Of a stretch of 64,000 nucleotides of DNA, positions 1 through 64,000 are shown piece by piece (within the stretch, counting starts at the first letter, position 1; every line of letters starts with the position of its first letter). Location of the stretch: assembly GCA_000153385.1 (NCBI GenBank), contig CH672374.1, positions 1,676,544 through 1,740,543 of the forward strand, written 5' to 3'. Source of the DNA: Flavobacteria bacterium BBFL7 (GTDB lineage Bacteria > Bacteroidota > Bacteroidia > Flavobacteriales > Flavobacteriaceae). The notes beneath the pieces were generated by a model, which saw nothing but the letters and a program-made list of their open reading frames with translations, was not told the origin of the DNA and searched no databases. Made by a program: the position numbers and the translations under genes.

Positions 1-639
1 TATGGAGACGTAGGTAAAGGTACCGCAGCCTCTTTCCGTGGTGCTGGTTCTATTGTAACAGTAACTGAAATCGATCCTATTTGTGCTTTACAAGCAGTAA
101 TGGATGGTTTTGAAGTGAAGCAACTGGAGAATGTTGTAGGTAACGCAGATATCGTAATTACTACAACAGGTAATAAAGATATTATACGTGGTGAGCATTT
201 CAAAAGCATGCGTGATAAAGTAATCGTTTGTAACATCGGTCACTTTGATAATGAAATTGATGTTGCCTTCTTAAATGAGAACTATGGCGACACTAAGGTT
301 GAAATTAAACCACAAGTTGATAAGTACACAATTGATGGTAAAGATATCATTTTACTTGCAGAAGGTCGTCTAGTGAACTTAGGTTGTGCAACAGGTCACC
401 CTAGTTTTGTAATGAGTAATTCATTTACTAACCAAACACTTGCGCAAATAGAGTTATGGACCAATGCAGATGCTTATAAGAATGAAGTTTACATGTTACC
501 AAAACATTTAGATGAAAAAGTAGCTGCTTTACATTTATCAAGAATGGGCGCAGAACTTACTGTTCTTAAGAAAGATCAAGCTGACTATATAGGTGTTGAG
601 GTTGAAGGACCTTTCAAGCCAGAGTATTATAGATATTAA
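1..639 (+). CDS. ahcY: Adenosylhomocysteinase, C-terminal part (5' end outside window)
   Basis: Hydrolyses S-adenosylhomocysteine to adenosine and homocysteine, which recycles the product of SAM-dependent methylation; cytosolic and NAD-dependent. The reading frame is open from base 1 and begins YGDVGKG, the glycine-rich NAD-binding loop of this family. It ends with the characteristic C-terminal tail [10 protein letters not shown], where a conserved Lys-Tyr region reaches the NAD of the neighbouring subunit. About 212 residues are visible of a family length near 435, so roughly the N-terminal half lies upstream of the window. The identification is firm from the NAD loop and tail together. Confidence 0.96.
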
Positions 640-717
640 TATTTGACTATTTGCTTGGGTATTAAGTTTTATTTTTTAACTTAACACTTTTTGCAAATGG
701 CGCAGATATTGCAACTA

Positions 718-733
718 CGCTATTGCGAAAGCG
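718..733. repeat. Degenerate copy of the dispersed 16-bp palindrome
   Basis: CGCTATTGCGAAAGCG differs at two positions from the consensus CGCTTTCGCGAAAGCG. It keeps the outer TACGC...GCGTA edges that intergenic copies often have. It lies in the gap between ahcY and the small downstream gene. Confidence 0.6.
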
Positions 734-748
734 TATTAAATACAATTT

Positions 749-964
749 ATGAAGATTATCGAAGAAGCACTAGCTTTTGAAACTGAAACAATGAGTAACA
801 TGTCAACCAGTGACAGAGTCCACGCCTCAAGAAGAGCAAAGGACCTAATCCTAGGTTTAAATGATATTTACAAAGAGAACAAGGACGAAGAGATCATGGA
901 TCTTATGAAACGTCTCACTGCTAAAAAGCAGAAGATTGAGAAAAGATTGAAAGGTAGACCGTAA
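749..964 (+). CDS. Small conserved-looking helical protein, function unknown
   Basis: A 71-residue protein, charged throughout and probably mostly helical, with a Lys/Arg-rich C-terminus (KKQKIEKRLKGRP). There is no signal peptide, membrane segment or Cys pair. Its own gap after ahcY contains the degenerate palindrome, and a strong terminator follows directly, so it is either the last gene of the ahcY transcript or a short unit of its own. Normal codon use and the good terminator argue that it is real. I do not recognise a named family; small proteins of this kind are common beside housekeeping genes in Flavobacteriaceae. Confidence 0.75.
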   Translation: MKIIEEALAFETETMSNMSTSDRVHASRRAKDLILGLNDIYKENKDEEIMDLMKRLTAKKQKIEKRLKGRP

Positions 965-987
965 GGCCTATTAAGCAATAAGAATAG

Positions 988-1037
988 CAGCCAGTAAAAT
1001 ATACTCTTTAAAGAGAATGTTTTTACTGGCTGTTTTT
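988..1037 (+). terminator. Rho-independent terminator after the 71-residue gene
   Basis: A 12-bp stem pairs CAGCCAGTAAAA (988-999) with TTTTACTGGCTG (1021-1032), followed by a run of five T. A smaller TCTTTAAAGA dyad sits in the loop. Confidence 0.85.
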
Positions 1038-1087
1038 ATTTATACTTTACATTTAATCACATCGTTTATTTTTAAACTCTTTAACTA

Positions 1088-1453
1088 ATGAAAAAACTAA
1101 GTATCTATACGTCGTTATTATTTACTTCTATAATCTTGAGCTCTTGTTCTACAGATTTCCCGAGACAAGAAATTAATACTGATAATTTATCTGGCTTTAT
1201 AGAAGGTGGAAACGCAGGTGGAATATATGGCGATGCTGGCCTTAAAATCACTAAAGACTCTATTCAAATGACTGACTGGCCTGTATCTAGGCTCACTACA
1301 AGCTTAGACATTCTATTGGACACCACCTTAATTGATAAAACGAGTTTTACAGACTTTTACACGATTCAAATTGAGAATAGTGGTCAATTAAAGCAACGCG
1401 AATTCATAGACTCATTAGTAGTTATTTTAAGCAAAGAAGGCTTATTAAAGTAA
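1088..1453 (+). CDS. Small lipoprotein, function unknown
   Basis: A 121-residue protein with an N-terminal lipoprotein signal: MKK, a hydrophobic stretch, then the lipobox LSSC with Cys near residue 20. It should be acylated and anchored in the envelope. The mature part is short and polar with no motif I recognise. It is a single-gene unit bounded by the upstream terminator and a bidirectional terminator shared with rpmA. The lipobox makes the export call fairly secure; the role is unknown. Confidence 0.8.
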   Translation: MKKLSIYTSLLFTSIILSSCSTDFPRQEINTDNLSGFIEGGNAGGIYGDAGLKITKDSIQMTDWPVSRLTTSLDILLDTTLIDKTSFTDFYTIQIENSGQLKQREFIDSLVVILSKEGLLK

Positions 1454-1489
1454 CCATAATAACATTAGTAGCTCAACCTACTAAACATA

Positions 1490-1526
1490 AAAATCCCAAG
1501 TCGCACTAAGCAGCTTGGGATTTTTT
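1490..1526. terminator. Bidirectional terminator between lipoprotein gene and rpmA
   Basis: AAATCCCAAG (1491-1500) pairs with CTTGGGATTT (1513-1522). A-runs on the left and T-runs on the right let it serve both the plus-strand lipoprotein gene and the minus-strand rplU-rpmA unit. Confidence 0.85.
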
Positions 1527-1543
1527 AATAAATAAAAAGATAT

Positions 1544-1804
1544 TTATGCTTCTGCCTGAACGATAGAAACGTAAGATCTGTTATTTCTTTTCTTAGTAAA
1601 CTTCACTACTCCGTCTACTTTTGCATGTAATGTAAAGTCCTTACCAGCATATACGTTTTCACCTGGATGGTGCTCCATACCACGCTGACGGATAAGAATG
1701 TTACCAGCTATTGCCGCTTGTCCTCCAAAAATCTTAACACCTAAGCGTTTTGAATGAGATTCTCTTCCGTTCTTCGAACTACCTACTCCTTTTTTGTGAG
1801 CCAT
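1544..1804 (-). CDS. rpmA: 50S ribosomal protein bL27
   Basis: Component of the large ribosomal subunit near the peptidyl-transferase centre. It is 86 residues, the normal size, with the family N-terminus [16 protein letters not shown] and the GGQ-containing segment that follows. It lies 48 bp downstream of rplU on the same strand, the usual rplU-rpmA pair, and ends at a bidirectional terminator. The protein starts directly at MAHKK with no N-terminal presequence for protease removal of the kind found in Firmicutes. The call is unambiguous. Confidence 0.98.
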
Positions 1805-1852
1805 GGTTATAAATTTTAAGGATATCTAATAAGATATCGTGTTCTACTTTAA

Positions 1853-2530
1853 TTAGCTTGGCATAACTCCGCCATCAGCTTCGTCTTGCCATTTTTTTAA
1901 TTCGTCCCATTTACCGTCTGCAGCCATTTGAGCTTGCATAGGCCATGAATCTGTAACGTGGTTACCACGTACATCAGCAATGATTTCAGAAATTTTAGCT
2001 GCGTCAGTTTTTGCAAGTTCTGCAAAAGTAGTAATCCCAGCTTCATTTAGAGTACTTGCAATCTTCGGTCCGATTCCTTCAATTTTCTTAAGATCATCTC
2101 CTTTAGAGGTAGATTTCTTAGCTGCCTTAGGAGCTGCTGCTGGAGCCACCTCTTTTGCAGGTGCTGCTTTCTTAGCTGGCGCTTTCTTCTCTGCCTTTGG
2201 AGCAGACTTCTTACCACCTGAAGCAGAAATACTAGAAATTTGAATTTCAGTTAATGATTGACGGTGACCGTTTTTCTTACGGTATCCTTTTCTACGTTTT
2301 TTCTTAAAAACGATTACTTTGTCACCTTTAAGGTGTCCCAGAACTTTTGCCTCAGCAAATGCTCCTTCTATAGCTGGGGCGCCGAGAGTGATGTCGTTGT
2401 CATTGCCTAAAAGAAGAACTTTATCGATAGAAACTGTCGCTCCTTCGTCTTCTTGTAAACGATGTACAAACAACTTCTGATCTTTCTCGATCTTGAATTG
2501 TTGCCCTGCTATCTCTACGATTGCGTACAT
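1853..2530 (-). CDS. rplU: 50S ribosomal protein bL21 with C-terminal helix-hairpin-helix extension
   Basis: The first ~100 residues are a normal bL21 ([16 protein letters not shown] start; basic [16 protein letters not shown] segment for 23S rRNA contact). A Lys/Ala/Pro-rich linker of about 40 residues follows, then a folded-looking C-terminal domain beginning [19 protein letters not shown]. That is a helix-hairpin-helix type motif followed by a Trp-rich tail ([18 protein letters not shown]). The total of 225 residues is about twice the bacterial norm. Such long L21 proteins are known in Bacteroidota; the role of the extra domain is not established. A canonical promoter lies directly upstream. 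Confidence 0.95.
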
Positions 2531-2562
2531 AATTGTAATTTAACTTTGTTAAAAAATGGACG

Positions 2563-2592
2563 CAAATATACTGCTATTCTGGTAATTAGCAA
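2563..2592 (-). promoter_or_regulatory. Bacteroidota-type promoter of rplU-rpmA
   Basis: Read on the minus strand, TTG (2592-2590) is followed by a 19-bp spacer and TATATTTG (2570-2563). This matches the Bacteroidota -33/-7 consensus TTG-N19-TAnnTTTG exactly. The predicted start lies about 25-30 bp before the rplU ATG. Confidence 0.8.
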
Positions 2593-2607
2593 ACTTTTTT
2601 ATTGATA

Positions 2608-2623
2608 CGCTTTCGCGAAAGCG
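2608..2623. repeat. Dispersed palindrome CGCTTTCGCGAAAGCG, exact copy
   Basis: Perfect 16-bp palindrome in the gap between the DUF4199-like gene and rplU, just upstream of the rplU promoter. Confidence 0.95.
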
Positions 2624-2643
2624 TTAAAATCCTATTTATACAA

Positions 2644-3126
2644 TTAAGAATTCTGATTTAGAGGCTTTTGACTGCTTCTAATTCCTCTTGTATTCCAAGA
2701 TTGTTTAAAAATAGGAATAATTAATAAAGAGCTCACTATTGCTGTAGATACTCCAGATAAAAAGATAAACAATAACAATCCTACCTCATCAGTTCCAGAA
2801 GCTAGCGGTATGGAAGCACTCATCTCTTGGACTAAATTGGGATTAATTTCAAATAAATAAATCGCCATAAAAACAGTGAAAATTACTGAAATTAAGAATC
2901 CACTAGCTAATCCAGATAGAAATCCATCCATGTATTTAAAGTTTTGTGGCTGCGCTTTGTATACACTTCTAATTATAAGATATAATCCTATTGCCATAAT
3001 TGGAGCATTAAGAAAACTTAAATAAATTTTATCTGCTACACCTATCGTGGCAATTATTAGAAAATACGCGATTAATAGAGCTATAATACTCAAGGATATT
3101 TTAAGTGTGTTTTTTGAAAATAACAT
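2644..3126 (-). CDS. Four-helix membrane protein, DUF4199-like
   Basis: A 160-residue hydrophobic protein with four predicted transmembrane segments (about residues 8-28, 35-55, 72-95 and 115-138) and short polar ends. The pattern, including a Gly-rich third helix (GFLSGLASGFLISVIF), resembles the DUF4199 membrane proteins common in Bacteroidota. No catalytic motif is visible. It faces away from the M16 peptidase genes across a 179-bp divergent gap and is followed by the palindrome and the rplU promoter. Family assignment is by general resemblance only. Confidence 0.7.
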   Translation of the reverse strand: MLFSKNTLKISLSIIALLIAYFLIIATIGVADKIYLSFLNAPIMAIGLYLIIRSVYKAQPQNFKYMDGFLSGLASGFLISVIFTVFMAIYLFEINPNLVQEMSASIPLASGTDEVGLLLFIFLSGVSTAIVSSLLIIPIFKQSWNTRGIRSSQKPLNQNS

Positions 3127-3305
3127 GTTATTGATTTTTGATTGATTTTAAATTACATCAACTATCTATATATTAAAGCCTATTTGACCTTTCTTTAACT
3201 CATAAATAGGTAGTTAACCGCTATTTTTGAGAATTCTATAAGAAAGCTGTAACGTTTTATATAGAAAAAACACTAACTAAAAGTAACAATCGTAAAAATC
3301 ACAAA

Positions 3306-5027
3306 ATGAAAAAATTTGTTTTAAGTCTTGCAGCAGCTTTTATGGCTGTATCAGGATTTGCACAAGAAGTGGAGTACGTTGAGTATGATCTACCTAACGG
3401 ACTGCATGTAATCTTGCATCAAGAAAATAGTGCGCCAGTTGTAACTACTGGAGTAATGTATCAGGTAGGTGCAAAAGATGAGGATCCAGGTAGAACAGGA
3501 TTTGCTCACTTTTTTGAACACCTATTATTTGAAGGAACTGAAAACATAGAACGTGGAAAGTGGTTTGATATCGTGAGTGCAAACGGTGGAAGCAATAATG
3601 CAAACACTACACAAGATCGCACATACTATTATGAAACATTTCCTTCTAATAATTTAGAGATGGGACTATGGATGGAAAGTGAGCGTATGCTACATCCTAA
3701 AATTGAACAAATAGGTGTTGACACTCAAAATGAAGTTGTAAAAGAAGAAAAGCGTCAGCGCATCGATAACGCTCCATATGGAGCCATTCTTTATAGAACA
3801 GGAATTGATAAACATTTATTTAAAAAACACCCATATGGACAGAGTGTAATAGGCTCTATGGAAGATTTAAATGCTGCAAAACTTTCAGAATTTCAAGAGT
3901 TTAACGATAAGTATTATAATCCTAACAATGCTACTCTAGTCGTTGCTGGAGATATCAACATTGATCAAACAAAAAAAATGATTGAGGACTATTTTGGTCC
4001 TATACCTAATAAAGCACCTAGAAATGTACGCAAAACGATTGTAGAAGAACCAATTACCTCAACAAGGTATGCTACAGAGTATGATGCAAACATCCAAATA
4101 CCTGTTAAAATTTTCTCTTACATCACTCCTAAGTCTATCGATCGTGATGCATACGTTCTTGACTACATCTCTTCAGTATTAACTGGTGGAGCGAGTTCAA
4201 GAATGCAAAAAAGAATGGTAGAAGAAGAGCAAATAGCTTTACAAGTATTAGCATTTGCACAGTCTAACCAAGATTATGGTACTTATACAATGGGAGCTCT
4301 TTCTAAAGGAGACGTAACACTAGATCAACTTGCAAAAGTGATGGATGAAGAAATTGTAAAGCTTCAAACAGAATTAATCTCTGAAAGAGAATATCAAAAA
4401 CTTCAAAATCAATTCGAAACTAGATTTGTAAGCTCAAACTCTAGAGTAGAAGGAATTGCAGCTTCACTTGCCACTTACAATATGCTTAAAGGTGATACAG
4501 GACTTATTAATAAAGAATTAGATATCTATAGAAGCATTACTCGAGAAGACATTAAAAGGGTTGCAAATAAATACTTAAAGCCTAATCAAAGACTTGAATT
4601 AGATTACTTAGCAGGTAGTGAGCCAACAGAAGAAGAAGTGGCTGCTGCTGCAGATGAGGTTAAAGTTGTGGACAACAAATTACAAATTAATAGAATTTAC
4701 TTTGACAACGATAAAGCAGCAATTACTACTAGTGCTGCAAAAGAATTAGATCGTATTGTTGCGATGATGATGAAAAATTCATCAATGGAAATTCTTGCAG
4801 AAACCTACACGGATACGAGAGGTAGCGATAGTTACAACAAAACATTATCTCAAAAACGTGCAGACGCTGTGAGAGGTTATTTAATTTCCAAAGGCATTGC
4901 AGCAAATAGAGTAAAAGCTGTAGGACGTGGAGAAGACAATCCAGTAGTAGATTGTGAAAGTAAAACATGTACTGATGAAGAGTATGAGCAATCTAGAAGA
5001 ACTGAATTTACCATTACCAAAAAATAA
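3306..5027 (+). CDS. Secreted M16 zinc metallopeptidase fused to an OmpA-like domain
   Basis: A 573-residue protein. Residues 1-19 form a signal peptide (ends SGFAQ). The M16 peptidase region carries the inverted zinc motif HFFEH (HxxEH) with the downstream acidic ligand region NEVVKEEKRQR about 75 residues later, so it should be catalytically active. After residue ~445 an acidic linker leads into an OmpA-like peptidoglycan-binding domain (IYFDNDKAAIT, TDTRGSDSYNKTLSQKRA, RRTEFTITK). The fusion would tether the peptidase to the cell wall in the periplasm. The frame is open throughout, so this is a true fusion. The next gene begins 2 bp later and encodes an M16 partner. Confidence 0.93.
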   Translation: MKKFVLSLAAAFMAVSGFAQEVEYVEYDLPNGLHVILHQENSAPVVTTGVMYQVGAKDEDPGRTGFAHFFEHLLFEGTENIERGKWFDIVSANGGSNNANTTQDRTYYYETFPSNNLEMGLWMESERMLHPKIEQIGVDTQNEVVKEEKRQRIDNAPYGAILYRTGIDKHLFKKHPYGQSVIGSMEDLNAAKLSEFQEFNDKYYNPNNATLVVAGDINIDQTKKMIEDYFGPIPNKAPRNVRKTIVEEPITSTRYATEYDANIQIPVKIFSYITPKSIDRDAYVLDYISSVLTGGASSRMQKRMVEEEQIALQVLAFAQSNQDYGTYTMGALSKGDVTLDQLAKVMDEEIVKLQTELISEREYQKLQNQFETRFVSSNSRVEGIAASLATYNMLKGDTGLINKELDIYRSITREDIKRVANKYLKPNQRLELDYLAGSEPTEEEVAAAADEVKVVDNKLQINRIYFDNDKAAITTSAAKELDRIVAMMMKNSSMEILAETYTDTRGSDSYNKTLSQKRADAVRGYLISKGIAANRVKAVGRGEDNPVVDCESKTCTDEEYEQSRRTEFTITKK

Positions 5028-5028
5028 T

Positions 5029-7098
5029 ATGACAATGAAAAAGCAATTTATATTTTTAATGGTATTACTCCTAACAGGAGCAGGCGCCATTGCACAAATA
5101 GACCGATCTCAAATGCCTACTTCTGGACCAACTCCAGAAATTAATTTAGGTAAACCATACACATTTGAACTTAAAAATGGATTGAAAGTACTCGTGGTTA
5201 CTGATAAGAAGTTACCGACTTTCAGCATGAGTTTAGACCTTAACAATCCACCAGTATTTGAAGGAGATAAAGCTGGTGTACAGTCTTTAACTGGAGCTAT
5301 AATGGGGAAAGGATCTACTGAAACTGCTAAAGAGAAGTTTAATGAGCAGGTAGATTTCTTAGGAGCAAGAATTAGTGTAGGAACTGGTGGTGGTTTTGCC
5401 GCTAGTTTATCTAAGTACAAGAACGACGTTTTTGGCCTGTTTGCAGAAGCTGCATTCAAACCTAACTTCACTCAAGAAGAATTAGACTTTGAAAAATCTC
5501 AATTACTTGAAGGATTAAAGTCAGGTGAAAACAGTGCCGCAGCTATCGCAGGAAAAGTGCGTAGCGCATTAGTTTATGGAAAAGATCATCCAGCAGGTGA
5601 GTTTGCTACTGAAGAGACCGTTAATAACGTCACTCTTGATGATGTTAAAAAATTCTATGCAGACTACTTTAAGCCTTCCAATGGTTACTTAATCATCACC
5701 GGTGATATTGAAAAGAAAGAAGCAAAGAAACTAGTAAAGAAGTATTTTGGTAAATGGGATAAAGGGATGGCTCCAGAGCCTACATTACCTACTCTATCAG
5801 ATGTTGAAGAAACACAAATCAACTTAATTGATGTACCTAACGCTGTTCAAACTGAACTTGCAGTAATGAGTCTTTCTGACTTAAAGATGAGTGATCCAGA
5901 CTACTATGCCGTTTTAGTAACTAACTATGTGTTTGGTGGATCTTTTGGTTCATACCTTAATATTAACTTACGTGAAAAAAATGGATATACCTATGGTGCA
6001 CGTTCTAGTATAGGCGCCGGGAGAAATTACAAGAGTACTTTTAGAGCAACTGCCAAAGTTCGTAACGAAGTTACAGACAGCGCTGTGGTGGAGACTTTCA
6101 AAGAATTAAATAGAATACGTGATGAGTATGTAGAAGATGAAATGCTTTCTAACGCTAAGGCTAAATTCTTAGGTAACTTCATCATGCAATCTGAAGATAA
6201 GTCCGTAGTAGCTAGTCGATCAATCAATATTGAAAAGAATGATTTAGATAAAGATTTCTATAAAAACTTTATTGCAAATATCAATAAGGTGACTAAAGAA
6301 GATGTGAAGCGCGTTGCAAATAAATACTTAAGCCCAGATAAAATACGTATTGTATTAGTAGGTAAGGCTGGTGATATTCTTGAGCCACTTGAAAAAATGA
6401 CTCTTAATGGACAACCAGTTCCTATCAAATTCTATGATAAAAATGCAAACGAGACTGAGCGCCCATCTACTATTGAAATTCCAGCTGGTTTAACCGCTCA
6501 AACTGTTTTAGATAATTATATTAAAGCTATAGGTGGAAAAGATGCTGTTATGAAAATTAATGACATCTCTCAATTCTCTGCTTTCACATCTCCTATGGGA
6601 GAAGTAATTATGGACACTAAAAGTCAGAAAGGCGATAACTGGGTAATGGTTATGAAAATGGGTGGACGTGAATTAAACAAGCAAGTCTATAAAGATGGTA
6701 AAGGAACTGTAAGCGGTATGGGACAGACTCAAGAACTTTCTGGAGACATGCTAGAAGCAGTTAAAACCGAGGCTATGTTTTTCCCAGAAATGTATCATGC
6801 AGATATGGCTACGCTAGACGGTGCTGAACGATTAGGTGATCACAATGTATATGTAATTAAGTGGAACGACCTTAAAAGCTCTTTTTATGACACTGAAACT
6901 GGACTACTAGTAGGAACTGAATCAACAACTATGACACCACAAGGTGAAACAAAAGTAGTGACGCAATATTCTGATTTTAAGGAGTATGCTGGTGTTAAAT
7001 TCCCTACTTCAATGCTTATACCTATGATGGGACGTGAGCTTACTTTTGAATTGAAAGACCTTAAAGTAAATCCAGGATTGAAGGATTCTGATTTCTAG
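5029..7098 (+). CDS. M16 peptidase-like partner subunit lacking zinc ligands, with C-terminal LolA-like region
   Basis: A 690-residue protein beginning MTMKKQFIFLM with a signal peptide ending near GAIAQ; an ATG at 5035 is the alternative start. The frame is open further upstream, but that part overlaps the previous gene and would bury the signal peptide. The N-terminal M16 fold has no HxxEH. It does carry the REKNGYTYGARSS segment, the Arg/Tyr motif found in the non-catalytic member of M16B heterodimers. After residue ~490 there is a further ~200-residue region (DNYIKAIGGKDAV... to the end) resembling LolA-like periplasmic domains in Bacteroidota. It likely forms a complex with the preceding active peptidase. 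Confidence 0.9.
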   Translation: MTMKKQFIFLMVLLLTGAGAIAQIDRSQMPTSGPTPEINLGKPYTFELKNGLKVLVVTDKKLPTFSMSLDLNNPPVFEGDKAGVQSLTGAIMGKGSTETAKEKFNEQVDFLGARISVGTGGGFAASLSKYKNDVFGLFAEAAFKPNFTQEELDFEKSQLLEGLKSGENSAAAIAGKVRSALVYGKDHPAGEFATEETVNNVTLDDVKKFYADYFKPSNGYLIITGDIEKKEAKKLVKKYFGKWDKGMAPEPTLPTLSDVEETQINLIDVPNAVQTELAVMSLSDLKMSDPDYYAVLVTNYVFGGSFGSYLNINLREKNGYTYGARSSIGAGRNYKSTFRATAKVRNEVTDSAVVETFKELNRIRDEYVEDEMLSNAKAKFLGNFIMQSEDKSVVASRSINIEKNDLDKDFYKNFIANINKVTKEDVKRVANKYLSPDKIRIVLVGKAGDILEPLEKMTLNGQPVPIKFYDKNANETERPSTIEIPAGLTAQTVLDNYIKAIGGKDAVMKINDISQFSAFTSPMGEVIMDTKSQKGDNWVMVMKMGGRELNKQVYKDGKGTVSGMGQTQELSGDMLEAVKTEAMFFPEMYHADMATLDGAERLGDHNVYVIKWNDLKSSFYDTETGLLVGTESTTMTPQGETKVVTQYSDFKEYAGVKFPTSMLIPMMGRELTFELKDLKVNPGLKDSDF

Positions 7099-7115
7099 AT
7101 AGAGTATTGTTATTA

Positions 7116-7131
7116 CGCTTTCGCGAAAGCG
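7116..7131. repeat. Dispersed palindrome CGCTTTCGCGAAAGCG, exact copy
   Basis: Intergenic copy 18 bp after the stop of the M16 partner gene and before the terminator. Flanks extend it to TACGC...GCGTA. Confidence 0.95.
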
Positions 7132-7146
7132 TATAAAAAATGACTT

Positions 7147-7178
7147 AAAACCAGCAACTATTTAGTTGCTGGTTTTTT
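7147..7178. terminator. Bidirectional terminator overlapping the end of the DMT transporter gene
   Basis: AACCAGCAAC (7149-7158) pairs with GTTGCTGGTT (7165-7174), flanked by A- and T-runs. The stop codon of the minus-strand transporter gene lies in the loop, so its last codons form one arm of the hairpin. Confidence 0.85.
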
Positions 7179-8067
7179 TATTCCTTGTAACTAGCACAAC
7201 AGCAAATATGATAACCATAGTTGCCAGCACTTGCCAAATGCTAAATATTTCTCCATCCAGCATTCCCCATGTTAATCCTACCACTGGCATAAGATATGTG
7301 ACAGAGCTTGCAAATACAGGAGAAGTAATTTGAACGAGCTTATTGAACATAATTTTTGCAGCAACTGTTCCAAAAACACACAACACAATAATGTAGCCTA
7401 AGCTTTTAAGAACTGGTTCACTGGTAAATTCAATTGAAGCACCATCTGCACCGAAAAACACAATTATTGCAAGGGGCAAAATAAAAATAAAATTACCTGT
7501 TGCTATGGCAAGTGGTTTAATATTCTGTAAGTATCTCTTAATAATATTTACGTTACTAGCATAGCACAAGCAAGCAATAAAAACTAAACCTGCAAAAAGA
7601 TAATTCTGCTCAGGATTGTTTTTCATACCAGAAAAAACTAGTGCTATTGCCCCAGCTAGCCCTATGATAACACCTAATAATTGCGTACGAGAAAAAGCTA
7701 TACCAAATATTACTGCTCCCATTATAAGTGTAATTAATGGTACGGTAGAGTTAAGAATAGCGCTTATAGCACTATCAATTTCTGTCTGGGCATATGCAAA
7801 CAGAAACGCCGGAAAAAATGTGCCTAATAAACCAGACACAAAAAGCCATTTCCAGTCTTTCCGGTCTGTGGCTGCAAATGATTTCCAACCTATAGCTATT
7901 AAAATACATCCTGATATAATGGTTCTACCAGCACCTAGTTGTAGCGGCTGTAGTACTAGATGACCAGACCCATCATCTCCTAATGCTTTTTTGATAAGTA
8001 TGAATGAGGTTCCCCATATTAAACTAAGAATGATGAGGTAAATGTACTTGAGCTTAGAATTATCCAT
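7162..8067 (-). CDS. EamA/DMT-family transporter
   Basis: A 301-residue inner-membrane protein with about ten hydrophobic segments arranged as two EamA repeats, the normal architecture of drug/metabolite transporters. The first helix carries LIWGTSFILIKKAL, a typical EamA entry motif, and the protein ends in a short basic tail. Substrate cannot be inferred; family members export amino acids, purines or other metabolites. It follows gldD on the same strand after an 85-bp gap and could be either a separate unit or the end of the mutY-ssb-gldE-gldD transcript. Confidence 0.9.
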   Translation of the reverse strand: MDNSKLKYIYLIILSLIWGTSFILIKKALGDDGSGHLVLQPLQLGAGRTIISGCILIAIGWKSFAATDRKDWKWLFVSGLLGTFFPAFLFAYAQTEIDSAISAILNSTVPLITLIMGAVIFGIAFSRTQLLGVIIGLAGAIALVFSGMKNNPEQNYLFAGLVFIACLCYASNVNIIKRYLQNIKPLAIATGNFIFILPLAIIVFFGADGASIEFTSEPVLKSLGYIIVLCVFGTVAAKIMFNKLVQITSPVFASSVTYLMPVVGLTWGMLDGEIFSIWQVLATMVIIFAVVLVTRNKKTSN

Positions 8068-8152
8068 GTGATTGTAGAAAGCTCAAAGGTCATTCTTTTT
8101 AAGAAACTAAATGATAGTTATTTCTTAAATGGAATACAATTATGTGTTCATG

Positions 8153-8719
8153 TTATTTCCAATTCATGGACTCCATCATCTTACGCATATCAAGTTTGAT
8201 ATAATTCACAGCTGGATAAATAGAATCATAATTAGGCGCACGGTCAAAATAAAGAGACGCAGTAATAAAATTTTGGACACTATCTGTTAAATAGAATTGA
8301 ACGTTTGAAGCAGCATTACCTTCAATGGCATACATCATTCCATAAACAGATTTATCTGGGTTAAGATAGATTTTATCGTCTATAACATCTGCCATACGGT
8401 TATGGGAGAATGATAGCTTCTGACCATCTATTAATAACTCTCTAATATTATCCTTAACTGGCGCATAGTCCATATATACCGTAGCATCCATAAAGGGATA
8501 TTCTATTTTCATAGCACAATCGCCTTTGGAAAGTACTCTTGCAAAAGAATTCACCTCAAAAGTAAAAGGGCAATTACCCTTATCAAATCGTTGATATTCA
8601 GGTGATGGATATTGTAGAGCTAGCTTTGCTTCTGGCTTGGGCTGGAGCGCATCATTACCACAACTAGCAAGAGCAATAATTGTAATTAATATAAAAAGAA
8701 ATTTTAAGGCTTGGTACAT
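8153..8719 (-). CDS. gldD: Gliding motility lipoprotein GldD
   Basis: A 188-residue protein with a lipoprotein signal (hydrophobic stretch, then LASC near residue 20) and the conserved GldD core YPSPEYQRFDKGNCPFTFEV. Genetic work in Flavobacterium johnsoniae shows GldD is needed for gliding and for type IX secretion, but its biochemical role is unknown. Its start overlaps the end of gldE by 16 bp, so the two are translationally coupled. The order mutY-ssb-gldE-gldD is the usual one in the family, which supports the assignment. Confidence 0.93.
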   Translation of the reverse strand: MYQALKFLFILITIIALASCGNDALQPKPEAKLALQYPSPEYQRFDKGNCPFTFEVNSFARVLSKGDCAMKIEYPFMDATVYMDYAPVKDNIRELLIDGQKLSFSHNRMADVIDDKIYLNPDKSVYGMMYAIEGNAASNVQFYLTDSVQNFITASLYFDRAPNYDSIYPAVNYIKLDMRKMMESMNWK

Positions 8720-10008
8720 TTGACTTGTTTAATGCGTTTCTTATCCATGGACTCTACTACAAACGTAAACCCTTCAAAGGTTATTTTATCTAATTTGCGA
8801 GGAAAGTACCCCGTTTGCTCTAGTAAAAATCCAGCAACGGTTTCTGATTCTCCTTTTGAATTATCAAATAGCTCTTGTTGTGACTCTTCTAATTCTGTGA
8901 TGCGATAAAAATCTTTTAAAGGTGTTTTCCCCTCAAAAACAAAATTCTTGTCGTCTAGTTTTGAATACACTAGGTTCTCATCATCAAACTCATCGCTTAT
9001 ATCTCCCACAATCTCTTCAATAATATCTTCTAGTGAAATCAGACCACTAGTACCACCATATTCATCAACAACTATAGCGAGATGCTTTTTTTGTTCTTGA
9101 AATTCTTGAAGTAAGTCATCAAGCTTTTTATTCTCTGGCACAAAGTAAACCTCGCGCAATAGTTTAGTCCACTCAAAATTTTTACGATCTATATAAGGAA
9201 GTAAGTCCTTTACATAAAGCACACCGGTAATTTGATCTATACTTTCCTTAAATACAGGTATTCTAGAATAACCATTTGATATCACCTCTGTGATTATATC
9301 TTTAAACAGCATACTCTCATCGAGTGCAAAAACATCTGTCCTATTGCGCATCACTGTTTTAGTATCTGTATTACCAAAACTTACAATACCTTGAAGCAAT
9401 TGCTGCTCTTCATCTGTGGTATCGTGATGATCCGTTAACTCCAATGCTTGAGAAAGTTGAGAAACAGTGATACTGGATTTTTTATTCCCTAAACGTTCAT
9501 GAATTTGAATCGTTACGTATCGCATAGGTAAGCTCAAAAAGCTGAATAACTTATCTAAAATATTAAGTGGTATAGCCATAAAATTTGCAAACTTCATGGC
9601 ATTACGATTTGCATAGACTTTAGGTAAAATCTCTCCAAACAGTAATATTAAAAAGGTGGCAATAACTACCTCTAGAACAAACCTTAACCATTCTGTCTCT
9701 ATAGAGGTAAACCAGCTATCTGATAGGATACTAAAAATGAGAACCGTAGTAATATTGATAGCATTGTTTGCTATTAATATAGTGGCCAGTAATTTTTTAG
9801 GTCTAGCAAGTAGCTTTGCAACTAATTCACGTCGTGGAAAATCAGGACGCTCTTCTTCCAGATCTGTTGTCTCTAGAGAAAAAAGTGCAACCTCTGCACC
9901 ACTTACCATGGCACTTAAGATTAATAATATAATAAAGACTAAAAAATAGACCAGTTCACTAGAACCAGAAATAATTGTAACTAATAAATGCGCTGAGTCG
10001 GGATCCAC
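8704..10008 (-). CDS. gldE: Gliding motility-associated GldE, CNNM/CorC-type membrane protein with CBS domains
   Basis: A 434-residue protein. The N-terminal half is a CNNM/DUF21 transmembrane domain with AMVSGAEVALFSLE; a CBS pair follows (VISNGYSRIPVFKESIDQITGVL and HLAIVVDEYGGTSGLISLED), then a CorC_HlyC C-terminal domain. Homologues transport or sense Mg2+ or other cations; in F. johnsoniae GldE supports GldD function. The start codon is GTG (MDPDSAH...), and the MDP start is shared by flavobacterial homologues. It is preceded by ssb with a 9-bp gap and overlaps gldD. Confidence 0.92.
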   Translation of the reverse strand: MDPDSAHLLVTIISGSSELVYFLVFIILLILSAMVSGAEVALFSLETTDLEEERPDFPRRELVAKLLARPKKLLATILIANNAINITTVLIFSILSDSWFTSIETEWLRFVLEVVIATFLILLFGEILPKVYANRNAMKFANFMAIPLNILDKLFSFLSLPMRYVTIQIHERLGNKKSSITVSQLSQALELTDHHDTTDEEQQLLQGIVSFGNTDTKTVMRNRTDVFALDESMLFKDIITEVISNGYSRIPVFKESIDQITGVLYVKDLLPYIDRKNFEWTKLLREVYFVPENKKLDDLLQEFQEQKKHLAIVVDEYGGTSGLISLEDIIEEIVGDISDEFDDENLVYSKLDDKNFVFEGKTPLKDFYRITELEESQQELFDNSKGESETVAGFLLEQTGYFPRKLDKITFEGFTFVVESMDKKRIKQVKCTKP

Positions 10009-10017
10009 TAGTTAAAA

Positions 10018-10509
10018 TTAAAATGGTAAATCATCATCATCTTCATCACTGACAGCAGGAGTTGGCGCGGCTTGATAATTTTGATTAGGCTGCTGTTGTG
10101 GCTGCGCTGGGCGACTAGCTTGTTGAGGTTGTGCTGGCCTTTGTTGCGGTTGTGCTGGCACTGTATTTTCACCTTTAGGCGTTAAAAAAGTAAATTCCTG
10201 CACTTGAATTTCAGTCGTATAACGTTGCTGTCCATCTTCACCTGTCCATTGCCTATTTTTAATACGACCTTCTATATATACTTTATCACCTTTTTTCAGG
10301 TACTTTTCACAAACTTCGGCAGCTTTGTTACGTACGACACAATTGTGCCATTCTGTATTAGAAACACGCTCGCCGGTATTTCTATTAACATACTCTTCAT
10401 TAGTAGCTAGCGGGAAACGACCTATACAATTCCCACCTTCAAAATACTTCATTTTTACTTCATCACCGGTGTGTCCTATAAGAATCACTTTATTTACTGT
10501 TCCTGCCAT
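10018..10509 (-). CDS. ssb: Single-stranded DNA-binding protein
   Basis: A 163-residue SSB. The N-terminal ~110 residues are the OB-fold (MAGTVNKVILIGHTGDEVKMKYF start). A Pro/Gln-rich flexible linker follows, and the protein ends in the acidic tip DEDDDDLPF that recruits repair and replication partners. The family normally ends DDxxPF, and this one does. It lies between mutY and gldE on the same strand with gaps of 45 and 9 bp, so it is probably in one operon with them. Confidence 0.97.
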   Translation of the reverse strand: MAGTVNKVILIGHTGDEVKMKYFEGGNCIGRFPLATNEEYVNRNTGERVSNTEWHNCVVRNKAAEVCEKYLKKGDKVYIEGRIKNRQWTGEDGQQRYTTEIQVQEFTFLTPKGENTVPAQPQQRPAQPQQASRPAQPQQQPNQNYQAAPTPAVSDEDDDDLPF

Positions 10510-10554
10510 TTTATACTTTTTTGATTATTATCAAGCGTGTAAAGATAATTAATC

Positions 10555-11601
10555 TTAAAGATAAGAATTCCAGAATGAACTCATAAAACGATGCATTAAA
10601 ATATGCAATGGTTTTTGGAACGCTTCTTTAATATCAATACTATCTTTTAACTCAACGTCTAATTCTACAATCCAGAAATAAGCATGAATCTTACGATGCG
10701 ATAATTTATGAATAATAGGATCTTGATTATATACGCTTTCGCGAAAGCGAAAACCAGACCACCAATCCTGCTGTTTTAATTTTTCTCTAAATTCAACAGA
10801 CAGTAACGCGCCATCACTTTCAACAAATGGAAACTCGAACAAACCAGCCCAAATTCCAGATTGTGGACGTTGTTGTAGCAAGGTTTTAGCCTTAGGTGTT
10901 TGTATTACTATATAATGATGATGTAAATTTTTAATTTTGACCTTCTTAATTTTTACAGGCAATTCTTCTATACGCTGGTCATTAAAAGCGACACAATCGT
11001 TTTGAAAAGGGCATACTGTGCAATCAGGATTTCGAGGCACACATTGGATTGCACCAAATTCCATAATCGCCTGATTATAAACATCTGGTTGATTATGATC
11101 TAGCAATTTTATAGCTAAGTTTTTAAATTCTTTAATGCCAGCGCTCTCATTTATAGGAGTACTTATACCATATACTCTAGACAACACTCGATATACATTA
11201 CCATCTACAACAGGAACCGCTTCTTGAAAAGCAAAACTTGCTATCGCAGCAGCTGTGTAGTCTCCTACTCCTTTTAACTGGAGTAAATCTTTATATGTTT
11301 GAGGAAAAACACCTCCCATATCAACTACCTGTTGCGCCGCAGCATGAAGATTTCTAGCCCTCGAATAATAACCTAAACCTTGCCATAATTTAAGAACATC
11401 TTCTTGTGGTGCTAAGGCTAATTCGTGAACAGTAGGATAAGTTTTCACAAATCGATAATAATATGGTAATCCTTGATTTACACGAGTTTGCTGTAAAATT
11501 ACCTCGCTAAGCCATATATAATAAGGGTTTTGAGTAGACCGCCATGGTAAGTCCCTTTTGTGTATTTCATACCATTTTATAAGCTGCTGGTTAAAACTCA
11601 T
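10555..11601 (-). CDS. mutY: A/G-specific adenine DNA glycosylase MutY
   Basis: A 348-residue protein that removes adenine mispaired with 8-oxoguanine. It shows the HhH segment LKGVGDYTAAAIASFAF followed by the catalytic Asp region (VPVVDGNVYRV). The iron-sulfur cluster loop has cysteines spaced C-x6-C-x2-C-x5-C (CVPRNPDCTVCPFQNDC), and a C-terminal NUDIX-like domain recognises 8-oxoG. A copy of the dispersed palindrome lies in the C-terminal domain coding sequence and is read as RFRES. It is first gene of the mutY-ssb-gldE-gldD group. Confidence 0.97.
   Translation of the reverse strand: MSFNQQLIKWYEIHKRDLPWRSTQNPYYIWLSEVILQQTRVNQGLPYYYRFVKTYPTVHELALAPQEDVLKLWQGLGYYSRARNLHAAAQQVVDMGGVFPQTYKDLLQLKGVGDYTAAAIASFAFQEAVPVVDGNVYRVLSRVYGISTPINESAGIKEFKNLAIKLLDHNQPDVYNQAIMEFGAIQCVPRNPDCTVCPFQNDCVAFNDQRIEELPVKIKKVKIKNLHHHYIVIQTPKAKTLLQQRPQSGIWAGLFEFPFVESDGALLSVEFREKLKQQDWWSGFRFRESVYNQDPIIHKLSHRKIHAYFWIVELDVELKDSIDIKEAFQKPLHILMHRFMSSFWNSYL
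10734..10749. repeat. Dispersed palindrome, exact copy inside mutY
   Basis: Perfect CGCTTTCGCGAAAGCG in the part of mutY encoding the C-terminal 8-oxoG recognition domain, read as RFRES on the minus strand. Confidence 0.95.
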
Positions 11602-11660
11602 TGCATATCTATTTAAGAGACTGCAAGATATATCTTCTTAAATTTTAATCAATTAGAGAA

Positions 11661-11688
11661 TTGTATTTGTATTATTACCGTATATTTG
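11661..11688 (+). promoter_or_regulatory. Bacteroidota-type promoter of the HU gene
   Basis: TTG (11661-11663), a 17-bp spacer and TATATTTG (11681-11688) match the -33/-7 consensus. The gene starts about 45 bp downstream, leaving a short A/T-rich leader. Confidence 0.75.
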
Positions 11689-11732
11689 CGCCCTGTTTAA
11701 CAAACCCTATTAATTAATTATTCAATTTAAAC

Positions 11733-12023
11733 ATGACTAAAGCAGATATCGTATCTAAAATTTCAGATAAGTTGGGAATGGAAAAGACTGATGTACAGGC
11801 AGCTGTAGAATCTTTCATGAATGAAGTAAAAGGTTCCTTAGAATCTGGAGAGAATGTATATCTACGTGGTTTCGGAAGCTTTATCGTTAAGACAAGAGCT
11901 GAGAAAACTGGACGTAATATTTCCAAGAACACAACAATTAAAATACCAGCTCACAATATACCAGCATTTAAACCTGCTAAAGTATTTGTAGAAGGTGTGA
12001 AAACAAGAGTAAAAGTTAAGTAA
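11733..12023 (+). CDS. HU family nucleoid DNA-binding protein
   Basis: A 96-residue protein with the full HU/IHF fold: N-terminal helices (MTKADIVSKISDKLGMEKTD), the signature FGSFIVKTRAEKTGRNI and the beta-arm with the IPAF motif. It ends in a Lys/Arg-rich tail after VFVEGVK. Dimers bend and compact DNA. It has its own promoter and is followed after 13 bp by a 30-residue basic peptide gene sharing the same terminator, so both are probably on one transcript. HU versus IHF subunit cannot be settled from the sequence. Confidence 0.95.
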   Translation: MTKADIVSKISDKLGMEKTDVQAAVESFMNEVKGSLESGENVYLRGFGSFIVKTRAEKTGRNISKNTTIKIPAHNIPAFKPAKVFVEGVKTRVKVK

Positions 12024-12036
12024 AAATATAAGAGAT

Positions 12037-12129
12037 ATGCCAAGCGGTAAAAAAAGAAAGAGACATAAGGTAGCAACCCACAAACGTAAAAAGCGTCGTC
12101 GCGCTAACCGTCACAAGAAGAAAAAGTAG
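12037..12129 (+). CDS. 30-residue highly basic peptide, bS22/mS38-like
   Basis: A small gene encoding MPSGKKRKRHKVATHKRKKR plus ten more residues (RRANRHKKKK), two-thirds Lys/Arg/His. The core KVATHKRKKRRRANR fits the pattern K[MV]xxHKxKKRRxxxR of the AURKAIP1/COX24 (mS38/bS22) ribosomal peptide family. That match is by eye only. The gene sits 13 bp after HU and its last codons form one arm of the transcription terminator. I recall such peptides at this place, before RNase G, in other Flavobacteria. It is too small for most gene finders. A ribosomal role is an inference. Confidence 0.75.
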   Translation: MPSGKKRKRHKVATHKRKKRRRANRHKKKK

Positions 12130-12150
12130 TATTTCACTACTTTTTCTTTT
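12121..12150 (+). terminator. Terminator of the HU/basic peptide transcript
   Basis: AAAAAGTAG (12121-12129) pairs with CTACTTTTT (12137-12145), followed by CTTTTT. The upstream arm is the last codons plus the stop codon of the 30-residue gene. Confidence 0.8.
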
Positions 12151-12281
12151 TATATCAATTTTGGGTATGGTCGTCACCTTTTAAATTGCGCGCTTTTAAG
12201 AAAAGACGTGTTGGTACCTCGTATCATATAAGGAGCGAATTTACCTTTTGATATAATCACAATCTTAGTTCATTGACATAG

Positions 12282-12328
12282 AGTTATAGGGATATAACTT
12301 GTTTAGTTATAGATATGATATCTATAAC
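12282..12328. promoter_or_regulatory. Two adjacent perfect dyads in the leader region of rng
   Basis: AGTTATA-GGGA-TATAACT (12282-12299) is followed by GTTATAGATAT-G-ATATCTATAAC (12306-12328). Both are perfect inverted repeats sharing a GTTATA half-site, about 27 bp apart centre to centre, and end 63 bp before the RNase G start. They could be operators for a dimeric regulator or hairpins in the rng leader RNA. The rest of the 262-bp gap (12130-12391) shows nothing else. Confidence 0.5.
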
Positions 12329-12391
12329 ACTATTTAAAGTATAACTGTTTCTATTAATCAGTTAATGATTATAGAACTAACAATTGGAATC

Positions 12392-13930
12392 ATGGATAAA
12401 GAAATTATTATCCGTTCCGGTTCTACTAAGGTTGACTATGCACTTACTAAAAATGGTAGGTTAGTCGAGCTACACCAAGATGAAGATGAAAATAAATTTG
12501 CGGTAAGCGATATATTTATTGCAAAATCTCGCAAGGTCTTATCTGGTCTTAATGCCTCATTTGTAAATGTAGGTTATGAAAAAGATGGGTTTTTACACTA
12601 TCATGATCTAGGACCACAATACCTTACCCAATTTAAATTCACGAAGCAAATTCTGAGCGGTAGACGCAAGAATTATGCGTTAAAAGATATTAAACTAGAA
12701 AAGGAATTAGAAAAATCCGGTAGCATTACAGATGTAGTTGCTCCTAACCAACCTATTCTAGTACAAGTAGTTAAAGAACCTATCTCCACAAAAGGACCTA
12801 GATTAAGCGCAGAGCTTTCTATACCAGGTAGATACGTGGTTCTCGTTCCTTTCTCAGATCGTATTTCTATTTCTCAAAAAATAGAAGATCGTGAAGAAAA
12901 GAGCCGACTTAAAAGACTTGTTAAAAGTATTAAGCCTGCAGGCTTCGGCGTTATTGTACGTACCGTCGCAAAAGGCAAACTAGTAGCAGAACTGGATCAG
13001 GACTTACAGAACCTTATCACAAAATGGGAAAATATGTGCGCAAAGTTGCACAAAGCAAATTTTCCTTCTAAAGTAATGACTGAAGTCAGTCGTACTAATT
13101 CAATCATGAGAGATGTTTTTAATGACACCTATACGTCTATAGTCGTAGACGATGAAGAAGTATGCTCTGAAATCAAAGATTACCTTAAAACTATTGCTCC
13201 TCACAAGGAGTCCATTGTAAAATATCATAATCCTCGTACGCCTGTATTTGAAAAATACGGAATCGAGAGACAAATTAAAACGTCATTTGGCCGTACGGTT
13301 TCAATGAGTAAAGGTGCTTACCTTATCATTGAACATACTGAGGCAATGCACGTTATTGATGTTAACTCTGGAAATCGATCTAACAAAGCAAATAGTCAAG
13401 AAGACACCGCGCTAGAAACTAATCTTATCGCCGCTAGTGAAATAGCACGACAATTAAGATTAAGAGACATGGGTGGTATTATAGTTGTTGACTTTATAGA
13501 CATGCGCCAGGCAGAAAATAGAAAAAAACTCTATGAACACATGCGAGATGAAATGTCTGAAGATCGTGCTAAACACAAAATACTTCCTCCTAGTAAATTT
13601 GGATTAATTCAAATTACGAGACAACGTGTAAGGCAAGAAATGAATATCAAGACTCGTGAAGAGAATCCTGATGGAAATGGAAATGAAATTCAAGCTCCTA
13701 TTCTTGTTATCTATAAGATAAAAGAGGAGTTAGAAAAACATTTAAAAAATGGACACAAAAAAATAACGCTTAATGCGCATCCTTTTGTGGCTGCATTTAT
13801 AACTAAAGGCTATCCTTCCATACGTTCTAAGTGGTTTATGAATCACAAGAAATGGATTAAAGTATCGCCTAGAGATGCTTACACTTATCTAGAATATAAT
13901 TTCACAGATAAAGACGGTAAAGTACTCTAA
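12392..13930 (+). CDS. rng: Ribonuclease E/G family protein (RNase G)
   Basis: A 512-residue endoribonuclease that trims rRNA precursors and initiates mRNA decay; cytosolic. The N-terminus holds an S1-like RNA-binding domain (LNASFVNVGYEKDGFLHYHD), followed by the RNase H-like and DNase-like region. The catalytic Asp residues lie in HVIDVNSGN and GGIIVVDFIDM, the Mg-binding DV-NSG and VDFIDM motifs. The start at MDKEIIIRSGS is chosen because it matches homologues; an in-frame ATG 27 bp upstream (12365) is possible. A strong terminator follows. Confidence 0.94.
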   Translation: MDKEIIIRSGSTKVDYALTKNGRLVELHQDEDENKFAVSDIFIAKSRKVLSGLNASFVNVGYEKDGFLHYHDLGPQYLTQFKFTKQILSGRRKNYALKDIKLEKELEKSGSITDVVAPNQPILVQVVKEPISTKGPRLSAELSIPGRYVVLVPFSDRISISQKIEDREEKSRLKRLVKSIKPAGFGVIVRTVAKGKLVAELDQDLQNLITKWENMCAKLHKANFPSKVMTEVSRTNSIMRDVFNDTYTSIVVDDEEVCSEIKDYLKTIAPHKESIVKYHNPRTPVFEKYGIERQIKTSFGRTVSMSKGAYLIIEHTEAMHVIDVNSGNRSNKANSQEDTALETNLIAASEIARQLRLRDMGGIIVVDFIDMRQAENRKKLYEHMRDEMSEDRAKHKILPPSKFGLIQITRQRVRQEMNIKTREENPDGNGNEIQAPILVIYKIKEELEKHLKNGHKKITLNAHPFVAAFITKGYPSIRSKWFMNHKKWIKVSPRDAYTYLEYNFTDKDGKVL

Positions 13931-13937
13931 ACCTTTT

Positions 13938-13976
13938 AAAAACGCCTATAGACGTAAGTTTATAGGCGTTTTTTTT
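13938..13976 (+). terminator. Terminator of rng
   Basis: AACGCCTATA (13941-13950) pairs with TATAGGCGTT (13961-13970), followed by a T-run. The A-rich left flank may allow weak function on the other strand. Confidence 0.88.
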
Positions 13977-13992
13977 ATACTTTATTTTAAAA

Positions 13993-14022
13993 TTGAGACT
14001 ATCCATTGAACTAGTATCTTTG
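13993..14022 (+). promoter_or_regulatory. Bacteroidota-type promoter of recX, close to the start codon
   Basis: TTG (13993-13995), a 19-bp spacer and TATCTTTG (14015-14022) match the consensus. The ATG of recX lies only 4 bp after the -7 box, so the transcript should be leaderless or nearly so. Confidence 0.75.
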
Positions 14023-14026
14023 TAAC

Positions 14027-14500
14027 ATGCAACAAGAATCCTTTACTGTTGAACAAGCTACTCGTGCCATTGAACGCTATTGTGTTTATCAAGAGCGCTG
14101 TCATAAAGAGGTAGAAGATAAATTGCGAAAGATGGGAATGATTCAGCTGGCTATTGATGAAATAATTCCTCATCTGATTGAGCACAAATTCTTAAATGAA
14201 ACTCGCTTTTCACAAAGCTTTGCTCGAGGGAAATTCCGCAACAAACATTGGGGACGCAATAGAATTGTACGCGAACTCAAATTGCGTAAAATAGGAGAGC
14301 GTAATATCAAAATTGCTTTAAATGAAATAGACCCAGTGGAGTATGATGCTTCTTTTGATAAGCTTTCGCGAAAGCGTTATGAACAACTCCACAATGAAAA
14401 GGACAAATACCGCAAACGTAAAAAACTAGCCGATTATTTACTTTATAGAGGCTGGGAAGGCGACCTAGTTTACGACAAGGTAAAACAACTTATCCCTTAA
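14027..14500 (+). CDS. recX: Regulatory protein RecX
   Basis: A 157-residue protein that binds RecA filaments and limits recombinase activity. It is made of the usual three-helix RecX repeats: HKFLNETRFSQSFARGKFRNK and WGRNRIVRELKLRKIGERNI are typical. There is no recA nearby; recX is commonly a stand-alone gene in Bacteroidota. A palindrome copy lies inside and is read as LSRKR. The 3' end overlaps the convergent JmjC-like gene by 11 bp. The promoter sits immediately upstream. Confidence 0.93.
   Translation: MQQESFTVEQATRAIERYCVYQERCHKEVEDKLRKMGMIQLAIDEIIPHLIEHKFLNETRFSQSFARGKFRNKHWGRNRIVRELKLRKIGERNIKIALNEIDPVEYDASFDKLSRKRYEQLHNEKDKYRKRKKLADYLLYRGWEGDLVYDKVKQLIP
14361..14376. repeat. Dispersed palindrome (14-bp core exact) inside recX
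   Basis: AGCTTTCGCGAAAGCG keeps the exact 14-bp core with A replacing C at the left edge. It is read as LSRKR in recX. Confidence 0.92.
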
Positions 14501-15365
14501 TGCCTAGCTTTTTATGCGTGCGTATAATAGCTTGATCGTTCTTATAATCAATCCAGTCTTGACCTTTTTTACGACGCATGTAGTTATCATAATACCTCAT
14601 AAATCCTAAATTATATAATGCTTTACCGAGGTTTTTTAATTTACGTGGATAGCTGCGCAAACTTATAGAGAAGCCTGGTGTTAGATAATGCATAAAATGC
14701 CAATAACCTTCTGGCATATAGAGCATTTCACCATGATTTAATTCACAAACATAGCCTTGGGCCTGTTTTAACGCAGGCCATTTTTCAAAATCTGGATTAG
14801 TAAAATCAATATCTTCTCTTGCAATTAATGAGTGTGGCACTCGATAAAGGAACTTACTTTGATCTGGAGGGAAAATGACACAACGTTTTTTACCGTGAAA
14901 GTGAAAATGCAATATGTTAGTAAAATCGATGTCATAATGCATAAAAACTCTAGAATCTGTCCCACCAAAAAACATCATGGGTAATCCTTTAATTAACCGC
15001 ATACCCAATTTAGGAAACTTAAAATCACCTTGAAGGATAGGAACCTCACTTAATATATTATACAAGAAAATCCTAAAGTTAGTAGGCTTGCTTTTAAGCA
15101 GGTCCACATAATCTGACATTTTCATTTCTGCATGAGCCTGATTAAAACCTTCATCATGCTTTACCGGTCTGTCATCATACAGCGGTACTGTTTTATCTCC
15201 AGCAACCTCCTTGATATATTCTAGATTCCATTTTTGAAAAGCTGGCCAGTCTTCAGTTAGTTTCTCTATGACAACAGGACGCTGTGGCTTGAGATGATTT
15301 TTTACAAAATCTTCTTTACTCATTGTCCTTACTCGAGGTATGTCTTTTAAATTCAACTGCTGCAT
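14490..15365 (-). CDS. Cupin-like/JmjC-fold protein, probable 2-oxoglutarate/Fe(II) oxygenase
   Basis: A 291-residue cytosolic protein resembling the cupin_8/JmjC hydroxylase family. It shows the facial-triad pattern: HYDID (His and Asp ligands, about residue 145) and a later His in MPEGYWHFMHYL, with a Lys-containing segment between (HGKKRCVIFPP) that could bind 2-oxoglutarate. The N-terminal RPVVIEKLTEDWPAFQKW is typical. Family members hydroxylate proteins or RNA; the substrate here is unknown. It overlaps recX tail-to-tail by 11 bp and follows bioB on the same strand after 64 bp. Confidence 0.88.
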   Translation of the reverse strand: MQQLNLKDIPRVRTMSKEDFVKNHLKPQRPVVIEKLTEDWPAFQKWNLEYIKEVAGDKTVPLYDDRPVKHDEGFNQAHAEMKMSDYVDLLKSKPTNFRIFLYNILSEVPILQGDFKFPKLGMRLIKGLPMMFFGGTDSRVFMHYDIDFTNILHFHFHGKKRCVIFPPDQSKFLYRVPHSLIAREDIDFTNPDFEKWPALKQAQGYVCELNHGEMLYMPEGYWHFMHYLTPGFSISLRSYPRKLKNLGKALYNLGFMRYYDNYMRRKKGQDWIDYKNDQAIIRTHKKLGIKG

Positions 15366-15429
15366 AGAAGATATAACGTAAAATTAATCTATCCAGTTTA
15401 TGGAAATAGCACTTTAAATTAAGGAAGAA

Positions 15430-16518
15430 CTAGCTTTTTGCTGCTTTTGCAGCAAGTTTTGCTTCTTCATTACGCTCAATTTTGTGATCTGGTCGCGTCC
15501 ATTTAGGCTTTTCACCTAATGCTTTATATTCCGAGTATTGTGCTTCTACCGTTTCTGGTTGTGCCTTCTTTACAAAAGGTTTCATAGGCTCTAGACCTAG
15601 TAGTTTAAACATTTCCATATCCTCATTTACATCAGGATTAGGAGTCGTTAATAATTTATCTCCTGCAAATATAGAATTAGCACCTGCAAAGAAACACATT
15701 GCCTGTCCTTCTCTAGTCATTTGAGTACGACCTGCACTTAAACGCACCTGCGTTTGCGGCATTACAATTCGTGTTGTTGCCACCATGCGCACCATATCCC
15801 ATATAGAAACTGGTACTTGTTCTTCTAGAGGCGTTCCTTCTACAGCAACTAGTGCATTTATAGGAGTGCTTTCTGGTTGTGGACTTAAGCTTGCTAGTGC
15901 CACTAACATACCTGCGCGATCTTCAGCACTTTCTCCCATACCTATAATTCCACCACTACAAACGGTTACATTAGTTTTACGCACGTTATCAATAGTATCT
16001 AAACGGTCTTGATAACCTCTAGTAGAGATTACTTCTTTATAATACTCTTCACTACTATCTAAGTTGTGATTGTATGCATACAATCCAGCCTCTGCAAGTC
16101 TATGAGCTTGGTTTTCTGTAATCATACCTAGCGTGCAACAAACTTCCATATCTAGTTTGTTAATAGTACGTACCATCTCTAGCACTTGGTCAAATTCTGG
16201 TCCGTCCTTTACATTTCGCCATGCTGCTCCCATACATACACGCGAACTTCCACTAGATTTAGCGCGTAAAGCTTGCGCTTTTACCTGTTGAACAGACATT
16301 AAGTCATTTCCTTCTACATCAGTATGATAGCGAGCTGCTTGTGGGCAATAACCACAATCTTCTGGACATCCACCTGTTTTTATAGATAGTAATGTAGAGA
16401 CTTGTACCTGGTTAGGGTTATGTGATTCTCTATGTATTGTTGCCGCCTCATATAAAAGGTGCATTAATGGCTTGTTATATATTTCTAAAACTTCTTCTTT
16501 AGTCCAGTCGTGTCTCAT
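15430..16518 (-). CDS. bioB: Biotin synthase
   Basis: A 362-residue radical SAM enzyme that inserts sulfur into dethiobiotin, the last step of biotin synthesis. The [4Fe-4S] motif is CxxxCxxC in GGCPEDCGYCPQ. Further conserved segments include CMGAAWR and YNHNLDSSEEYY, and the [2Fe-2S] Arg/Cys region lies in VRLSAGRTQM. A short Ala/Lys-rich tail extends beyond the usual end. It is the last gene of the biotin operon, 65 bp after the ketosynthase. Confidence 0.98.
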   Translation of the reverse strand: MRHDWTKEEVLEIYNKPLMHLLYEAATIHRESHNPNQVQVSTLLSIKTGGCPEDCGYCPQAARYHTDVEGNDLMSVQQVKAQALRAKSSGSSRVCMGAAWRNVKDGPEFDQVLEMVRTINKLDMEVCCTLGMITENQAHRLAEAGLYAYNHNLDSSEEYYKEVISTRGYQDRLDTIDNVRKTNVTVCSGGIIGMGESAEDRAGMLVALASLSPQPESTPINALVAVEGTPLEEQVPVSIWDMVRMVATTRIVMPQTQVRLSAGRTQMTREGQAMCFFAGANSIFAGDKLLTTPNPDVNEDMEMFKLLGLEPMKPFVKKAQPETVEAQYSEYKALGEKPKWTRPDHKIERNEEAKLAAKAAKS

Positions 16519-16583
16519 AATCGTTCTATATACTGCGTAAAAATAGAAAAGTCAATCTTACTTACCTACCTGACGCCTTTTAT

Positions 16584-17714
16584 TTATATATGTTTTTCTA
16601 ACAATAGGCTCACCGCATTACCGCCAAAACCTGTTGCATTAATCAATATCTTTTGTGGTTCCACCTCTTTACCTCGAGGATTAGTAAATGCAGACTCTAG
16701 GTATGGAATTACAAATAACGAGGATTTATCAAACATTTCTAGCGCCATAGCAATACTTAAAGCACTACTAGCACCTAGTGAATGACCCAACTGCCATTTA
16801 TTATTACACAATGTTGGATAATCATCACCGAATACCTTACGTATCGCATTAAACTCAGCCATATCACCTTTTATAGTACCTGGAGAATGCGTTATAATAG
16901 CATCTACCTCTTCTACTGAAGTGTTACCCAGCGCTCTTTTCATGGATGCTTGAAGGCAAACACCTTCAATCGATACTGAAGTGGCACTACTTAACTCTTC
17001 AATGGCTGCACCATAACCTATTATTTTTGCTCGTGTATTTTCAGTAGCTTTTTTAGAAAGCAGATAGCAAGCCGCAGCTTCTCCCAACACCATAGTGTTG
17101 TCTGTCTTATTGATATCTAAGGCTTTACATGGATAAACTCCATTTTCTGTCGCATAGATACGCAGTGCTTTCATTTGGGCAATTGTAAATGGCGTTAGCG
17201 GAGCCTCTGCTCCACCAATTATAAAATGATCTACCATACCACTTTCTAGCCAAGCTACAGCGTTTAATACAGCATGTGAAGCTGTGGCACATGTAATGGA
17301 ATGAGAAAATGCAGCAGCGTCAACTCCTAAATCCTGAGCAATCCATGTAGATATGTTACCTAATGTGGTTAATGGAGAAGATTGGGTTGTAGCTAGTCCG
17401 CTTTCGCGAAAGCGTGCATAACTTTCTTCCCAGACACCTGTTGCACCACGGGAAGAACCTATGTTAATTCCAGTCCTACCTGAAGGTACACTAATTTCCC
17501 TAGCTGCCAGAATAGCTAATAAAACTGATCTATCTAACTGGCCATACCATTTAGACTCAGCTTTAAGCTCTTCTATTTTAGTATGCTGACTATTATTGAT
17601 AGGTGCAACTAAACCATTATCTGAAGCAATAATAGTAGAGAATTCACTACTAAAACCTGCAATAGTTAGTGGCGATACCACACCAGATTCATTTATGTAA
17701 ATAGGGTTTTTCAA
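16584..17714 (-). CDS. Beta-ketoacyl-ACP synthase-like protein in the biotin operon
   Basis: A 376-residue thiolase-fold condensing enzyme, about 35 residues shorter than FabF/FabB. The nucleophilic Cys is in ITCATASHA (Cys142), and the two catalytic His positions are recognisable in ITHSPGTIKGD and QLGHSLGASS. The start codon is TTG. It lies between bioA and bioB on the same strand with short gaps, so it probably builds or elongates the pimeloyl chain, replacing or joining general FabB/FabF. No bioC, bioH or bioW is in the operon. A palindrome copy is read as RFRES at residues 101-105. The role in biotin synthesis is inferred from position. Confidence 0.88.
   Translation of the reverse strand: MKNPIYINESGVVSPLTIAGFSSEFSTIIASDNGLVAPINNSQHTKIEELKAESKWYGQLDRSVLLAILAAREISVPSGRTGINIGSSRGATGVWEESYARFRESGLATTQSSPLTTLGNISTWIAQDLGVDAAAFSHSITCATASHAVLNAVAWLESGMVDHFIIGGAEAPLTPFTIAQMKALRIYATENGVYPCKALDINKTDNTMVLGEAAACYLLSKKATENTRAKIIGYGAAIEELSSATSVSIEGVCLQASMKRALGNTSVEEVDAIITHSPGTIKGDMAEFNAIRKVFGDDYPTLCNNKWQLGHSLGASSALSIAMALEMFDKSSLFVIPYLESAFTNPRGKEVEPQKILINATGFGGNAVSLLLEKHI
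17399..17414. repeat. Dispersed palindrome, exact copy inside the ketosynthase gene
   Basis: Perfect CGCTTTCGCGAAAGCG read as RFRES (residues 101-105) on the minus strand. Confidence 0.95.
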
Positions 17715-17780
17715 TCTCTTATTATTCTATTGCAAAAATGCCCATACTTAAGCTTAAATCCGAGTAAATCCCTAGAAAAC

Positions 17781-19070
17781 TTAGGCTTTATTTGCGGTCA
17801 TTTCATCTAGAAAAACCAATAATGCTTTATAAAGTAATTCTAATTCTTGTGGCGTAGTAGTAAATGGTGGCACAATGTATATCGTCTTTCCCAACGGCCT
17901 CAAGAAAATTCCATGATCCATAAACCATTGAAAAATCTCATTGCGTTTACTTCCATAACGCTCCATTTCTATGGCAAGATCTATAGCTAGGATTACACCG
18001 CAGGAACGCACCGCAGCAACAGCTTTATGTGTATCATATACTTGTATATGTTCTTGATGCGATTGAGTAATAAATTCAATATTTTTTTGAATTGCGCTGG
18101 ATGTTAATAAGTCAATACCTGCTGCAGCAACTGCACAACCCAACGGATTTCCGGAATAAGTGTGTCCATGGAAAAAACCACGTGTTAGTTCATTATCATA
18201 AAACGCGTCATACACTTCTTGTGTACAAGTGGTTATCGCCATAGGCATGATTCCACCAGTGAGTGCTTTGGATAGACACATCATATCTGGTTTATTAATC
18301 ATCGCTTCACTTGCAAAATTGTAGCCTGTTTTACCAAAACCAGTCATGACTTCATCTGCAATAGTTAGAACTGCTTTTTCTTTAAAGAGCTTTAATAGAC
18401 AATCTAAATGAGCTGGTTCATGCATTTGCATTGCAGCAGCTCCTTGAACTAATGGTTCATAAATAAAAGAAGCTACTTGATACTGAGTTGTCAGTTCTTC
18501 AATTAGATTAAGAACTTCATTTATGTTTTCATCAGTTGGAACTGGAATACGTTGCACATCAATAAAAAAGTCTTCAAATGGACCATTATAAACAGATAAA
18601 CTGCTAGCACTCATCGCTCCAAAGGTATCACCGTGAAAACCATTCTCTAATGCGATAACTACATTGCGTTTTTCTCCTCGATTAAAATGATATTGAAAAG
18701 CCATTTTTAATGCAATCTCAACACTAGTAGAACCATTCTCAGAAAAAAACAATTTTTGCTGATTATCTGGCAGGATACCAATCAGTTTCTTAGATAAATG
18801 TGCTGCAGGTTCATGAGTCATACCTGCAAATACTACATGATGTAATTGATCAACTTGCTTTTTAATAGATTCCGTAAGCACCGGATTTGCATGCCCATAG
18901 CTACAAGTATACCAACTTGAAATCGCATCAAAATATGGTTTATTGGACATGTCATACAAATAGTTACCTTGTCCCTTCTTTATCGCAAGAGGACTATTTG
19001 CAGTTTTGTGCTGTGTTAATGGATGCCATATATGCTGGGCATCCAGTTTTTGAAGCTCTTTTAAGGTCAT
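17781..19070 (-). CDS. bioA: Adenosylmethionine-8-amino-7-oxononanoate aminotransferase
   Basis: A 429-residue PLP enzyme that transfers an amino group from SAM to 8-amino-7-oxononanoate to make 7,8-diaminopelargonate. The start LDAQHIWHPLTQ matches the BioA HPxTQ region that binds substrate, and the PLP Lys is in LSKALTGGIMP. GFHGDTFGAMSAS and ADEVMTGFGKTG are class III aminotransferase motifs. The start overlaps the bioD stop by 4 bp (ATGA type), giving coupled translation. Confidence 0.97.
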   Translation of the reverse strand: MTLKELQKLDAQHIWHPLTQHKTANSPLAIKKGQGNYLYDMSNKPYFDAISSWYTCSYGHANPVLTESIKKQVDQLHHVVFAGMTHEPAAHLSKKLIGILPDNQQKLFFSENGSTSVEIALKMAFQYHFNRGEKRNVVIALENGFHGDTFGAMSASSLSVYNGPFEDFFIDVQRIPVPTDENINEVLNLIEELTTQYQVASFIYEPLVQGAAAMQMHEPAHLDCLLKLFKEKAVLTIADEVMTGFGKTGYNFASEAMINKPDMMCLSKALTGGIMPMAITTCTQEVYDAFYDNELTRGFFHGHTYSGNPLGCAVAAAGIDLLTSSAIQKNIEFITQSHQEHIQVYDTHKAVAAVRSCGVILAIDLAIEMERYGSKRNEIFQWFMDHGIFLRPLGKTIYIVPPFTTTPQELELLYKALLVFLDEMTANKA

Positions 19071-19687
19071 AATGCTAATAGCTTTTCTCTCATCGTACTG
19101 GCAACTGCTGCAACACTATTATTATTTAATGAGTCTATATAAGATAAATGAGCAATAGTAGGAACGCCAGTCATTTTTTCAATAATCTCTATAGTTCCTG
19201 ATAACTCAACCTGATTATAAATTATACCAGCACACGATAGACCACGAGACCTTAAAACTTCAATACTCAATAAGGTATGGTTGATACTACCTAAATAACC
19301 AGAACTAACTAAAATTACCTTATCTGTAGGCTGTATTAGATCAATAATAGTGCATTTATCATTTAAAGGAACTAACAATCCACCAGCACCTTCTATAACC
19401 AGATTGTTTTTAGTTTGCGGTCTTTTAATATCTTCTAATTCTATAGTTATCCCATCAATAGCAGCAGCTTCATGCGGACTCATAGGTTTTTCTAAAAAAT
19501 ATTGTTCTTTATGGAATACAGTCTTATTATTAGAAATCAAGCGTTGTACTTCCATACGGTCAGAATGTTCTATTCCACCACTTTGAATAGGTTTCCAGTA
19601 ATCTGCTTCTAGAGCTTGTGTAATGGCTGCTGCAACTAGAGTCTTACCTACATCGGTACTTATTCCAGTAATAAAATAATTATTCAT
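19067..19687 (-). CDS. bioD: Dethiobiotin synthetase
   Basis: A 206-residue ATP-dependent carboxylase that closes the ureido ring of dethiobiotin. Walker A-like loop GISTDVGKT is at the N-terminus, and VIEGAGGLLVPL is the second conserved segment. The start is placed at ATG 19687 (MNNYFITG), three codons inside a TTG that would also be in frame. It overlaps the preceding DUF2007-like gene by 8 bp and bioA by 4 bp, so the three are tightly coupled. Confidence 0.96.
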   Translation of the reverse strand: MNNYFITGISTDVGKTLVAAAITQALEADYWKPIQSGGIEHSDRMEVQRLISNNKTVFHKEQYFLEKPMSPHEAAAIDGITIELEDIKRPQTKNNLVIEGAGGLLVPLNDKCTIIDLIQPTDKVILVSSGYLGSINHTLLSIEVLRSRGLSCAGIIYNQVELSGTIEIIEKMTGVPTIAHLSYIDSLNNNSVAAVASTMREKLLAL

Positions 19688-20093
19688 TAAGATCAAATTT
19701 ATGAGAGCAGTTCATACATTTATAATGTTTCTCACTAGAGAACGGAAAAATACTCAAGAATACTGCTTTTAAACGTTCTGCAAAGGTAGTTGCTGTCATC
19801 ACATCACCTTGTTCTCTTACGGCTCTTTTTTTACATTTAGGACATATTACTAGATTAATTAAACGCTGGGTAATTTCAGGATTTGATTTTTCAATAAGTC
19901 CTATTGCTTTTATATAATCTTCTTTATATACATCCATTTTAACGCCACCTATAGCATTAGTAGCAAATGGATCAGTAGCAATTGTAAATTCATCTCTTAA
20001 AAAGACAGGAACGTTCTCGCTTTCTAATTTTGATTTAATCACGGCAGCTTCAGCTGGATAAGCAAATACAGCTATCGTCTTAAATTTGCTCAT
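19680..20093 (-). CDS. DUF2007-like protein with a zinc ribbon, inside the biotin operon
   Basis: A 137-residue cytosolic protein. The first ~70 residues look like the DUF2007 signal-transducing fold (FAYPAEAAVIKSKLESENVP, then VDVYKEDYIKA-like segment). The C-terminal part has two Cys pairs, CPKC and CMNC, forming a probable zinc ribbon. It overlaps bioF by 4 bp and bioD by 8 bp, so it is made with the biotin enzymes. There is no known biotin step for this family. It could be a passenger, a regulator or an assembly factor. Confidence 0.8.
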   Translation of the reverse strand: MSKFKTIAVFAYPAEAAVIKSKLESENVPVFLRDEFTIATDPFATNAIGGVKMDVYKEDYIKAIGLIEKSNPEITQRLINLVICPKCKKRAVREQGDVMTATTFAERLKAVFLSIFPFSSEKHYKCMNCSHKFDLNE

Positions 20094-21214
20094 TTCTTTT
20101 TCAGGGATTTTGCAATAATTTGTAAGACACGCTCACAATCATCCATCGTATTATAGCTATGCAAGCATAGTCTTAATCGTTCCTGACCTTCAGGAACCGT
20201 AGGTGATAATATTGCTCTTACATCATACCCTTTATGCTGTAGCTGACCGGCCACTTTTCTTACATTCTTATTTCCTGGTATGATACAGACTTGTATTGCG
20301 GTATCGCTTTCGCGAAAGCGTAATCGCAACCCGTTTTGAACTACTAATTTATTAAATTGTTGAATTAATTTTTGCAATTGAGCAATATGAGCGTGTTGAC
20401 TCTCGAGATGCTGATAACCTGAATTGATTGCAACTAAAGAATGTGGCGCGAGTGCTGTTGTATAGATAAATGTGCGGCAAAAGTTAATCAGATACTGTAC
20501 TAAATCATCACTACCTAACACAGAGGCTCCATGACAGCCCAATGCCTTACCATATGTCATCACTCTAGCAAACACCTCATTTTCTAACCCTAATTTTTGC
20601 ACGAGTCCTTCTCCATTATCACCTAAAACTCCTAAAGCATGCGCTTCGTCTACAATCAAGTAAGCATTTTCTAACTGTCGAACTAATTGTGATATTGCTA
20701 CTAAATGCGCCTGATTACCATCCATAGAAAAAACAGATTCAGTAATGACATAAACCTCTTGTTCTATGCCTTTACCAAATTTATTGAGCAGTATTTTTAA
20801 ATGCTCCATGTCATTATGACGAAATTTAAGAGAACGCGCCATGGAAAGCTGGATACCATCTCTAATACTAGCATGAACTAATTCATCATATAGAATTAAA
20901 TCGCCACGTTGTGCAACACTACTTATCAGTCCTAAGTTTGCGTCATAACCCGAATTAAAAATCAAGGCACTTTCTGATTTATGAAATTGAGCAATACGTT
21001 TTTCTAACACATCAAAAGCCTTACTATGTCCAGACAATAATCTAGAACCTGTTGCACCTAATGGCAAATCAGAATCTAAAAAAACTTGCGATTTTGAGAA
21101 ACCTAGATAATCATTAGAAGAAAAATCTACTAATTTATAATGTGCTGTAAGCTGGCGCATATTTCCAGAGAAGTGGCGCATACCTAATTTACGTGAGAGT
21201 TTATCTGGTAACAT
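20090..21214 (-). CDS. bioF: 8-amino-7-oxononanoate synthase family protein
   Basis: A 374-residue PLP enzyme of the alpha-oxoamine synthase family that condenses pimeloyl-ACP/CoA with alanine, the first ring-forming step of biotin synthesis. The PLP Lys lies in MTYGKALGCHGASVLG. DFSSNDYLGFS and LIVDEAHALGVLG are family motifs. It is the first gene of the operon and has a -7 box 5 bp before its ATG. A palindrome copy near the C-terminus is read as RFRES. Among related enzymes (Kbl, HemA, SPT), the biotin context decides for BioF. Confidence 0.95.
   Translation of the reverse strand: MLPDKLSRKLGMRHFSGNMRQLTAHYKLVDFSSNDYLGFSKSQVFLDSDLPLGATGSRLLSGHSKAFDVLEKRIAQFHKSESALIFNSGYDANLGLISSVAQRGDLILYDELVHASIRDGIQLSMARSLKFRHNDMEHLKILLNKFGKGIEQEVYVITESVFSMDGNQAHLVAISQLVRQLENAYLIVDEAHALGVLGDNGEGLVQKLGLENEVFARVMTYGKALGCHGASVLGSDDLVQYLINFCRTFIYTTALAPHSLVAINSGYQHLESQHAHIAQLQKLIQQFNKLVVQNGLRLRFRESDTAIQVCIIPGNKNVRKVAGQLQHKGYDVRAILSPTVPEGQERLRLCLHSYNTMDDCERVLQIIAKSLKKK
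20305..20320. repeat. Dispersed palindrome, exact copy inside bioF
   Basis: Perfect CGCTTTCGCGAAAGCG read as RFRES on the minus strand near the C-terminal domain of bioF. Confidence 0.95.
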
Positions 21215-21218
21215 GTGG

Positions 21219-21226
21219 CAAAAGTA
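21219..21226 (-). promoter_or_regulatory. -7 box of the biotin operon
   Basis: TACTTTTG on the minus strand ends 5 bp before the bioF ATG, so the transcript would be leaderless or nearly so. No clear TTG lies at the -33 position. The remaining ~200 bp of this gap (21227-21432) shows no other clear signal. Confidence 0.5.
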
Positions 21227-21432
21227 AGTAGTTATTTTTTCTTGGGTTAAGGTAAATTAAGAATATAATCCTGTGGTAGTTAACGAAATCTATATAGAAT
21301 ACCCCTCAAATTTTTAAATATTGTAGCATATTGAAAACTGTTAGCCTAGCGATATTTTAAAGTATCGTATCAATTGATTTCTAAGATTTCAAAAGATAAT
21401 CTTATATTAGCAACACATTAATAAACAATACG

Positions 21433-21858
21433 ATGAAAAAAGCAATATTAATTGTAGCATTATGTTTAGGAACCCTAGCAAGTGCTCAAAAGTTAAGTAA
21501 GGATCTTACGATAGCTCTTAAGAATGATGACACTACCGCTATCAACAACTTAGTTACAGATAGCAACAAGGACACTTGTTATGAAGTAGGTAGATCAACT
21601 TCTTCACTTGCACAACTGGCCATTCAAATGGACAGTGCAGATGTTCTACAATTTTTAATTACTCAAAAGAATATCAATATTAATAATACATGTACTAATA
21701 TGACACCATTAATGACGGCTGTTAAAATGGGACGTCCTCACTTAGTTTCTATGTTATTAGAAGCTGGAGCAGATAAGTCGGTACAATTAGATGGAAAAAC
21801 TGCCATGGACTACGTTACTGGAAATAATGCAGCAGCAATCCAAAAGCTTTTGAAATAA
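21433..21858 (+). CDS. Secreted ankyrin-repeat protein
   Basis: A 141-residue protein with a signal peptide (MKKAILIVALCLGTLASAQ) and about three ankyrin-type repeats: TSSLAQLAIQMDSADVLQFL, then MTPLMTAVKMGRPHLVSMLL, then GKTAMDYVTGNNAAAIQKLL. It is periplasmic or outer-membrane-facing. Ankyrin repeats bind other proteins; the partner is unknown. Single-gene unit ending at a perfect bidirectional terminator shared with atpC. Confidence 0.88.
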   Translation: MKKAILIVALCLGTLASAQKLSKDLTIALKNDDTTAINNLVTDSNKDTCYEVGRSTSSLAQLAIQMDSADVLQFLITQKNININNTCTNMTPLMTAVKMGRPHLVSMLLEAGADKSVQLDGKTAMDYVTGNNAAAIQKLLK

Positions 21859-21880
21859 CATTTCAAAATTAGTATAATTA

Positions 21881-21916
21881 AAAAAAGCCTCGATTCATAT
21901 GAATCGAGGCTTTTTT
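21881..21916. terminator. Bidirectional terminator between ankyrin gene and atpC
   Basis: Perfect 36-bp palindrome: GCCTCGATTCATATGAATCGAGGC flanked by six A and six T. It works on both strands, stopping both converging transcripts. Confidence 0.92.
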
Positions 21917-21936
21917 AATATCTTATAAGTAAAGTA

Positions 21937-22212
21937 TTAGTCAGCTAATACGATTGCTTTATTATCCTTCATTTCTATAACACCACCAGTGATATGAAAG
22001 TTAGTAGTTCCATCTTCTTTAGTAAATAAAGATGCAACGGATTCATCTAATTCTACTTTACCAAAAATCTTTACTGCACCCTTTACTAGTAATGAAACTA
22101 CAGGTGCGTGATTATCCAGCATTTGAAATTGTCCGCTTATACCAGGTACAGATACAGATTCAACAGTACCGCTAAAAAGAGTTTGCTCTGGTGTTACTAT
22201 TTCTAAAATCAT
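21937..22212 (-). CDS. atpC: F1F0 ATP synthase subunit epsilon
   Basis: A 91-residue protein of the F1 central stalk, beginning MILEIVTPEQTLFSGTVESV as the epsilon beta-sandwich does. It is shorter than the ~135-residue E. coli form: the C-terminal helical hairpin, which in other bacteria inhibits ATP hydrolysis, is missing. It follows atpD after 70 bp on the same strand. The rest of the F1F0 genes are about 33 kb away. Confidence 0.95.
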   Translation of the reverse strand: MILEIVTPEQTLFSGTVESVSVPGISGQFQMLDNHAPVVSLLVKGAVKIFGKVELDESVASLFTKEDGTTNFHITGGVIEMKDNKAIVLAD

Positions 22213-22282
22213 CTTTGTTTACTTTTCAATTACAATAAACAGTCGCGATAAACTATAATTACCGCGATTGTCATTGTTTGAT

Positions 22283-23806
<1,524 letters not shown>

Positions 23807-23824
23807 TTAAACTTAAAAAGATAC

Positions 23825-23860
23825 GGCTTTAAAAAGCCTTTTTTCAGTGGCGCAAAGATA
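23825..23860 (-). promoter_or_regulatory. Promoter -7 box and leader hairpin of atpD-atpC
   Basis: TATCTTTG on the minus strand (23860-23853) matches the -7 consensus. Between it and the atpD ATG, GGCTTT-AAA-AAGCC (around 23825-23839) can fold as a leader hairpin. No clear -33 TTG is seen at the expected distance. Confidence 0.55.
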
Positions 23861-23948
23861 CTGCTTTCCTAATTATATAGACATCACATTTTTTAATTTT
23901 TTTACCTACCTAAAAATCAGTATAAATATTACTGAGTTAGAGAGGTCT

Positions 23949-23964
23949 CGCTTTCGCGAAAGCG
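23949..23964. repeat. Dispersed palindrome, exact intergenic copy
   Basis: Perfect CGCTTTCGCGAAAGCG between the glmS terminator and the atpD promoter. Confidence 0.95.
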
Positions 23965-23967
23965 TAT

Positions 23968-23997
23968 TAAAAAACCACCCAATTTCTTAGGTGGTTG
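23968..23997 (-). terminator. Terminator of the glgA-like/DUF4270/glmS transcript
   Basis: On the minus strand AACCACC pairs with GGTGGTT (arms 23990-23996 and 23973-23979), followed by a U-tract encoded by the A-run at 23968-23974. Confidence 0.82.
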
Positions 23998-24023
23998 TTA
24001 TCGTATTAGAAGATAATTAAATA

Positions 24024-25871
24024 TTATTCAACCGTAACAGATTTTGCCAAATTACGAGGTTGATCAACATTTTTACCAAGCATAACTGCAATATGATATG
24101 ATAATAATTGCAATGGAATCGTTGTTAACAACGGAGTCATAAACTCAATTGTATCTGGAACTTCGATTACATGATCTGCAAGATCGTGTACATCTACGTC
24201 TCCTTCTGTAACAATACCTATAATTTTTCCACTACGTGATTTAATCTCTTGTATATTACTAACTACTTTTTCATAATGACCTTTACGAGTTGCTATCACA
24301 ACCACAGGCATTTGCTCATCAATTAAGGCAATAGGACCGTGCTTCATTTCTGCAGCAGGATATCCTTCTGCATGAATGTAACTGATTTCTTTAAGTTTAA
24401 GAGCACCTTCTAGAGCTACCGGAAAATTAAATCCACGTCCTAGGTAAAGACAGTTAGGTGCGTCTTTATAAATAGCCGCTATTTTCTCGATGTGGTCATT
24501 TGAACTAAGTGCTTTCTCGACCTTTTCAGGAATCGCATCTAATTCTTGTAAATATCTATGGAAATCACTAGTTGAAATCTTTCCTTTTTTCTTGGCTAAT
24601 TGTAAAGCAATAAGAGTCAATACTGTAATCTGTGTCGTAAAGGCTTTAGTAGAAGCAACGCCTATTTCCGGTCCTGCGTGAGTATACGCACCTGCATGTG
24701 CTTCACGAGAAATAGAGCTACCTACAACATTACATACACCGAAAACAAAAGCTCCTTTATCTTTGGCCATTTTAATTGCAGCCATTGTATCTGCTGTTTC
24801 CCCACTTTGAGAAATAGCTATTAAGATATCGTCCTTATCAATAACAGGATTTCTGTATCTAAATTCAGATGCGTATTCTACCTCTACTGGTATTCTAGCT
24901 AGGTCCTCAAAGATATACTCTGCAACTAGACCAGCATGCCATGATGTACCGCAAGCTACAATTAAAATACGTCTTGCATTTAAAAACTTATCGATGTGAT
25001 CGTCAATACCAGCCATTTTAATAAGGCCTTGATCTACTAACATCCTACCTCTAAAGGTATCTCTTATCGCTTGAGGTTGTTCATAAATCTCTTTAAGCAT
25101 AAAGTGCTCGTAACCACCTTTTTCAATTTGCTCAAGATTCATCTGTAACTCTTGAATATATGGATCAACTAAAGAATCATCATGAATCTTACGGATTTTC
25201 ATGTCTTTATGCGTACGCACTACAGCCATTTCTCCGTCCTCTAAGTAAATAGCTTCTTTTGTAAATTCTATAAACGGAGAAGCATCACTAGCAATAAAAA
25301 ATTCATTTTCACCAACTCCAATAGCTAGAGGAGAACCTAGACGTGCGACAACTATTTCATTAGGCTTATTACGATCAAAGACAGCTATAGCATATGCGCC
25401 AATAGTTTGATTTAGGGCTATTTGAACAGCCTTACCTAATTTAACTTTCTCTTTATTCTTTACATCCTCAATAAGGTTCACTAAAACCTCAGTATCTGTA
25501 TCAGACTGAAATGTAAAACCTCTATTCATCAACTCTGTTTTAAGAGGTTGATAATTTTCAATGATTCCATTATGAATAATAACGAGGTCTCCACTATTTG
25601 AAAAATGTGGATGTGAATTCACATCGTTAGGAACTCCGTGAGTAGCCCAACGCGTATGTCCTATGGCGATTGTACCATTAGTAGTAACTTCTGACTCGAG
25701 TCTAGCCTCTAGGTCAGCAACTTTTCCTTTTGTTTTTGAAAACTTAAGATCTGTACCGTCATATATTGCAATTCCAGCACTATCATAGCCTCTATACTCT
25801 AGCCTTTTAAGGCCATTTAATACGATAGGATAAGCGTCACGATGTCCTATGTAACCTACAATTCCACACAT
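24024..25871 (-). CDS. glmS: Glutamine-fructose-6-phosphate aminotransferase (isomerising)
   Basis: A 615-residue enzyme making glucosamine-6-phosphate from fructose-6-phosphate and glutamine, the entry step to UDP-GlcNAc for peptidoglycan and LPS. Processed N-terminus MCGIVGYIG gives the catalytic Cys; RGYDSAGIA and GHTRWATHG are glutaminase motifs. Two SIS sugar-isomerase domains follow (CGTSWHAGLVAEY, SQSGETADT), and the protein ends in the conserved PRNLAKSVTVE. Normal length. It lies 12 bp after the DUF4270 gene, in one operon. Confidence 0.98.
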   Translation of the reverse strand: MCGIVGYIGHRDAYPIVLNGLKRLEYRGYDSAGIAIYDGTDLKFSKTKGKVADLEARLESEVTTNGTIAIGHTRWATHGVPNDVNSHPHFSNSGDLVIIHNGIIENYQPLKTELMNRGFTFQSDTDTEVLVNLIEDVKNKEKVKLGKAVQIALNQTIGAYAIAVFDRNKPNEIVVARLGSPLAIGVGENEFFIASDASPFIEFTKEAIYLEDGEMAVVRTHKDMKIRKIHDDSLVDPYIQELQMNLEQIEKGGYEHFMLKEIYEQPQAIRDTFRGRMLVDQGLIKMAGIDDHIDKFLNARRILIVACGTSWHAGLVAEYIFEDLARIPVEVEYASEFRYRNPVIDKDDILIAISQSGETADTMAAIKMAKDKGAFVFGVCNVVGSSISREAHAGAYTHAGPEIGVASTKAFTTQITVLTLIALQLAKKKGKISTSDFHRYLQELDAIPEKVEKALSSNDHIEKIAAIYKDAPNCLYLGRGFNFPVALEGALKLKEISYIHAEGYPAAEMKHGPIALIDEQMPVVVIATRKGHYEKVVSNIQEIKSRSGKIIGIVTEGDVDVHDLADHVIEVPDTIEFMTPLLTTIPLQLLSYHIAVMLGKNVDQPRNLAKSVTVE

Positions 25872-25883
25872 AATTTATTATTA

Positions 25884-27485
25884 TTAATTGATTGTTTCTG
25901 AATAGTAAACCTCTAGCTTAAGACGCTTGTCTACATCACTAGAAAGATTACCATGCAATATCGTTCCTTCATGAGATATAGCAGAACCATTAAGAATTTC
26001 ATCCACTATATTAGGGTTCTTAACTTTAGAACCAGAAATTGAACTAATATTTTGTGTTACAGCTAAACCTAAGCGAACGTTTTCTATATCACCGTCGAGA
26101 ATGCCGTTTATATGTTCAGTTAATCTTATCTTATATTGAACACCTTGAGAAGTATCATCATCTTCATCAACTCTCTCTAAAACACCTAAATGATTACTTC
26201 TCAATGCAGAATTATCAAGAACATAATCCACTAAAATAGTTTTATCATCATAATTATAAAGGATAATTCTTTCTGGCTCAGTTATTCCAGCTTCCACAGC
26301 CATTTGATCGACATAAAATGTAAGCGATGCATCATTAATTATCCAATCATTAGCGATAATCTGAGTTAAAGCATCTGCTTCTCCATTCATGTCGAGATCT
26401 GGACCAAATAAATCAATAAGAGCCAAGGAACCTTCACCACCTTTTAAATATAATCTTTCTTCTCCATTAAGATTATCATTTGCAGCCTGAATTGACGAAA
26501 CTATTGAAGGGTTAAAATCATTATTTATGAAACCTACTTTATTACCATCAAAAGTAAGCTGAACTACACTTTCTATTTCAATAGTAGTAGTTGTAGGATC
26601 ATTATCTATATCACTATCATCGTCAAATTCCGATCTTATATATAATTTAATATCAGCATCATTGATGTTAAAATGTACCATGTGGCCATTACCGGTAAAT
26701 CCTGATAACTTGAAATATAATCCTCTAAAATAATTTTGAAAATCACTAGCACTTTGTAAAGCTGGCTGACCTTCTTGGTCAATGATTAAAGAGCGCCAGT
26801 ATGCAGATGTTGCAGGAGTTAAATCAATTCGCTCCCTTAACCTAGGAGAAGATCTACTAGTAACCGTTCCATCTTCACCTAACTCAATCGATTCCTTTGC
26901 TTCAGGAAAAAAATTATCATTAGAATATATCAAATCTCCTAAATTAGATTCTATAGTAGATTTAAAATCTGAATAGTACACTGCTGGATTAGAAACATCA
27001 TCTACATCAAAGCTGTTTAAAAAATAGTTGTTTTCATATATTTCCAAACCATTATCCATTGTTCCATATAATGAATCAATGCTATAAGTAGACACCTCAC
27101 CTACAACAGTTTCTATTGTAGAATAATATGGTATTTGAAGCACAACACTATCTAATACAATGTTATCACCGAAATCTGGATTTGTGAAGGCTAAATTTAC
27201 TTGACTTACAAAATCATAACTAGTCCTACCATAAACTGGGTCATCGTATACTCCAAATGGAAAAGACCCAAAATTATTAGTCTGAACAGGACCTAATAAT
27301 TCATTAAAAGCAACTACATCAAATTCTTGCTTTTTAATACGATCATTCAATTGATCTGCACCTAGGATATCACTTCCTATAGTGTTTAATTCATTATCAC
27401 AAGCAACTAAACTTAATAACAACCCTGCGATAATAGAAACGTTCAAAGCGACACGCTTCATTTTACTCATCATTTTCTTTTTCAT
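25884..27485 (-). CDS. DUF4270 outer-membrane-type lipoprotein
   Basis: A 533-residue lipoprotein with lipobox LVAC. Mature protein begins CDNELNTIGSDILG, a hallmark of the DUF4270 family found in Bacteroidota, and it is rich in beta-strand. Function is unknown; the family is usually next to glmS and a short glycogen synthase homologue, as here. The first ATG (27485) overlaps the previous gene by 23 bp; the ATG at 27461 (MKRVALN) gives a more usual lipoprotein signal and 1-bp spacing and may be the true start. Confidence 0.88.
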   Translation of the reverse strand: MKKKMMSKMKRVALNVSIIAGLLLSLVACDNELNTIGSDILGADQLNDRIKKQEFDVVAFNELLGPVQTNNFGSFPFGVYDDPVYGRTSYDFVSQVNLAFTNPDFGDNIVLDSVVLQIPYYSTIETVVGEVSTYSIDSLYGTMDNGLEIYENNYFLNSFDVDDVSNPAVYYSDFKSTIESNLGDLIYSNDNFFPEAKESIELGEDGTVTSRSSPRLRERIDLTPATSAYWRSLIIDQEGQPALQSASDFQNYFRGLYFKLSGFTGNGHMVHFNINDADIKLYIRSEFDDDSDIDNDPTTTTIEIESVVQLTFDGNKVGFINNDFNPSIVSSIQAANDNLNGEERLYLKGGEGSLALIDLFGPDLDMNGEADALTQIIANDWIINDASLTFYVDQMAVEAGITEPERIILYNYDDKTILVDYVLDNSALRSNHLGVLERVDEDDDTSQGVQYKIRLTEHINGILDGDIENVRLGLAVTQNISSISGSKVKNPNIVDEILNGSAISHEGTILHGNLSSDVDKRLKLEVYYSETIN

Positions 27486-28290
27486 CTAAAATATCGTTAA
27501 GATAGAATCCTTCGTATGCATCTGCAAATTCTTCATGAGAATGATACTCTAACACAGGCTTATCTACAGAATCAATGTAAGAATTCAATTCTTCATCCAA
27601 GTCCTCACTTGCCTTAATCACACCATCGCTGAATCTTACAGCATTCTTCATCAAATTGACATAAGAAGGCTCTTCAAATTCTGTTACAGCTTCATCATCT
27701 AATGCATCAAACCTAAGTTTATCTATCATTTCAGTATCTAACGTCCCATCAAAGGATTGATTATATACTGAGGTAACTATTTTACTATCTTCAAATAATG
27801 GGTCATTACCATAATAGTTCTTAATATACAATGGTAATAGTCCAGCTAACCACCCATGAACATGAATAATGTCTGGAGCCCAATTTAATTTTTTAACTGT
27901 TTCGATAACACCTTTTGCAAAAAAGATGGCACGCTCATCATTATCATCGAACAGATTCCCATCTTCGTCAGTTAATGTTGCCTTACGCTTAAAATAATCT
28001 TCATTATCAATGAAGTATACCTGCATTCTTTCCTTAGGAATAGAAGCTACCTTTATAATTAATGGCATATCTAAATCATTAATTATTAGATTCATACCAC
28101 TTAAACGGATCACCTCATGTAATTGGTGTCTACGCTCGTTGATGTTCCCAAAACGAGGAGTAAATATTCTAATCTGACCACCACGATCATTCACCATCTT
28201 AGGACTAAAATAAGACATCGAGGATGCTTCAGTTTCTGGTAAATAAGGGATCACTTCTGAGGATACGTACAGGACTCTTTTTTCCTTCAT
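27463..28290 (-). CDS. Glycogen/starch synthase-like protein, GT5 N-terminal domain only
   Basis: A 275-residue protein matching the N-terminal half of glycogen synthase: RVLYVSSEVIPYLP at the start, IIHVHGWLAGLLPLYIK (the DIIHxHDW-type segment) in the middle. The C-terminal GT1 half, which carries most of the sugar-nucleotide site, is absent. The KxGGL loop expected near the N-terminus is replaced by PETEASSMSYF. It is unlikely to be a normal glycogen synthase. Such one-domain proteins beside panC and glmS are typical of Flavobacteriia. The role is unknown. Confidence 0.85.
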   Translation of the reverse strand: MKEKRVLYVSSEVIPYLPETEASSMSYFSPKMVNDRGGQIRIFTPRFGNINERRHQLHEVIRLSGMNLIINDLDMPLIIKVASIPKERMQVYFIDNEDYFKRKATLTDEDGNLFDDNDERAIFFAKGVIETVKKLNWAPDIIHVHGWLAGLLPLYIKNYYGNDPLFEDSKIVTSVYNQSFDGTLDTEMIDKLRFDALDDEAVTEFEEPSYVNLMKNAVRFSDGVIKASEDLDEELNSYIDSVDKPVLEYHSHEEFADAYEGFYLNDILDEKENDE

Positions 28291-28398
28291 AAATTGTTTT
28301 ATTGATGCCTAACTTTTAGCAAGTTGCAAAAATACACAATTTCTTGCACTTTCACGGTTTAACCTTATGTTTGTACCATTGCCCAAATCTATATCCCT

Positions 28399-29253
28399 AT
28401 GGTATTTCAAACCCATAAAAATTTAAGCACACACATCGAGAGTCTTAAGAATGAGAATCTTAAAATTGGATTTGTTCCTACTATGGGAGCTTTACATGCC
28501 GGACACATTTCCTTAATGAAGGAGGCGGCGAATTCTAACGATATTCTAGTCGTATCCATATTTGTAAATCCTACTCAGTTTGAAAATGCTAATGATTTAA
28601 ATAAATATCCTAGAACAGTAGAAAACGACACAAGACTCATCTATGAACATTTTGGAGAAACTCAAGTAGTTATTTACACACCAAATGTTAAGGACATATA
28701 TGGTGATAACGCTGTAGCAAAATCATATAGATATGACGGATTAGAGCATGTAATGGAAGGAGCAAATAGACCTGGTCACTTTGATGGTGTAGGTACTATT
28801 TTAGAGTTTTTATTTCTAAAAACACAACCTGATTATGCTTATTTTGGTGAGAAAGATTTTCAACAATTACAAATCGTAAAGAAATTAGTAGAAAAACTAC
28901 AGTTACCTATTAAAATCATAGGCTGCCCTATTAAAAGAGAATCACATGGTCTAGCTATGAGCTCCCGCAACGAGAGGCTAAGCCCTAATGCCAGAAAAGA
29001 AGCTGCCTTCATTATCAAATCTTTAGAAAAAGCCAAAGCTTACTTCAATAATCATAGTATCAATCAAACAATTTCTATGGTACAAAACTTGTATCATGAA
29101 AACCAAAATCTAGAATTAGAATATTTCACTATCGCAAGTGAAGAAACACTAGTTCCTGTTAAACGCAAATACCGTAAGCACACCTATAGAGCATTTATAG
29201 TTGCCCATATAGAAGGTGTAAGATTAATAGATAATATGCGTTTATCACAATAA
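28399..29253 (+). CDS. panC: Pantothenate synthetase
   Basis: A 284-residue enzyme that condenses pantoate with beta-alanine using ATP, the last step of pantothenate synthesis. GFVPTMGALHAGHISLM contains the nucleotide-binding HAGH (HIGH-like) motif, and AMSSRNERLS is the second conserved motif. Length is normal. It is divergent from the glycogen synthase-like gene across a 108-bp gap and is followed by panD 36 bp later. Confidence 0.97.
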   Translation: MVFQTHKNLSTHIESLKNENLKIGFVPTMGALHAGHISLMKEAANSNDILVVSIFVNPTQFENANDLNKYPRTVENDTRLIYEHFGETQVVIYTPNVKDIYGDNAVAKSYRYDGLEHVMEGANRPGHFDGVGTILEFLFLKTQPDYAYFGEKDFQQLQIVKKLVEKLQLPIKIIGCPIKRESHGLAMSSRNERLSPNARKEAAFIIKSLEKAKAYFNNHSINQTISMVQNLYHENQNLELEYFTIASEETLVPVKRKYRKHTYRAFIVAHIEGVRLIDNMRLSQ

Positions 29254-29277
29254 TGATTTTTAAATATTTACAAATCG

Positions 29278-29285
29278 TATCTTTG
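29278..29285 (+). promoter_or_regulatory. Possible -7 box directly before panD
   Basis: TATCTTTG ends 4 bp before the panD ATG, like the recX arrangement. No -33 TTG is found at the usual distance, so it would give a weak or regulated leaderless transcript in addition to read-through from panC. Confidence 0.4.
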
Positions 29286-29289
29286 CATC

Positions 29290-29640
29290 ATGTTAATTAC
29301 AGTAGTAAAATCCAAAATTCACCGAGTTAAAGTAACCGGTGCAGACCTCAATTATATAGGTAGTATCACCATTGACGAAGATTTAATGGACGGTGCAAAC
29401 ATTGTTGAAGGTGAAAAAGTTCAAATCGTTAATAATAATAACGGTAATCGATTAGAAACCTATGCCATTCCTGGACCTCGCGGTAGCGGAGAAATCACAT
29501 TAAATGGTGCTGCTGCAAGAAAAGTATCTCCAGGTGATGTATTGATTCTTATCTGCTATGCACAAATGACGATGGAAGAAGCGCGAGCTTTTAAGCCTAC
29601 ACTTCTTTTCCCTAATGAAGAGGACAACACCTTATCATAA
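29290..29640 (+). CDS. panD: Aspartate 1-decarboxylase (pyruvoyl type)
   Basis: A 116-residue enzyme making beta-alanine from aspartate for pantothenate. The self-cleavage site lies in [11 protein letters not shown], between Gly24 and Ser25, and the Ser becomes the pyruvoyl group. Other family segments are [16 protein letters not shown] and [17 protein letters not shown]. Length is normal. The next gene starts 6 bp after the stop. Confidence 0.97.
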
Positions 29641-29646
29641 ACCAGC

Positions 29647-30630
29647 TTGAAAAAAGCATCTCTAAAAACATTAAAAATACTACTACCACTTGCGTTAGGA
29701 GTATTTTTAATCTACATTTCTTACGCGCAATTCAATGAAAATCAGATTAATGAGATTAAATCTTATTTAATCGATGCTGATTATAGTTGGATTATATTAG
29801 GTATTACATTAGCTTTTTTTAGTCATTTATCTAGAGCATGGAGATGGAACTACATGCTTAAAGCTATAGGGCATCAACCAGCTTTTCTTACAAATGTAAT
29901 GGCTATAGGCACTGGATATGCCATGAATTTAATCATACCTCGTAGTGGTGAAGTAGCACGAGCAGTGGTAGTAAACCGAATCGATAACGTACCGGTAGAT
30001 AAAGCTATAGGAACTATAATAGCAGAACGTGTTTTAGATTTTATTATTCTTTTAATCATCACAGCAACCGCATTGCTAGTTTCAGGTACTGTGATTATCG
30101 ATTTCTTTAAGGAACATTTAAATATAGCTTTCGCGAAAGCAGATTCTTCAACAATTATTATCTATGGAATAATTGCGCTAATCTTTACCGTCATTGTAGT
30201 TGTATTATTTAGATACATAAAACCATTTCAAAAACTAAAAAACTTTATCAGCGGTCTTAAAGATGGGTTCAATACGATATGGACTATGAAACAAAAGTGG
30301 CTTTACCTAGCGCATACTTTATTTATTTGGTCCTTATACTTACTAATGTTTTACGTCAGCATCTTTGCACTTCCCGGAACTAGATCTATACCATTAAGTG
30401 GCATTTTGAGTGCTTTTGTTGCAGGTAGTTTTGCTGTAGCCTTTACTAATGGTGGCTTTGGCGCTTACCCTTACTTTATAGCGCAAGTTCTTCTGCTATT
30501 TGGTGTGGCAGAAACCTTAGGGACATCACTAGGTTGGATTCTTTGGATCTCGCAAACAGCTTTAGTCCTAGTCTATGGTTTGATATCCTTTATAATGCTT
30601 TCTATAAAGAATAGCGTTTCGGCTAAATAA
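29647..30630 (+). CDS. Flippase-like integral membrane protein (lysylphosphatidylglycerol synthase TM region family, UPF0104)
   Basis: A 327-residue protein with about eight transmembrane segments, matching the membrane half of MprF/LPG synthase and dolichol-phosphate-mannose-type flippases. Motifs include SHLSRAWRWNYML, PRSGEVARA and NGGFGAYPYFIA. There is no aminoacyl-transferase domain, so a lipid flippase or export role is more likely than lipid modification. The start codon is TTG 6 bp after panD, which indicates translational linkage. A palindrome copy is read as AFAKA in a loop between helices. Confidence 0.87.
   Translation: MKKASLKTLKILLPLALGVFLIYISYAQFNENQINEIKSYLIDADYSWIILGITLAFFSHLSRAWRWNYMLKAIGHQPAFLTNVMAIGTGYAMNLIIPRSGEVARAVVVNRIDNVPVDKAIGTIIAERVLDFIILLIITATALLVSGTVIIDFFKEHLNIAFAKADSSTIIIYGIIALIFTVIVVVLFRYIKPFQKLKNFISGLKDGFNTIWTMKQKWLYLAHTLFIWSLYLLMFYVSIFALPGTRSIPLSGILSAFVAGSFAVAFTNGGFGAYPYFIAQVLLLFGVAETLGTSLGWILWISQTALVLVYGLISFIMLSIKNSVSAK
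30126..30141. repeat. Dispersed palindrome (14-bp core exact) inside the flippase-like gene
   Basis: AGCTTTCGCGAAAGCA keeps the 14-bp core with both outer bases changed. It is read as AFAKA in IAFAKADSS, a loop between membrane helices. Confidence 0.92.
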
Positions 30631-30658
30631 TTGTAAATTCCGTTCCAAAATTTTTACA

Positions 30659-31825
30659 ATGAAACATCTTATAGCTTTCATCACATTGCTATTAACCTGC
30701 AATACTATATTCTCACAAGCTTTTTATAGAGCATATCCTAGCGATGTATTAGGTACAGAACGTAATATAAAAGTGCTTAAACCACGTAATTATGCAGAGA
30801 ATCCAGAAAAAACATACCCATTAATTGTAGTATTGGATGGTGATTACCTTTTTGAACCTGTTGCTGGTAATGTAGATTATCTATCCTATTGGGACCAAAT
30901 ACCTGAAAGCTTTGTTTTAGGAATTAACCAGCGTAAAAGTCGATATGATGAAACGGCAATCGATCGAAAAAGCGGTCTACCTCAAGCACAGAGTGCAGAT
31001 TTCATGGATTTTATAATGGAAGTGGTCACCACCATGAAAGAAGAATATCGTATCGCACCATTTACAGTAATTGTAGGTAAGGATATCACTGCAAATCTAG
31101 CCACCTATTTTTTGATGCGCAAGAAAGTTCCTTTTGATGCATACCTCAATATCGATCCTGATTACTCAACGTTAATAACAGAAAATTTAATAAATAAAAT
31201 CACTCAACTAGAAGGTTTCAACTATTATTATGTGGCCACACCTGAAAAATCAAGTAATACTGATAAGATGTTTACAGCTCAAGTGGATTCATTATTAGAG
31301 AACCGTAAAAATGTTCACCTATTATATGAAAAAATAGAAGGTGTAGACAAATACGGGCTAGGCGCACATGCCATACCACGTGGTCTTAATTATATTTTTG
31401 AAGAATACAAATTGATAGATGAAGATGCATTAGTTAATACAGCAATAGCAGCAAATATGGCAGCAGAAGGTAAAGAATCTAAGGATGCCGCAAACGCTAT
31501 TGAAACATTAATCTTAAAGTACAAATACATCAAGGACGTATATGGTATAGATATGCGCGTCCGTCTTATAGACATTGTGACCGTAGCAGAGCATCTTATT
31601 GATAATAAGAAATATGATGAACTAATTGATGTCGCAGACCTTGCTATGAAAGAATACCCAGAAAAACTTTACGGCCGTTTTATTGAAGGAATAGGCTATG
31701 AAGGCATAGGTCGACCAGAGCGTGCTATAAAATCATATAATGCTGCATATGCATTAGAACCTGCCGTAGGAATAACTAAAGATGATGTGCTAGACAAAGT
31801 AGAAATGCTTCAGGAAAAAAAATAA
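30659..31825 (+). CDS. Secreted alpha/beta-hydrolase-fold esterase-like protein, probably inactive, with TPR-like tail
   Basis: A 388-residue protein with a signal peptide (ends TIFSQ). Residues ~25-240 resemble the enterochelin-esterase/IroE type alpha/beta-hydrolase (YPLIVVLDGDYLFEP start). At the place of the nucleophile elbow, where active homologues have GHSxGG, the sequence is VIVGKDITANLATYF with no Ser, so it is probably not a hydrolase. A helical repeat resembling TPR follows (YGRFIEGIGYEGIGRPERA, ...IKSYNAAYALEP). It abuts radA with no gap between stop and start. The role is unknown. Confidence 0.8.
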   Translation: MKHLIAFITLLLTCNTIFSQAFYRAYPSDVLGTERNIKVLKPRNYAENPEKTYPLIVVLDGDYLFEPVAGNVDYLSYWDQIPESFVLGINQRKSRYDETAIDRKSGLPQAQSADFMDFIMEVVTTMKEEYRIAPFTVIVGKDITANLATYFLMRKKVPFDAYLNIDPDYSTLITENLINKITQLEGFNYYYVATPEKSSNTDKMFTAQVDSLLENRKNVHLLYEKIEGVDKYGLGAHAIPRGLNYIFEEYKLIDEDALVNTAIAANMAAEGKESKDAANAIETLILKYKYIKDVYGIDMRVRLIDIVTVAEHLIDNKKYDELIDVADLAMKEYPEKLYGRFIEGIGYEGIGRPERAIKSYNAAYALEPAVGITKDDVLDKVEMLQEKK

Positions 31826-33193
31826 ATGGCCAAAATTAAAACAACATGGTTCTGCCAGAATTGTGGTGCTCAACACGCTCGCTGGCAGGGACAATGTACC
31901 ACTTGTAAAGAATGGAACACACTGGTAGAAGAAGTTGTTCAGAAAGAAAAGAAACCTTCTTGGGATGCTGCTAGTGGAGATACGCTTTCGCGAAAGCGGA
32001 CTCCACAACCACAACTTATTTCTCAAATAGATGTGACTGAAACGCCACGTTTAGACACAACAAATGCCGAATTCAATAGAGTATTAGGTGGCGGACTAGT
32101 GCCTGGATCTGTAACATTATTAGGTGGTGAACCTGGAATAGGTAAATCAACTCTACTGCTTCAAGTCTGCCTTAACTTACCGTATAAAACACTTTACGTA
32201 AGCGGTGAAGAAAGCGCACAGCAAATTAAAATGAGAGCAGATCGTATCAAACAAAATGCGACTAACTGCTATATTCTCACAGAGACAAAGACTCAGAATA
32301 TTTTCCGTCAAATCACAGAGATGGAACCTGAAGTACTTATTATAGATTCTATACAGACTTTACAAACTGAAATTATCGAAAGTACCGCCGGTAGCGTTTC
32401 ACAAATTAGAGAATGTACTAGTGAGCTTATAAAGTTTGCTAAAGAAACTAACACACCTGTACTACTTATAGGTCATATTACTAAAGATGGTAATATCGCT
32501 GGCCCTAAGATACTGGAGCACATGGTTGATTCTGTTTTACAATTTGAGGGCGATCGCAATCATACATATAGAATATTACGAGCTTTAAAAAATCGTTTTG
32601 GTAGCACGCATGAAATCGGTATTTATGAAATGCTAGGTCATGGACTACGTGAAGTAATCAATCCTAGTGAAATATTGATCTCACAACGTGGCACTAGTTT
32701 AAGTGGTACAGCAATAGCTGCAACCATGGAAGGTATGCGTCCTTTAATGATAGAAGTTCAAGCGTTAGTAAGTACGGCCGTATATGGAACACCTCAACGT
32801 AGTGCAACTGGCTACAATTTGAAGCGTCTTAATATGATACTAGCTGTGTTAGAAAAAAGAGCTGGTTTTAAACTAGGTCAAAAAGATGTTTTCTTAAATA
32901 TCACGGGCGGTATTACTGTAGACGATCCAGCGATTGATCTTGCTGTAGTAGCCGCTATTCTTTCATCTAATTTTGACATTGAACTTTCATCACAACATTG
33001 TTATAGTGCTGAGGTAGGTTTAGGTGGAGAAATAAGACCTGTTTCACGCATGGAACAGCGTGTTAATGAAGCGGCAAAACTAGGGTTTGAAAAAGTTTTT
33101 ATTGCGCCGGCAAAGCAAAAATTTAAAGAAGTAGGTACCGATGTACAAGCTTTTTCAAAAATTGAGGATTTAGTTAAATATTTATTTTCATAA
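31826..33193 (+). CDS. radA: DNA repair protein RadA
   Basis: A 455-residue RecA-like ATPase that promotes branch migration in recombination. It has the N-terminal zinc finger CQNCGAQHARWQGQCTTC, Walker A GGEPGIGKST, the RadA-specific KNRFGS motif and a C-terminal Lon-like domain (GGITVDDPAIDLAVVAAI). Length is normal. The start directly follows the stop of the upstream esterase-like gene. A palindrome copy lies in the linker between zinc finger and ATPase, read as LSRKR. Confidence 0.98.
   Translation: MAKIKTTWFCQNCGAQHARWQGQCTTCKEWNTLVEEVVQKEKKPSWDAASGDTLSRKRTPQPQLISQIDVTETPRLDTTNAEFNRVLGGGLVPGSVTLLGGEPGIGKSTLLLQVCLNLPYKTLYVSGEESAQQIKMRADRIKQNATNCYILTETKTQNIFRQITEMEPEVLIIDSIQTLQTEIIESTAGSVSQIRECTSELIKFAKETNTPVLLIGHITKDGNIAGPKILEHMVDSVLQFEGDRNHTYRILRALKNRFGSTHEIGIYEMLGHGLREVINPSEILISQRGTSLSGTAIAATMEGMRPLMIEVQALVSTAVYGTPQRSATGYNLKRLNMILAVLEKRAGFKLGQKDVFLNITGGITVDDPAIDLAVVAAILSSNFDIELSSQHCYSAEVGLGGEIRPVSRMEQRVNEAAKLGFEKVFIAPAKQKFKEVGTDVQAFSKIEDLVKYLFS
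31983..31998. repeat. Dispersed palindrome, exact copy inside radA
   Basis: Perfect CGCTTTCGCGAAAGCG read as LSRKR in the linker between the zinc finger and the ATPase core. Confidence 0.95.
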
Positions 33194-33207
33194 TTAATTA
33201 TAAGGAT

Positions 33208-33741
33208 ATGTTTTTAAGAATATTATGTTTAATCGCACTAGTCAGTTTTACATCTTGTAAGCCTGCAGACAAGGAAGTTGAAACAATAAAAACAACTGAG
33301 GTTGACAAAACTGACAACGATATTTTACACCTAGAATCACCTGATGGGACTTATACTAACCTTGCTGCACTACTAGAAGAGCATAAGGGAAAAGTTGTCT
33401 ATGTGGACTATTGGGCTAGCTGGTGTAAACCATGTCGCGTCATGATGCCAGCATCTGCAAAACTTAAAGAGCGTTATAAAGGTAAAGATGTCGTATTTCT
33501 TTACATATCTATTGATACAAAAAGAAATGCCTGGGAAAAAGCAAATCAAGAAGAAGGATTTACTAAGCATAGTTACATTGCGACTAATTATCCTAAAGCA
33601 AAGATTTTTCAACTTAGAAATGTTAGTAGCATACCCAGGTATATGTTATATGATAAAAATGGTCGTATGATTGATGATAACGCTATGCGTCCCGTACAGC
33701 CAGATTTGATTACTACAATAGACGGTTTTCTTTCTTTATAA
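33208..33741 (+). CDS. TlpA-type thioredoxin-like lipoprotein
   Basis: A 177-residue envelope protein with lipobox FTSC near residue 17 and a thioredoxin fold with active site WASWCKPCR, flanked by VYVDYWA and later the cis-Pro segment VSSIPRYMLYD. It should reduce or isomerise disulfides in the periplasm. It is 14 bp after radA, and the next gene starts 1 bp after its stop. Substrates are unknown. Confidence 0.92.
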   Translation: MFLRILCLIALVSFTSCKPADKEVETIKTTEVDKTDNDILHLESPDGTYTNLAALLEEHKGKVVYVDYWASWCKPCRVMMPASAKLKERYKGKDVVFLYISIDTKRNAWEKANQEEGFTKHSYIATNYPKAKIFQLRNVSSIPRYMLYDKNGRMIDDNAMRPVQPDLITTIDGFLSL

Positions 33742-33742
33742 T

Positions 33743-34861
33743 TTGCAGTCAATTAAAAAATACTGGCTTTTTACAAGTATTCTTATTGCTATAATTGCTC
33801 TATTTATTACTTATACAGTAAAGCCGGCATTATTTGATTTTATATTAAAGCCATCTAACCGTACTATTTACGAGCGCAGTTTTAAAGACAATCCAGAAAA
33901 ACTAGAGCGCTGGAATAATCTTTTATCTATTGCTGCAAAAGATCAAGTAACCATTAATAAGTCTACTTCAGAACATGTTGTGACCACTTCTCAAAAACCA
34001 TTTACCGCCAGTTATTTGATCGATCTACAATTAGGAGAAGTATTGATAAGTACTATCGATTCAGAAAACAAATGGATACTTGAAGCTAGAAACCTAAGTG
34101 GCGATTTACTTCAAGATGCTCAGTTAAAAAATGATACTCTAGTTTTAAATTATACTCCAAATAAGGATATTAAAATACGCATCATTCTTCAGGCAAAACT
34201 GGAAACAGAATCCCAGACTGAATTTAAAATTTATACTGCACCACAATATGATTTTCCAGTAGCAGGAAAAGATAATAGTGCTATACAAAGTTTTTGGGGC
34301 GCTTCAAGAGGTGGCGGAAGTCGCAAACATGAAGGAAATGATGTTTTTGCACCTAAGGGACATCCAGTAGTTGCTATAACTTATGGAACCGTTTCCAGTA
34401 TAAGAAATCGTGGATTAGGTGGCAAGCAGGTTTGGGTGAAAGATTATGATAATGGTTATTTACATTATTATGCTCATCTAGACGATTGGATAGTAAATGA
34501 AGGCGACATGGTCTGGTCTGGCGACACACTAGGATATGTCGGGAATACAGGAAATGCAAAAAATACACCACCACATCTACATTTTGGAATTTATAAAAAT
34601 GGTAGTGCTGTAGATCCTAAACCATTCATTTGGAAAACTCAAGTTCCAGAAAACACAATTTCCTTACCTCAGCTCAATAATCCACGTGCAAATGGTTTTG
34701 CCGCAAATTTACGTACTGAACCTTCAAGCTCTAGTGATATTCTTCAAGATGTAAAAACAGCACCTGTATCTATAATAGGTAATACCGGAAACTGGTATCA
34801 TGTTAGAACAACAACTGGTTTAAGTGGCTATATGCATAAAAGCGTGTTGGTAGAACAATAA
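33743..34861 (+). CDS. M23 peptidoglycan endopeptidase with C-terminal SH3-like domain
   Basis: A 372-residue protein with an N-terminal membrane anchor (about residues 8-27). The M23 zinc peptidase domain has HEGNDVFAPKGHPV (HxxxD ligands) and HLHFGIY (HxH ligands). A C-terminal bacterial SH3 domain (GFAANLRTEPSSSSDIL...) would bind cell wall. It likely hydrolyses peptide cross-links in peptidoglycan. The start is TTG one base after the thioredoxin-like gene. Its stop abuts the convergent 485-residue gene with no gap. Confidence 0.92.
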   Translation: MQSIKKYWLFTSILIAIIALFITYTVKPALFDFILKPSNRTIYERSFKDNPEKLERWNNLLSIAAKDQVTINKSTSEHVVTTSQKPFTASYLIDLQLGEVLISTIDSENKWILEARNLSGDLLQDAQLKNDTLVLNYTPNKDIKIRIILQAKLETESQTEFKIYTAPQYDFPVAGKDNSAIQSFWGASRGGGSRKHEGNDVFAPKGHPVVAITYGTVSSIRNRGLGGKQVWVKDYDNGYLHYYAHLDDWIVNEGDMVWSGDTLGYVGNTGNAKNTPPHLHFGIYKNGSAVDPKPFIWKTQVPENTISLPQLNNPRANGFAANLRTEPSSSSDILQDVKTAPVSIIGNTGNWYHVRTTTGLSGYMHKSVLVEQ

Positions 34862-36319
34862 TTAGAGATTAGTCAACTCTAGTGTTACTTCATATAATGG
34901 TCTGGACTGCATCTTTGCTTTGAGCCATGCATAGAAACTCATGACAAAAATATCTTCTCTGTCTGCTCCTATCCAGTCAAATGATTTCTCAACCTTGTTA
35001 TAGAAAGCTTCAGTAGTAACTTGATGAGGTGCGTCATAGTATAAACGCAATAATTTGAGATAAGAAAGCACTCGCACTTCATCTTTATCTTTTAAACGTT
35101 TGCGATAACGCTTATTAAAACTATGAATCCTAGATTCAACTAAATCTGGTTGATTGCGTTCTATTAAAATTAGAATTTCAATAATATTGCGTTTAACAAC
35201 CCAATTAAAACCTACACGTTTTTCATAGTAATCATCACTATGTGATAAATCACGCATGATATTACTGCATTGCTTATAATTCTTATTTTGAAAATGAGCC
35301 ATTACAAATGTTAGCTCACTTTCTGCAGTTGGGTAATTGATATGACTCAACGTTTTAATACCGTTCAATAGTTCACCTGTATAAATCTCTATTAATGCTT
35401 TTAAGTGATAATAGTCATCACCCATCATTTTCATGTATTTCCCGTTCTCTAATTTTAATTGTGATCCCATTAAATTTAAAAACTCTTGTGCTTTATAAAA
35501 GTTTTTGTTTCTAAAATAGGTCGTACTCATCAACCTCAAAATAGCTATGTGATAATACAAATGACGAGTGGCAAGCTCTTTTTTAGTATTTACAATATGG
35601 TAAGCCTCTTCCATAAAGTGTGCTGCGCTGTAATAGTCACTTTTTAAAGTAGCTGCCTCTACCGCAATAGTCATTAAAGTATATAAAGACTTAAACCCAA
35701 AAGCGTCATTTAATTTAATTCCATAGGTTTTTAAATGACGATCTATCACTTCTTCTACATCTTTATCACCAGTCTGTAAATCTTCTTTTATAAACGCATA
35801 GGCCGTCATCAAATGCGCCTCTGCAAGCTGGTTTTTCAAGTTACTCTGGTACTCTTCAACTACTAGATCTAACTGGACTGATGGATTCTTATGAGCATGT
35901 TGTAATAAGGTGTGATACATTTCATTAAGTAATGCATATAGCTCAAGTTTACGAGCCTTTTGAATTGCCTTTTTCAGAATTTTAAATCCTAATTCATGGA
36001 GACCTTTTTCAAAAAATATTCTAGACGCCAGTAAGCTTTTTAACAGTTGCAACTCTTCATCGCTTTCTGTTTCTAGACCGTGCGATGCTGTGAAATCTAT
36101 CAAATTATCACGCAATCTTTTGGTTAATGCATAGAGTGCATTTTGATTTTCTTTACCATATAATCGGTTTGCCAGATTAGTAGTCACGCCATTTTCTATA
36201 AGCTGAAAAAGCTTAATATTTTTAACGTCAGATCTTCTATTCCTCGCTTTCGCGAAAGCGTAGAAAGCCAATCTCTCCTCACTAGTCATAGTATTAATCA
36301 ATAATATAAGCTCTTTCAT
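34862..36319 (-). CDS. Large alpha-helical (TPR-like) cytosolic protein, function unknown
   Basis: A 485-residue protein without signal peptide or membrane segments, predicted almost entirely helical, with repeat-like stretches (MEEAYHIVNTKKELATRHLY, NKNFYKAQEFLNLMGSQLK). This suggests a TPR-type solenoid. No catalytic motif is seen. It is a single-gene unit, tail-to-tail with the M23 peptidase. A palindrome copy near the N-terminus is read as AFAKA (FYAFAKARNR). I recognise no named family; such proteins are widespread in Flavobacteriaceae. Confidence 0.8.
   Translation of the reverse strand: MKELILLINTMTSEERLAFYAFAKARNRRSDVKNIKLFQLIENGVTTNLANRLYGKENQNALYALTKRLRDNLIDFTASHGLETESDEELQLLKSLLASRIFFEKGLHELGFKILKKAIQKARKLELYALLNEMYHTLLQHAHKNPSVQLDLVVEEYQSNLKNQLAEAHLMTAYAFIKEDLQTGDKDVEEVIDRHLKTYGIKLNDAFGFKSLYTLMTIAVEAATLKSDYYSAAHFMEEAYHIVNTKKELATRHLYYHIAILRLMSTTYFRNKNFYKAQEFLNLMGSQLKLENGKYMKMMGDDYYHLKALIEIYTGELLNGIKTLSHINYPTAESELTFVMAHFQNKNYKQCSNIMRDLSHSDDYYEKRVGFNWVVKRNIIEILILIERNQPDLVESRIHSFNKRYRKRLKDKDEVRVLSYLKLLRLYYDAPHQVTTEAFYNKVEKSFDWIGADREDIFVMSFYAWLKAKMQSRPLYEVTLELTNL
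36245..36260. repeat. Dispersed palindrome, exact copy inside the 485-residue gene
   Basis: Perfect CGCTTTCGCGAAAGCG read as AFAKA near the N-terminus (residues about 20-25). Confidence 0.95.
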
Positions 36320-36469
36320 TTCGTAAGATTTTATATATCCAATATACAGTAAACAAAGTTATTAGATAGTAAATTAATATTCTTAGTCATAAGAAATATA
36401 AATATATTGACTCTTATCGATTGAATATGTACCGCACATTTGTATCATCAAACAATCAAAACAAACAAC

Positions 36470-36931
36470 ATGGAGAATCAAACATTTAATCCAGTAAACG
36501 TAAAGACCGAAAAGAAAGAAAAAGAAGCATTTAATGGTAAACCTACACCAGCATTTATTGCTGCATCGTGGAGCGCACTGCTTATAGGAATGGTATCCTA
36601 TTGTATAGGTTTATGGAATGCAGACATGCTTCTTAATGAGAAAGGCTATTATTTTGTCATCTTGCTCTTTGGTCTATTCTCTGTCATATCTGTACAAAAA
36701 GCTGTGAGAGATAAGCAAGAAGGCGTGGCTGTAACAGATATGTATTATGGTATTGCATGGTTTGTAACCATCGCCTCATTAGTATTGCTAGTCATAGGAC
36801 TATGGAATGCAGACTTACTATTGAGTGAGAAAGGTTTTTACGGGATGTCCTTTGCGCTTAGTTTATTTGCTGCCATTGCGGTACAGAAAAACACGAGAGA
36901 TGTGAAGTTTATAGATGATCAAGAAAAGTAG
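36470..36931 (+). CDS. YiaA/YiaB-type inner membrane protein
   Basis: A 153-residue protein with four transmembrane helices arranged as two similar halves: [20 protein letters not shown] in the first and [20 protein letters not shown] in the second, each followed by a helix ending in SVQKAVRD / AVQKNTRD. This duplication is the YiaAB two-helix domain. The role is unknown. The start is placed at MENQTFN; an upstream in-frame ATG would add 10 residues lacking a family match. It is followed 5 bp later by another small membrane protein gene. Confidence 0.88.
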
Positions 36932-36936
36932 AAGCT

Positions 36937-37254
36937 ATGAAATGGTTCATTCACAGAAAAGGTCATTTAGTAGTGTTAGGATTACTAGCTATAAGTCCTA
37001 TTATATTTTTAATCTTAGGTTCTTTAGCATATAATTCTTGGAAGATATTAGATGTGGTAGATGACACTATAGCAATATCCATACTAATTGGTCAAATCAT
37101 TATAGGAATTATATGCTTTGTTCTTTCCCTTTATGAGTTGAGGAAAAACAAGACAGAATACCTGACCAATAAAATAGTGGGAACTGTTTTAAGTGTATCA
37201 ATACTGCTTCCGTATCTAACGATATTTATATTAATAGCCACAATAATTTACTAG
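36937..37254 (+). CDS. Small three-helix membrane protein, function unknown
   Basis: A 105-residue protein with three predicted transmembrane helices (about residues 11-31, 43-65 and 80-103) and short charged loops (YELRKNKTEYLTNK). It probably shares a transcript with the YiaA-like gene upstream and is followed by a perfect terminator. No family is recognised. Confidence 0.75.
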   Translation: MKWFIHRKGHLVVLGLLAISPIIFLILGSLAYNSWKILDVVDDTIAISILIGQIIIGIICFVLSLYELRKNKTEYLTNKIVGTVLSVSILLPYLTIFILIATIIY

Positions 37255-37255
37255 C

Positions 37256-37290
37256 AAAACAGGCTGTTACAATTGTAACAGCCTGTTTTG
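37256..37290. terminator. Strong terminator after the YiaA-like pair
   Basis: AAAACAGGCTGTTAC (37256-37270) is a perfect 15-bp inverted repeat with GTAACAGCCTGTTTT (37275-37289), separated by AATT. Likely works for the plus strand and possibly both ways. A second, weaker hairpin with a T-run lies at about 37301-37332. Confidence 0.88.
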
Positions 37291-37328
37291 ATGTTTGGGA
37301 AACGGCCTTTTGAAAAAGAGGTCGTTTT

Positions 37329-37775
37329 TTAATACATGTAATTTATGGAAGTTAATGATGTACTAGAGTTATTAAAATTCAACTGTACTTCATTCCCTGT
37401 AACCTGTAATGAAGAAACGTCAAATAAGAAACTCTTCTCAAAAACTGCGGTACACACCTCAGTATTAGTAAACTCAAGAACCAAATTTCTTTGTGGTGGA
37501 TTAGAAAAAGAAACCACATCAGAGTCTACAAGATCTAGTGTCCATGAAGATGCATCACATCCACTACCGCTTATTCTTATCAGCAAACAATCACCTGAAA
37601 GTGATAATCCTGTTACGGATACATTTTCATTTATATTACCATGTCGATTAGAGTCTATAATAACAGTAGATGCATTAACGCAGGTTTGAGGATTTACATT
37701 AACATCATCATCACCGACATCACATGACATTAAGGTTAAAAATAAAATTAAGAATACGGAGTTTATAGATTTCAT
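37329..37775 (-). CDS. Small lipoprotein, function unknown
   Basis: A 148-residue protein starting MKSINSVFLILFLTLMSC, a clear lipoprotein signal with lipobox LMSC. The mature part is beta-rich with three further Cys residues. The frame stays open to 37847, but only the ATG at 37775 gives a lipoprotein signal directly at the N-terminus, and it avoids overlap with the exonuclease gene. No family is recognised. Confidence 0.8.
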   Translation of the reverse strand: MKSINSVFLILFLTLMSCDVGDDDVNVNPQTCVNASTVIIDSNRHGNINENVSVTGLSLSGDCLLIRISGSGCDASSWTLDLVDSDVVSFSNPPQRNLVLEFTNTEVCTAVFEKSFLFDVSSLQVTGNEVQLNFNNSSTSLTSINYMY

Positions 37776-37839
37776 AATATTGCTTTTAAAGAAGATGCTT
37801 ATTCCTTTAAAAGGTTGCGTTAATACTAGACATTCTATT

Positions 37840-38601
37840 TTAATCAATCTCTACCACTACAGGACAGTGGTCACTATGCACAGCGCTTTGCAAAATAACA
37901 GCTCTTTTTATGCGGTCCGTCATTTGCTCAGTAGCCATATGGTAATCTAATCGCCAGCCTTTATTTCTAGCACGAGAACCACCGCGATAACTCCACCAGC
38001 TGTACTGATCTGGTTGATCATTAAACATTCTAAATGTGTCTATAAAACCACTAGCGACAAATCGATCCATCCACTCACGTTCTTCTGGCAAGAAACCTGA
38101 AGTGCTCTTAAGTCCTTTAGGATTATGGATATCAATAGCTTTATGACAAATATTATAATCACCACACACGATTAAATTAGGTCGTTCTTTACGCAGTTCT
38201 TTAGAATATTCTAGAAACTCTTCCATATACTTGAACTTAAAACTTAGTCGATCATCATTTGTACCACTAGGCAAATACATGCTCATGATAGATACATCGC
38301 CAAAGTCTACACGCAGATTTCTACCTTCAAAGTCCATAGACTCTATGCCAGTTCCATATTCCACATGATCTGGTTTTGTTTTTGAAATAATAGCTACACC
38401 GCTATACCCTTTTTTTTGAGCACTATAATAGTATTGATATGCATATCCAGCTTCTTTAAAAGCCTCCGTATCTACTTGATCTTCTGTGGCCTTAATTTCT
38501 TGCAAGCATAACACGTCTGGATTTGCAGCTTTAAGCCAAGTGATAAAATCTTTTTTCATCGCTGCACGGATTCCGTTGACGTTATAGGATATGATTTTCA
38601 T
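37840..38601 (-). CDS. xth: Exodeoxyribonuclease III (AP endonuclease)
   Basis: A 253-residue Mg2+-dependent enzyme that cuts DNA 5' of abasic sites and trims 3' ends. The EEP-family motifs are MKIISYNVNGIRAA, VLCLQEIKA (metal Glu), CGDYNICH (Asp/Asn) and the catalytic AVHSDHCPVVVEI (Asp-His). Length is normal. It stands alone between a lipoprotein gene and the isoaspartyl peptidase gene. Confidence 0.97.
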   Translation of the reverse strand: MKIISYNVNGIRAAMKKDFITWLKAANPDVLCLQEIKATEDQVDTEAFKEAGYAYQYYYSAQKKGYSGVAIISKTKPDHVEYGTGIESMDFEGRNLRVDFGDVSIMSMYLPSGTNDDRLSFKFKYMEEFLEYSKELRKERPNLIVCGDYNICHKAIDIHNPKGLKSTSGFLPEEREWMDRFVASGFIDTFRMFNDQPDQYSWWSYRGGSRARNKGWRLDYHMATEQMTDRIKRAVILQSAVHSDHCPVVVEID

Positions 38602-38686
38602 AGGTTGTTTTAATTTTTACGAAGGTAATAATTGAATAGCATTTTGGTTGTATTAATAGATTCCAGCATCAAGTGCGGAATTTCAA

Positions 38687-39766
38687 TTACTCCTTACACA
38701 TCCCAACCACAAGCTCATCTTGATCATTCATAGTCGCACGATACATTCCTGCGGTGTTGAATTCCATAGACACGTTTCCTAAGTGATCTAAAGCTACGAT
38801 TCCACCAGTACCGCCTAAATCGATGAGCTTTTTCTGGATGACTTCTTCAGTCGCTTGCTCTAAGGTCATGCCTTTATATTCCATGAGTGCGCTTATATCA
38901 TAAGCGACTTGAGCTCGTATAAAATACTCACCATGTCCTGTACTACTCACACCATAAGTGGCATTGTTTGCATAAGTACCGCTACCTATAATGGGTGAAT
39001 CGCCTATGCGGCCATATTTCTTGTTGGTCATTCCGCCAGTACTGGTTCCGGCAGCTATATTGCCATTTTTATCTAGCGCTACACAACCTACGGTTCCGTA
39101 TTTAGAATCTTTGATAAATGGGTCTTCAAGTTCCAACTGAGCTACTTTTTCATGGTTTTGCGCATCCTTTTCGGCTTCTCTTTTTAGAACACGTTGCAAG
39201 GACTGGTAACGGTTCTCTGTATAGAAATAACTGTTAGGTACAATCTCTATGTTGGGATCTTGTAACGCTTTCGCGAAAGCATCTCCACCACTACCACTTA
39301 GTAATACATGTTCAGAATCTGTCATCACTTTACGGGCTAGTGATATAGGGTTTTTAACCGTAGTGATACCTGCGACCGCACCAGCATTGAGCGTTTTTCC
39401 ATCCATAAAGCTCGCATCCAGTGAGTTGATACCATCGTGTGTAAATACCGCTCCTTTTCCAGAGTTGAATAACGGCGAGTCCTCCATGATGCGTATGCTC
39501 GCCTCAACAGCGTCCATAGCATCGCCTCCATTTTTAAGAATATCATGTCCGGCTTTCACTGCTTCAGTGAGCTTATCGCTATACTGCTTTTCCAGCTCTG
39601 GTGTCATGTTCTCTTTTTTAATCGTTCCTGCACCACCATGAATCACTATCGCAAATTCACTAGTTTGATCTTGAGTCTCTGGCACCATAACATCTACAGA
39701 CTCTTTCACTGTTTCTTGGCAAGCTACGATGGCAATAAGTACAATTAAAAGAAATAGTTTTTTCAT
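38687..39766 (-). CDS. Isoaspartyl peptidase/L-asparaginase, Ntn-hydrolase, as a lipoprotein
   Basis: A 359-residue precursor with lipobox IVAC near residue 16, so it is exported and lipid-anchored. VIHGGAGTIKKENMTPE is the typical N-terminal segment. Autocleavage occurs before Thr in DSKYGTVGCVALD, and the matching IAAGTSTGGMTNKKYGRIGD loop follows. It should cleave isoaspartyl dipeptides or asparagine in the periplasm. A palindrome copy in the alpha chain is read as AFAKA. Confidence 0.94.
   Translation of the reverse strand: MKKLFLLIVLIAIVACQETVKESVDVMVPETQDQTSEFAIVIHGGAGTIKKENMTPELEKQYSDKLTEAVKAGHDILKNGGDAMDAVEASIRIMEDSPLFNSGKGAVFTHDGINSLDASFMDGKTLNAGAVAGITTVKNPISLARKVMTDSEHVLLSGSGGDAFAKALQDPNIEIVPNSYFYTENRYQSLQRVLKREAEKDAQNHEKVAQLELEDPFIKDSKYGTVGCVALDKNGNIAAGTSTGGMTNKKYGRIGDSPIIGSGTYANNATYGVSSTGHGEYFIRAQVAYDISALMEYKGMTLEQATEEVIQKKLIDLGGTGGIVALDHLGNVSMEFNTAGMYRATMNDQDELVVGMCKE
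39266..39281. repeat. Dispersed palindrome (14-bp core exact) inside the isoaspartyl peptidase gene
   Basis: CGCTTTCGCGAAAGCA, one edge base changed, read as AFAKA (GDAFAKALQD). Confidence 0.92.
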
Positions 39767-39897
39767 GACAATTATTTTAAGCTACAAGTTACTGAAAAAG
39801 CCACCATTTATGTAGTTAAGAATTTGTTGAATGTAGGGCAGTACAAATTGTAAAGCCGACCTTAAAACTGTAACTTTATACTTTAAAACAAACTTAA

Positions 39898-40431
39898 ATG
39901 GCAATTGCAAAACCTTTTAACCTTAACCAGTGGATTGAAGATAATAGAGACTCTTTAAAACCTCCTGTAGGGAATAAGAATCTATATAAAGATGCTGGCG
40001 ATTATATCGTGATGATCGTTGCCGGACCTAATGCACGTAAAGATTATCATTACAACGAGACTGAAGAACTTTTCTACCAGCTCGAAGGAAACATAGAAGT
40101 TCACATACAAGAAGATGGCGAGAAAAAAACCATGAAGTTAGGTCCAGGTGACATGTACTTGCATCCTGGTAAAGTACCGCATTCTCCAGTACGTCACGAC
40201 AATTCTATAGGGCTAGTTATTGAGCGCAAACGTACTAGTAAAGATGATGTTGATGGATTACTATGGTTTTGTGATAACTGCAATAACAAGCTACATGAGA
40301 CATATTTTAAACTAGATAACATAGAGAAGGACTTCTTGCCACGCTTTAAAGAGTTTTACACTAGTGAAGAGTTGCGCACTTGCGATAATTGTGGCACTAC
40401 TATGGAAATGGATGAGCGATTTGTGGGGTAA
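39898..40431 (+). CDS. nbaC: 3-hydroxyanthranilate 3,4-dioxygenase
   Basis: A 177-residue cupin Fe(II) enzyme that opens 3-hydroxyanthranilate in the kynurenine pathway of tryptophan breakdown / quinolinate formation. Iron ligands are in DYHYNETEELFYQ (His, Glu) and PHSPVR (His). Two Cys pairs, CDNC and CDNC, near the C-terminus form the rubredoxin-like site typical of the bacterial enzyme. No other kynurenine-pathway gene is in the window. It ends at a bidirectional terminator. Confidence 0.96.
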   Translation: MAIAKPFNLNQWIEDNRDSLKPPVGNKNLYKDAGDYIVMIVAGPNARKDYHYNETEELFYQLEGNIEVHIQEDGEKKTMKLGPGDMYLHPGKVPHSPVRHDNSIGLVIERKRTSKDDVDGLLWFCDNCNNKLHETYFKLDNIEKDFLPRFKEFYTSEELRTCDNCGTTMEMDERFVG

Positions 40432-40456
40432 TCTACAGCAACGATATTTTAAACAA

Positions 40457-40488
40457 CAAAAACCCCAAGCTCGCACTTGGGGTTTTTT
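40457..40488. terminator. Bidirectional terminator between nbaC and the fasciclin gene
   Basis: AAAAACCCCAAG pairs with CTTGGGGTTTTTT around a short loop (TCGCA), with A- and T-runs on both sides. Confidence 0.88.
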
Positions 40489-40510
40489 ATTCTTAAAATG
40501 TAGTTAGGGA

Positions 40511-41092
40511 TTACATTTTAGGAAGTAGTACTGCGTCCACTACATGGATTACTCCATTAGACTGGTTAACATCTGCTATCGTTACGGTAGCTGTTCCGCC
40601 ATTTGCGTCTGTAATTACAACTTTACCATCATTTAAGGTTAGTGTAAGTTCTGCACCAGCAACGGTTTTCACTACTGCCTTTCCATTATTTTTTTTGATT
40701 AAAGCGATTACATCTGCAGCGCTATATTTTCCAGCAACTACGTGGTAAGTAAGTACACCTGATAATGCTTTTTTGTTTTCTGGCTTCAATAAAGTATCTA
40801 CAGTTCCTGCTGGTAAAGCATCAAATGCTGCGTTAGTAGGTGCAAATACAGTGAAGGGTCCTTCACTAGATAATGTTTCTAAAAGGTCTGCTGCTTTAAC
40901 TGCTGCTACTAAAGTTGTATGGTCTTTTGAGTTAACTGCGTTCTCTACGATGTTCTTAGAAGGATACATGTCGGCTCCACCTACCATTACCGTTTTTTCT
41001 TTTTTCATCATTCCGTCTTGAGCAATAGAGTTCTGACCGATAAATAGGGCTACAGCTACGAGCACAAGGCTCAAAAAATTTGACTTTTTCAT
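40511..41092 (-). CDS. Secreted fasciclin-domain protein
   Basis: A 193-residue protein with a signal peptide (ends NSIAQ) and one fasciclin/FAS1 domain: KDHTTLVAAVKAADLLETLS start, FTVFAPTNAAFDALPAGT and the C-terminal NGVIHVVDAVLLP, both diagnostic. Such proteins mediate adhesion at the cell surface. Single-gene unit. The 285-bp upstream gap carries a striking set of nested inverted repeats. Confidence 0.96.
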   Translation of the reverse strand: MKKSNFLSLVLVAVALFIGQNSIAQDGMMKKEKTVMVGGADMYPSKNIVENAVNSKDHTTLVAAVKAADLLETLSSEGPFTVFAPTNAAFDALPAGTVDTLLKPENKKALSGVLTYHVVAGKYSAADVIALIKKNNGKAVVKTVAGAELTLTLNDGKVVITDANGGTATVTIADVNQSNGVIHVVDAVLLPKM

Positions 41093-41130
41093 AGTTTTTT
41101 TGTTTTAGTTATTGTGTTATACTGCTTGAT

Positions 41131-41183
41131 ATACTGCGTTAGTGCCCTTTTGGTTTTTCAACTAACGCGATTTAACGCAGTAT
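41131..41183. promoter_or_regulatory. Nested, mutually exclusive inverted repeats upstream of the fasciclin gene
   Basis: ATACTGCGTTA (41131-41141) pairs with TAACGCAGTAT (41173-41183). The overlapping GCGTTAGT (41137-41144) pairs with ACTAACGC (41161-41168). The two foldings share bases and exclude each other. They lie about 40-90 bp before the start codon, so they could be a leader RNA switch or a cruciform/operator. The rest of the gap, 41184-41377, shows nothing else. Confidence 0.5.
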
Positions 41184-41377
41184 TAACCTAAAACAACTCT
41201 TTTTAAGAGAGTTTGGGAAAATGAACCAACTATATGGAACTATAAATCCATTCCCAATCTAAAAACTGGAGCTAAAACAAAAGAATAAAGTTTATAATTA
41301 AAACTCATCATTATAATAAAGAAATGATGATAAAATACAGCCACTAGAATTGCCTGGCAAAGTGTGATTAGAATCGT

Positions 41378-41776
41378 TTATTTTAACAATATTCCTTCCT
41401 GACCCATTACTGGAACGTCTGTAAAATTGTCTTCATTAATACTATGTGGAGCTGCAGTGAAGACTTTATCATAAAGCTTATTATCTTTAAAATACGTGAG
41501 TATACACTCATTAGTAAAAGAAAAAACTTCTTCCATAATAAGTTCTACTTTAATGGCACTTTTTGCCGCAACCACTGGAAATGCCTGTCTAAAGGTAGTT
41601 GTCTTGCGTCCATCGCTATGGTTACCACGACTCATGACCATTACAGATTCTATGGCCTCATTACTATTATTTATCAGGTATATGTTCCAATCATTAGAAG
41701 AAAAATCTTCATTCCATTCTTTCATAATGGCTATGTGAATGTCTTTTACTTCTGGTATAATGATGTCTTTTTTCAT
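41378..41776 (-). CDS. Conserved-looking cytosolic protein, function unknown
   Basis: A 132-residue soluble protein with a beta-rich pattern (DWNIYLINNSNEAIESVMVM, AIKVELIMEEVFSFTNE). No signal, membrane segment or catalytic motif is evident. It lies 2 bp after the neighbouring 138-residue gene and so belongs to the pheS transcript. I recognise no family. Confidence 0.75.
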   Translation of the reverse strand: MKKDIIIPEVKDIHIAIMKEWNEDFSSNDWNIYLINNSNEAIESVMVMSRGNHSDGRKTTTFRQAFPVVAAKSAIKVELIMEEVFSFTNECILTYFKDNKLYDKVFTAAPHSINEDNFTDVPVMGQEGILLK

Positions 41777-41778
41777 GA

Positions 41779-42195
41779 CTATTTTAATCGTTTTTCAATC
41801 GCTGTTATAAGTTGATTAATGGTTTCTAACTCGTTCAACTCTTCAGTATTCATAAAAACATCTAATCCAGAGTTCGTACCAAAACCATCATTATAATCTT
41901 GTATTTTATCACTTAAGCACAAAATTATAGGAAATTCATACTTAGGCAACCATTTAGACCAGTATTGCTTAGCAAACTCATCCTTATGTAGAAATTCTAG
42001 TTGTAAATTGAGGTTCGTATCAAGCAAGCTTTCGCGGAAGCGTGACCATTCTTCATTCTCTTTAAAAACACCATAAGTGAGATCGCACAATTTGCAATCA
42101 TAAGTGTCTGGACTCACTATTTTATGTGCACTATCTAACAACGAGTTAATTTTACCCGAGTTTGCGTTGTACACAAAAATAAGTTTTGCAATCAC
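41779..42195 (-). CDS. Conserved-looking cytosolic protein next to pheS, function unknown
   Basis: A 138-residue protein with a GTG start, 3 bp after the pheS stop. LIFVYNANSGKINSLLDSAH and DTYDCKLCDLTYGVF are its most distinctive parts; the latter has a CxxC pair. No known catalytic motif is evident. The tight spacing suggests co-expression with pheS. A variant palindrome copy within is read as RFRES. Confidence 0.78.
   Translation of the reverse strand: MIAKLIFVYNANSGKINSLLDSAHKIVSPDTYDCKLCDLTYGVFKENEEWSRFRESLLDTNLNLQLEFLHKDEFAKQYWSKWLPKYEFPIILCLSDKIQDYNDGFGTNSGLDVFMNTEELNELETINQLITAIEKRLK
42027..42042. repeat. Dispersed palindrome, copy with one core mismatch
   Basis: AGCTTTCGCGGAAGCG has one changed core base (A to G), read as RFRES in the 138-residue gene. 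The base change is silent: GAA/GAG-type wobble versus the usual codon cannot be excluded as neutral drift. Confidence 0.8.
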
Positions 42196-42198
42196 CTT

Positions 42199-43218
42199 TT
42201 AAATGGCGCTAGAAAATTGTTTTAAGAAACGCACATCGTTCTCAAAAAACATGCGAATATCACCTATACCGTATAACAACATCGCGATACGTTCCACACC
42301 CATTCCAAAAGCAAAACCACTATATTCTTCTGGATCAATACCACAATTAGTAAGTACGGCAGGATCTACCATACCGCAACCACCTATCTCTAACCATCCA
42401 GTACCTTTAGTAATTCTGTAATCGGTTTCATTTTCAAGGCCCCAATAAATATCAATCTCTGCACTAGGCTCTGTAAACGGGAAATATGATGGTCGCAATC
42501 TGATTTTAGACTTACCAAACATCTCTTGAGTGAAATGTAATAGCGTCTGTTTCATGTCTGCAAAACTCACATCTTTATCAATATAAAGACCTTCTACTTG
42601 ATGAAAAATACAATGTGCACGAGCACTTATCGCCTCATTACGGAAAACACGACCTGGAGAAATCGTTCTTATAGGCGGTTTGTGATCTTCCATATATCGC
42701 ACCTGTACACTGGACGTATGTGTTCTTAACAATACATCTGGATTAGTCTGTATAAAAAACGTATCCTGCATATCACGTGCTGGATGATGTTCTGGCAAGT
42801 TTAATGCGGTAAAATTGTGCCAGTCATCTTCAATTTCAGGACCTTCACTTACATTAAAACCTATACGTGAAAACACGTCTATAATCTGATTTTTAACTAG
42901 TGATATAGGATGGCGCGCACCTATTTCCATAGGGTAACCTGTACGTGTTAAATCACCATAGATACCAGCTTCTTCTTGTTTAGATTCTATAGACTCTTTA
43001 AGTGCATTTACTTTTTCAGTAGCTTTTTGCTTCAGCTCATTAATCGCCTGGCCAAAATCTTTCTTTTGCTCATTAGGCACTTCTCTAAATGCCGTAAAGA
43101 AGTCATTTAACAATCCTTTTTTACCTAGGTATTCAATTCTAAAAGCTTCAATAGCTTCTTTAGAATCTGCCTTAAAACTTTTTACTTTCTCAATATGTTC
43201 CTTAACTCGGTCCAGCAT
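42199..43218 (-). CDS. pheS: Phenylalanyl-tRNA synthetase alpha subunit
   Basis: A 339-residue class II tRNA synthetase subunit that carries the catalytic site. It has a coiled-coil N-terminus (residues 1-90) and then RTHTSSVQVRYM, GRVFRNEAISARAHCIFHQVEG (motif 2) and GFAFGMGVERIAMLLYGI (motif 3). Length is normal. pheT is not adjacent, as is common in Bacteroidota. A -7 box lies upstream at 43238-43245. Confidence 0.98.
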   Translation of the reverse strand: MLDRVKEHIEKVKSFKADSKEAIEAFRIEYLGKKGLLNDFFTAFREVPNEQKKDFGQAINELKQKATEKVNALKESIESKQEEAGIYGDLTRTGYPMEIGARHPISLVKNQIIDVFSRIGFNVSEGPEIEDDWHNFTALNLPEHHPARDMQDTFFIQTNPDVLLRTHTSSVQVRYMEDHKPPIRTISPGRVFRNEAISARAHCIFHQVEGLYIDKDVSFADMKQTLLHFTQEMFGKSKIRLRPSYFPFTEPSAEIDIYWGLENETDYRITKGTGWLEIGGCGMVDPAVLTNCGIDPEEYSGFAFGMGVERIAMLLYGIGDIRMFFENDVRFLKQFSSAI

Positions 43219-43237
43219 GGTGTATATTATATGGTTG

Positions 43238-43245
43238 CAAATTTA
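43238..43245 (-). promoter_or_regulatory. -7 box of pheS
   Basis: TAAATTTG on the minus strand, about 20 bp before the pheS ATG. No clear -33 TTG at 17-21 bp. Confidence 0.45.
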
Positions 43246-43321
43246 GTTATTTTAGTACGGAAACTAGCCAGTAGAAACAGCAATATAGCCGTTAACAGAT
43301 TTGTAATGATTTTAAATAACA

Positions 43322-43337
43322 CGCTTTCGCGAAAGCG
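43322..43337. repeat. Dispersed palindrome, exact intergenic copy
   Basis: Perfect copy extended to ACGC...GCGT in the divergent gap between pheS and the SPOR-domain gene. Confidence 0.95.
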
Positions 43338-43439
43338 TAAATCCTCAAAATTATACACTTAGCCATTAGCTATTCATTTTCTTAATAACTAGTTGCTGGT
43401 AGAGCTTGATGGTTTTGATAATTTTTTTAGGTTTGTGAT

Positions 43440-44423
43440 ATGCAAATCGCTACTTACATATCAGACTTATTATATCGACACGAGTGTGTGGTGCTACCAG
43501 GTTATGGTGCTTTTATATCGCGTCGTGTACCTGCACAACATTTTGCGAGCAGTCATACTATCTATCCACCTAAAAAAGGATTGAGCTTTAATGCTCAAAT
43601 CCAGCAAAATGATGGATTGTTAGTTAATTATGTAGCAACAGTTGAGTCTATTCCTTATGATCAAGCGGTTCAAGAGGTACGCAATTATGTGCGCTTTCTC
43701 GATCACGAACTAGACAATAATGGTGTAGTAACGATTCATAAAATAGGTCGTTTTACACGTAATGAAGAACAATCATTACAGTTCACACCTATGTATTTAG
43801 TGAATTATCTTCCAGAGGCTTTTGGGCTTACTGCGCATGAGACTTATGCAGTAGATAGAACACCTGTGGAAGTAAGTAAGCCAATCCCAGCGATTGCACC
43901 AGTAGAAACAACATCTGTGCAAGAGGAAGAAATTGAAGAAACTCCTGTAGTTCCTTTACATGTTCCTGCCGCAAGTAAAACACCGTGGTTGCGTTATGCA
44001 GCTATAGGCGCGGTACTTATAGGACTTAGCTATGTAGGTTTTAATACCTACACCACTCAAGAAGCTCAGAACGATATTGCAGTTCAAGAAATGGCAGATC
44101 AAGAATTTACCCGTGAAATTCAAGAAGCTACCTTTATGATAAGCAATCCGTTGCCTAGTATCGAGCTAGAAGTTGCGCCTGTCGTTAAAAATTATCATAT
44201 TGTTGCTGGCGCTTTTAGAGATCCTGCAAATGCTGATAAAAAAGTAGAGCAACTTAAACGCAATGGTTATGACTCTCAACGTATAGGTGTTAATAAATAT
44301 GGTTTACATAACGTGGCTTTCTCTAGTCATGCAGATCGTAATGATGCGATTAACGAATTGTATCGTTTAAGAAAGCAAGGCTTTACTGGCGCATGGTTAC
44401 TTACCGGTTCACTTTCTAAATAA
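43440..44423 (+). CDS. CCDC81-like HU-domain and SPOR-domain membrane protein
   Basis: A 327-residue single-pass protein. Residues 1-~130 match the prokaryotic CCDC81-like HU domains: MQIATYISDLLYRHECVVLPGYGAF is a hallmark start. A proline/acidic linker leads to a transmembrane helix (about residues 182-200, YAAIGAVLIGLSYVGF), then a C-terminal SPOR domain (KNYHIVAGAFRDPANADKKV...) that binds septal peptidoglycan. This arrangement ties a nucleoid-like HU fold in the cytoplasm to the septal cell wall; its exact job is unknown. Confidence 0.9.
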   Translation: MQIATYISDLLYRHECVVLPGYGAFISRRVPAQHFASSHTIYPPKKGLSFNAQIQQNDGLLVNYVATVESIPYDQAVQEVRNYVRFLDHELDNNGVVTIHKIGRFTRNEEQSLQFTPMYLVNYLPEAFGLTAHETYAVDRTPVEVSKPIPAIAPVETTSVQEEEIEETPVVPLHVPAASKTPWLRYAAIGAVLIGLSYVGFNTYTTQEAQNDIAVQEMADQEFTREIQEATFMISNPLPSIELEVAPVVKNYHIVAGAFRDPANADKKVEQLKRNGYDSQRIGVNKYGLHNVAFSSHADRNDAINELYRLRKQGFTGAWLLTGSLSK

Positions 44424-44574
44424 GATTTCATTTCATAACGTTTGACTTTAAAATCTTTGATGATTTTAAATAGTGCACAGATTAATATCTCATCAATTTA
44501 TCTAGCATTAAAGGCACATCCTTTGAACTAAGATGAAAACAGATTCTTAAGTCTATTTTCATTAACTTCATCTC

Positions 44575-45132
44575 ATGAAGTACATTCCTGTAAATCTAGA
44601 AACCGATCGATTGAAATTTCGCTTGATTACAAAAAGCGATTTTGATGCATGGCTACCTTTTTTCAGTCCTGACTTAAACCGACATTTTCTTTTTCTAGAT
44701 GCAGATAAGACAGCACTTGAATTGTGCAACTTTTGGTTTGAAAAGTGCTTGTTACGTTATGAAGAAAACCGTGGCGGACTTAATGCGCTTATTGATAAAA
44801 AAACAGGTAAAATGATAGGTCAGTGCGGTATTCTAGTTCAAAACATGGATAATGAACCAAGACTGGAAGTAGGTTATTCCATATTACCTAGTCATCGCAA
44901 TAAAGGCTATGCTACTGAAGCTGCCATTGCCGCAAAGAATTATGCCTTTAAAAATGAGTTTGACAAAGATTTTAACCATACAGTTGTTTCCATGCTTCAT
45001 ATAGACAACTACGGTTCAGAAAAAGTAGCGATTGCAAATGGAATGACATTAGAAAAAACTTTTACTGATTTTGGCGATAACCGTTTTCATGTATATAGTC
45101 AGTCTCGGGATGAATGGTTAAAAACTTTATAA
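44575..45132 (+). CDS. GNAT-family acetyltransferase (RimJ/RimL-like)
   Basis: A 185-residue acetyl-CoA-dependent N-acetyltransferase. ETDRLKFRLITKSDFDAW is the typical start of this RimJ-like group. The acetyl-CoA loop lies in LPSHRNKGYATEAA (RxxGxA pattern), with the family HIDNYGSEKVAIANG later. Substrate unknown. It is 8 bp upstream of the HD hydrolase, probably one transcript. The 151-bp gap before it shows no clear promoter. Confidence 0.9.
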   Translation: MKYIPVNLETDRLKFRLITKSDFDAWLPFFSPDLNRHFLFLDADKTALELCNFWFEKCLLRYEENRGGLNALIDKKTGKMIGQCGILVQNMDNEPRLEVGYSILPSHRNKGYATEAAIAAKNYAFKNEFDKDFNHTVVSMLHIDNYGSEKVAIANGMTLEKTFTDFGDNRFHVYSQSRDEWLKTL

Positions 45133-45139
45133 GGTTATT

Positions 45140-45754
45140 ATGACGTTAAGAACTCGATTCTTTGATTTAACATCTTCATATACAAACGAGAATCAATACA
45201 TAGATATTCTATGGAATGAACTTGAGTCTCACTATACAGAATCTCATAGAACCTATCATAATCTGACTCATCTTGAAGAATTATTTGGATATTTTGACAT
45301 CTATAAAAAAGAACTAGAAAAACCAGACTTAGTGGCGTTTGCTATCTTTTATCATGATATAATTTATGGGGTTTGGAATAAAAAGAACGAAGAAGATAGT
45401 GCAAAAAAAGCATTAAAAGTGCTCCAAAATCTATCCCTTTCTCCTGAAGATTTGGAGGAAATCGAGTCTCATATTCTAGCTACAAAATCTCATACTGCAA
45501 TTTCAAAAGACACAAAATGGATGATAGATTTTGATCTAGCTATCCTAGGAAGTCCAATAGCGCGATACAATCTTTATTCTGAGTTAATAAGAAAAGAATA
45601 TCGCAAAGTACCTACATTTCTTTACAAAAAAGGACGTAAAAAAATGCTCAAACACTTCATAGAGAAACCTTTTATTTATTCAACAAGTATATTTAGAACA
45701 CTGTATGAAAAACAGGCGAAAATGAACCTTCAAGCAGAATTAAATAGCCTATAA
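45140..45754 (+). CDS. HD-superfamily metal-dependent hydrolase
   Basis: A 204-residue protein with the HD pattern: HNLTHLEELF, then FYHDIIYG (the His-Asp pair), then DFDLAILG (final Asp). It resembles stand-alone predicted phosphohydrolases of the COG4339 group. Probable phosphohydrolase; the substrate cannot be inferred. It follows the GNAT gene by 8 bp, so the two are probably co-transcribed. Confidence 0.88.
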   Translation: MTLRTRFFDLTSSYTNENQYIDILWNELESHYTESHRTYHNLTHLEELFGYFDIYKKELEKPDLVAFAIFYHDIIYGVWNKKNEEDSAKKALKVLQNLSLSPEDLEEIESHILATKSHTAISKDTKWMIDFDLAILGSPIARYNLYSELIRKEYRKVPTFLYKKGRKKMLKHFIEKPFIYSTSIFRTLYEKQAKMNLQAELNSL

Positions 45755-45839
45755 ACAACATAACATCTGCTTTTTATATTTAGTAAGTAAAATACAATAA
45801 TTACACTCACGTTAAAAAATCCTTAGCATTTGTGACATT

Positions 45840-45872
45840 TTGTTAGAAACGAGAAGGTACACCTTACCTTTG
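45840..45872 (+). promoter_or_regulatory. Promoter of the thioesterase gene
   Basis: TTG (45840-45842) and TACCTTTG (45865-45872) match the -33/-7 pair with a 22-bp spacer, at the long end of the accepted range. Its position argues for the thioesterase start at 45888 rather than the in-frame TTG at 45840. Confidence 0.55.
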
Positions 45873-45887
45873 CACAAAATCTTTAAA

Positions 45888-46400
45888 ATGGAAGCCAAAA
45901 CGCCTTCACAATCATTTACAACTGTTACAGACATGGTTTTACCTAGTGAGACCAACCCATTGAATAATTTATTCGGTGGTGAGCTACTAGCACGTATGGA
46001 CCGTGCGGCCAGTATTGCTGCGAGAAGACACTCTAGACGTATAGTCGTTACTGCATCTGTAAATCATGTCGCGTTTAATAGAATGGTACCATTAGGAAGC
46101 GTTGTAACCATAGAAGCTAAAGTTACACGAGCTTTTACATCATCTATGGAAGTACACATGAATGTATGGATAGAAGATCGTGAGAGTGGAGAAAAAACTC
46201 AAGCAAACGAGGCTATATATACCTTTGTCGCTGTAGATGAAACAGGTCGTCCAGTACAAATTCCTGCTATATTACCAGAAACTGAAGATGAAAAATCAAA
46301 GTACGACGCAGCACTGCGTCGCAAACAATTAAGTCTTGTCCTTGCTGGTAAAATGAAGGCAAAAGACGCAACAGAATTAAAGGCTCTTTTTGAAGATTAG
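45888..46400 (+). CDS. Acyl-CoA thioesterase, hot-dog fold
   Basis: A 170-residue hot-dog thioesterase of the YciA/BFIT type, hydrolysing acyl-CoA. ETNPLNNLFGGELLARMDRAASIAA contains the conserved Asn/Asp catalytic region of this group (written here in part: NNLFGGELLARMD). RIVVTASVNHVAF follows. The start at 45888 (MEAKTPSQ) is chosen because the longer frame would begin inside the promoter. It converges on the EnvC-like gene with a 1-bp gap. Confidence 0.91.
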   Translation: MEAKTPSQSFTTVTDMVLPSETNPLNNLFGGELLARMDRAASIAARRHSRRIVVTASVNHVAFNRMVPLGSVVTIEAKVTRAFTSSMEVHMNVWIEDRESGEKTQANEAIYTFVAVDETGRPVQIPAILPETEDEKSKYDAALRRKQLSLVLAGKMKAKDATELKALFED

Positions 46401-46401
46401 A

Positions 46402-47607
46402 TTAAAAGCGTAATAACCAACTCGAAGGGTTAACGGTGTGGCTGTCTTCCATAAGCACAAAACGCAATTCTGTTACACCGGAATTATCTGTAAACACCAT
46501 ACCTAGTATATCTTGTGTATTAACTTTATCTCCTTTCTGGACCACAACGCTCTTTAAATTACCATATACAGACGTATAATTACCATGTCTTACATAAACT
46601 GATAAGATACCGTTTGCCGCTTTTTGCACTCTAACCACTTCACCAGTAAAAATTGCTTTTGCAGGTGAATTTGATGGCGCTTGAAAACGCAATCCATTTG
46701 AGGCTATTTTAATACCTGCTAGAACTGGATGTGGTTGATCACCATACTTTCTCGAGATGATAAATTCATCTACTGGATAAGGTAACTTTCCTTTATTAGA
46801 TTTGAAATTATTTGCCAGTACTTTTGCTTCTGGAGATAGATAGAACTTACCTTTTACAGCACCTGTTTTACCTACATTAGATGCCGCAATATCTGCCTCG
46901 ATAAGTTTTTGAATTTGTCTATTAATGATAGCCCTTTCTTTACTGGCTTCTCTTATCTCTTTAGAATATTTCTTCTCGTCTTGCTTTACAACAGCGAGTA
47001 AATTCTCTTGCTCTTGCTTATCTTTTTGTAGAGCAACACGTTGCTGTTTATTCACCTTTAAAACCTCTTGCTTCTGCTTTTTTTCTACCTCTAAATCCTT
47101 ATTGATTTGCTCTAATCGCATGGATTTAGCAGTTATTTCATCGGCTTGCTTTTTACGGTAGTCTGCATATGATTTTAAGTACTGAACTCTTTTGTACGCT
47201 TGTAAAAAATCTTCAGAAGATAGTAGGAACATCAATCTACTTTGCTCATTTTTTGATTTATATGCTTTAACTATCATACGTGCATATTCCTCTTTTTGAA
47301 TTTTTATTTCTTTTTTGAGCTTGTTGTTCTCGTCCGTATTTTTCTTAATACTACGTGTAATTAAATTTGCCTGTTTATTTGTGATGTTAATTAACTCTTG
47401 TGTCCTGGCTATTTTTTTATCAATCGTCTCAACTAGTAATACCATGGTTTTACTTTCCTTTTTAACATTAGAAAGTAATCTAGAGAATTGGTTGATTTCG
47501 GCTTGAATTTTAGCCTTTTTTGCCTCTAACCGCGCTTTTTCCGATTGCGCTTTCGCGAAAGCGAAACTCAAAAACAAAATAGTAAATAACAGACATTTCT
47601 TTCCCAT
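46402..47607 (-). CDS. Murein hydrolase activator EnvC-like protein (M23 domain)
   Basis: A 401-residue periplasmic protein with a signal peptide (ends AFAKAQ), a long coiled coil (residues ~20-250) and a C-terminal LytM/M23 domain. The M23 ligands are incomplete: the expected HxxxD is replaced by PHPVLAGIKI and the HxH by ELRFVL, which makes it, like EnvC, an activator rather than an enzyme. It is last of an envelope operon, directly after the DUF4292 gene. A palindrome copy encodes the end of the signal peptide. Confidence 0.92.
   Translation of the reverse strand: MGKKCLLFTILFLSFAFAKAQSEKARLEAKKAKIQAEINQFSRLLSNVKKESKTMVLLVETIDKKIARTQELINITNKQANLITRSIKKNTDENNKLKKEIKIQKEEYARMIVKAYKSKNEQSRLMFLLSSEDFLQAYKRVQYLKSYADYRKKQADEITAKSMRLEQINKDLEVEKKQKQEVLKVNKQQRVALQKDKQEQENLLAVVKQDEKKYSKEIREASKERAIINRQIQKLIEADIAASNVGKTGAVKGKFYLSPEAKVLANNFKSNKGKLPYPVDEFIISRKYGDQPHPVLAGIKIASNGLRFQAPSNSPAKAIFTGEVVRVQKAANGILSVYVRHGNYTSVYGNLKSVVVQKGDKVNTQDILGMVFTDNSGVTELRFVLMEDSHTVNPSSWLLRF
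47548..47563. repeat. Dispersed palindrome, exact copy in the envC-like signal peptide
   Basis: Perfect CGCTTTCGCGAAAGCG read as AFAKA in SFAFAKAQSEK, exactly at the signal-peptide cleavage region. Confidence 0.95.
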
Positions 47608-48362
47608 TACAGATTCATAGGTTTACTGTTAGACGGAATAGAAAATGGAAATGACAAGTCCTGATTGAACTCAATATTTTTAAATTCTAAAATGACTTGA
47701 GAAAAGCGTTTGCCACGTTTTGCATCTACTTTTACTTCTAATGGTATAATGCGTTTTTCAACCACCTGATAGTCTGGATAAGTGATAACTAAAAAACTAT
47801 CATCTGCAGGCTTTCTAATTGATTGCTCGCTTAATTTAAAGTCAGATGGACGTAATTTAAATAGTTTTTCAATAAGCTGTCCTTGTTTGAATTGGTATTG
47901 ATTATCAACAATAGAGAAATCATGAGGTTGCAAAGATTCTACTGCCTGACCTAGTAATAGATCTTCTAATTGATCGTATTCTAATGGCTCACCTAAGAAA
48001 TCACTTATTAATGAAAAATCACCATCAAAAGATCGTTTACCTAACTTTTCATAAAACTGAACGCGATCTGGTGTAATATAAATTTTGGCAGCTGTAAAGC
48101 CTAGAAATCTCGCACTCATCCAGATTTGTTTCCCTTTTTCAATTCGCAGATCTACAGTAACATTACGGGATTGTTTCTCATCTTTATAACTAACAGATAG
48201 TCTAGACTGCATCGTTTTAAAGTCTGTTTGAGCGGCTGTGTGTGCTTTAACCACACTACCTTTTTTTGCTGTGGCACTGGCATTATTTGCAGCTTTTTGA
48301 ACACTGCCACAACTTACTATCAACACAGCAAGGAAAAGATATAGAATTTGATATATTTTCAT
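47607..48362 (-). CDS. DUF4292 lipoprotein
   Basis: A 251-residue lipoprotein with lipobox IVSC near residue 18, matching the Bacteroidota DUF4292 family by its pattern and place between the TPR gene and the EnvC-like gene. SARFLGFTAAKIYITPDRVQFYEK is the most conserved-looking part (first segment LGFTAAKIYITPDRVQFYE). A LolA/LolB-like fold is likely, suggesting lipoprotein or lipid handling in the envelope. It shares one base with the EnvC-like start and has no gap to the TPR gene. Confidence 0.88.
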   Translation of the reverse strand: MKIYQILYLFLAVLIVSCGSVQKAANNASATAKKGSVVKAHTAAQTDFKTMQSRLSVSYKDEKQSRNVTVDLRIEKGKQIWMSARFLGFTAAKIYITPDRVQFYEKLGKRSFDGDFSLISDFLGEPLEYDQLEDLLLGQAVESLQPHDFSIVDNQYQFKQGQLIEKLFKLRPSDFKLSEQSIRKPADDSFLVITYPDYQVVEKRIIPLEVKVDAKRGKRFSQVILEFKNIEFNQDLSFPFSIPSNSKPMNL

Positions 48363-49742
48363 TTATAATTTTTTAGAAAGCTCTTGGGCTTTGGCTCTCA
48401 TTTTAGATGCACTTGCTGTATCTCCTTTTTTATCATATGAAATAGCAAGTTGCTGATACATATCTTGCTCCAACTTTAATTCGTCAAGCAAATAACTTTG
48501 TCCTAGTTCAATAATTTCAATGGCTTTATCTGGAGCATTTAAATTATTTTGCGCTACACCATTAAGCAAATAAAACAATGGTTGCGCAGGGAATTTTTCT
48601 ATAGCTGTATTAGTAATGGTAAGTGTTTTACCATAATCTTTTAAGTCTATACTTAATAAAGCTATACTTTTAATGATACCTACATTATTACTATCTAATT
48701 CCAATCCTTTTTCATAAAATGCGATGGCTTGTACTGCGTCATTTTTCTTTAGATAGTAATCACCCATTGCGCGATATGCATTAGGATCTTCCACATCATC
48801 AGATAACCAATCGATGGCTTGGGTTACTGCATTCTCTAGGTCTACACGACCATCTGACATACTTATAAAATCTTGCAAAACCTTCATTTTAGTCTCTCGA
48901 TCAATTTTATCAGATGTTAATATTTTTTCTAAACTTGCAACACCGTCATCGATACGGTCGTTTTCAATAAAGATTTTGTACAACGCAAGGTGTGCGGCAT
49001 CACTATTAGGAACATTACGCTCAAAGTCTTGTGCCACCTCAAAAAGGGCCTCTTTATCTCCGTTGCGACCATGCATATAAATCAGATTGATATAGGCTTG
49101 TTCGTTTGTGGGATTTCTTTCAATTTCTGCCTCTAATGACTCTATATTATTTTCATTACGAACCTCTTGTTGCTGTCTATTCACTAAACTGCGTCGCAAG
49201 GCATTCCTGCGAGCATCATTAGCACCTTGTCTAGCATCTATATCGTTAAGGGATTTTAAGGCTTTATCATACTGACCTGTGCGATAATATAATGTAGGTA
49301 AAAACTCTTCATAATTATCATTGATTTTTACTAGTTGTTCCATTACGGGAACTGCTTTATCATATTCTTTTTGCTCGTCATAAATATCAAAAAGCATATC
49401 TAGCATCCATTCATTATCGCCTGATAGCTCTATTCCTTTTTTTACAGATAGTTCTGCTTTTACAAAGTCTTTATTTGCAAGATGGTTTTTTGCTAGTTCA
49501 AACTGTACAGCACCAGATGTAGGTTCTTGTGCTGCACAATTCTCTAATAGTACTATAGCACGATCATGATTGCCTTTTGCTTTTTCTGCAAGAGCATTAA
49601 AAAACGTGTCCTTAAAACTATCTGAAACATCACCTAAATCATCTTGATTTACTTCTATTGCTTCTACTTCTTCTTGAGCATAAGTAGTTGTACTCCATGA
49701 TAGAGCCGCCGCAATCAAGACTATAGATATATGTTTTTTCAT
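48363..49742 (-). CDS. Secreted tetratricopeptide-repeat protein
   Basis: A 459-residue protein with a signal peptide (ends TTYAQ) and about ten TPR motifs over its length, e.g. KDFVKAELSVKKGIELSGDN and NDAVQAIAFYEKGLELDSNN. It acts as a scaffold in the periplasm or at the inner face of the outer membrane. It is in the middle of the envelope operon and abuts the DUF4292 gene. Its partner is unknown. Confidence 0.9.
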   Translation of the reverse strand: MKKHISIVLIAAALSWSTTTYAQEEVEAIEVNQDDLGDVSDSFKDTFFNALAEKAKGNHDRAIVLLENCAAQEPTSGAVQFELAKNHLANKDFVKAELSVKKGIELSGDNEWMLDMLFDIYDEQKEYDKAVPVMEQLVKINDNYEEFLPTLYYRTGQYDKALKSLNDIDARQGANDARRNALRRSLVNRQQQEVRNENNIESLEAEIERNPTNEQAYINLIYMHGRNGDKEALFEVAQDFERNVPNSDAAHLALYKIFIENDRIDDGVASLEKILTSDKIDRETKMKVLQDFISMSDGRVDLENAVTQAIDWLSDDVEDPNAYRAMGDYYLKKNDAVQAIAFYEKGLELDSNNVGIIKSIALLSIDLKDYGKTLTITNTAIEKFPAQPLFYLLNGVAQNNLNAPDKAIEIIELGQSYLLDELKLEQDMYQQLAISYDKKGDTASASKMRAKAQELSKKL

Positions 49743-49761
49743 CCTGTTTTAAGTTCAATAA

Positions 49762-50778
49762 TTATTCCATCACTGTGTAATCACCGATACTTACTTTATC
49801 ATAATTTGCATCATACTTCACATGATTACCAATCATCGCTTCATCTAAAGTAGCATTCTTAATAACAGAATGAGTCTGTATTAGTGAATTTTTAATAGTT
49901 GAGTTTTCTATAACCGTTCCAGCTCCTATAGACACATTAGGTCCTACCGTAGAGTTTTTAATAATAACTGACGGATCTATAACGCATGGCTCAATGATTT
50001 TAGCATCTTCAAGAGTAGGATTAGTGTTAATTTCATCACTTCCGTCCTTTTGCATAAAATCGATGATGCGTGTGTTGGTCTCTACAGTAACCATTTTATT
50101 ACCACAGTCCATCCACTCATCTACGGTTCCTGTTTTAAAAACTTTCCCATTTTGCATCATGCGTTTGATACCATCATTAATCTGGTACTCTCCACCATTA
50201 ATAATGTTATTTTCTAACACAAATTGCAATTCGTTTTTAAGATCTGCAACTTCTTTGAAGTAATAGATTCCTATTACAGCTTGATCAGACACAAAAGTTT
50301 CTGGCTTTTCAACGAGCTCGACAATCTCATCCTTTTCATTAAGCTTCACGACACCATATGCTTCTGGTTGATCAACCTGTTTAGTCCATATCACAGCGTC
50401 TGCTGCAGGATCCAGTTTAAAGTCTGCTCTTATCAACGTGTCTGCATAAGCAACTACTGCAGGTCCTGAAAGTGAGTCTGCTGCGCTCATAATAGCATGT
50501 CCTGTTCCTAGTGGTTCACCTTGACGGTATATACTAGCCTTTGCTCCCAGACTGGTAGCCAACTCTTCTAAACTTTTTACTACATCATCGCCAAAAAATG
50601 CTGGATCACCTAATATAAACGCCACTTCAGTAACTGGCTCTTCAAGTATACGAGCAATATCTGTCACTAATCTGTGAACGATAGGTTTATTTGCTATAGG
50701 GATTAACGGCTTAGGTACTGTTAAGGTATGTGGTCTTAATCTGGAACCACGTCCAGCCATAGGTACAATTATTTTCAT
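49762..50778 (-). CDS. Sugar nucleotidyltransferase with left-handed beta-helix tail
   Basis: A 338-residue nucleotide-sugar pyrophosphorylase. The signature GRGSRLRPHTLTVPKPL is at the start, and VVAYADTLI and VVKLNEKDEIVELVEKP follow. The C-terminal third has hexapeptide repeats (KNSTVGPNVSIGAGTVIENS), a left-handed beta-helix as in GlmU-like or glucose-1-phosphate thymidylyltransferase-like enzymes. It makes an activated sugar for surface polysaccharides; the exact sugar is not determined. Part of the envelope operon. Confidence 0.92.
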   Translation of the reverse strand: MKIIVPMAGRGSRLRPHTLTVPKPLIPIANKPIVHRLVTDIARILEEPVTEVAFILGDPAFFGDDVVKSLEELATSLGAKASIYRQGEPLGTGHAIMSAADSLSGPAVVAYADTLIRADFKLDPAADAVIWTKQVDQPEAYGVVKLNEKDEIVELVEKPETFVSDQAVIGIYYFKEVADLKNELQFVLENNIINGGEYQINDGIKRMMQNGKVFKTGTVDEWMDCGNKMVTVETNTRIIDFMQKDGSDEINTNPTLEDAKIIEPCVIDPSVIIKNSTVGPNVSIGAGTVIENSTIKNSLIQTHSVIKNATLDEAMIGNHVKYDANYDKVSIGDYTVME

Positions 50779-50828
50779 AGTATGTGATACGTTATTAGAC
50801 TGCTATTGCAGTTAATGATATATTTAAT

Positions 50829-51263
50829 TTATTTTACTCCAGTACTTCCAAAACCGCCTGCACCGCGATCTGTACTGCTTAATTCTTCTACTTTTTGCCA
50901 TTGTGCGCGCTCATGCTTTGCAATGACAAGTTGTGCAATACGTTCGCCATTTTCAATAGTAAACGCTTCATTTGATAAATTTACAAGAATCACGCCTATT
51001 TCACCACGATAATCTGCGTCTACGGTTCCAGGTGCATTAAGAACTGTGATTCCTTTTTTGGCAGCGAGACCACTTCTAGGTCTTACTTGCGCTTCATAGC
51101 CTATAGGTAGTTCTATAAATAGACCTGTTTTAATGATGGCACGTTCCATAGGTTCCAGAATCACTGCTGTTTCTAGGTTTGCTCTTAAATCCATTCCCGC
51201 ACTCGCCTCAGTTTCATAATGTGGTAATGCATGTGACGATTTATTGATGATTTTTATGGTCAT
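50829..51263 (-). CDS. dut: dUTP diphosphatase
   Basis: A 144-residue trimeric dUTPase that makes dUMP and keeps uracil out of DNA. Conserved motifs: AGMDLRA (motif 1), [11 protein letters not shown] (motif 2), [17 protein letters not shown] (motif 3), GERIAQLVI (motif 4) and the C-terminal [10 protein letters not shown] (motif 5). Length is normal. It overlaps the flippase stop by 1 bp, so it is translated from the same message. Confidence 0.98.
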
Positions 51264-52717
51264 TATTTTTTAATCAAATTTTTAATAAATGTTTTCTCTC
51301 GCATCCATATTAATCCAGCTAGAACAACTGTCATCAGGATTCCCACAAGATAAAGAGTCCAACTACCTATACCCAAAACTTCTCTGAAAAAATAAAAGAA
51401 TGTCAGGGAAAAACTAATCGATACGATTAAATACAATAAGATATTTTTAAGGTCATAAGGTATTGCAAAATGCTTTCTACTAAGAACATAAGACGTTACC
51501 ATCATTAGCCCATAGGCCGCACACGTAGTGATAGCGCTGGCCATATAACCTATCTGTGGGATCAACAAAATATTTAAACCTATGGTTAAAACCGCTCCTA
51601 AAACTGAAATATAAGCTCCATATTTAGTTTTATCAGTTACTTTATACCATACTGATATGGACTGATATATCCCAAAAAATAAATAGGCAATTAATACCAT
51701 AGGTACGATATCCATCGCATCATAATATTTTTCATTGATTAATAATACTTTAATCAGGTCTACTAATACGATGTAAGCAAGCAATGCTATCGAGCCTAAG
51801 ATTACAAACATCTTTGTAATTTGAGCATAGAGCTGTGGTGCCTTTTCATTTTTTGCCTCACTAAAAAAGAAAGGTTCGACTCCTAATTTAAAGGCTGTTG
51901 AAAACAAAGTCATCCCTACAGCAAGTCTATAACATGCCGTATAGATTCCTACTTGATCAGTAGCATTATTAATCAACAACCATTCTAATAATATTTTATC
52001 AAAGGTTTCATTAATAGCAAATGCTAATCCAGCTATTAAAATAGGAAAGCCATAGCGCAGCATTCTTTTCCATAACAAGACATCAAATTTCCACTTACTG
52101 AAGTATGGTTTACAAATCACCAAAAACGTGAGTGCACTTGCCCCAAAAAATGCAATGAAATACAATTCAATCTTATCACTAGGCAACCAATCTCGTAAAC
52201 CTGGAATATCTTGCAGCCATATCAAGAAAAGCGCACTGCAACCTACTGAAATGATTACGTTAATCATTTTAATTACTGCATACTTTACCGCTTTGCCTTG
52301 TGCTCTCATATAAGCAAATGGCACTACTGCTAGAGTATCAAAAGCCAGTACACCTATCACCCATCTCCAGTAATTTGCAGATTTATCAGTCCATGAAGCA
52401 ATGTGGTCTAAACTTAAATAGGACACAACTACAAACAATAACGTCGTACCCAATAAGGTGCCAATGGCCGTCCCTAAAACCTTGGATTTATCTTCAGTCT
52501 CTGTAAAATATCTAAAAAACGCCGTCTCTGTACCATAAGTCAACAAGACATTAAAGATGATGATCCAAGAGAATATGATGGAAACTTCCCCAAAATCTTC
52601 TGGATTAGGTAAATAATTAGTTAATAATGGCGTCAGTAATACGGTTAATAATCGAGGTAGTACAGTCGCGAGACCATAGACAAATGTGTGCTTAAAAAGA
52701 CGATTAATTGCGCTCAA
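51263..52717 (-). CDS. Polysaccharide flippase (Wzx/MATE-like)
   Basis: A 484-residue membrane protein with about 12-14 transmembrane helices of the polysaccharide-exporter family, which flips lipid-linked sugars. The N-terminus [20 protein letters not shown] is typical. The start is placed at TTG 52717 ([12 protein letters not shown]): the frame extends to 52744, but its TTG there is part of the -7 promoter box. First gene of the envelope operon flippase-dut-nucleotidyltransferase-TPR-DUF4292-EnvC-like. Confidence 0.9.
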
Positions 52718-52741
52718 AAAAACCTTGTAATTATTACTGCT

Positions 52742-52749
52742 CAAAGGTA
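52742..52749 (-). promoter_or_regulatory. -7 box of the envelope operon
   Basis: TACCTTTG on the minus strand (52749-52742), about 25 bp before the TTG start at 52717. It rules out the in-frame TTG at 52744 as the real start. No TTG at exactly -33 is clear. Confidence 0.55.
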
Positions 52750-52777
52750 GTTATAATCACAAGGTTCTACAATGCAA

Positions 52778-52793
52778 CGCTTTCGCGAAAGCG
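52778..52793. repeat. Dispersed palindrome, exact intergenic copy
   Basis: Perfect copy extended to ACGC...GCGT, upstream of the flippase operon promoter. Confidence 0.95.
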
Positions 52794-52822
52794 TATTTAA
52801 AATAATTGTTTATTACTACAAT

Positions 52823-53650
52823 TTATTCGTGAACATGACACGCCATATCGTGACTATGGTGATGATTGCAAACGGTTACATGATGTGTAGTGCATTGCAC
52901 CTGACTATAGTCTGTATAACCTCCTGGCCATGTAATGCTGCCGCCAGTGGTACGGGCTAGTGTTATGTAATCTGGTGAAACATGGTCACAAAGAATGACA
53001 TGTACTGGTCGCTTAATTTGATGTACTAGAGAAATATCTCTTATACGTGTCGCATCTGCTATAAGGACAAAGTCATTACCAGACTGATCATGTGCTTGTG
53101 CTGCTATGATGGCCTCAACATCATTTTCAGGTCCATCACCGCCGCCGCCATTATCTACTGCTGTTGCTACTGTTTGTAAAAAATTGTCAATTTCTAAATG
53201 GTCAGGGAAATAAATTCCTCCGGTGCTACCTATGTTTTTAGGTCCAGATTGTCTTATTCTATCATCGCCATCATTAAAAAGCACTATGCTATTCATCAAT
53301 TGTTTGTCTTTATTGACATGGTGCCATCGCACTACCTGACCTACATAACTGTACATGCTGCCTGTCCAGTCTACGACGACATTCATGTTTTGCCACTCTG
53401 GATGAGCATTAAAGGCGTCAAATACGACTGTATTTGTAGAAGTGTTCTGTCCACCTATATGATGTGCCGTGGTCGTTGCAGCACTTCGCACATAGTGTGT
53501 TTTACCTGCTTTATCTTTTACTTCTATCATCTCGTCGCTGGTCTCTGCGTTCATATAGTTTCTGATTTCTCTAGCAATTTCTGCTCCTTGAGCATTTGCA
53601 AGTCCCGAAAATGTCAAAGCGATAATTGTTATTCTCAATAGATTTTTCAT
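52823..53650 (-). CDS. Secreted von Willebrand A-like protein with His-rich tail
   Basis: A 275-residue protein with a signal peptide (ends LANAQ). Residues ~88-230 look like a vWA fold with the metal-ion site VVVDWTGSMYS (DxTGSM, related to DxSxS) and a later FVLIADATRIRDIS. The last ~25 residues are packed with His and Cys (CTTHHVTVCNHHHSHDMACH), which suggests metal binding. Single-gene unit. The function is unknown; a metal-sensing or metal-trafficking envelope protein is one possibility. Confidence 0.8.
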   Translation of the reverse strand: MKNLLRITIIALTFSGLANAQGAEIAREIRNYMNAETSDEMIEVKDKAGKTHYVRSAATTTAHHIGGQNTSTNTVVFDAFNAHPEWQNMNVVVDWTGSMYSYVGQVVRWHHVNKDKQLMNSIVLFNDGDDRIRQSGPKNIGSTGGIYFPDHLEIDNFLQTVATAVDNGGGGDGPENDVEAIIAAQAHDQSGNDFVLIADATRIRDISLVHQIKRPVHVILCDHVSPDYITLARTTGGSITWPGGYTDYSQVQCTTHHVTVCNHHHSHDMACHVHE

Positions 53651-53689
53651 AATTATAAATTTTATGAGTCAAACTTAAGCGCATAAAAA

Positions 53690-53716
53690 AGGCGCTCATA
53701 GCTATAATGAGCGCCT
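53690..53716 (-). terminator. Terminator of the minus-strand gene at 53742-54236
   Basis: On the minus strand AGGCGCTCAT pairs with ATGAGCGCCT (arms 53707-53716 and 53690-53699). The A-run at 53685-53690 gives the U-tract. Confidence 0.85.
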
Positions 53717-53741
53717 ACTATATTTGAATGAGTGAAATGAC

Positions 53742-54236
53742 CTATTGAGGCATAGAAGGCATATCTAATTGCGAGCGTTCTTGAATATCAAGCAGCTTTA
53801 CATAGCTTATGGAATCACTATTTATTTCTTTTAAAGCAATAACGGCTTCATTATCTTTCAACTCAAACGGGAATTTATCAAGAGTAGGCGCTTCATTTTG
53901 TGCCTCTTTTTTAGATTCCAGATCCATGATTAAATCCTGACGATTATTAAAACCTGTGCGGAATCGTGACACCATCATCATGCGATCATCTGACGTGTAG
54001 TTTACTGTTTTATTGACGCTATTGCGAAAGTAGACTGCAACAACCTCTTTACCACTAGTAACCTTTGTAGGGAAATATAAAGTGATACCACTACCAGATC
54101 CAGGTGCTCCACCATTCCATGCTTGTGCATATGCTTGTTGAGAGACCGGAAAGTCTGCAGATGTATAGGTTTCTGAGATTTTTTGGGCTCCACAAGAGCT
54201 AATGGTCAAGGCGAGTAAAATATAGATTGCTTTCAT
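53742..54236 (-). CDS. Small lipoprotein downstream of an ECF sigma factor
   Basis: A 164-residue lipoprotein with lipobox ISSC near residue 15. The mature part is beta-rich and has no recognised motif. It lies 60 bp after the membrane gene of an ECF sigma cluster on the same strand and ends at a strong terminator, so it may be the last gene or a target of that cluster. A degenerate palindrome copy lies inside. Confidence 0.78.
   Translation of the reverse strand: MKAIYILLALTISSCGAQKISETYTSADFPVSQQAYAQAWNGGAPGSGSGITLYFPTKVTSGKEVVAVYFRNSVNKTVNYTSDDRMMMVSRFRTGFNNRQDLIMDLESKKEAQNEAPTLDKFPFELKDNEAVIALKEINSDSISYVKLLDIQERSQLDMPSMPQ
54017..54032. repeat. Strongly degenerate copy of the palindrome
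   Basis: CGCTATTGCGAAAGTA has four mismatches. It shares the TATTGC change with the copy at 718-733, which suggests common decay or a variant motif. Confidence 0.4.
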
Positions 54237-54296
54237 AGGTGTAATTTACGGATTGTTGTTCAAATGTGGTGCCAATAGTAAATTACGTAAATGAAT

Positions 54297-54845
54297 TTAG
54301 TGTTGTAATAGCTTTAAAAAACGTGTTTCTTTGATAATCTGATTTATAATTATAGCTCCTATAATGATTAGAGAAATCACTGCTGAGACAATTAGATAAA
54401 TATAAAATCCGTTAGAAAATTCATTCTTAAAATAGGGAAATAATAAATACAATCCATAGCAGTAAATAGCAAAACATACTGGTGTGAGAATGTAATTGAT
54501 TTTCATACGCCACTTATAATATCTTTTTAGGTATAGCTCATAAGTTTTGGCATCCATTGAAGCAAGTTTTGAAGCCTTTTGAAGTTTTGAATACATCTCG
54601 ATGATGATTCTCACTAGCATAGAAGCAACCATTAAAGTAAGTCCCAAGCTAAAGCTATTAAATGAATTTGGTAAGTAGAGAGTAGCATAAGCGATCAGAA
54701 TTAAAACGGTAATTCCCATAACAATTAAGCCTATATTTTGTTTACGTCGCTGTTGATTTGCCTTAGCTATAATAGAACTAGGTTCTGGAATTGTATGGGA
54801 TGATTTATGTTCATTCCATACTTTATTTAATATATCGTTATCCAT
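54297..54845 (-). CDS. Four-helix membrane protein coupled to ECF sigma factor, candidate anti-sigma
   Basis: A 182-residue protein with a ~38-residue cytoplasmic N-terminus (KVWNEHKSSHTIPEPSSII) and four predicted transmembrane helices in two pairs. Its start overlaps the sigma factor gene by 8 bp, the usual arrangement of a sigma factor and its membrane anti-sigma partner. It has no recognisable anti-sigma fold, so the role is inferred from position. No catalytic motif is seen. Confidence 0.65.
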   Translation of the reverse strand: MDNDILNKVWNEHKSSHTIPEPSSIIAKANQQRRKQNIGLIVMGITVLILIAYATLYLPNSFNSFSLGLTLMVASMLVRIIIEMYSKLQKASKLASMDAKTYELYLKRYYKWRMKINYILTPVCFAIYCYGLYLLFPYFKNEFSNGFYIYLIVSAVISLIIIGAIIINQIIKETRFLKLLQH

Positions 54846-55329
54846 TTTTTATACATTTTAAAAGCGATTTTCTAATACGGCTTAATCTGGTTCTAAGAGT
54901 TCCATGTTCTAAACCTGCCGTATTTGCAATGGTCAATTGAGGAATTTCCTCTAATTCCATTAAAATAAGTGTTTTATTTTGAGATGTTAATTGATTAATG
55001 CAGTGATACATCTTTTGAATCATATCTGTACGATCTTCAGATATCTCATTAGAATCTGTTTGATCACTGACTAGTCTTTCTGTTGTAATTTTTCTTTTAG
55101 GAGTTCTTAAATCGCTGAGACAGGTGTTTACAGCTATTCTATAAATCCAAGTACTGATGGAAGAATCACCCTTAAATGATTTCCTGTGATTCCAGACTTT
55201 AATAAATGTCTCTTGATGCCAGTCTTTTGCTAGATCTTCATCACCAGCAGCATAACCTATACAAAGTCGATACACTTTATCTGAGTGCTTATTGTAAATT
55301 TTTTTAAAATCTCTTTCTATATGAATCAT
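54838..55329 (-). CDS. ECF-type RNA polymerase sigma factor
   Basis: A 163-residue sigma-70 family factor. Region 2 is seen in KDWHQETFIKVWNHRKSF (DxxQExF and W, typical), followed by SISTWIYRIAVNTC. Region 4 lies in LTSQNKTLILMELEEIPQLT, with helix-turn-helix NTAGLEHGTLRTRLSRIRK. It reprogrammes transcription in response to envelope or other stress. It shares 1 bp with the upstream hydrolase gene and 8 bp with the downstream membrane gene, so all three are one message. Confidence 0.95.
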   Translation of the reverse strand: MIHIERDFKKIYNKHSDKVYRLCIGYAAGDEDLAKDWHQETFIKVWNHRKSFKGDSSISTWIYRIAVNTCLSDLRTPKRKITTERLVSDQTDSNEISEDRTDMIQKMYHCINQLTSQNKTLILMELEEIPQLTIANTAGLEHGTLRTRLSRIRKSLLKCIKNG

Positions 55330-56174
55330 TACTCAGCCAGTGCTTTTAAAATTTGACTCTTAAACCAATCAGGTTGATCTAACATAATAAAGTGAGCGGA
55401 ATCTTTAGATAATATTAAATGATACTCTTTAAGGTTTTTATATTGTGTTTCATAGGTGTTTCTGGACATGTCTTCCCCATAAGGTAGTGCAGCTGCAAGT
55501 ATTGTAACAGGCACATTAATTTTACTAAGATCTTCTCGCATGTCTAATTTAAGATAATCGGTATATCCATAGACATAAGTTTTACGGTCTGCGGCAAGTA
55601 TCCAGTTTTTGATTTGCGTTTGAGCTTCAGAATTAGTGCTCATTCCCATAGACATTCCTGTTGCCATTTGCTCAAAGTTTTCTTGACTCATCTCTAGTTG
55701 TTGTTTATTAAAAGGACTGTCATAAGATAAATTATCTGGATTAAAACCTGGAAACATAAGAGCACCAGCTGCAGGCAACGCATCTACTAGTATTAATTGA
55801 CTTATTTTAGAATTTTCTCTGCTAGCAAGCCAGGTAGCGATAGTACCACCTAAACTATGACCTATTACGATAACATCTTCTAACTTATTATCAATAATAT
55901 AGTTTTCTAGAGATTCATTTACTTTAGGTAACCATGGAAACTCTATAGGTTCCATTGAATCAAATCCGGCTAAAGTCACCACGTGACATTGATACTTATT
56001 TTTTAATTGATCTACCGTTGGATTCCAAATCTCACCAGGCACAGTAAAACCAGGAAGAAATAATATAGGCTGTCCAGATCCAGATACTTCTACCTGAATT
56101 GCCTTTTGATCATCACAAGCAAATACCAACACAGAAAGACAAAGTGCAACAAATAGGGAAATAATTTTTTTCAT
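55329..56174 (-). CDS. Alpha/beta-hydrolase lipoprotein in the ECF sigma cluster
   Basis: A 281-residue protein with lipobox VFAC near residue 20. The fold is a normal alpha/beta-hydrolase: LFLPGFTVPGEIW oxyanion region, nucleophile GHSLGG with Ser in VIVIGHSLGGTIA, and His near the end (KDSAHFIMLDQP). It is likely active as an esterase or lipase in the envelope. It is the first gene of the message with the sigma factor and its membrane partner. Confidence 0.9.
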   Translation of the reverse strand: MKKIISLFVALCLSVLVFACDDQKAIQVEVSGSGQPILFLPGFTVPGEIWNPTVDQLKNKYQCHVVTLAGFDSMEPIEFPWLPKVNESLENYIIDNKLEDVIVIGHSLGGTIATWLASRENSKISQLILVDALPAAGALMFPGFNPDNLSYDSPFNKQQLEMSQENFEQMATGMSMGMSTNSEAQTQIKNWILAADRKTYVYGYTDYLKLDMREDLSKINVPVTILAAALPYGEDMSRNTYETQYKNLKEYHLILSKDSAHFIMLDQPDWFKSQILKALAE

Positions 56175-56254
56175 GATTTCTAATTTAAAGTTTCCCTTTA
56201 GATGCAGAAGTCAAAAAATGTTACATGTATATTCAAAAAAAGTTTGAGCATCAA

Positions 56255-56284
56255 AAAAGCCTTTCAGAAATGAAAGGCTTTTAG
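56255..56284 (-). terminator. Terminator of the atpB-E-F-H-A-G operon
   Basis: On the minus strand AAAAGCCTTTCA pairs with TGAAAGGCTTTT (arms 56271-56282 and 56255-56266), followed by a U-tract. It is about 55 bp after the atpG stop; a separate imperfect dyad (about 56305-56328) lies between. Confidence 0.85.
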
Positions 56285-56304
56285 ATATTAAATAAGATAC
56301 TGAA

Positions 56305-56328
56305 ACACTTCGACAAGCTCAGTGTGTG
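56305..56328. repeat. Imperfect dyad with the widespread TTCGACAAGCTCA core
   Basis: ACACTTCGACAAGCTCAGTGTGT carries a CACT/AGTG hairpin around TTCGACAAGCTC. I recall this core as a scattered short repeat in many Bacteroidota genomes. It is in the 3' region of the atp message, before the terminator; only this copy is in the window. Confidence 0.45.
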
Positions 56329-56339
56329 ACAAGTTAGAG

Positions 56340-57215
56340 TTAATTATTCAACGCTTCTGCTCCACCTACGATTTCAAGGATCTCATTAGTAATCGCAGCC
56401 TGACGTGCTTTATTATAAGTTAACTTCAACTGATCTCTAAGTTCTGTTGCGTTATCTGTTGCTTTATGCATTGCAGTCATACGTGCACCGTGCTCACTAG
56501 CCCAAGAATCACGCACTCCTTTGTACAATTGCATCTTTAAAGACTTAGGTATTAACTCTTCAATGATTTCTTCCTTGGAAGGCTCAAAAATGTAATCTAG
56601 CTCTTTTTGAGTTTCGATAGCTGCTTCATCCTTTGCTACTGGTTTAAGCGGCAAGAAATCTTCAGTCATTATGATTTGAGTTGCTGCATTTTTAAAACTG
56701 TTATATACTAAAACAATCTTATCAAATTCACCTGTAATAAAGAGATCCATTAACTCTTCAGCGATTAGAGCTACATTATCAAAAGATATATCGTCAAAAA
56801 GATCACTCTTATTTGATATGATATTATCTGTCTTTTTTGCAAAATCGTTTGCCTTCTTACCTATAGTCATGTAAGAAACAGCAACACCTTTTAAATCTTC
56901 CTGATTTAAACGAATCAACTCTTTAATAATATTAGAGTTAAACGCACCTGCAAGACCACGATTAGAAGTTATAGCGACAACTAATGCCTTATTTACTTCG
57001 CGTTGTTCTGCAAATTTGCTTCCAGCTTCACCTTCCATGGTAGAGCTTAGACTCTGTAAAATCTCAGTAAGTTTATCAGAATAAGGACGCATTGCTGTGA
57101 TAGCATCTTGTGCTTTTTTAAGCTTTGCTGCACTCACCATCTTCATAGCAGATGTAATCTGCATGGTAGAAGATACTGAGGAAATTCTGTTTCTTATTTC
57201 TTTAAGATTCGCCAT
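56340..57215 (-). CDS. atpG: F1F0 ATP synthase subunit gamma
   Basis: A 291-residue central-stalk subunit that couples rotation to catalysis. It starts MANLKEIRNRISSVSSTMQIT, the family N-terminal helix, and ends with RQAAITNEILEIVGGAEAL. Length is normal. Last gene of the atpB-E-F-H-A-G operon. The gap to atpA holds a hairpin with partial tandem repeats. Confidence 0.98.
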   Translation of the reverse strand: MANLKEIRNRISSVSSTMQITSAMKMVSAAKLKKAQDAITAMRPYSDKLTEILQSLSSTMEGEAGSKFAEQREVNKALVVAITSNRGLAGAFNSNIIKELIRLNQEDLKGVAVSYMTIGKKANDFAKKTDNIISNKSDLFDDISFDNVALIAEELMDLFITGEFDKIVLVYNSFKNAATQIIMTEDFLPLKPVAKDEAAIETQKELDYIFEPSKEEIIEELIPKSLKMQLYKGVRDSWASEHGARMTAMHKATDNATELRDQLKLTYNKARQAAITNEILEIVGGAEALNN

Positions 57216-57217
57216 AA

Positions 57218-57286
57218 TTTGTTAGAAGTTAGAGGTTAGAAGTCAGAGATGAGAAACATAATTTCTCATCTCTAATCTCTAAGTTC
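57218..57286. repeat. Short tandem-like repeats and a hairpin between atpA and atpG
   Basis: Near-tandem units of GTTAGAAGTTAGAGGTTAGA precede a perfect 12-bp inverted repeat, AGAGATGAGAAA (57245-57256) and TTTCTCATCTCT (57262-57273). Could tune the relative expression of the subunits. No gene lies here. Confidence 0.55.
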
Positions 57287-58861
57287 TTAGTATCTACTAG
57301 AAAGATCTTTTGCTACTGCTGTAAGTGTATCAATCACTTCATCAGTAAGTTTTCCAGCTTTAAGAGTATCTAAAGTTCCTCTATGCTTTGCATTAAGTAA
57401 CTCTATAAAGTCTCTTTCAAATTCTTTTACTTTTTCAACAGGAACGTCTTTCAACAAGTTTTTAGAACCTGCATAGATAATTGCAATTTGATCTTCAACA
57501 GTGTAAGGATCATTTTCTGCTTGCTTTAATATCTCAACGTTTCTTTTTCCTTTCTCGATAACACCTAACGTTGTTGCATCAAGGTCAGAACCGAATTTTG
57601 CAAACGCTTCTAATTCACGGAAAGCAGCCTGGTCTAATTTAAGAGTACCAGATACTTTTTTCATAGACTTAATTTGTGCAGATCCACCAACACGTGATAC
57701 AGAAATACCTACGTTAATAGCAGGACGTACACCAGAGTTGAATAAATCACCATCTAGGAAAATCTGTCCGTCAGTAATCGAGATTACGTTAGTAGGAATA
57801 TAAGCAGATACATCACCAGCTTGCGTTTCAATAATAGGAAGAGCAGTAAGAGATCCACCACCTTTAACGATAGGCTTCAAACTGTCTGGTAAGTCGTTCA
57901 TGTTTTTTGCGATTTCATCATCTGCAATAACCTTTGCTGCACGCTCCAACAATCTTGAGTGAAGGAAGAATACATCTCCAGGATACGCCTCACGTCCTGG
58001 TGGACGACGTAAAAGTAGAGAGATCTCACGGTAAGCAACCGCTTGCTTAGATAAATCATCATAAATAATAAGTGCAGGGCGACCAGTATCACGGAAGTAC
58101 TCACCTATCGATGCTCCAGCAAATGGTGCATAAACCTGCATTGCTGCTGGGTCAGATGCATTTGCTGCAACAATTGTTGTATAAGCAAGAGCACCTTTTT
58201 CTTCAAGTACTTTTGCAATGTTTGCAACTGTAGACGCTTTTTGTCCGATAGCTACATATATACAGTATACTGGCTCACCAGCATCGTAAAATTCTTTTTG
58301 GTTAAGAATCGTATCAATACAAACAGTAGTTTTACCTGTCTGACGGTCACCAATTACAAGTTCACGCTGTCCACGACCTACAGGAATCATCGCGTCGATA
58401 GACTTAATACCTGTTTGTAATGGTTCAGTTACTGGTTGACGGAAAACAACTCCAGGAGCTTTACGCTCTAGAGGCATTTCATATAAGTCACCTTCAATAG
58501 CACCTTTACCATCTATAGGTTCACCTAATGTGTTTACAACACGACCTACAATACCTTCACCTACTTTAAGAGATGCGATACGTTGTGTACGTTTCACAGT
58601 GTCACCTTCAGCGATACCAGTTGATGGGCCTAAAAGTACCACACCTACATTATCTTCTTCTAGGTTAAGAACGATACCTTCAATCCCAGATGTAAACGCA
58701 ACTAGTTCACCATATTGGGCGTTAGAAAGACCGTAAACACGTGCGATACCATCACCTACTGTAAGTACGGTTCCCACTTCATCAAGTGATGCAGTTGCAT
58801 CAAAACCTGATAATTGTTGCTTAAGTATTGCAGATACTTCTGCTGGATTTACTTCTGCCAT
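57287..58861 (-). CDS. atpA: F1F0 ATP synthase subunit alpha
   Basis: A 524-residue non-catalytic nucleotide-binding F1 subunit. Walker A GDRQTGKT, the signature [17 protein letters not shown] and the Arg-finger region are present; ends KDLSSRY. Length is normal. It lies between atpH and atpG. It is intact, so the F1 part at this locus lacks only beta and epsilon, which are at the other locus. Confidence 0.99.
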
Positions 58862-58919
58862 GTTCTTGTTTTTATTCTTATCAAATAGGTCGTAATGACC
58901 ATTTATTCTTAATTAAATA

Positions 58920-58935
58920 CGCTTTCGCGAAAGCG
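58920..58935. repeat. Dispersed palindrome, exact copy inside the atp operon
   Basis: Perfect CGCTTTCGCGAAAGCG in the 93-bp gap between atpH and atpA, within the transcript. Confidence 0.95.
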
Positions 58936-58954
58936 GAACTCTAAAACACATCTA

Positions 58955-59491
58955 CTATCTAGTAGCAAATGTTCTTTTTAATTGTCCTAATTTGTTTGCT
59001 ACACTAGCATTGATTTCTTGATCTCCTACTCTAAGGATAAATCCTCCAAGGATCGATTCATCAATATTCTTTTCTAATGTAATTTCTTTACCAGCAAGTT
59101 CTTTTGCCTTTGCCAGTACTTTTTGTTCTAATTCTGCTGTGATTTCAACTGCGGTGGTTACCGTAGCGATTTCACGCTTATTCATGTCTTCAAAAAGTAA
59201 TATATACTTTGTAGCGACATCCATTAATACATCTGCTCGCTTATTATCTACTAACAGATCAAAAGATCCCATCGTGATAGCTCCAGCATCTTTAAAAACC
59301 TGTCGTAAAGCGCCACGTTTCTGTTCAGATTTAATTAAGGGACTGCTCATGAAATCACGTAATTCTTTATTACCATTAAGGGTAACTAGAATACTTTTCA
59401 TTTCTTCATTAACAGCGTCAGCCTCTTTCTTATCTATTGCTAGACTAAGAATAGCTTTTGCGTATCGGGATGCAGCTCTAGATAATTTCAT
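58955..59491 (-). CDS. atpH: F1F0 ATP synthase subunit delta
   Basis: A 178-residue peripheral-stalk subunit joining F1 to the b subunits. It starts SRAASRYAKAILSLAID and ends with the typical ILGGFILRVGDQEINASVAN segment. Length is normal. It is 4 bp after atpF, consistent with one message. Confidence 0.97.
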   Translation of the reverse strand: MKLSRAASRYAKAILSLAIDKKEADAVNEEMKSILVTLNGNKELRDFMSSPLIKSEQKRGALRQVFKDAGAITMGSFDLLVDNKRADVLMDVATKYILLFEDMNKREIATVTTAVEITAELEQKVLAKAKELAGKEITLEKNIDESILGGFILRVGDQEINASVANKLGQLKRTFATR

Positions 59492-59495
59492 GTTC

Positions 59496-59993
59496 TTAGA
59501 TATTTGCTTCGGCTAGTAATTGCTCGATAAGTGCATGTTGTGCATCTTTCTGAGAAAGTTCTTTGCGAGTCACTTTTTCAGCAATATCAACAGAAAGGTC
59601 TGCTACTTGAGATTTAATATCTGCAAGCGCTGCTTTCTTTTCTGCTTCAATAGCATCTTGAGCTTGAGCTATAATTTTATCTGCTTTTTCTTGAGCCTGA
59701 CCTGCAGCATCTGCAATCATCTTCTCTTTAATCTCACGTGCATCCTTAAGCATCTCGTCTCTTTGAGCACGAGCTTCTTGTGCAGCAGCTTGATTAGAAG
59801 CCTCAAGATTTGCCATTTCTATTTTTGCATTTTCTGCAGCAGCAAGTGCGTCTGCTATCCCTTCTTCTCTTTCAGAAAGAGCATTAAGAATAGGTTTCCA
59901 TGCAAATTTTCTCATCAATACAATTAAGATGATAAGAATAAGCGCTTGCATGAAAAACAAGCCTGGCGAAAAATCATTAATTAAATCTAACAT
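59496..59993 (-). CDS. atpF: F1F0 ATP synthase subunit b
   Basis: A 165-residue subunit with one N-terminal transmembrane helix (about residues 10-28, LFFMQALILIILIVLM) and a long charged coiled coil forming the peripheral stalk. FAWKPILNALSEREEGIADAL (first part FAWKPILNALSEREE) is the family segment. Length is normal. Placed between atpE and atpH. Confidence 0.97.
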   Translation of the reverse strand: MLDLINDFSPGLFFMQALILIILIVLMRKFAWKPILNALSEREEGIADALAAAENAKIEMANLEASNQAAAQEARAQRDEMLKDAREIKEKMIADAAGQAQEKADKIIAQAQDAIEAEKKAALADIKSQVADLSVDIAEKVTRKELSQKDAQHALIEQLLAEANI

Positions 59994-60080
59994 AATAAAA
60001 TGTTGTTGTGTTTAAAACTTAATAGTTAAACAGTTCTTACAACCAACCGTTGTAAGAACTGTTTGTTTTTTGAACTCTTA

Positions 60081-60299
<219 letters not shown>

Positions 60300-60314
60300 T
60301 TAAACAAAAAAAAA

Positions 60315-61505
60315 TTAAATAAAACGTTCTCTTACCTCGTCAATGTCGTCCTCTTCAGCGCCTGCATGCTCGTGGTGATCATGCTCTGCAACTGCCATCC
60401 CTATAAATAGGGCAGATAACATTGTAAAGATAAATGCCTGTAAAAAGGCTACTAATAATTCTATAACTGATAAGAACAATGTAAGGAAAATAGACAGCCC
60501 TGTAGAACCTACTATACCAAATTGTGCTTTAAGCGTAATCATTAAGGCAATAAGACCCATAACTACAACGTGACCAGCTGTGATGTTTGCAAATAAACGT
60601 ACAAGAAGCGAGAAAGGCTTTGTAAGCAAACCTATTAATTCAATAGGTATCAAAGCTATTTTCATCAATACTGGAACGCCTGGCATCCAGAAGATGTGCA
60701 TCCAATAATCTTTATTACCACTAAATTGTACAATAATAAATGTGAATAAAGCAAGACACACCGTTACTGCAATCTGTCCTGTAATATTAAATCCAAATGG
60801 CGTTAATCCTAAAAGGTTACTGATCCAGATTAAGAAAAACACGGTTAATAAATAACCCATGTATTTTCTATACTTAGTCTCACCAATATTAGGACGAGCA
60901 ATCTCATCTCTTACATATAATACTAATGGCTCTAACACACGACCGAATCCGGTAGGGATCTTTTTAGTCTTATACTGCTTTGCTAACGCACCGAAAACCA
61001 ATAACATTAACAACCCTATTAATAAAAGTCCAAAAACAGACTTTGTAATAGACATATCAAACACTCTATGAGCATTAGTAGGATGATGATCTGCATCAAA
61101 GTTAATTGCAGTTGCTCCTTTATCTAACTCATATATTTTACTATGTAACTTTGTAAAAGTAGCATCGCCAGCGTTTACAAGCACTTTTCCATCATCATCG
61201 TGATGAAATTTTGAAGACATGAAGAATTTTAAACCTTCACTAGACCATACAATAACAGGTAGTGAAAAACCAACATGTTTTCTTACACCAGCATCATCAG
61301 AATACGAGAATAAATGAAAGTCGTGTGAATCTTTTAAGTGATGATCGATATAGGAATCGATTTCTTCTTTTGTATTCACTTTACCGCCGTCTGATTCTAT
61401 TTCATCATCAAAGGCATAATCACCATTATGTTCTTGAGCTTGTGCTGTCGCAAAAGCTGTAAAGATCAAAGCAAAAAAAGCTATTTTAAAGTACGCTCTA
61501 AACAT
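60315..61505 (-). CDS. atpB: F1F0 ATP synthase subunit a with long periplasmic N-terminus
   Basis: A 396-residue proton-channel subunit, much longer than the ~270-residue E. coli form. The extra N-terminus has a signal peptide (ends ATAQAQ) and a His/Asp-rich region, both periplasmic. The C-terminal half carries the conserved Arg in LLVRLFANITAGHVV and the later helix with FLQAFIFTMLSALFIG. The start is placed at ATG 61505 (MFRAYFKI); a GTG three codons earlier is in frame. This long form is usual in Bacteroidota. Confidence 0.95.
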   Translation of the reverse strand: MFRAYFKIAFFALIFTAFATAQAQEHNGDYAFDDEIESDGGKVNTKEEIDSYIDHHLKDSHDFHLFSYSDDAGVRKHVGFSLPVIVWSSEGLKFFMSSKFHHDDDGKVLVNAGDATFTKLHSKIYELDKGATAINFDADHHPTNAHRVFDMSITKSVFGLLLIGLLMLLVFGALAKQYKTKKIPTGFGRVLEPLVLYVRDEIARPNIGETKYRKYMGYLLTVFFLIWISNLLGLTPFGFNITGQIAVTVCLALFTFIIVQFSGNKDYWMHIFWMPGVPVLMKIALIPIELIGLLTKPFSLLVRLFANITAGHVVVMGLIALMITLKAQFGIVGSTGLSIFLTLFLSVIELLVAFLQAFIFTMLSALFIGMAVAEHDHHEHAGAEEDDIDEVRERFI

Positions 61506-61544
61506 GTAAATCACCTTAAAAAGTTAGGTCTCTTAATTCGGGTG

Positions 61545-61552
61545 CAAATGTA
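61545..61552 (-). promoter_or_regulatory. -7 box of the atpB-E-F-H-A-G operon
   Basis: TACATTTG on the minus strand, about 40 bp before the atpB ATG. No clear TTG at -33. Could drive the operon or supplement read-through from the genes upstream. Confidence 0.5.
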
Positions 61553-61629
61553 TGACAAAAAAACGTGTAAAAAGCGAGCTTTTAAAAGTTAATTTTTTAC
61601 AGCTTTTTAAAGTTTTTATTTGCGGCCAA

Positions 61630-61992
61630 TTAATTCTTATTAAGCCACTTAATAACTATTGCTGCTTCTAAAAATAAAAAGATAAAATAAGGAATTAAAA
61701 AGCCTAATACCTCAACTTTTGATAAGCTAGGTCCAGTTATCAATTCTGGGAACATAATTAAGACTATTCCGAACTTTATAAAAACCAGCGCTAAAAAGGC
61801 AAATCCTAGTTTATCTGGCACGAGTCCAAAAACATATTTTAAGGCGCTTACAGTAACAAATGCAGCGACACCTAGAAAGCTATATGTCTTCCATAATGGA
61901 ATAGTTGGATGATCTACTATTAAATAGTGTATTCCAAAAATGGATAAGGACAATATAAATAGGAGTAGAAAAGTCTTAAGATAAAAATTCAT
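61630..61992 (-). CDS. Four-helix membrane protein before atpB (DUF6168-like, AtpI position)
   Basis: A 120-residue protein with four predicted transmembrane helices and few charges. It sits where atpI would be in other bacteria, between the bactofilin gene and atpB, and resembles the DUF6168 proteins of Bacteroidota. It could help assemble the c-ring or act in Mg2+ handling like AtpI, but no sequence proof is available. Confidence 0.72.
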   Translation of the reverse strand: MNFYLKTFLLLFILSLSIFGIHYLIVDHPTIPLWKTYSFLGVAAFVTVSALKYVFGLVPDKLGFAFLALVFIKFGIVLIMFPELITGPSLSKVEVLGFLIPYFIFLFLEAAIVIKWLNKN

Positions 61993-62021
61993 AAAGAATG
62001 AGGTATGACTATTAAGTAAGT

Positions 62022-62429
62022 CTAGGCCGTTTTACCTTTTTTATTACTATCACTTAAGTTCTTCACTCCAGTATTCATAGAACAGGTTGCATTAAATGTT
62101 GCACCAGGCTCTACTGCAAGTTTAGAAATAATCACTTCGCCATCAATTACAGCACTAGATTTTAAAGTTAATAAACCAGTAACAGATAGTTTTCCTTTAA
62201 AACTACCTTCAATGTCTGCATTACCACACTCGAGCGAACCGTTTATAGCACCGTCTTTACCAATAACTACCTTTGCAGGCGTTTGTAATGTTCCATTTAT
62301 AGTACCATCTATTCTAAAACCGCCTTTACTGGTTATATCTCCTTCTATCACTGTGCCGTGACTGATTCTATTTTGTGATTTCCCTGCTTCCATTTGTCCT
62401 TTTTTTGAACTTTTCTTATCGTTAAACAT
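62022..62429 (-). CDS. Bactofilin
   Basis: A 135-residue polymer-forming cytoskeletal protein. The bactofilin domain (ISHGTVIEGDITSKGGFRID, GTINGTLQTPAKVVIGKDG and NADIEGSFKGKLSVTG) forms a right-handed beta-helix that assembles into filaments at the membrane. Short polar ends. Length is normal. 29 bp upstream of the DUF6168-like gene, 11 bp after the sprE-like gene. Confidence 0.95.
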   Translation of the reverse strand: MFNDKKSSKKGQMEAGKSQNRISHGTVIEGDITSKGGFRIDGTINGTLQTPAKVVIGKDGAINGSLECGNADIEGSFKGKLSVTGLLTLKSSAVIDGEVIISKLAVEPGATFNATCSMNTGVKNLSDSNKKGKTA

Positions 62430-62440
62430 ACTTAATGTGT

Positions 62441-64000
62441 TTAAAGCATTTCTTTTTCATATTTATCCAGGCTTTTATATACTTGGATAATTTTATAATT
62501 CTCTGTTGCTATAGGCACCGCAGTAGTAGTTACATTAAAACCATTACTAGGATTTGCCATAAAATCCCCTAATCCACGACTACCTAATTTTGAAGTTAAT
62601 CCATGTACTACAATCAGGTTTTCTTGAGGATTATAAACATCTACTGATACAGTAAAGGCGTATTTTTCTTGTTCAATAGCTTTTTCTAGTTGGTTTTTGA
62701 GATTTTCTATACCTTGATAGTTTGTCTTCTCAAGACGATACACCAATTTAAAATCAGATAAACCTTGTTCTGGCATGAAAGCTTCGGCAATTTTCAGTTT
62801 TTCTGCTTCTAATACTAATTGCTGTGCACTTTTACCTACCTCAGTATTTGGAAAGTTAAGTGCTACAAAATCAATTCCTCTTTTATATTCTTCAAAACCA
62901 TATAATCTTCCAGCTGCAAAAGCTTTCAGTAATTCTAATCTAGGCACAATAGGATCTCCATTGAATAAAGTCACATATCGCTCTACATTTGAAACAACGA
63001 TTTCATAATTGCCTTTCTCGTATTCTTTATATAGTCTTTTATACACAGCACCAGGACTAGCATTATCTTCTATTTTTGCGTCTGGATTCAATAATATCTG
63101 CGCATATCTAGTATCTGGAAACTCGTTAATGATACGACTTTTGTATATATCTGCTTTCGCGAAAGCGCCGCTCTCATTATATATAAGGTATAAGTTATAC
63201 AAACCAGGTAATAAAAGTTTTTCTGCCGGATTGAATGCGATTAGGTTCTCTAATCTGCTTATCGCTAGATCATCTCGTTTAAACTTTTCTTTATAGATAA
63301 CACCTAACTGATAGTATGCAAAATTACGTGCCTTTGCGATACTATCCAGCACACTCATTCCTTCTGGCAATTGATCAATATAGAACTCTGGAGTAAACTC
63401 TGGTCTCACTTCTTCTTCTACAAGTAGCTCATCTTCTTCTATAACAATCTCGCCACCACCATCATCTTTTTTATTCTTGCGTCTCCAGTTATTTTCTAAT
63501 TTACGTTTTCCCCATTTTCTACGGAAGTCTTGTTTTCCACGAGCCACAGTTTGTGGGTTATAGAAGTAAAAAGTAGGTGTACCTGCTATTGTAGGTGTGG
63601 TAGGTGCGCCACCTATAGGGCCAAAAGCTGGTCCAGCGTTTCCACGTTTTGTAGTCTTGCTATTTTGAACCGCTTGAAATGCATTTTGATTTTGCGCCTC
63701 TTTTAGGGCTTCCACTTCGGCTAGTTTTGCCAGTCTTTCTTCCTCTGCTTTCAACTCTGCAATATACTCGTTGTAATAGGCGATTTGTTGATCAGGAGAC
63801 ATGTCCAGCACATTAAATATACTGTCTGCACTACGACGTCTTTCCTCATATAAGATGACATCTTCCAGATTATCTCTTTTCTTTTTCACTAATCGATGCT
63901 CTGGACTACGCTCTACATAATTTACCATCGCACTGTCATAATATTTTCCTGCAGCTGCATACTGGTTTTGGTCAAAACTAATTTTCCCTAATGCACTATA
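62441..64000 (-). CDS. sprE: SprE/PorW-like gliding and type IX secretion TPR lipoprotein (5' end outside window)
   Basis: The frame is open to the right edge, so the N-terminus, including the expected lipoprotein signal, is missing. At least 519 residues are visible. TPR motifs (NQYAAAGKYYDSAM; RDDLAISRLENLIAFNP; GAFAKADIYKSRIINEFPDT) surround a Pro/Gly-rich and basic segment, matching the SprE/PorW family that helps organise the type IX secretion and gliding machinery. A palindrome copy is read as AFAKA. The symbol rests on family resemblance and the atp/bactofilin context. Confidence 0.82.
   Translation of the reverse strand, partial: YSALGKISFDQNQYAAAGKYYDSAMVNYVERSPEHRLVKKKRDNLEDVILYEERRRSADSIFNVLDMSPDQQIAYYNEYIAELKAEEERLAKLAEVEALKEAQNQNAFQAVQNSKTTKRGNAGPAFGPIGGAPTTPTIAGTPTFYFYNPQTVARGKQDFRRKWGKRKLENNWRRKNKKDDGGGEIVIEEDELLVEEEVRPEFTPEFYIDQLPEGMSVLDSIAKARNFAYYQLGVIYKEKFKRDDLAISRLENLIAFNPAEKLLLPGLYNLYLIYNESGAFAKADIYKSRIINEFPDTRYAQILLNPDAKIEDNASPGAVYKRLYKEYEKGNYEIVVSNVERYVTLFNGDPIVPRLELLKAFAAGRLYGFEEYKRGIDFVALNFPNTEVGKSAQQLVLEAEKLKIAEAFMPEQGLSDFKLVYRLEKTNYQGIENLKNQLEKAIEQEKYAFTVSVDVYNPQENLIVVHGLTSKLGSRGLGDFMANPSNGFNVTTTAVPIATENYKIIQVYKSLDKYEKEML
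63152..63167. repeat. Dispersed palindrome (14-bp core exact) inside the sprE-like gene
   Basis: TGCTTTCGCGAAAGCG, one edge base changed, read as AFAKA within a TPR motif. Confidence 0.92.

Follow-up and report, generated by a model that had tools for sequence, protein, structure and literature searches.

A 30-codon gene between HU and rng in Flavobacteria bacterium BBFL7 very probably encodes ribosomal protein bS22

A reading frame of 30 codons that follows a gene for a DNA-binding protein raises the question whether it is a gene at all and, if so, where its strongly basic product acts. The frame lies in a stretch of 64,000 nucleotides from Flavobacteria bacterium BBFL7 (hereafter the window) at positions 12037..12129 of the forward strand. 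It starts with ATG, ends with TAG (included in the coordinates) and specifies the peptide MPSGKKRKRHKVATHKRKKRRRANRHKKKK. Coordinates, frame and length (30 aa) given in the first-pass annotation of this DNA were all exact on checking, and the core motif that it had read by eye, K-V-x-x-H-K-x-K-K-R-R-x-x-x-R, runs as described from K11 through H15 to R25. We show here that the peptide is almost certainly ribosomal protein bS22 of this Bacteroidota genome, as judged by sequence comparison, and that its gene is an ordinary ribosomal protein gene of a kind already described.

Compared with the chain sequences in the PDB, the window peptide finds three distinct chains, whose names are all ribosomal or AURKAIP1/COX24. 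The closest is chain 5 of 7JIL, the bS22 of Flavobacterium johnsoniae, which has the same length and is identical over the full length in 29 of 30 residues (E 2.8e-11), the only difference being an A in place of R21. Chain 10 of 9I5V, an AURKAIP1/COX24 domain-containing protein (E 1.9e-8), and chain V of 8FMW, the bS22 of Borrelia burgdorferi (28 residues aligned, E 2.4e-6), follow. A profile built from 21 Bacteroidota members recovers the same chains at E 5.2e-15, 7.8e-14 and 3e-11, respectively, and nothing besides them at E<=10. Four more entries (9OZ9, 9OZN, 9OZZ and 9P0E) share the sequence of 7JIL chain 5. Jha et al. 2021 is reportedly the primary paper on bS22 in the F. johnsoniae ribosome; the presence of bS22 in the 70S particle of this species is described in excerpts of PMC10618245 and PMC10085706. 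The exact F. johnsoniae-type peptide is encoded at loci L045-L057, between an upstream HU and a downstream rng gene, and the loci of one genus of the window's own family (g18) carry precisely the 7JIL peptide. The window locus likewise has the place of a Bacteroidota-type bS22 gene, with HU upstream on the same strand. The first-pass annotation had proposed a bS22-like ribosomal protein, and the identity to 7JIL chain 5 bears this out. Its suggestion of an unlisted ribosomal protein does not hold, since structures of Bacteroidota ribosomes and of a spirochete ribosome already include a model of the protein.

The 30-residue sequence of 7JIL chain 5 carries two molecule names in the PDB, 'S22' and 'L38' ('50S ribosomal protein L38'). 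Because bL38 of F. johnsoniae is a separate 50S protein (excerpts of PMC10618245), the second name is probably a labelling slip.

Several lines of evidence speak for a real gene. The peptide is matched in 38 of 39 related genomes, the sole miss being a genome of 78% completeness, and a composition-matched scramble finds no match in the same 39. Across the phylum, bS22 is matched in 290 of 296 Bacteroidota genomes, which by our tally represent 145 of 146 genera. No other ORF of the window combines a length of at least 20 aa with at least 50% K+R, and none arose when the window was base-shuffled 50 times. In a codon comparison of 24 loci (the window's included; most, not all, from the same genus) 115 differences are synonymous and four are not; in three of these an earlier stop removes the last lysine, and the fourth is R21S. 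The base changes fall on the three codon positions as 13, 0 and 118, leaving none of 131 on a second position. This pattern indicates a protein-coding gene whose product is strongly constrained by selection. The frame is short, A-rich and placed at the end of a transcript, as would suit a chance ORF in A-rich DNA ahead of a terminator. Conservation of the protein with synonymous change, the matches in 290/296 genomes, the solved homologues and the shuffles refute such an origin, and we consider its probability practically nil.

The peptide itself is hit by no Pfam family and by no NCBIfam model at E<=10. bS22 can escape gene callers, and the Pfam and NCBIfam profiles searched do not catch it; the present analysis confirms that the genome of the window carries this ribosomal protein.

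How far the kinship of bS22 extends is a separate matter. The Borrelia protein comes from another phylum and has a GUG start, and it is nearer to the F. johnsoniae than to the mycobacterial bS22 in both structure and sequence, as described in excerpts of PMC10618245. In that study, whose mass spectrometry relied on trypsin, bS22 was the ribosomal protein that escaped identification. Trypsin would break the window peptide into small fragments. Actinobacterial bS22 (Mycobacterium, Cutibacterium; 33 aa) resembles the window peptide in size, in charge and, following excerpts of PMC10618245 and PMC10085706, in the pocket that it fills; an identity of 37% between the Cutibacterium acnes and F. johnsoniae proteins is given in excerpts of PMC10085706. 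In our PDB search, actinobacterial chains were matched neither by the window peptide nor by the family profile at E<=10. A profile-profile comparison of Bacteroidota with actinobacterial bS22 gave 5.9% probability over nine columns, a weak test given only three near-identical rows on the actinobacterial side, and sequence thus does not show homology between the two types here.

The mitochondrial protein mS38/AURKAIP1/COX24 (PF08213) and eL41 are placed in the same pocket as bS22 in excerpts of PMC10618245, PMC10085706 and PMC6582356. Chains of mS38 reach up to 200 aa against the 30 aa of the window peptide, and none was matched by this peptide or by the 21-member profile in the PDB at E<=10; with actinobacterial bS22 as query, mS38 is reached only at E 0.11 and above. 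The first-pass annotation had proposed an AURKAIP1/COX24 HMM search as a check, and this came back negative: PF08213 (COX24_C) matches nothing in the window's own genome and passes its cut-off in 0 of 20 related genomes. Two sub-threshold matches occur in one related genome, neither of them at the bS22 gene, and among control genomes the family is matched in 3 of 14 and over the cut-off in 1 of 14. The AURKAIP1/COX24 name on 9I5V thus stems from no profile match that we could reproduce. Of the resemblance to bS22/mS38 first suggested for the peptide, the bS22 part stands and the mS38/AURKAIP1 part found no sequence or profile match. Homology of Bacteroidota bS22 to the mitochondrial members receives no sequence support from our PDB searches or from PF08213, and a kinship of bS22, mS38 and eL41 would have to be argued from the shared pocket told in the papers rather than from a sequence match of the kind sought here.

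What bS22 would do on the ribosome can be read from the published structures. It would form a bent helix in a small-subunit pocket made of the 16S helices h2, h27, h44 and h45, touch 23S helix H67/H68 upon subunit joining, and thereby brace the base of h44 and add a subunit bridge. The pocket in which Borrelia bS22 sits is also filled in mycobacterial and Bacteroidetes ribosomes (excerpts of PMC10618245). Proteins like bS22 adjoin the mRNA path in groups that often do without Shine-Dalgarno sequences, namely Bacteroidota, mycobacteria and mitochondria. Such mRNAs are often found in Bacteroidia (excerpts of PMC9976891), and a link of a bS22-like protein to Shine-Dalgarno-poor mRNAs has been raised for mycobacteria and mitochondria (PMC6582356).

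A ribosomal protein of this kind might also have a second job outside the ribosome, for example as a membrane-active or antimicrobial peptide, which we regard as very unlikely. Basic helices are often membrane-active or antimicrobial. C. acnes bS22 inhibits the growth of E. coli and staphylococci as well as cell-free translation (excerpts of PMC10085706). The C. acnes protein, however, is a distant member of the group and was supplied as a free peptide, and the 30-aa sequence of the window, with a basic helix from the first residues, suggests no exported or processed form.

The genes around bS22 are well defined. Upstream lies the gene of an HU-family DNA-binding protein (11733..12023, forward strand, 96 aa; PF00216, E 3e-28), preceded on the opposite strand by what we take to be a mutY-like gene. 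Downstream follows the ribonuclease E/G gene rng (12365..13930, forward strand), which scores 403 bits with TIGR00757 (cut-off 325.95) and E 6.5e-101 with PF10150 and has a later in-frame ATG at 12392 as an alternative possible start. Since HU ends on the same strand 13 nt before the ATG of bS22, co-transcription of both genes is plausible. We parsed 85 loci, 57 from the closest relatives and 28 from farther ones, so that counts over all of them are weighted to close relatives; two more loci (L072 and L087) have a bS22 match that the motif scripts did not parse and are excluded from these counts. A same-strand HU gene precedes bS22 in 75 of the 85 (the window and 74 of 84 others), and rng follows it in 62. 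The closest 57 loci contribute 56 and 57 to these totals and the farther 28 contribute 19 and 5, distant homologues possibly being missed in the short stretches searched, and the link to HU hence reaches farther than that to rng. A partnership this close, 13 nt in the window and adjacent in 75/85 loci, could point to a basic nucleic-acid-binding peptide that is HU's partner in the nucleoid instead of a ribosome component. Against this speaks that the peptide is kept in 10 of 85 loci in which no HU was found beside it (the searched stretches being short) and, above all, that near-identical peptides are modelled in 70S ribosomes; the solved chains refute a nucleoid role in the main, and we hold it to be extremely improbable.

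The end of the bS22 gene overlaps a hairpin of 16 bp (12115..12151, forward strand), with a 5' arm at 12115-12130, a loop at 12131-12135 and a T-rich 3' arm at 12136-12151. RNA folding places the last codons and the stop codon (12127-12129) within the 5' arm; the first-pass annotation had claimed a stop codon in the hairpin. The predicted energy is -16.6 kcal/mol, a value that none of 200 shuffles reached (z -4.1). The hairpin is probably an intrinsic terminator. A simple terminator scan reported no site here, probably because its rule needs a T run after the stem, and in this case the T run falls mostly within the 3' arm. When the other loci were folded as single sequences, over a span beginning 15 nt ahead of the stop and reaching 50 nt past its first base, 50 of 85 had the whole stop inside a 5' arm, a count over related and not independent loci in which some folds are weak (L061, -4.5 kcal/mol). 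At L037, L039, L041 and L043 the arm does not enclose the entire stop and the core of the hairpin comes later; the overlap is therefore common in the window's family and not general. The HU-bS22 transcript would end at this hairpin. A ribosome that finishes bS22 might cover the 5' arm and let RNA polymerase run on into rng, which we consider quite improbable. Its basis would be the stop overlap at 50 of 85 loci and a boxA-like element (described below) that in the window's family comes after the hairpin and ahead of rng. If true, translation of bS22 would tie ribosome supply to RNase E/G, an rRNA-processing enzyme.

bS22 seems dispensable in places, because six of the 296 phylum genomes have no match. 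Genera g114 and g94 account for three each, and none of the six gives a credible match at E<=10 or with the profile. Genus g94 belongs to the Balneolaceae, and three other genomes of the same genus keep the gene. In one g94 genome (G117) the order is HU, bS22 and a convergent gene for 216 aa. In three others (G262, G309 and G318; loci L100, L098 and L099) HU and the 216-aa gene are separated by about 96 to 172 nt, and a bS22 frame is missing. At a locus of Fodinibius halophilus (L101) a protein is 100% identical to the 216-aa protein of G309, and the stretch examined likewise holds no bS22. Of 16 named loci, the remaining 15 have the gene; they come from Aliifodinibius, Rhodohalobacter, other Balneolaceae and one 'Bacteroidetes bacterium'. 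It appears that bS22 was lost within one Balneolaceae genus, if it has not instead relocated and diverged past recognition. The three Balneolaceae genomes that lack bS22 between HU and the 216-aa gene amount to natural knock-outs for a ribosomal protein and as such bear on the Shine-Dalgarno idea. The three g114 genomes (G183, G230 and G234) are near-complete, GC-rich in the stretch seen and without recognisable bS22. A match at E 0.08 in G234 (L091) was rejected as chance, as it falls in a GC-rich stretch and has an internal stop.

Between the bS22 hairpin and rng, and not part of bS22, lies a further element, GTTCATTGACATA (12268..12280, forward strand). Together with the absence of bS22 from the three Balneolaceae genomes, this element in the rng leader is perhaps worth more than the identity of the peptide. 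The pattern GTTC[AT]TTGA[ACG]A follows bS22 at no more than 300 nt in 44 of 85 loci, all 44 of them from the window's family and hence related, against 0.05 expected by base shuffling. The rRNA leader of the window's genome carries GTTCATTGAGAT about 150 nt before 16S. We presume that elements of the GTTCATTGACATA/GTTCATTGAGAT type are boxA, and a boxA-type antitermination site may be common to rRNA and the RNase E/G gene. A limited literature search returned no report of such a site at a Bacteroidetes rng, and neither the window nor three loci scanned had a match in Rfam.

The sole 16S rRNA match listed for the window's own genome is a fragment (G000:C2:1304529-1305024) that covers positions 9-546 of the 1533 in the model; the assembly may therefore have a broken, masked or collapsed rRNA operon. 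The same genome has two further exact matches to the boxA-like pattern (L094 and L095); neither has an Rfam match, and in the 801 bases inspected around each, both look like coding DNA.
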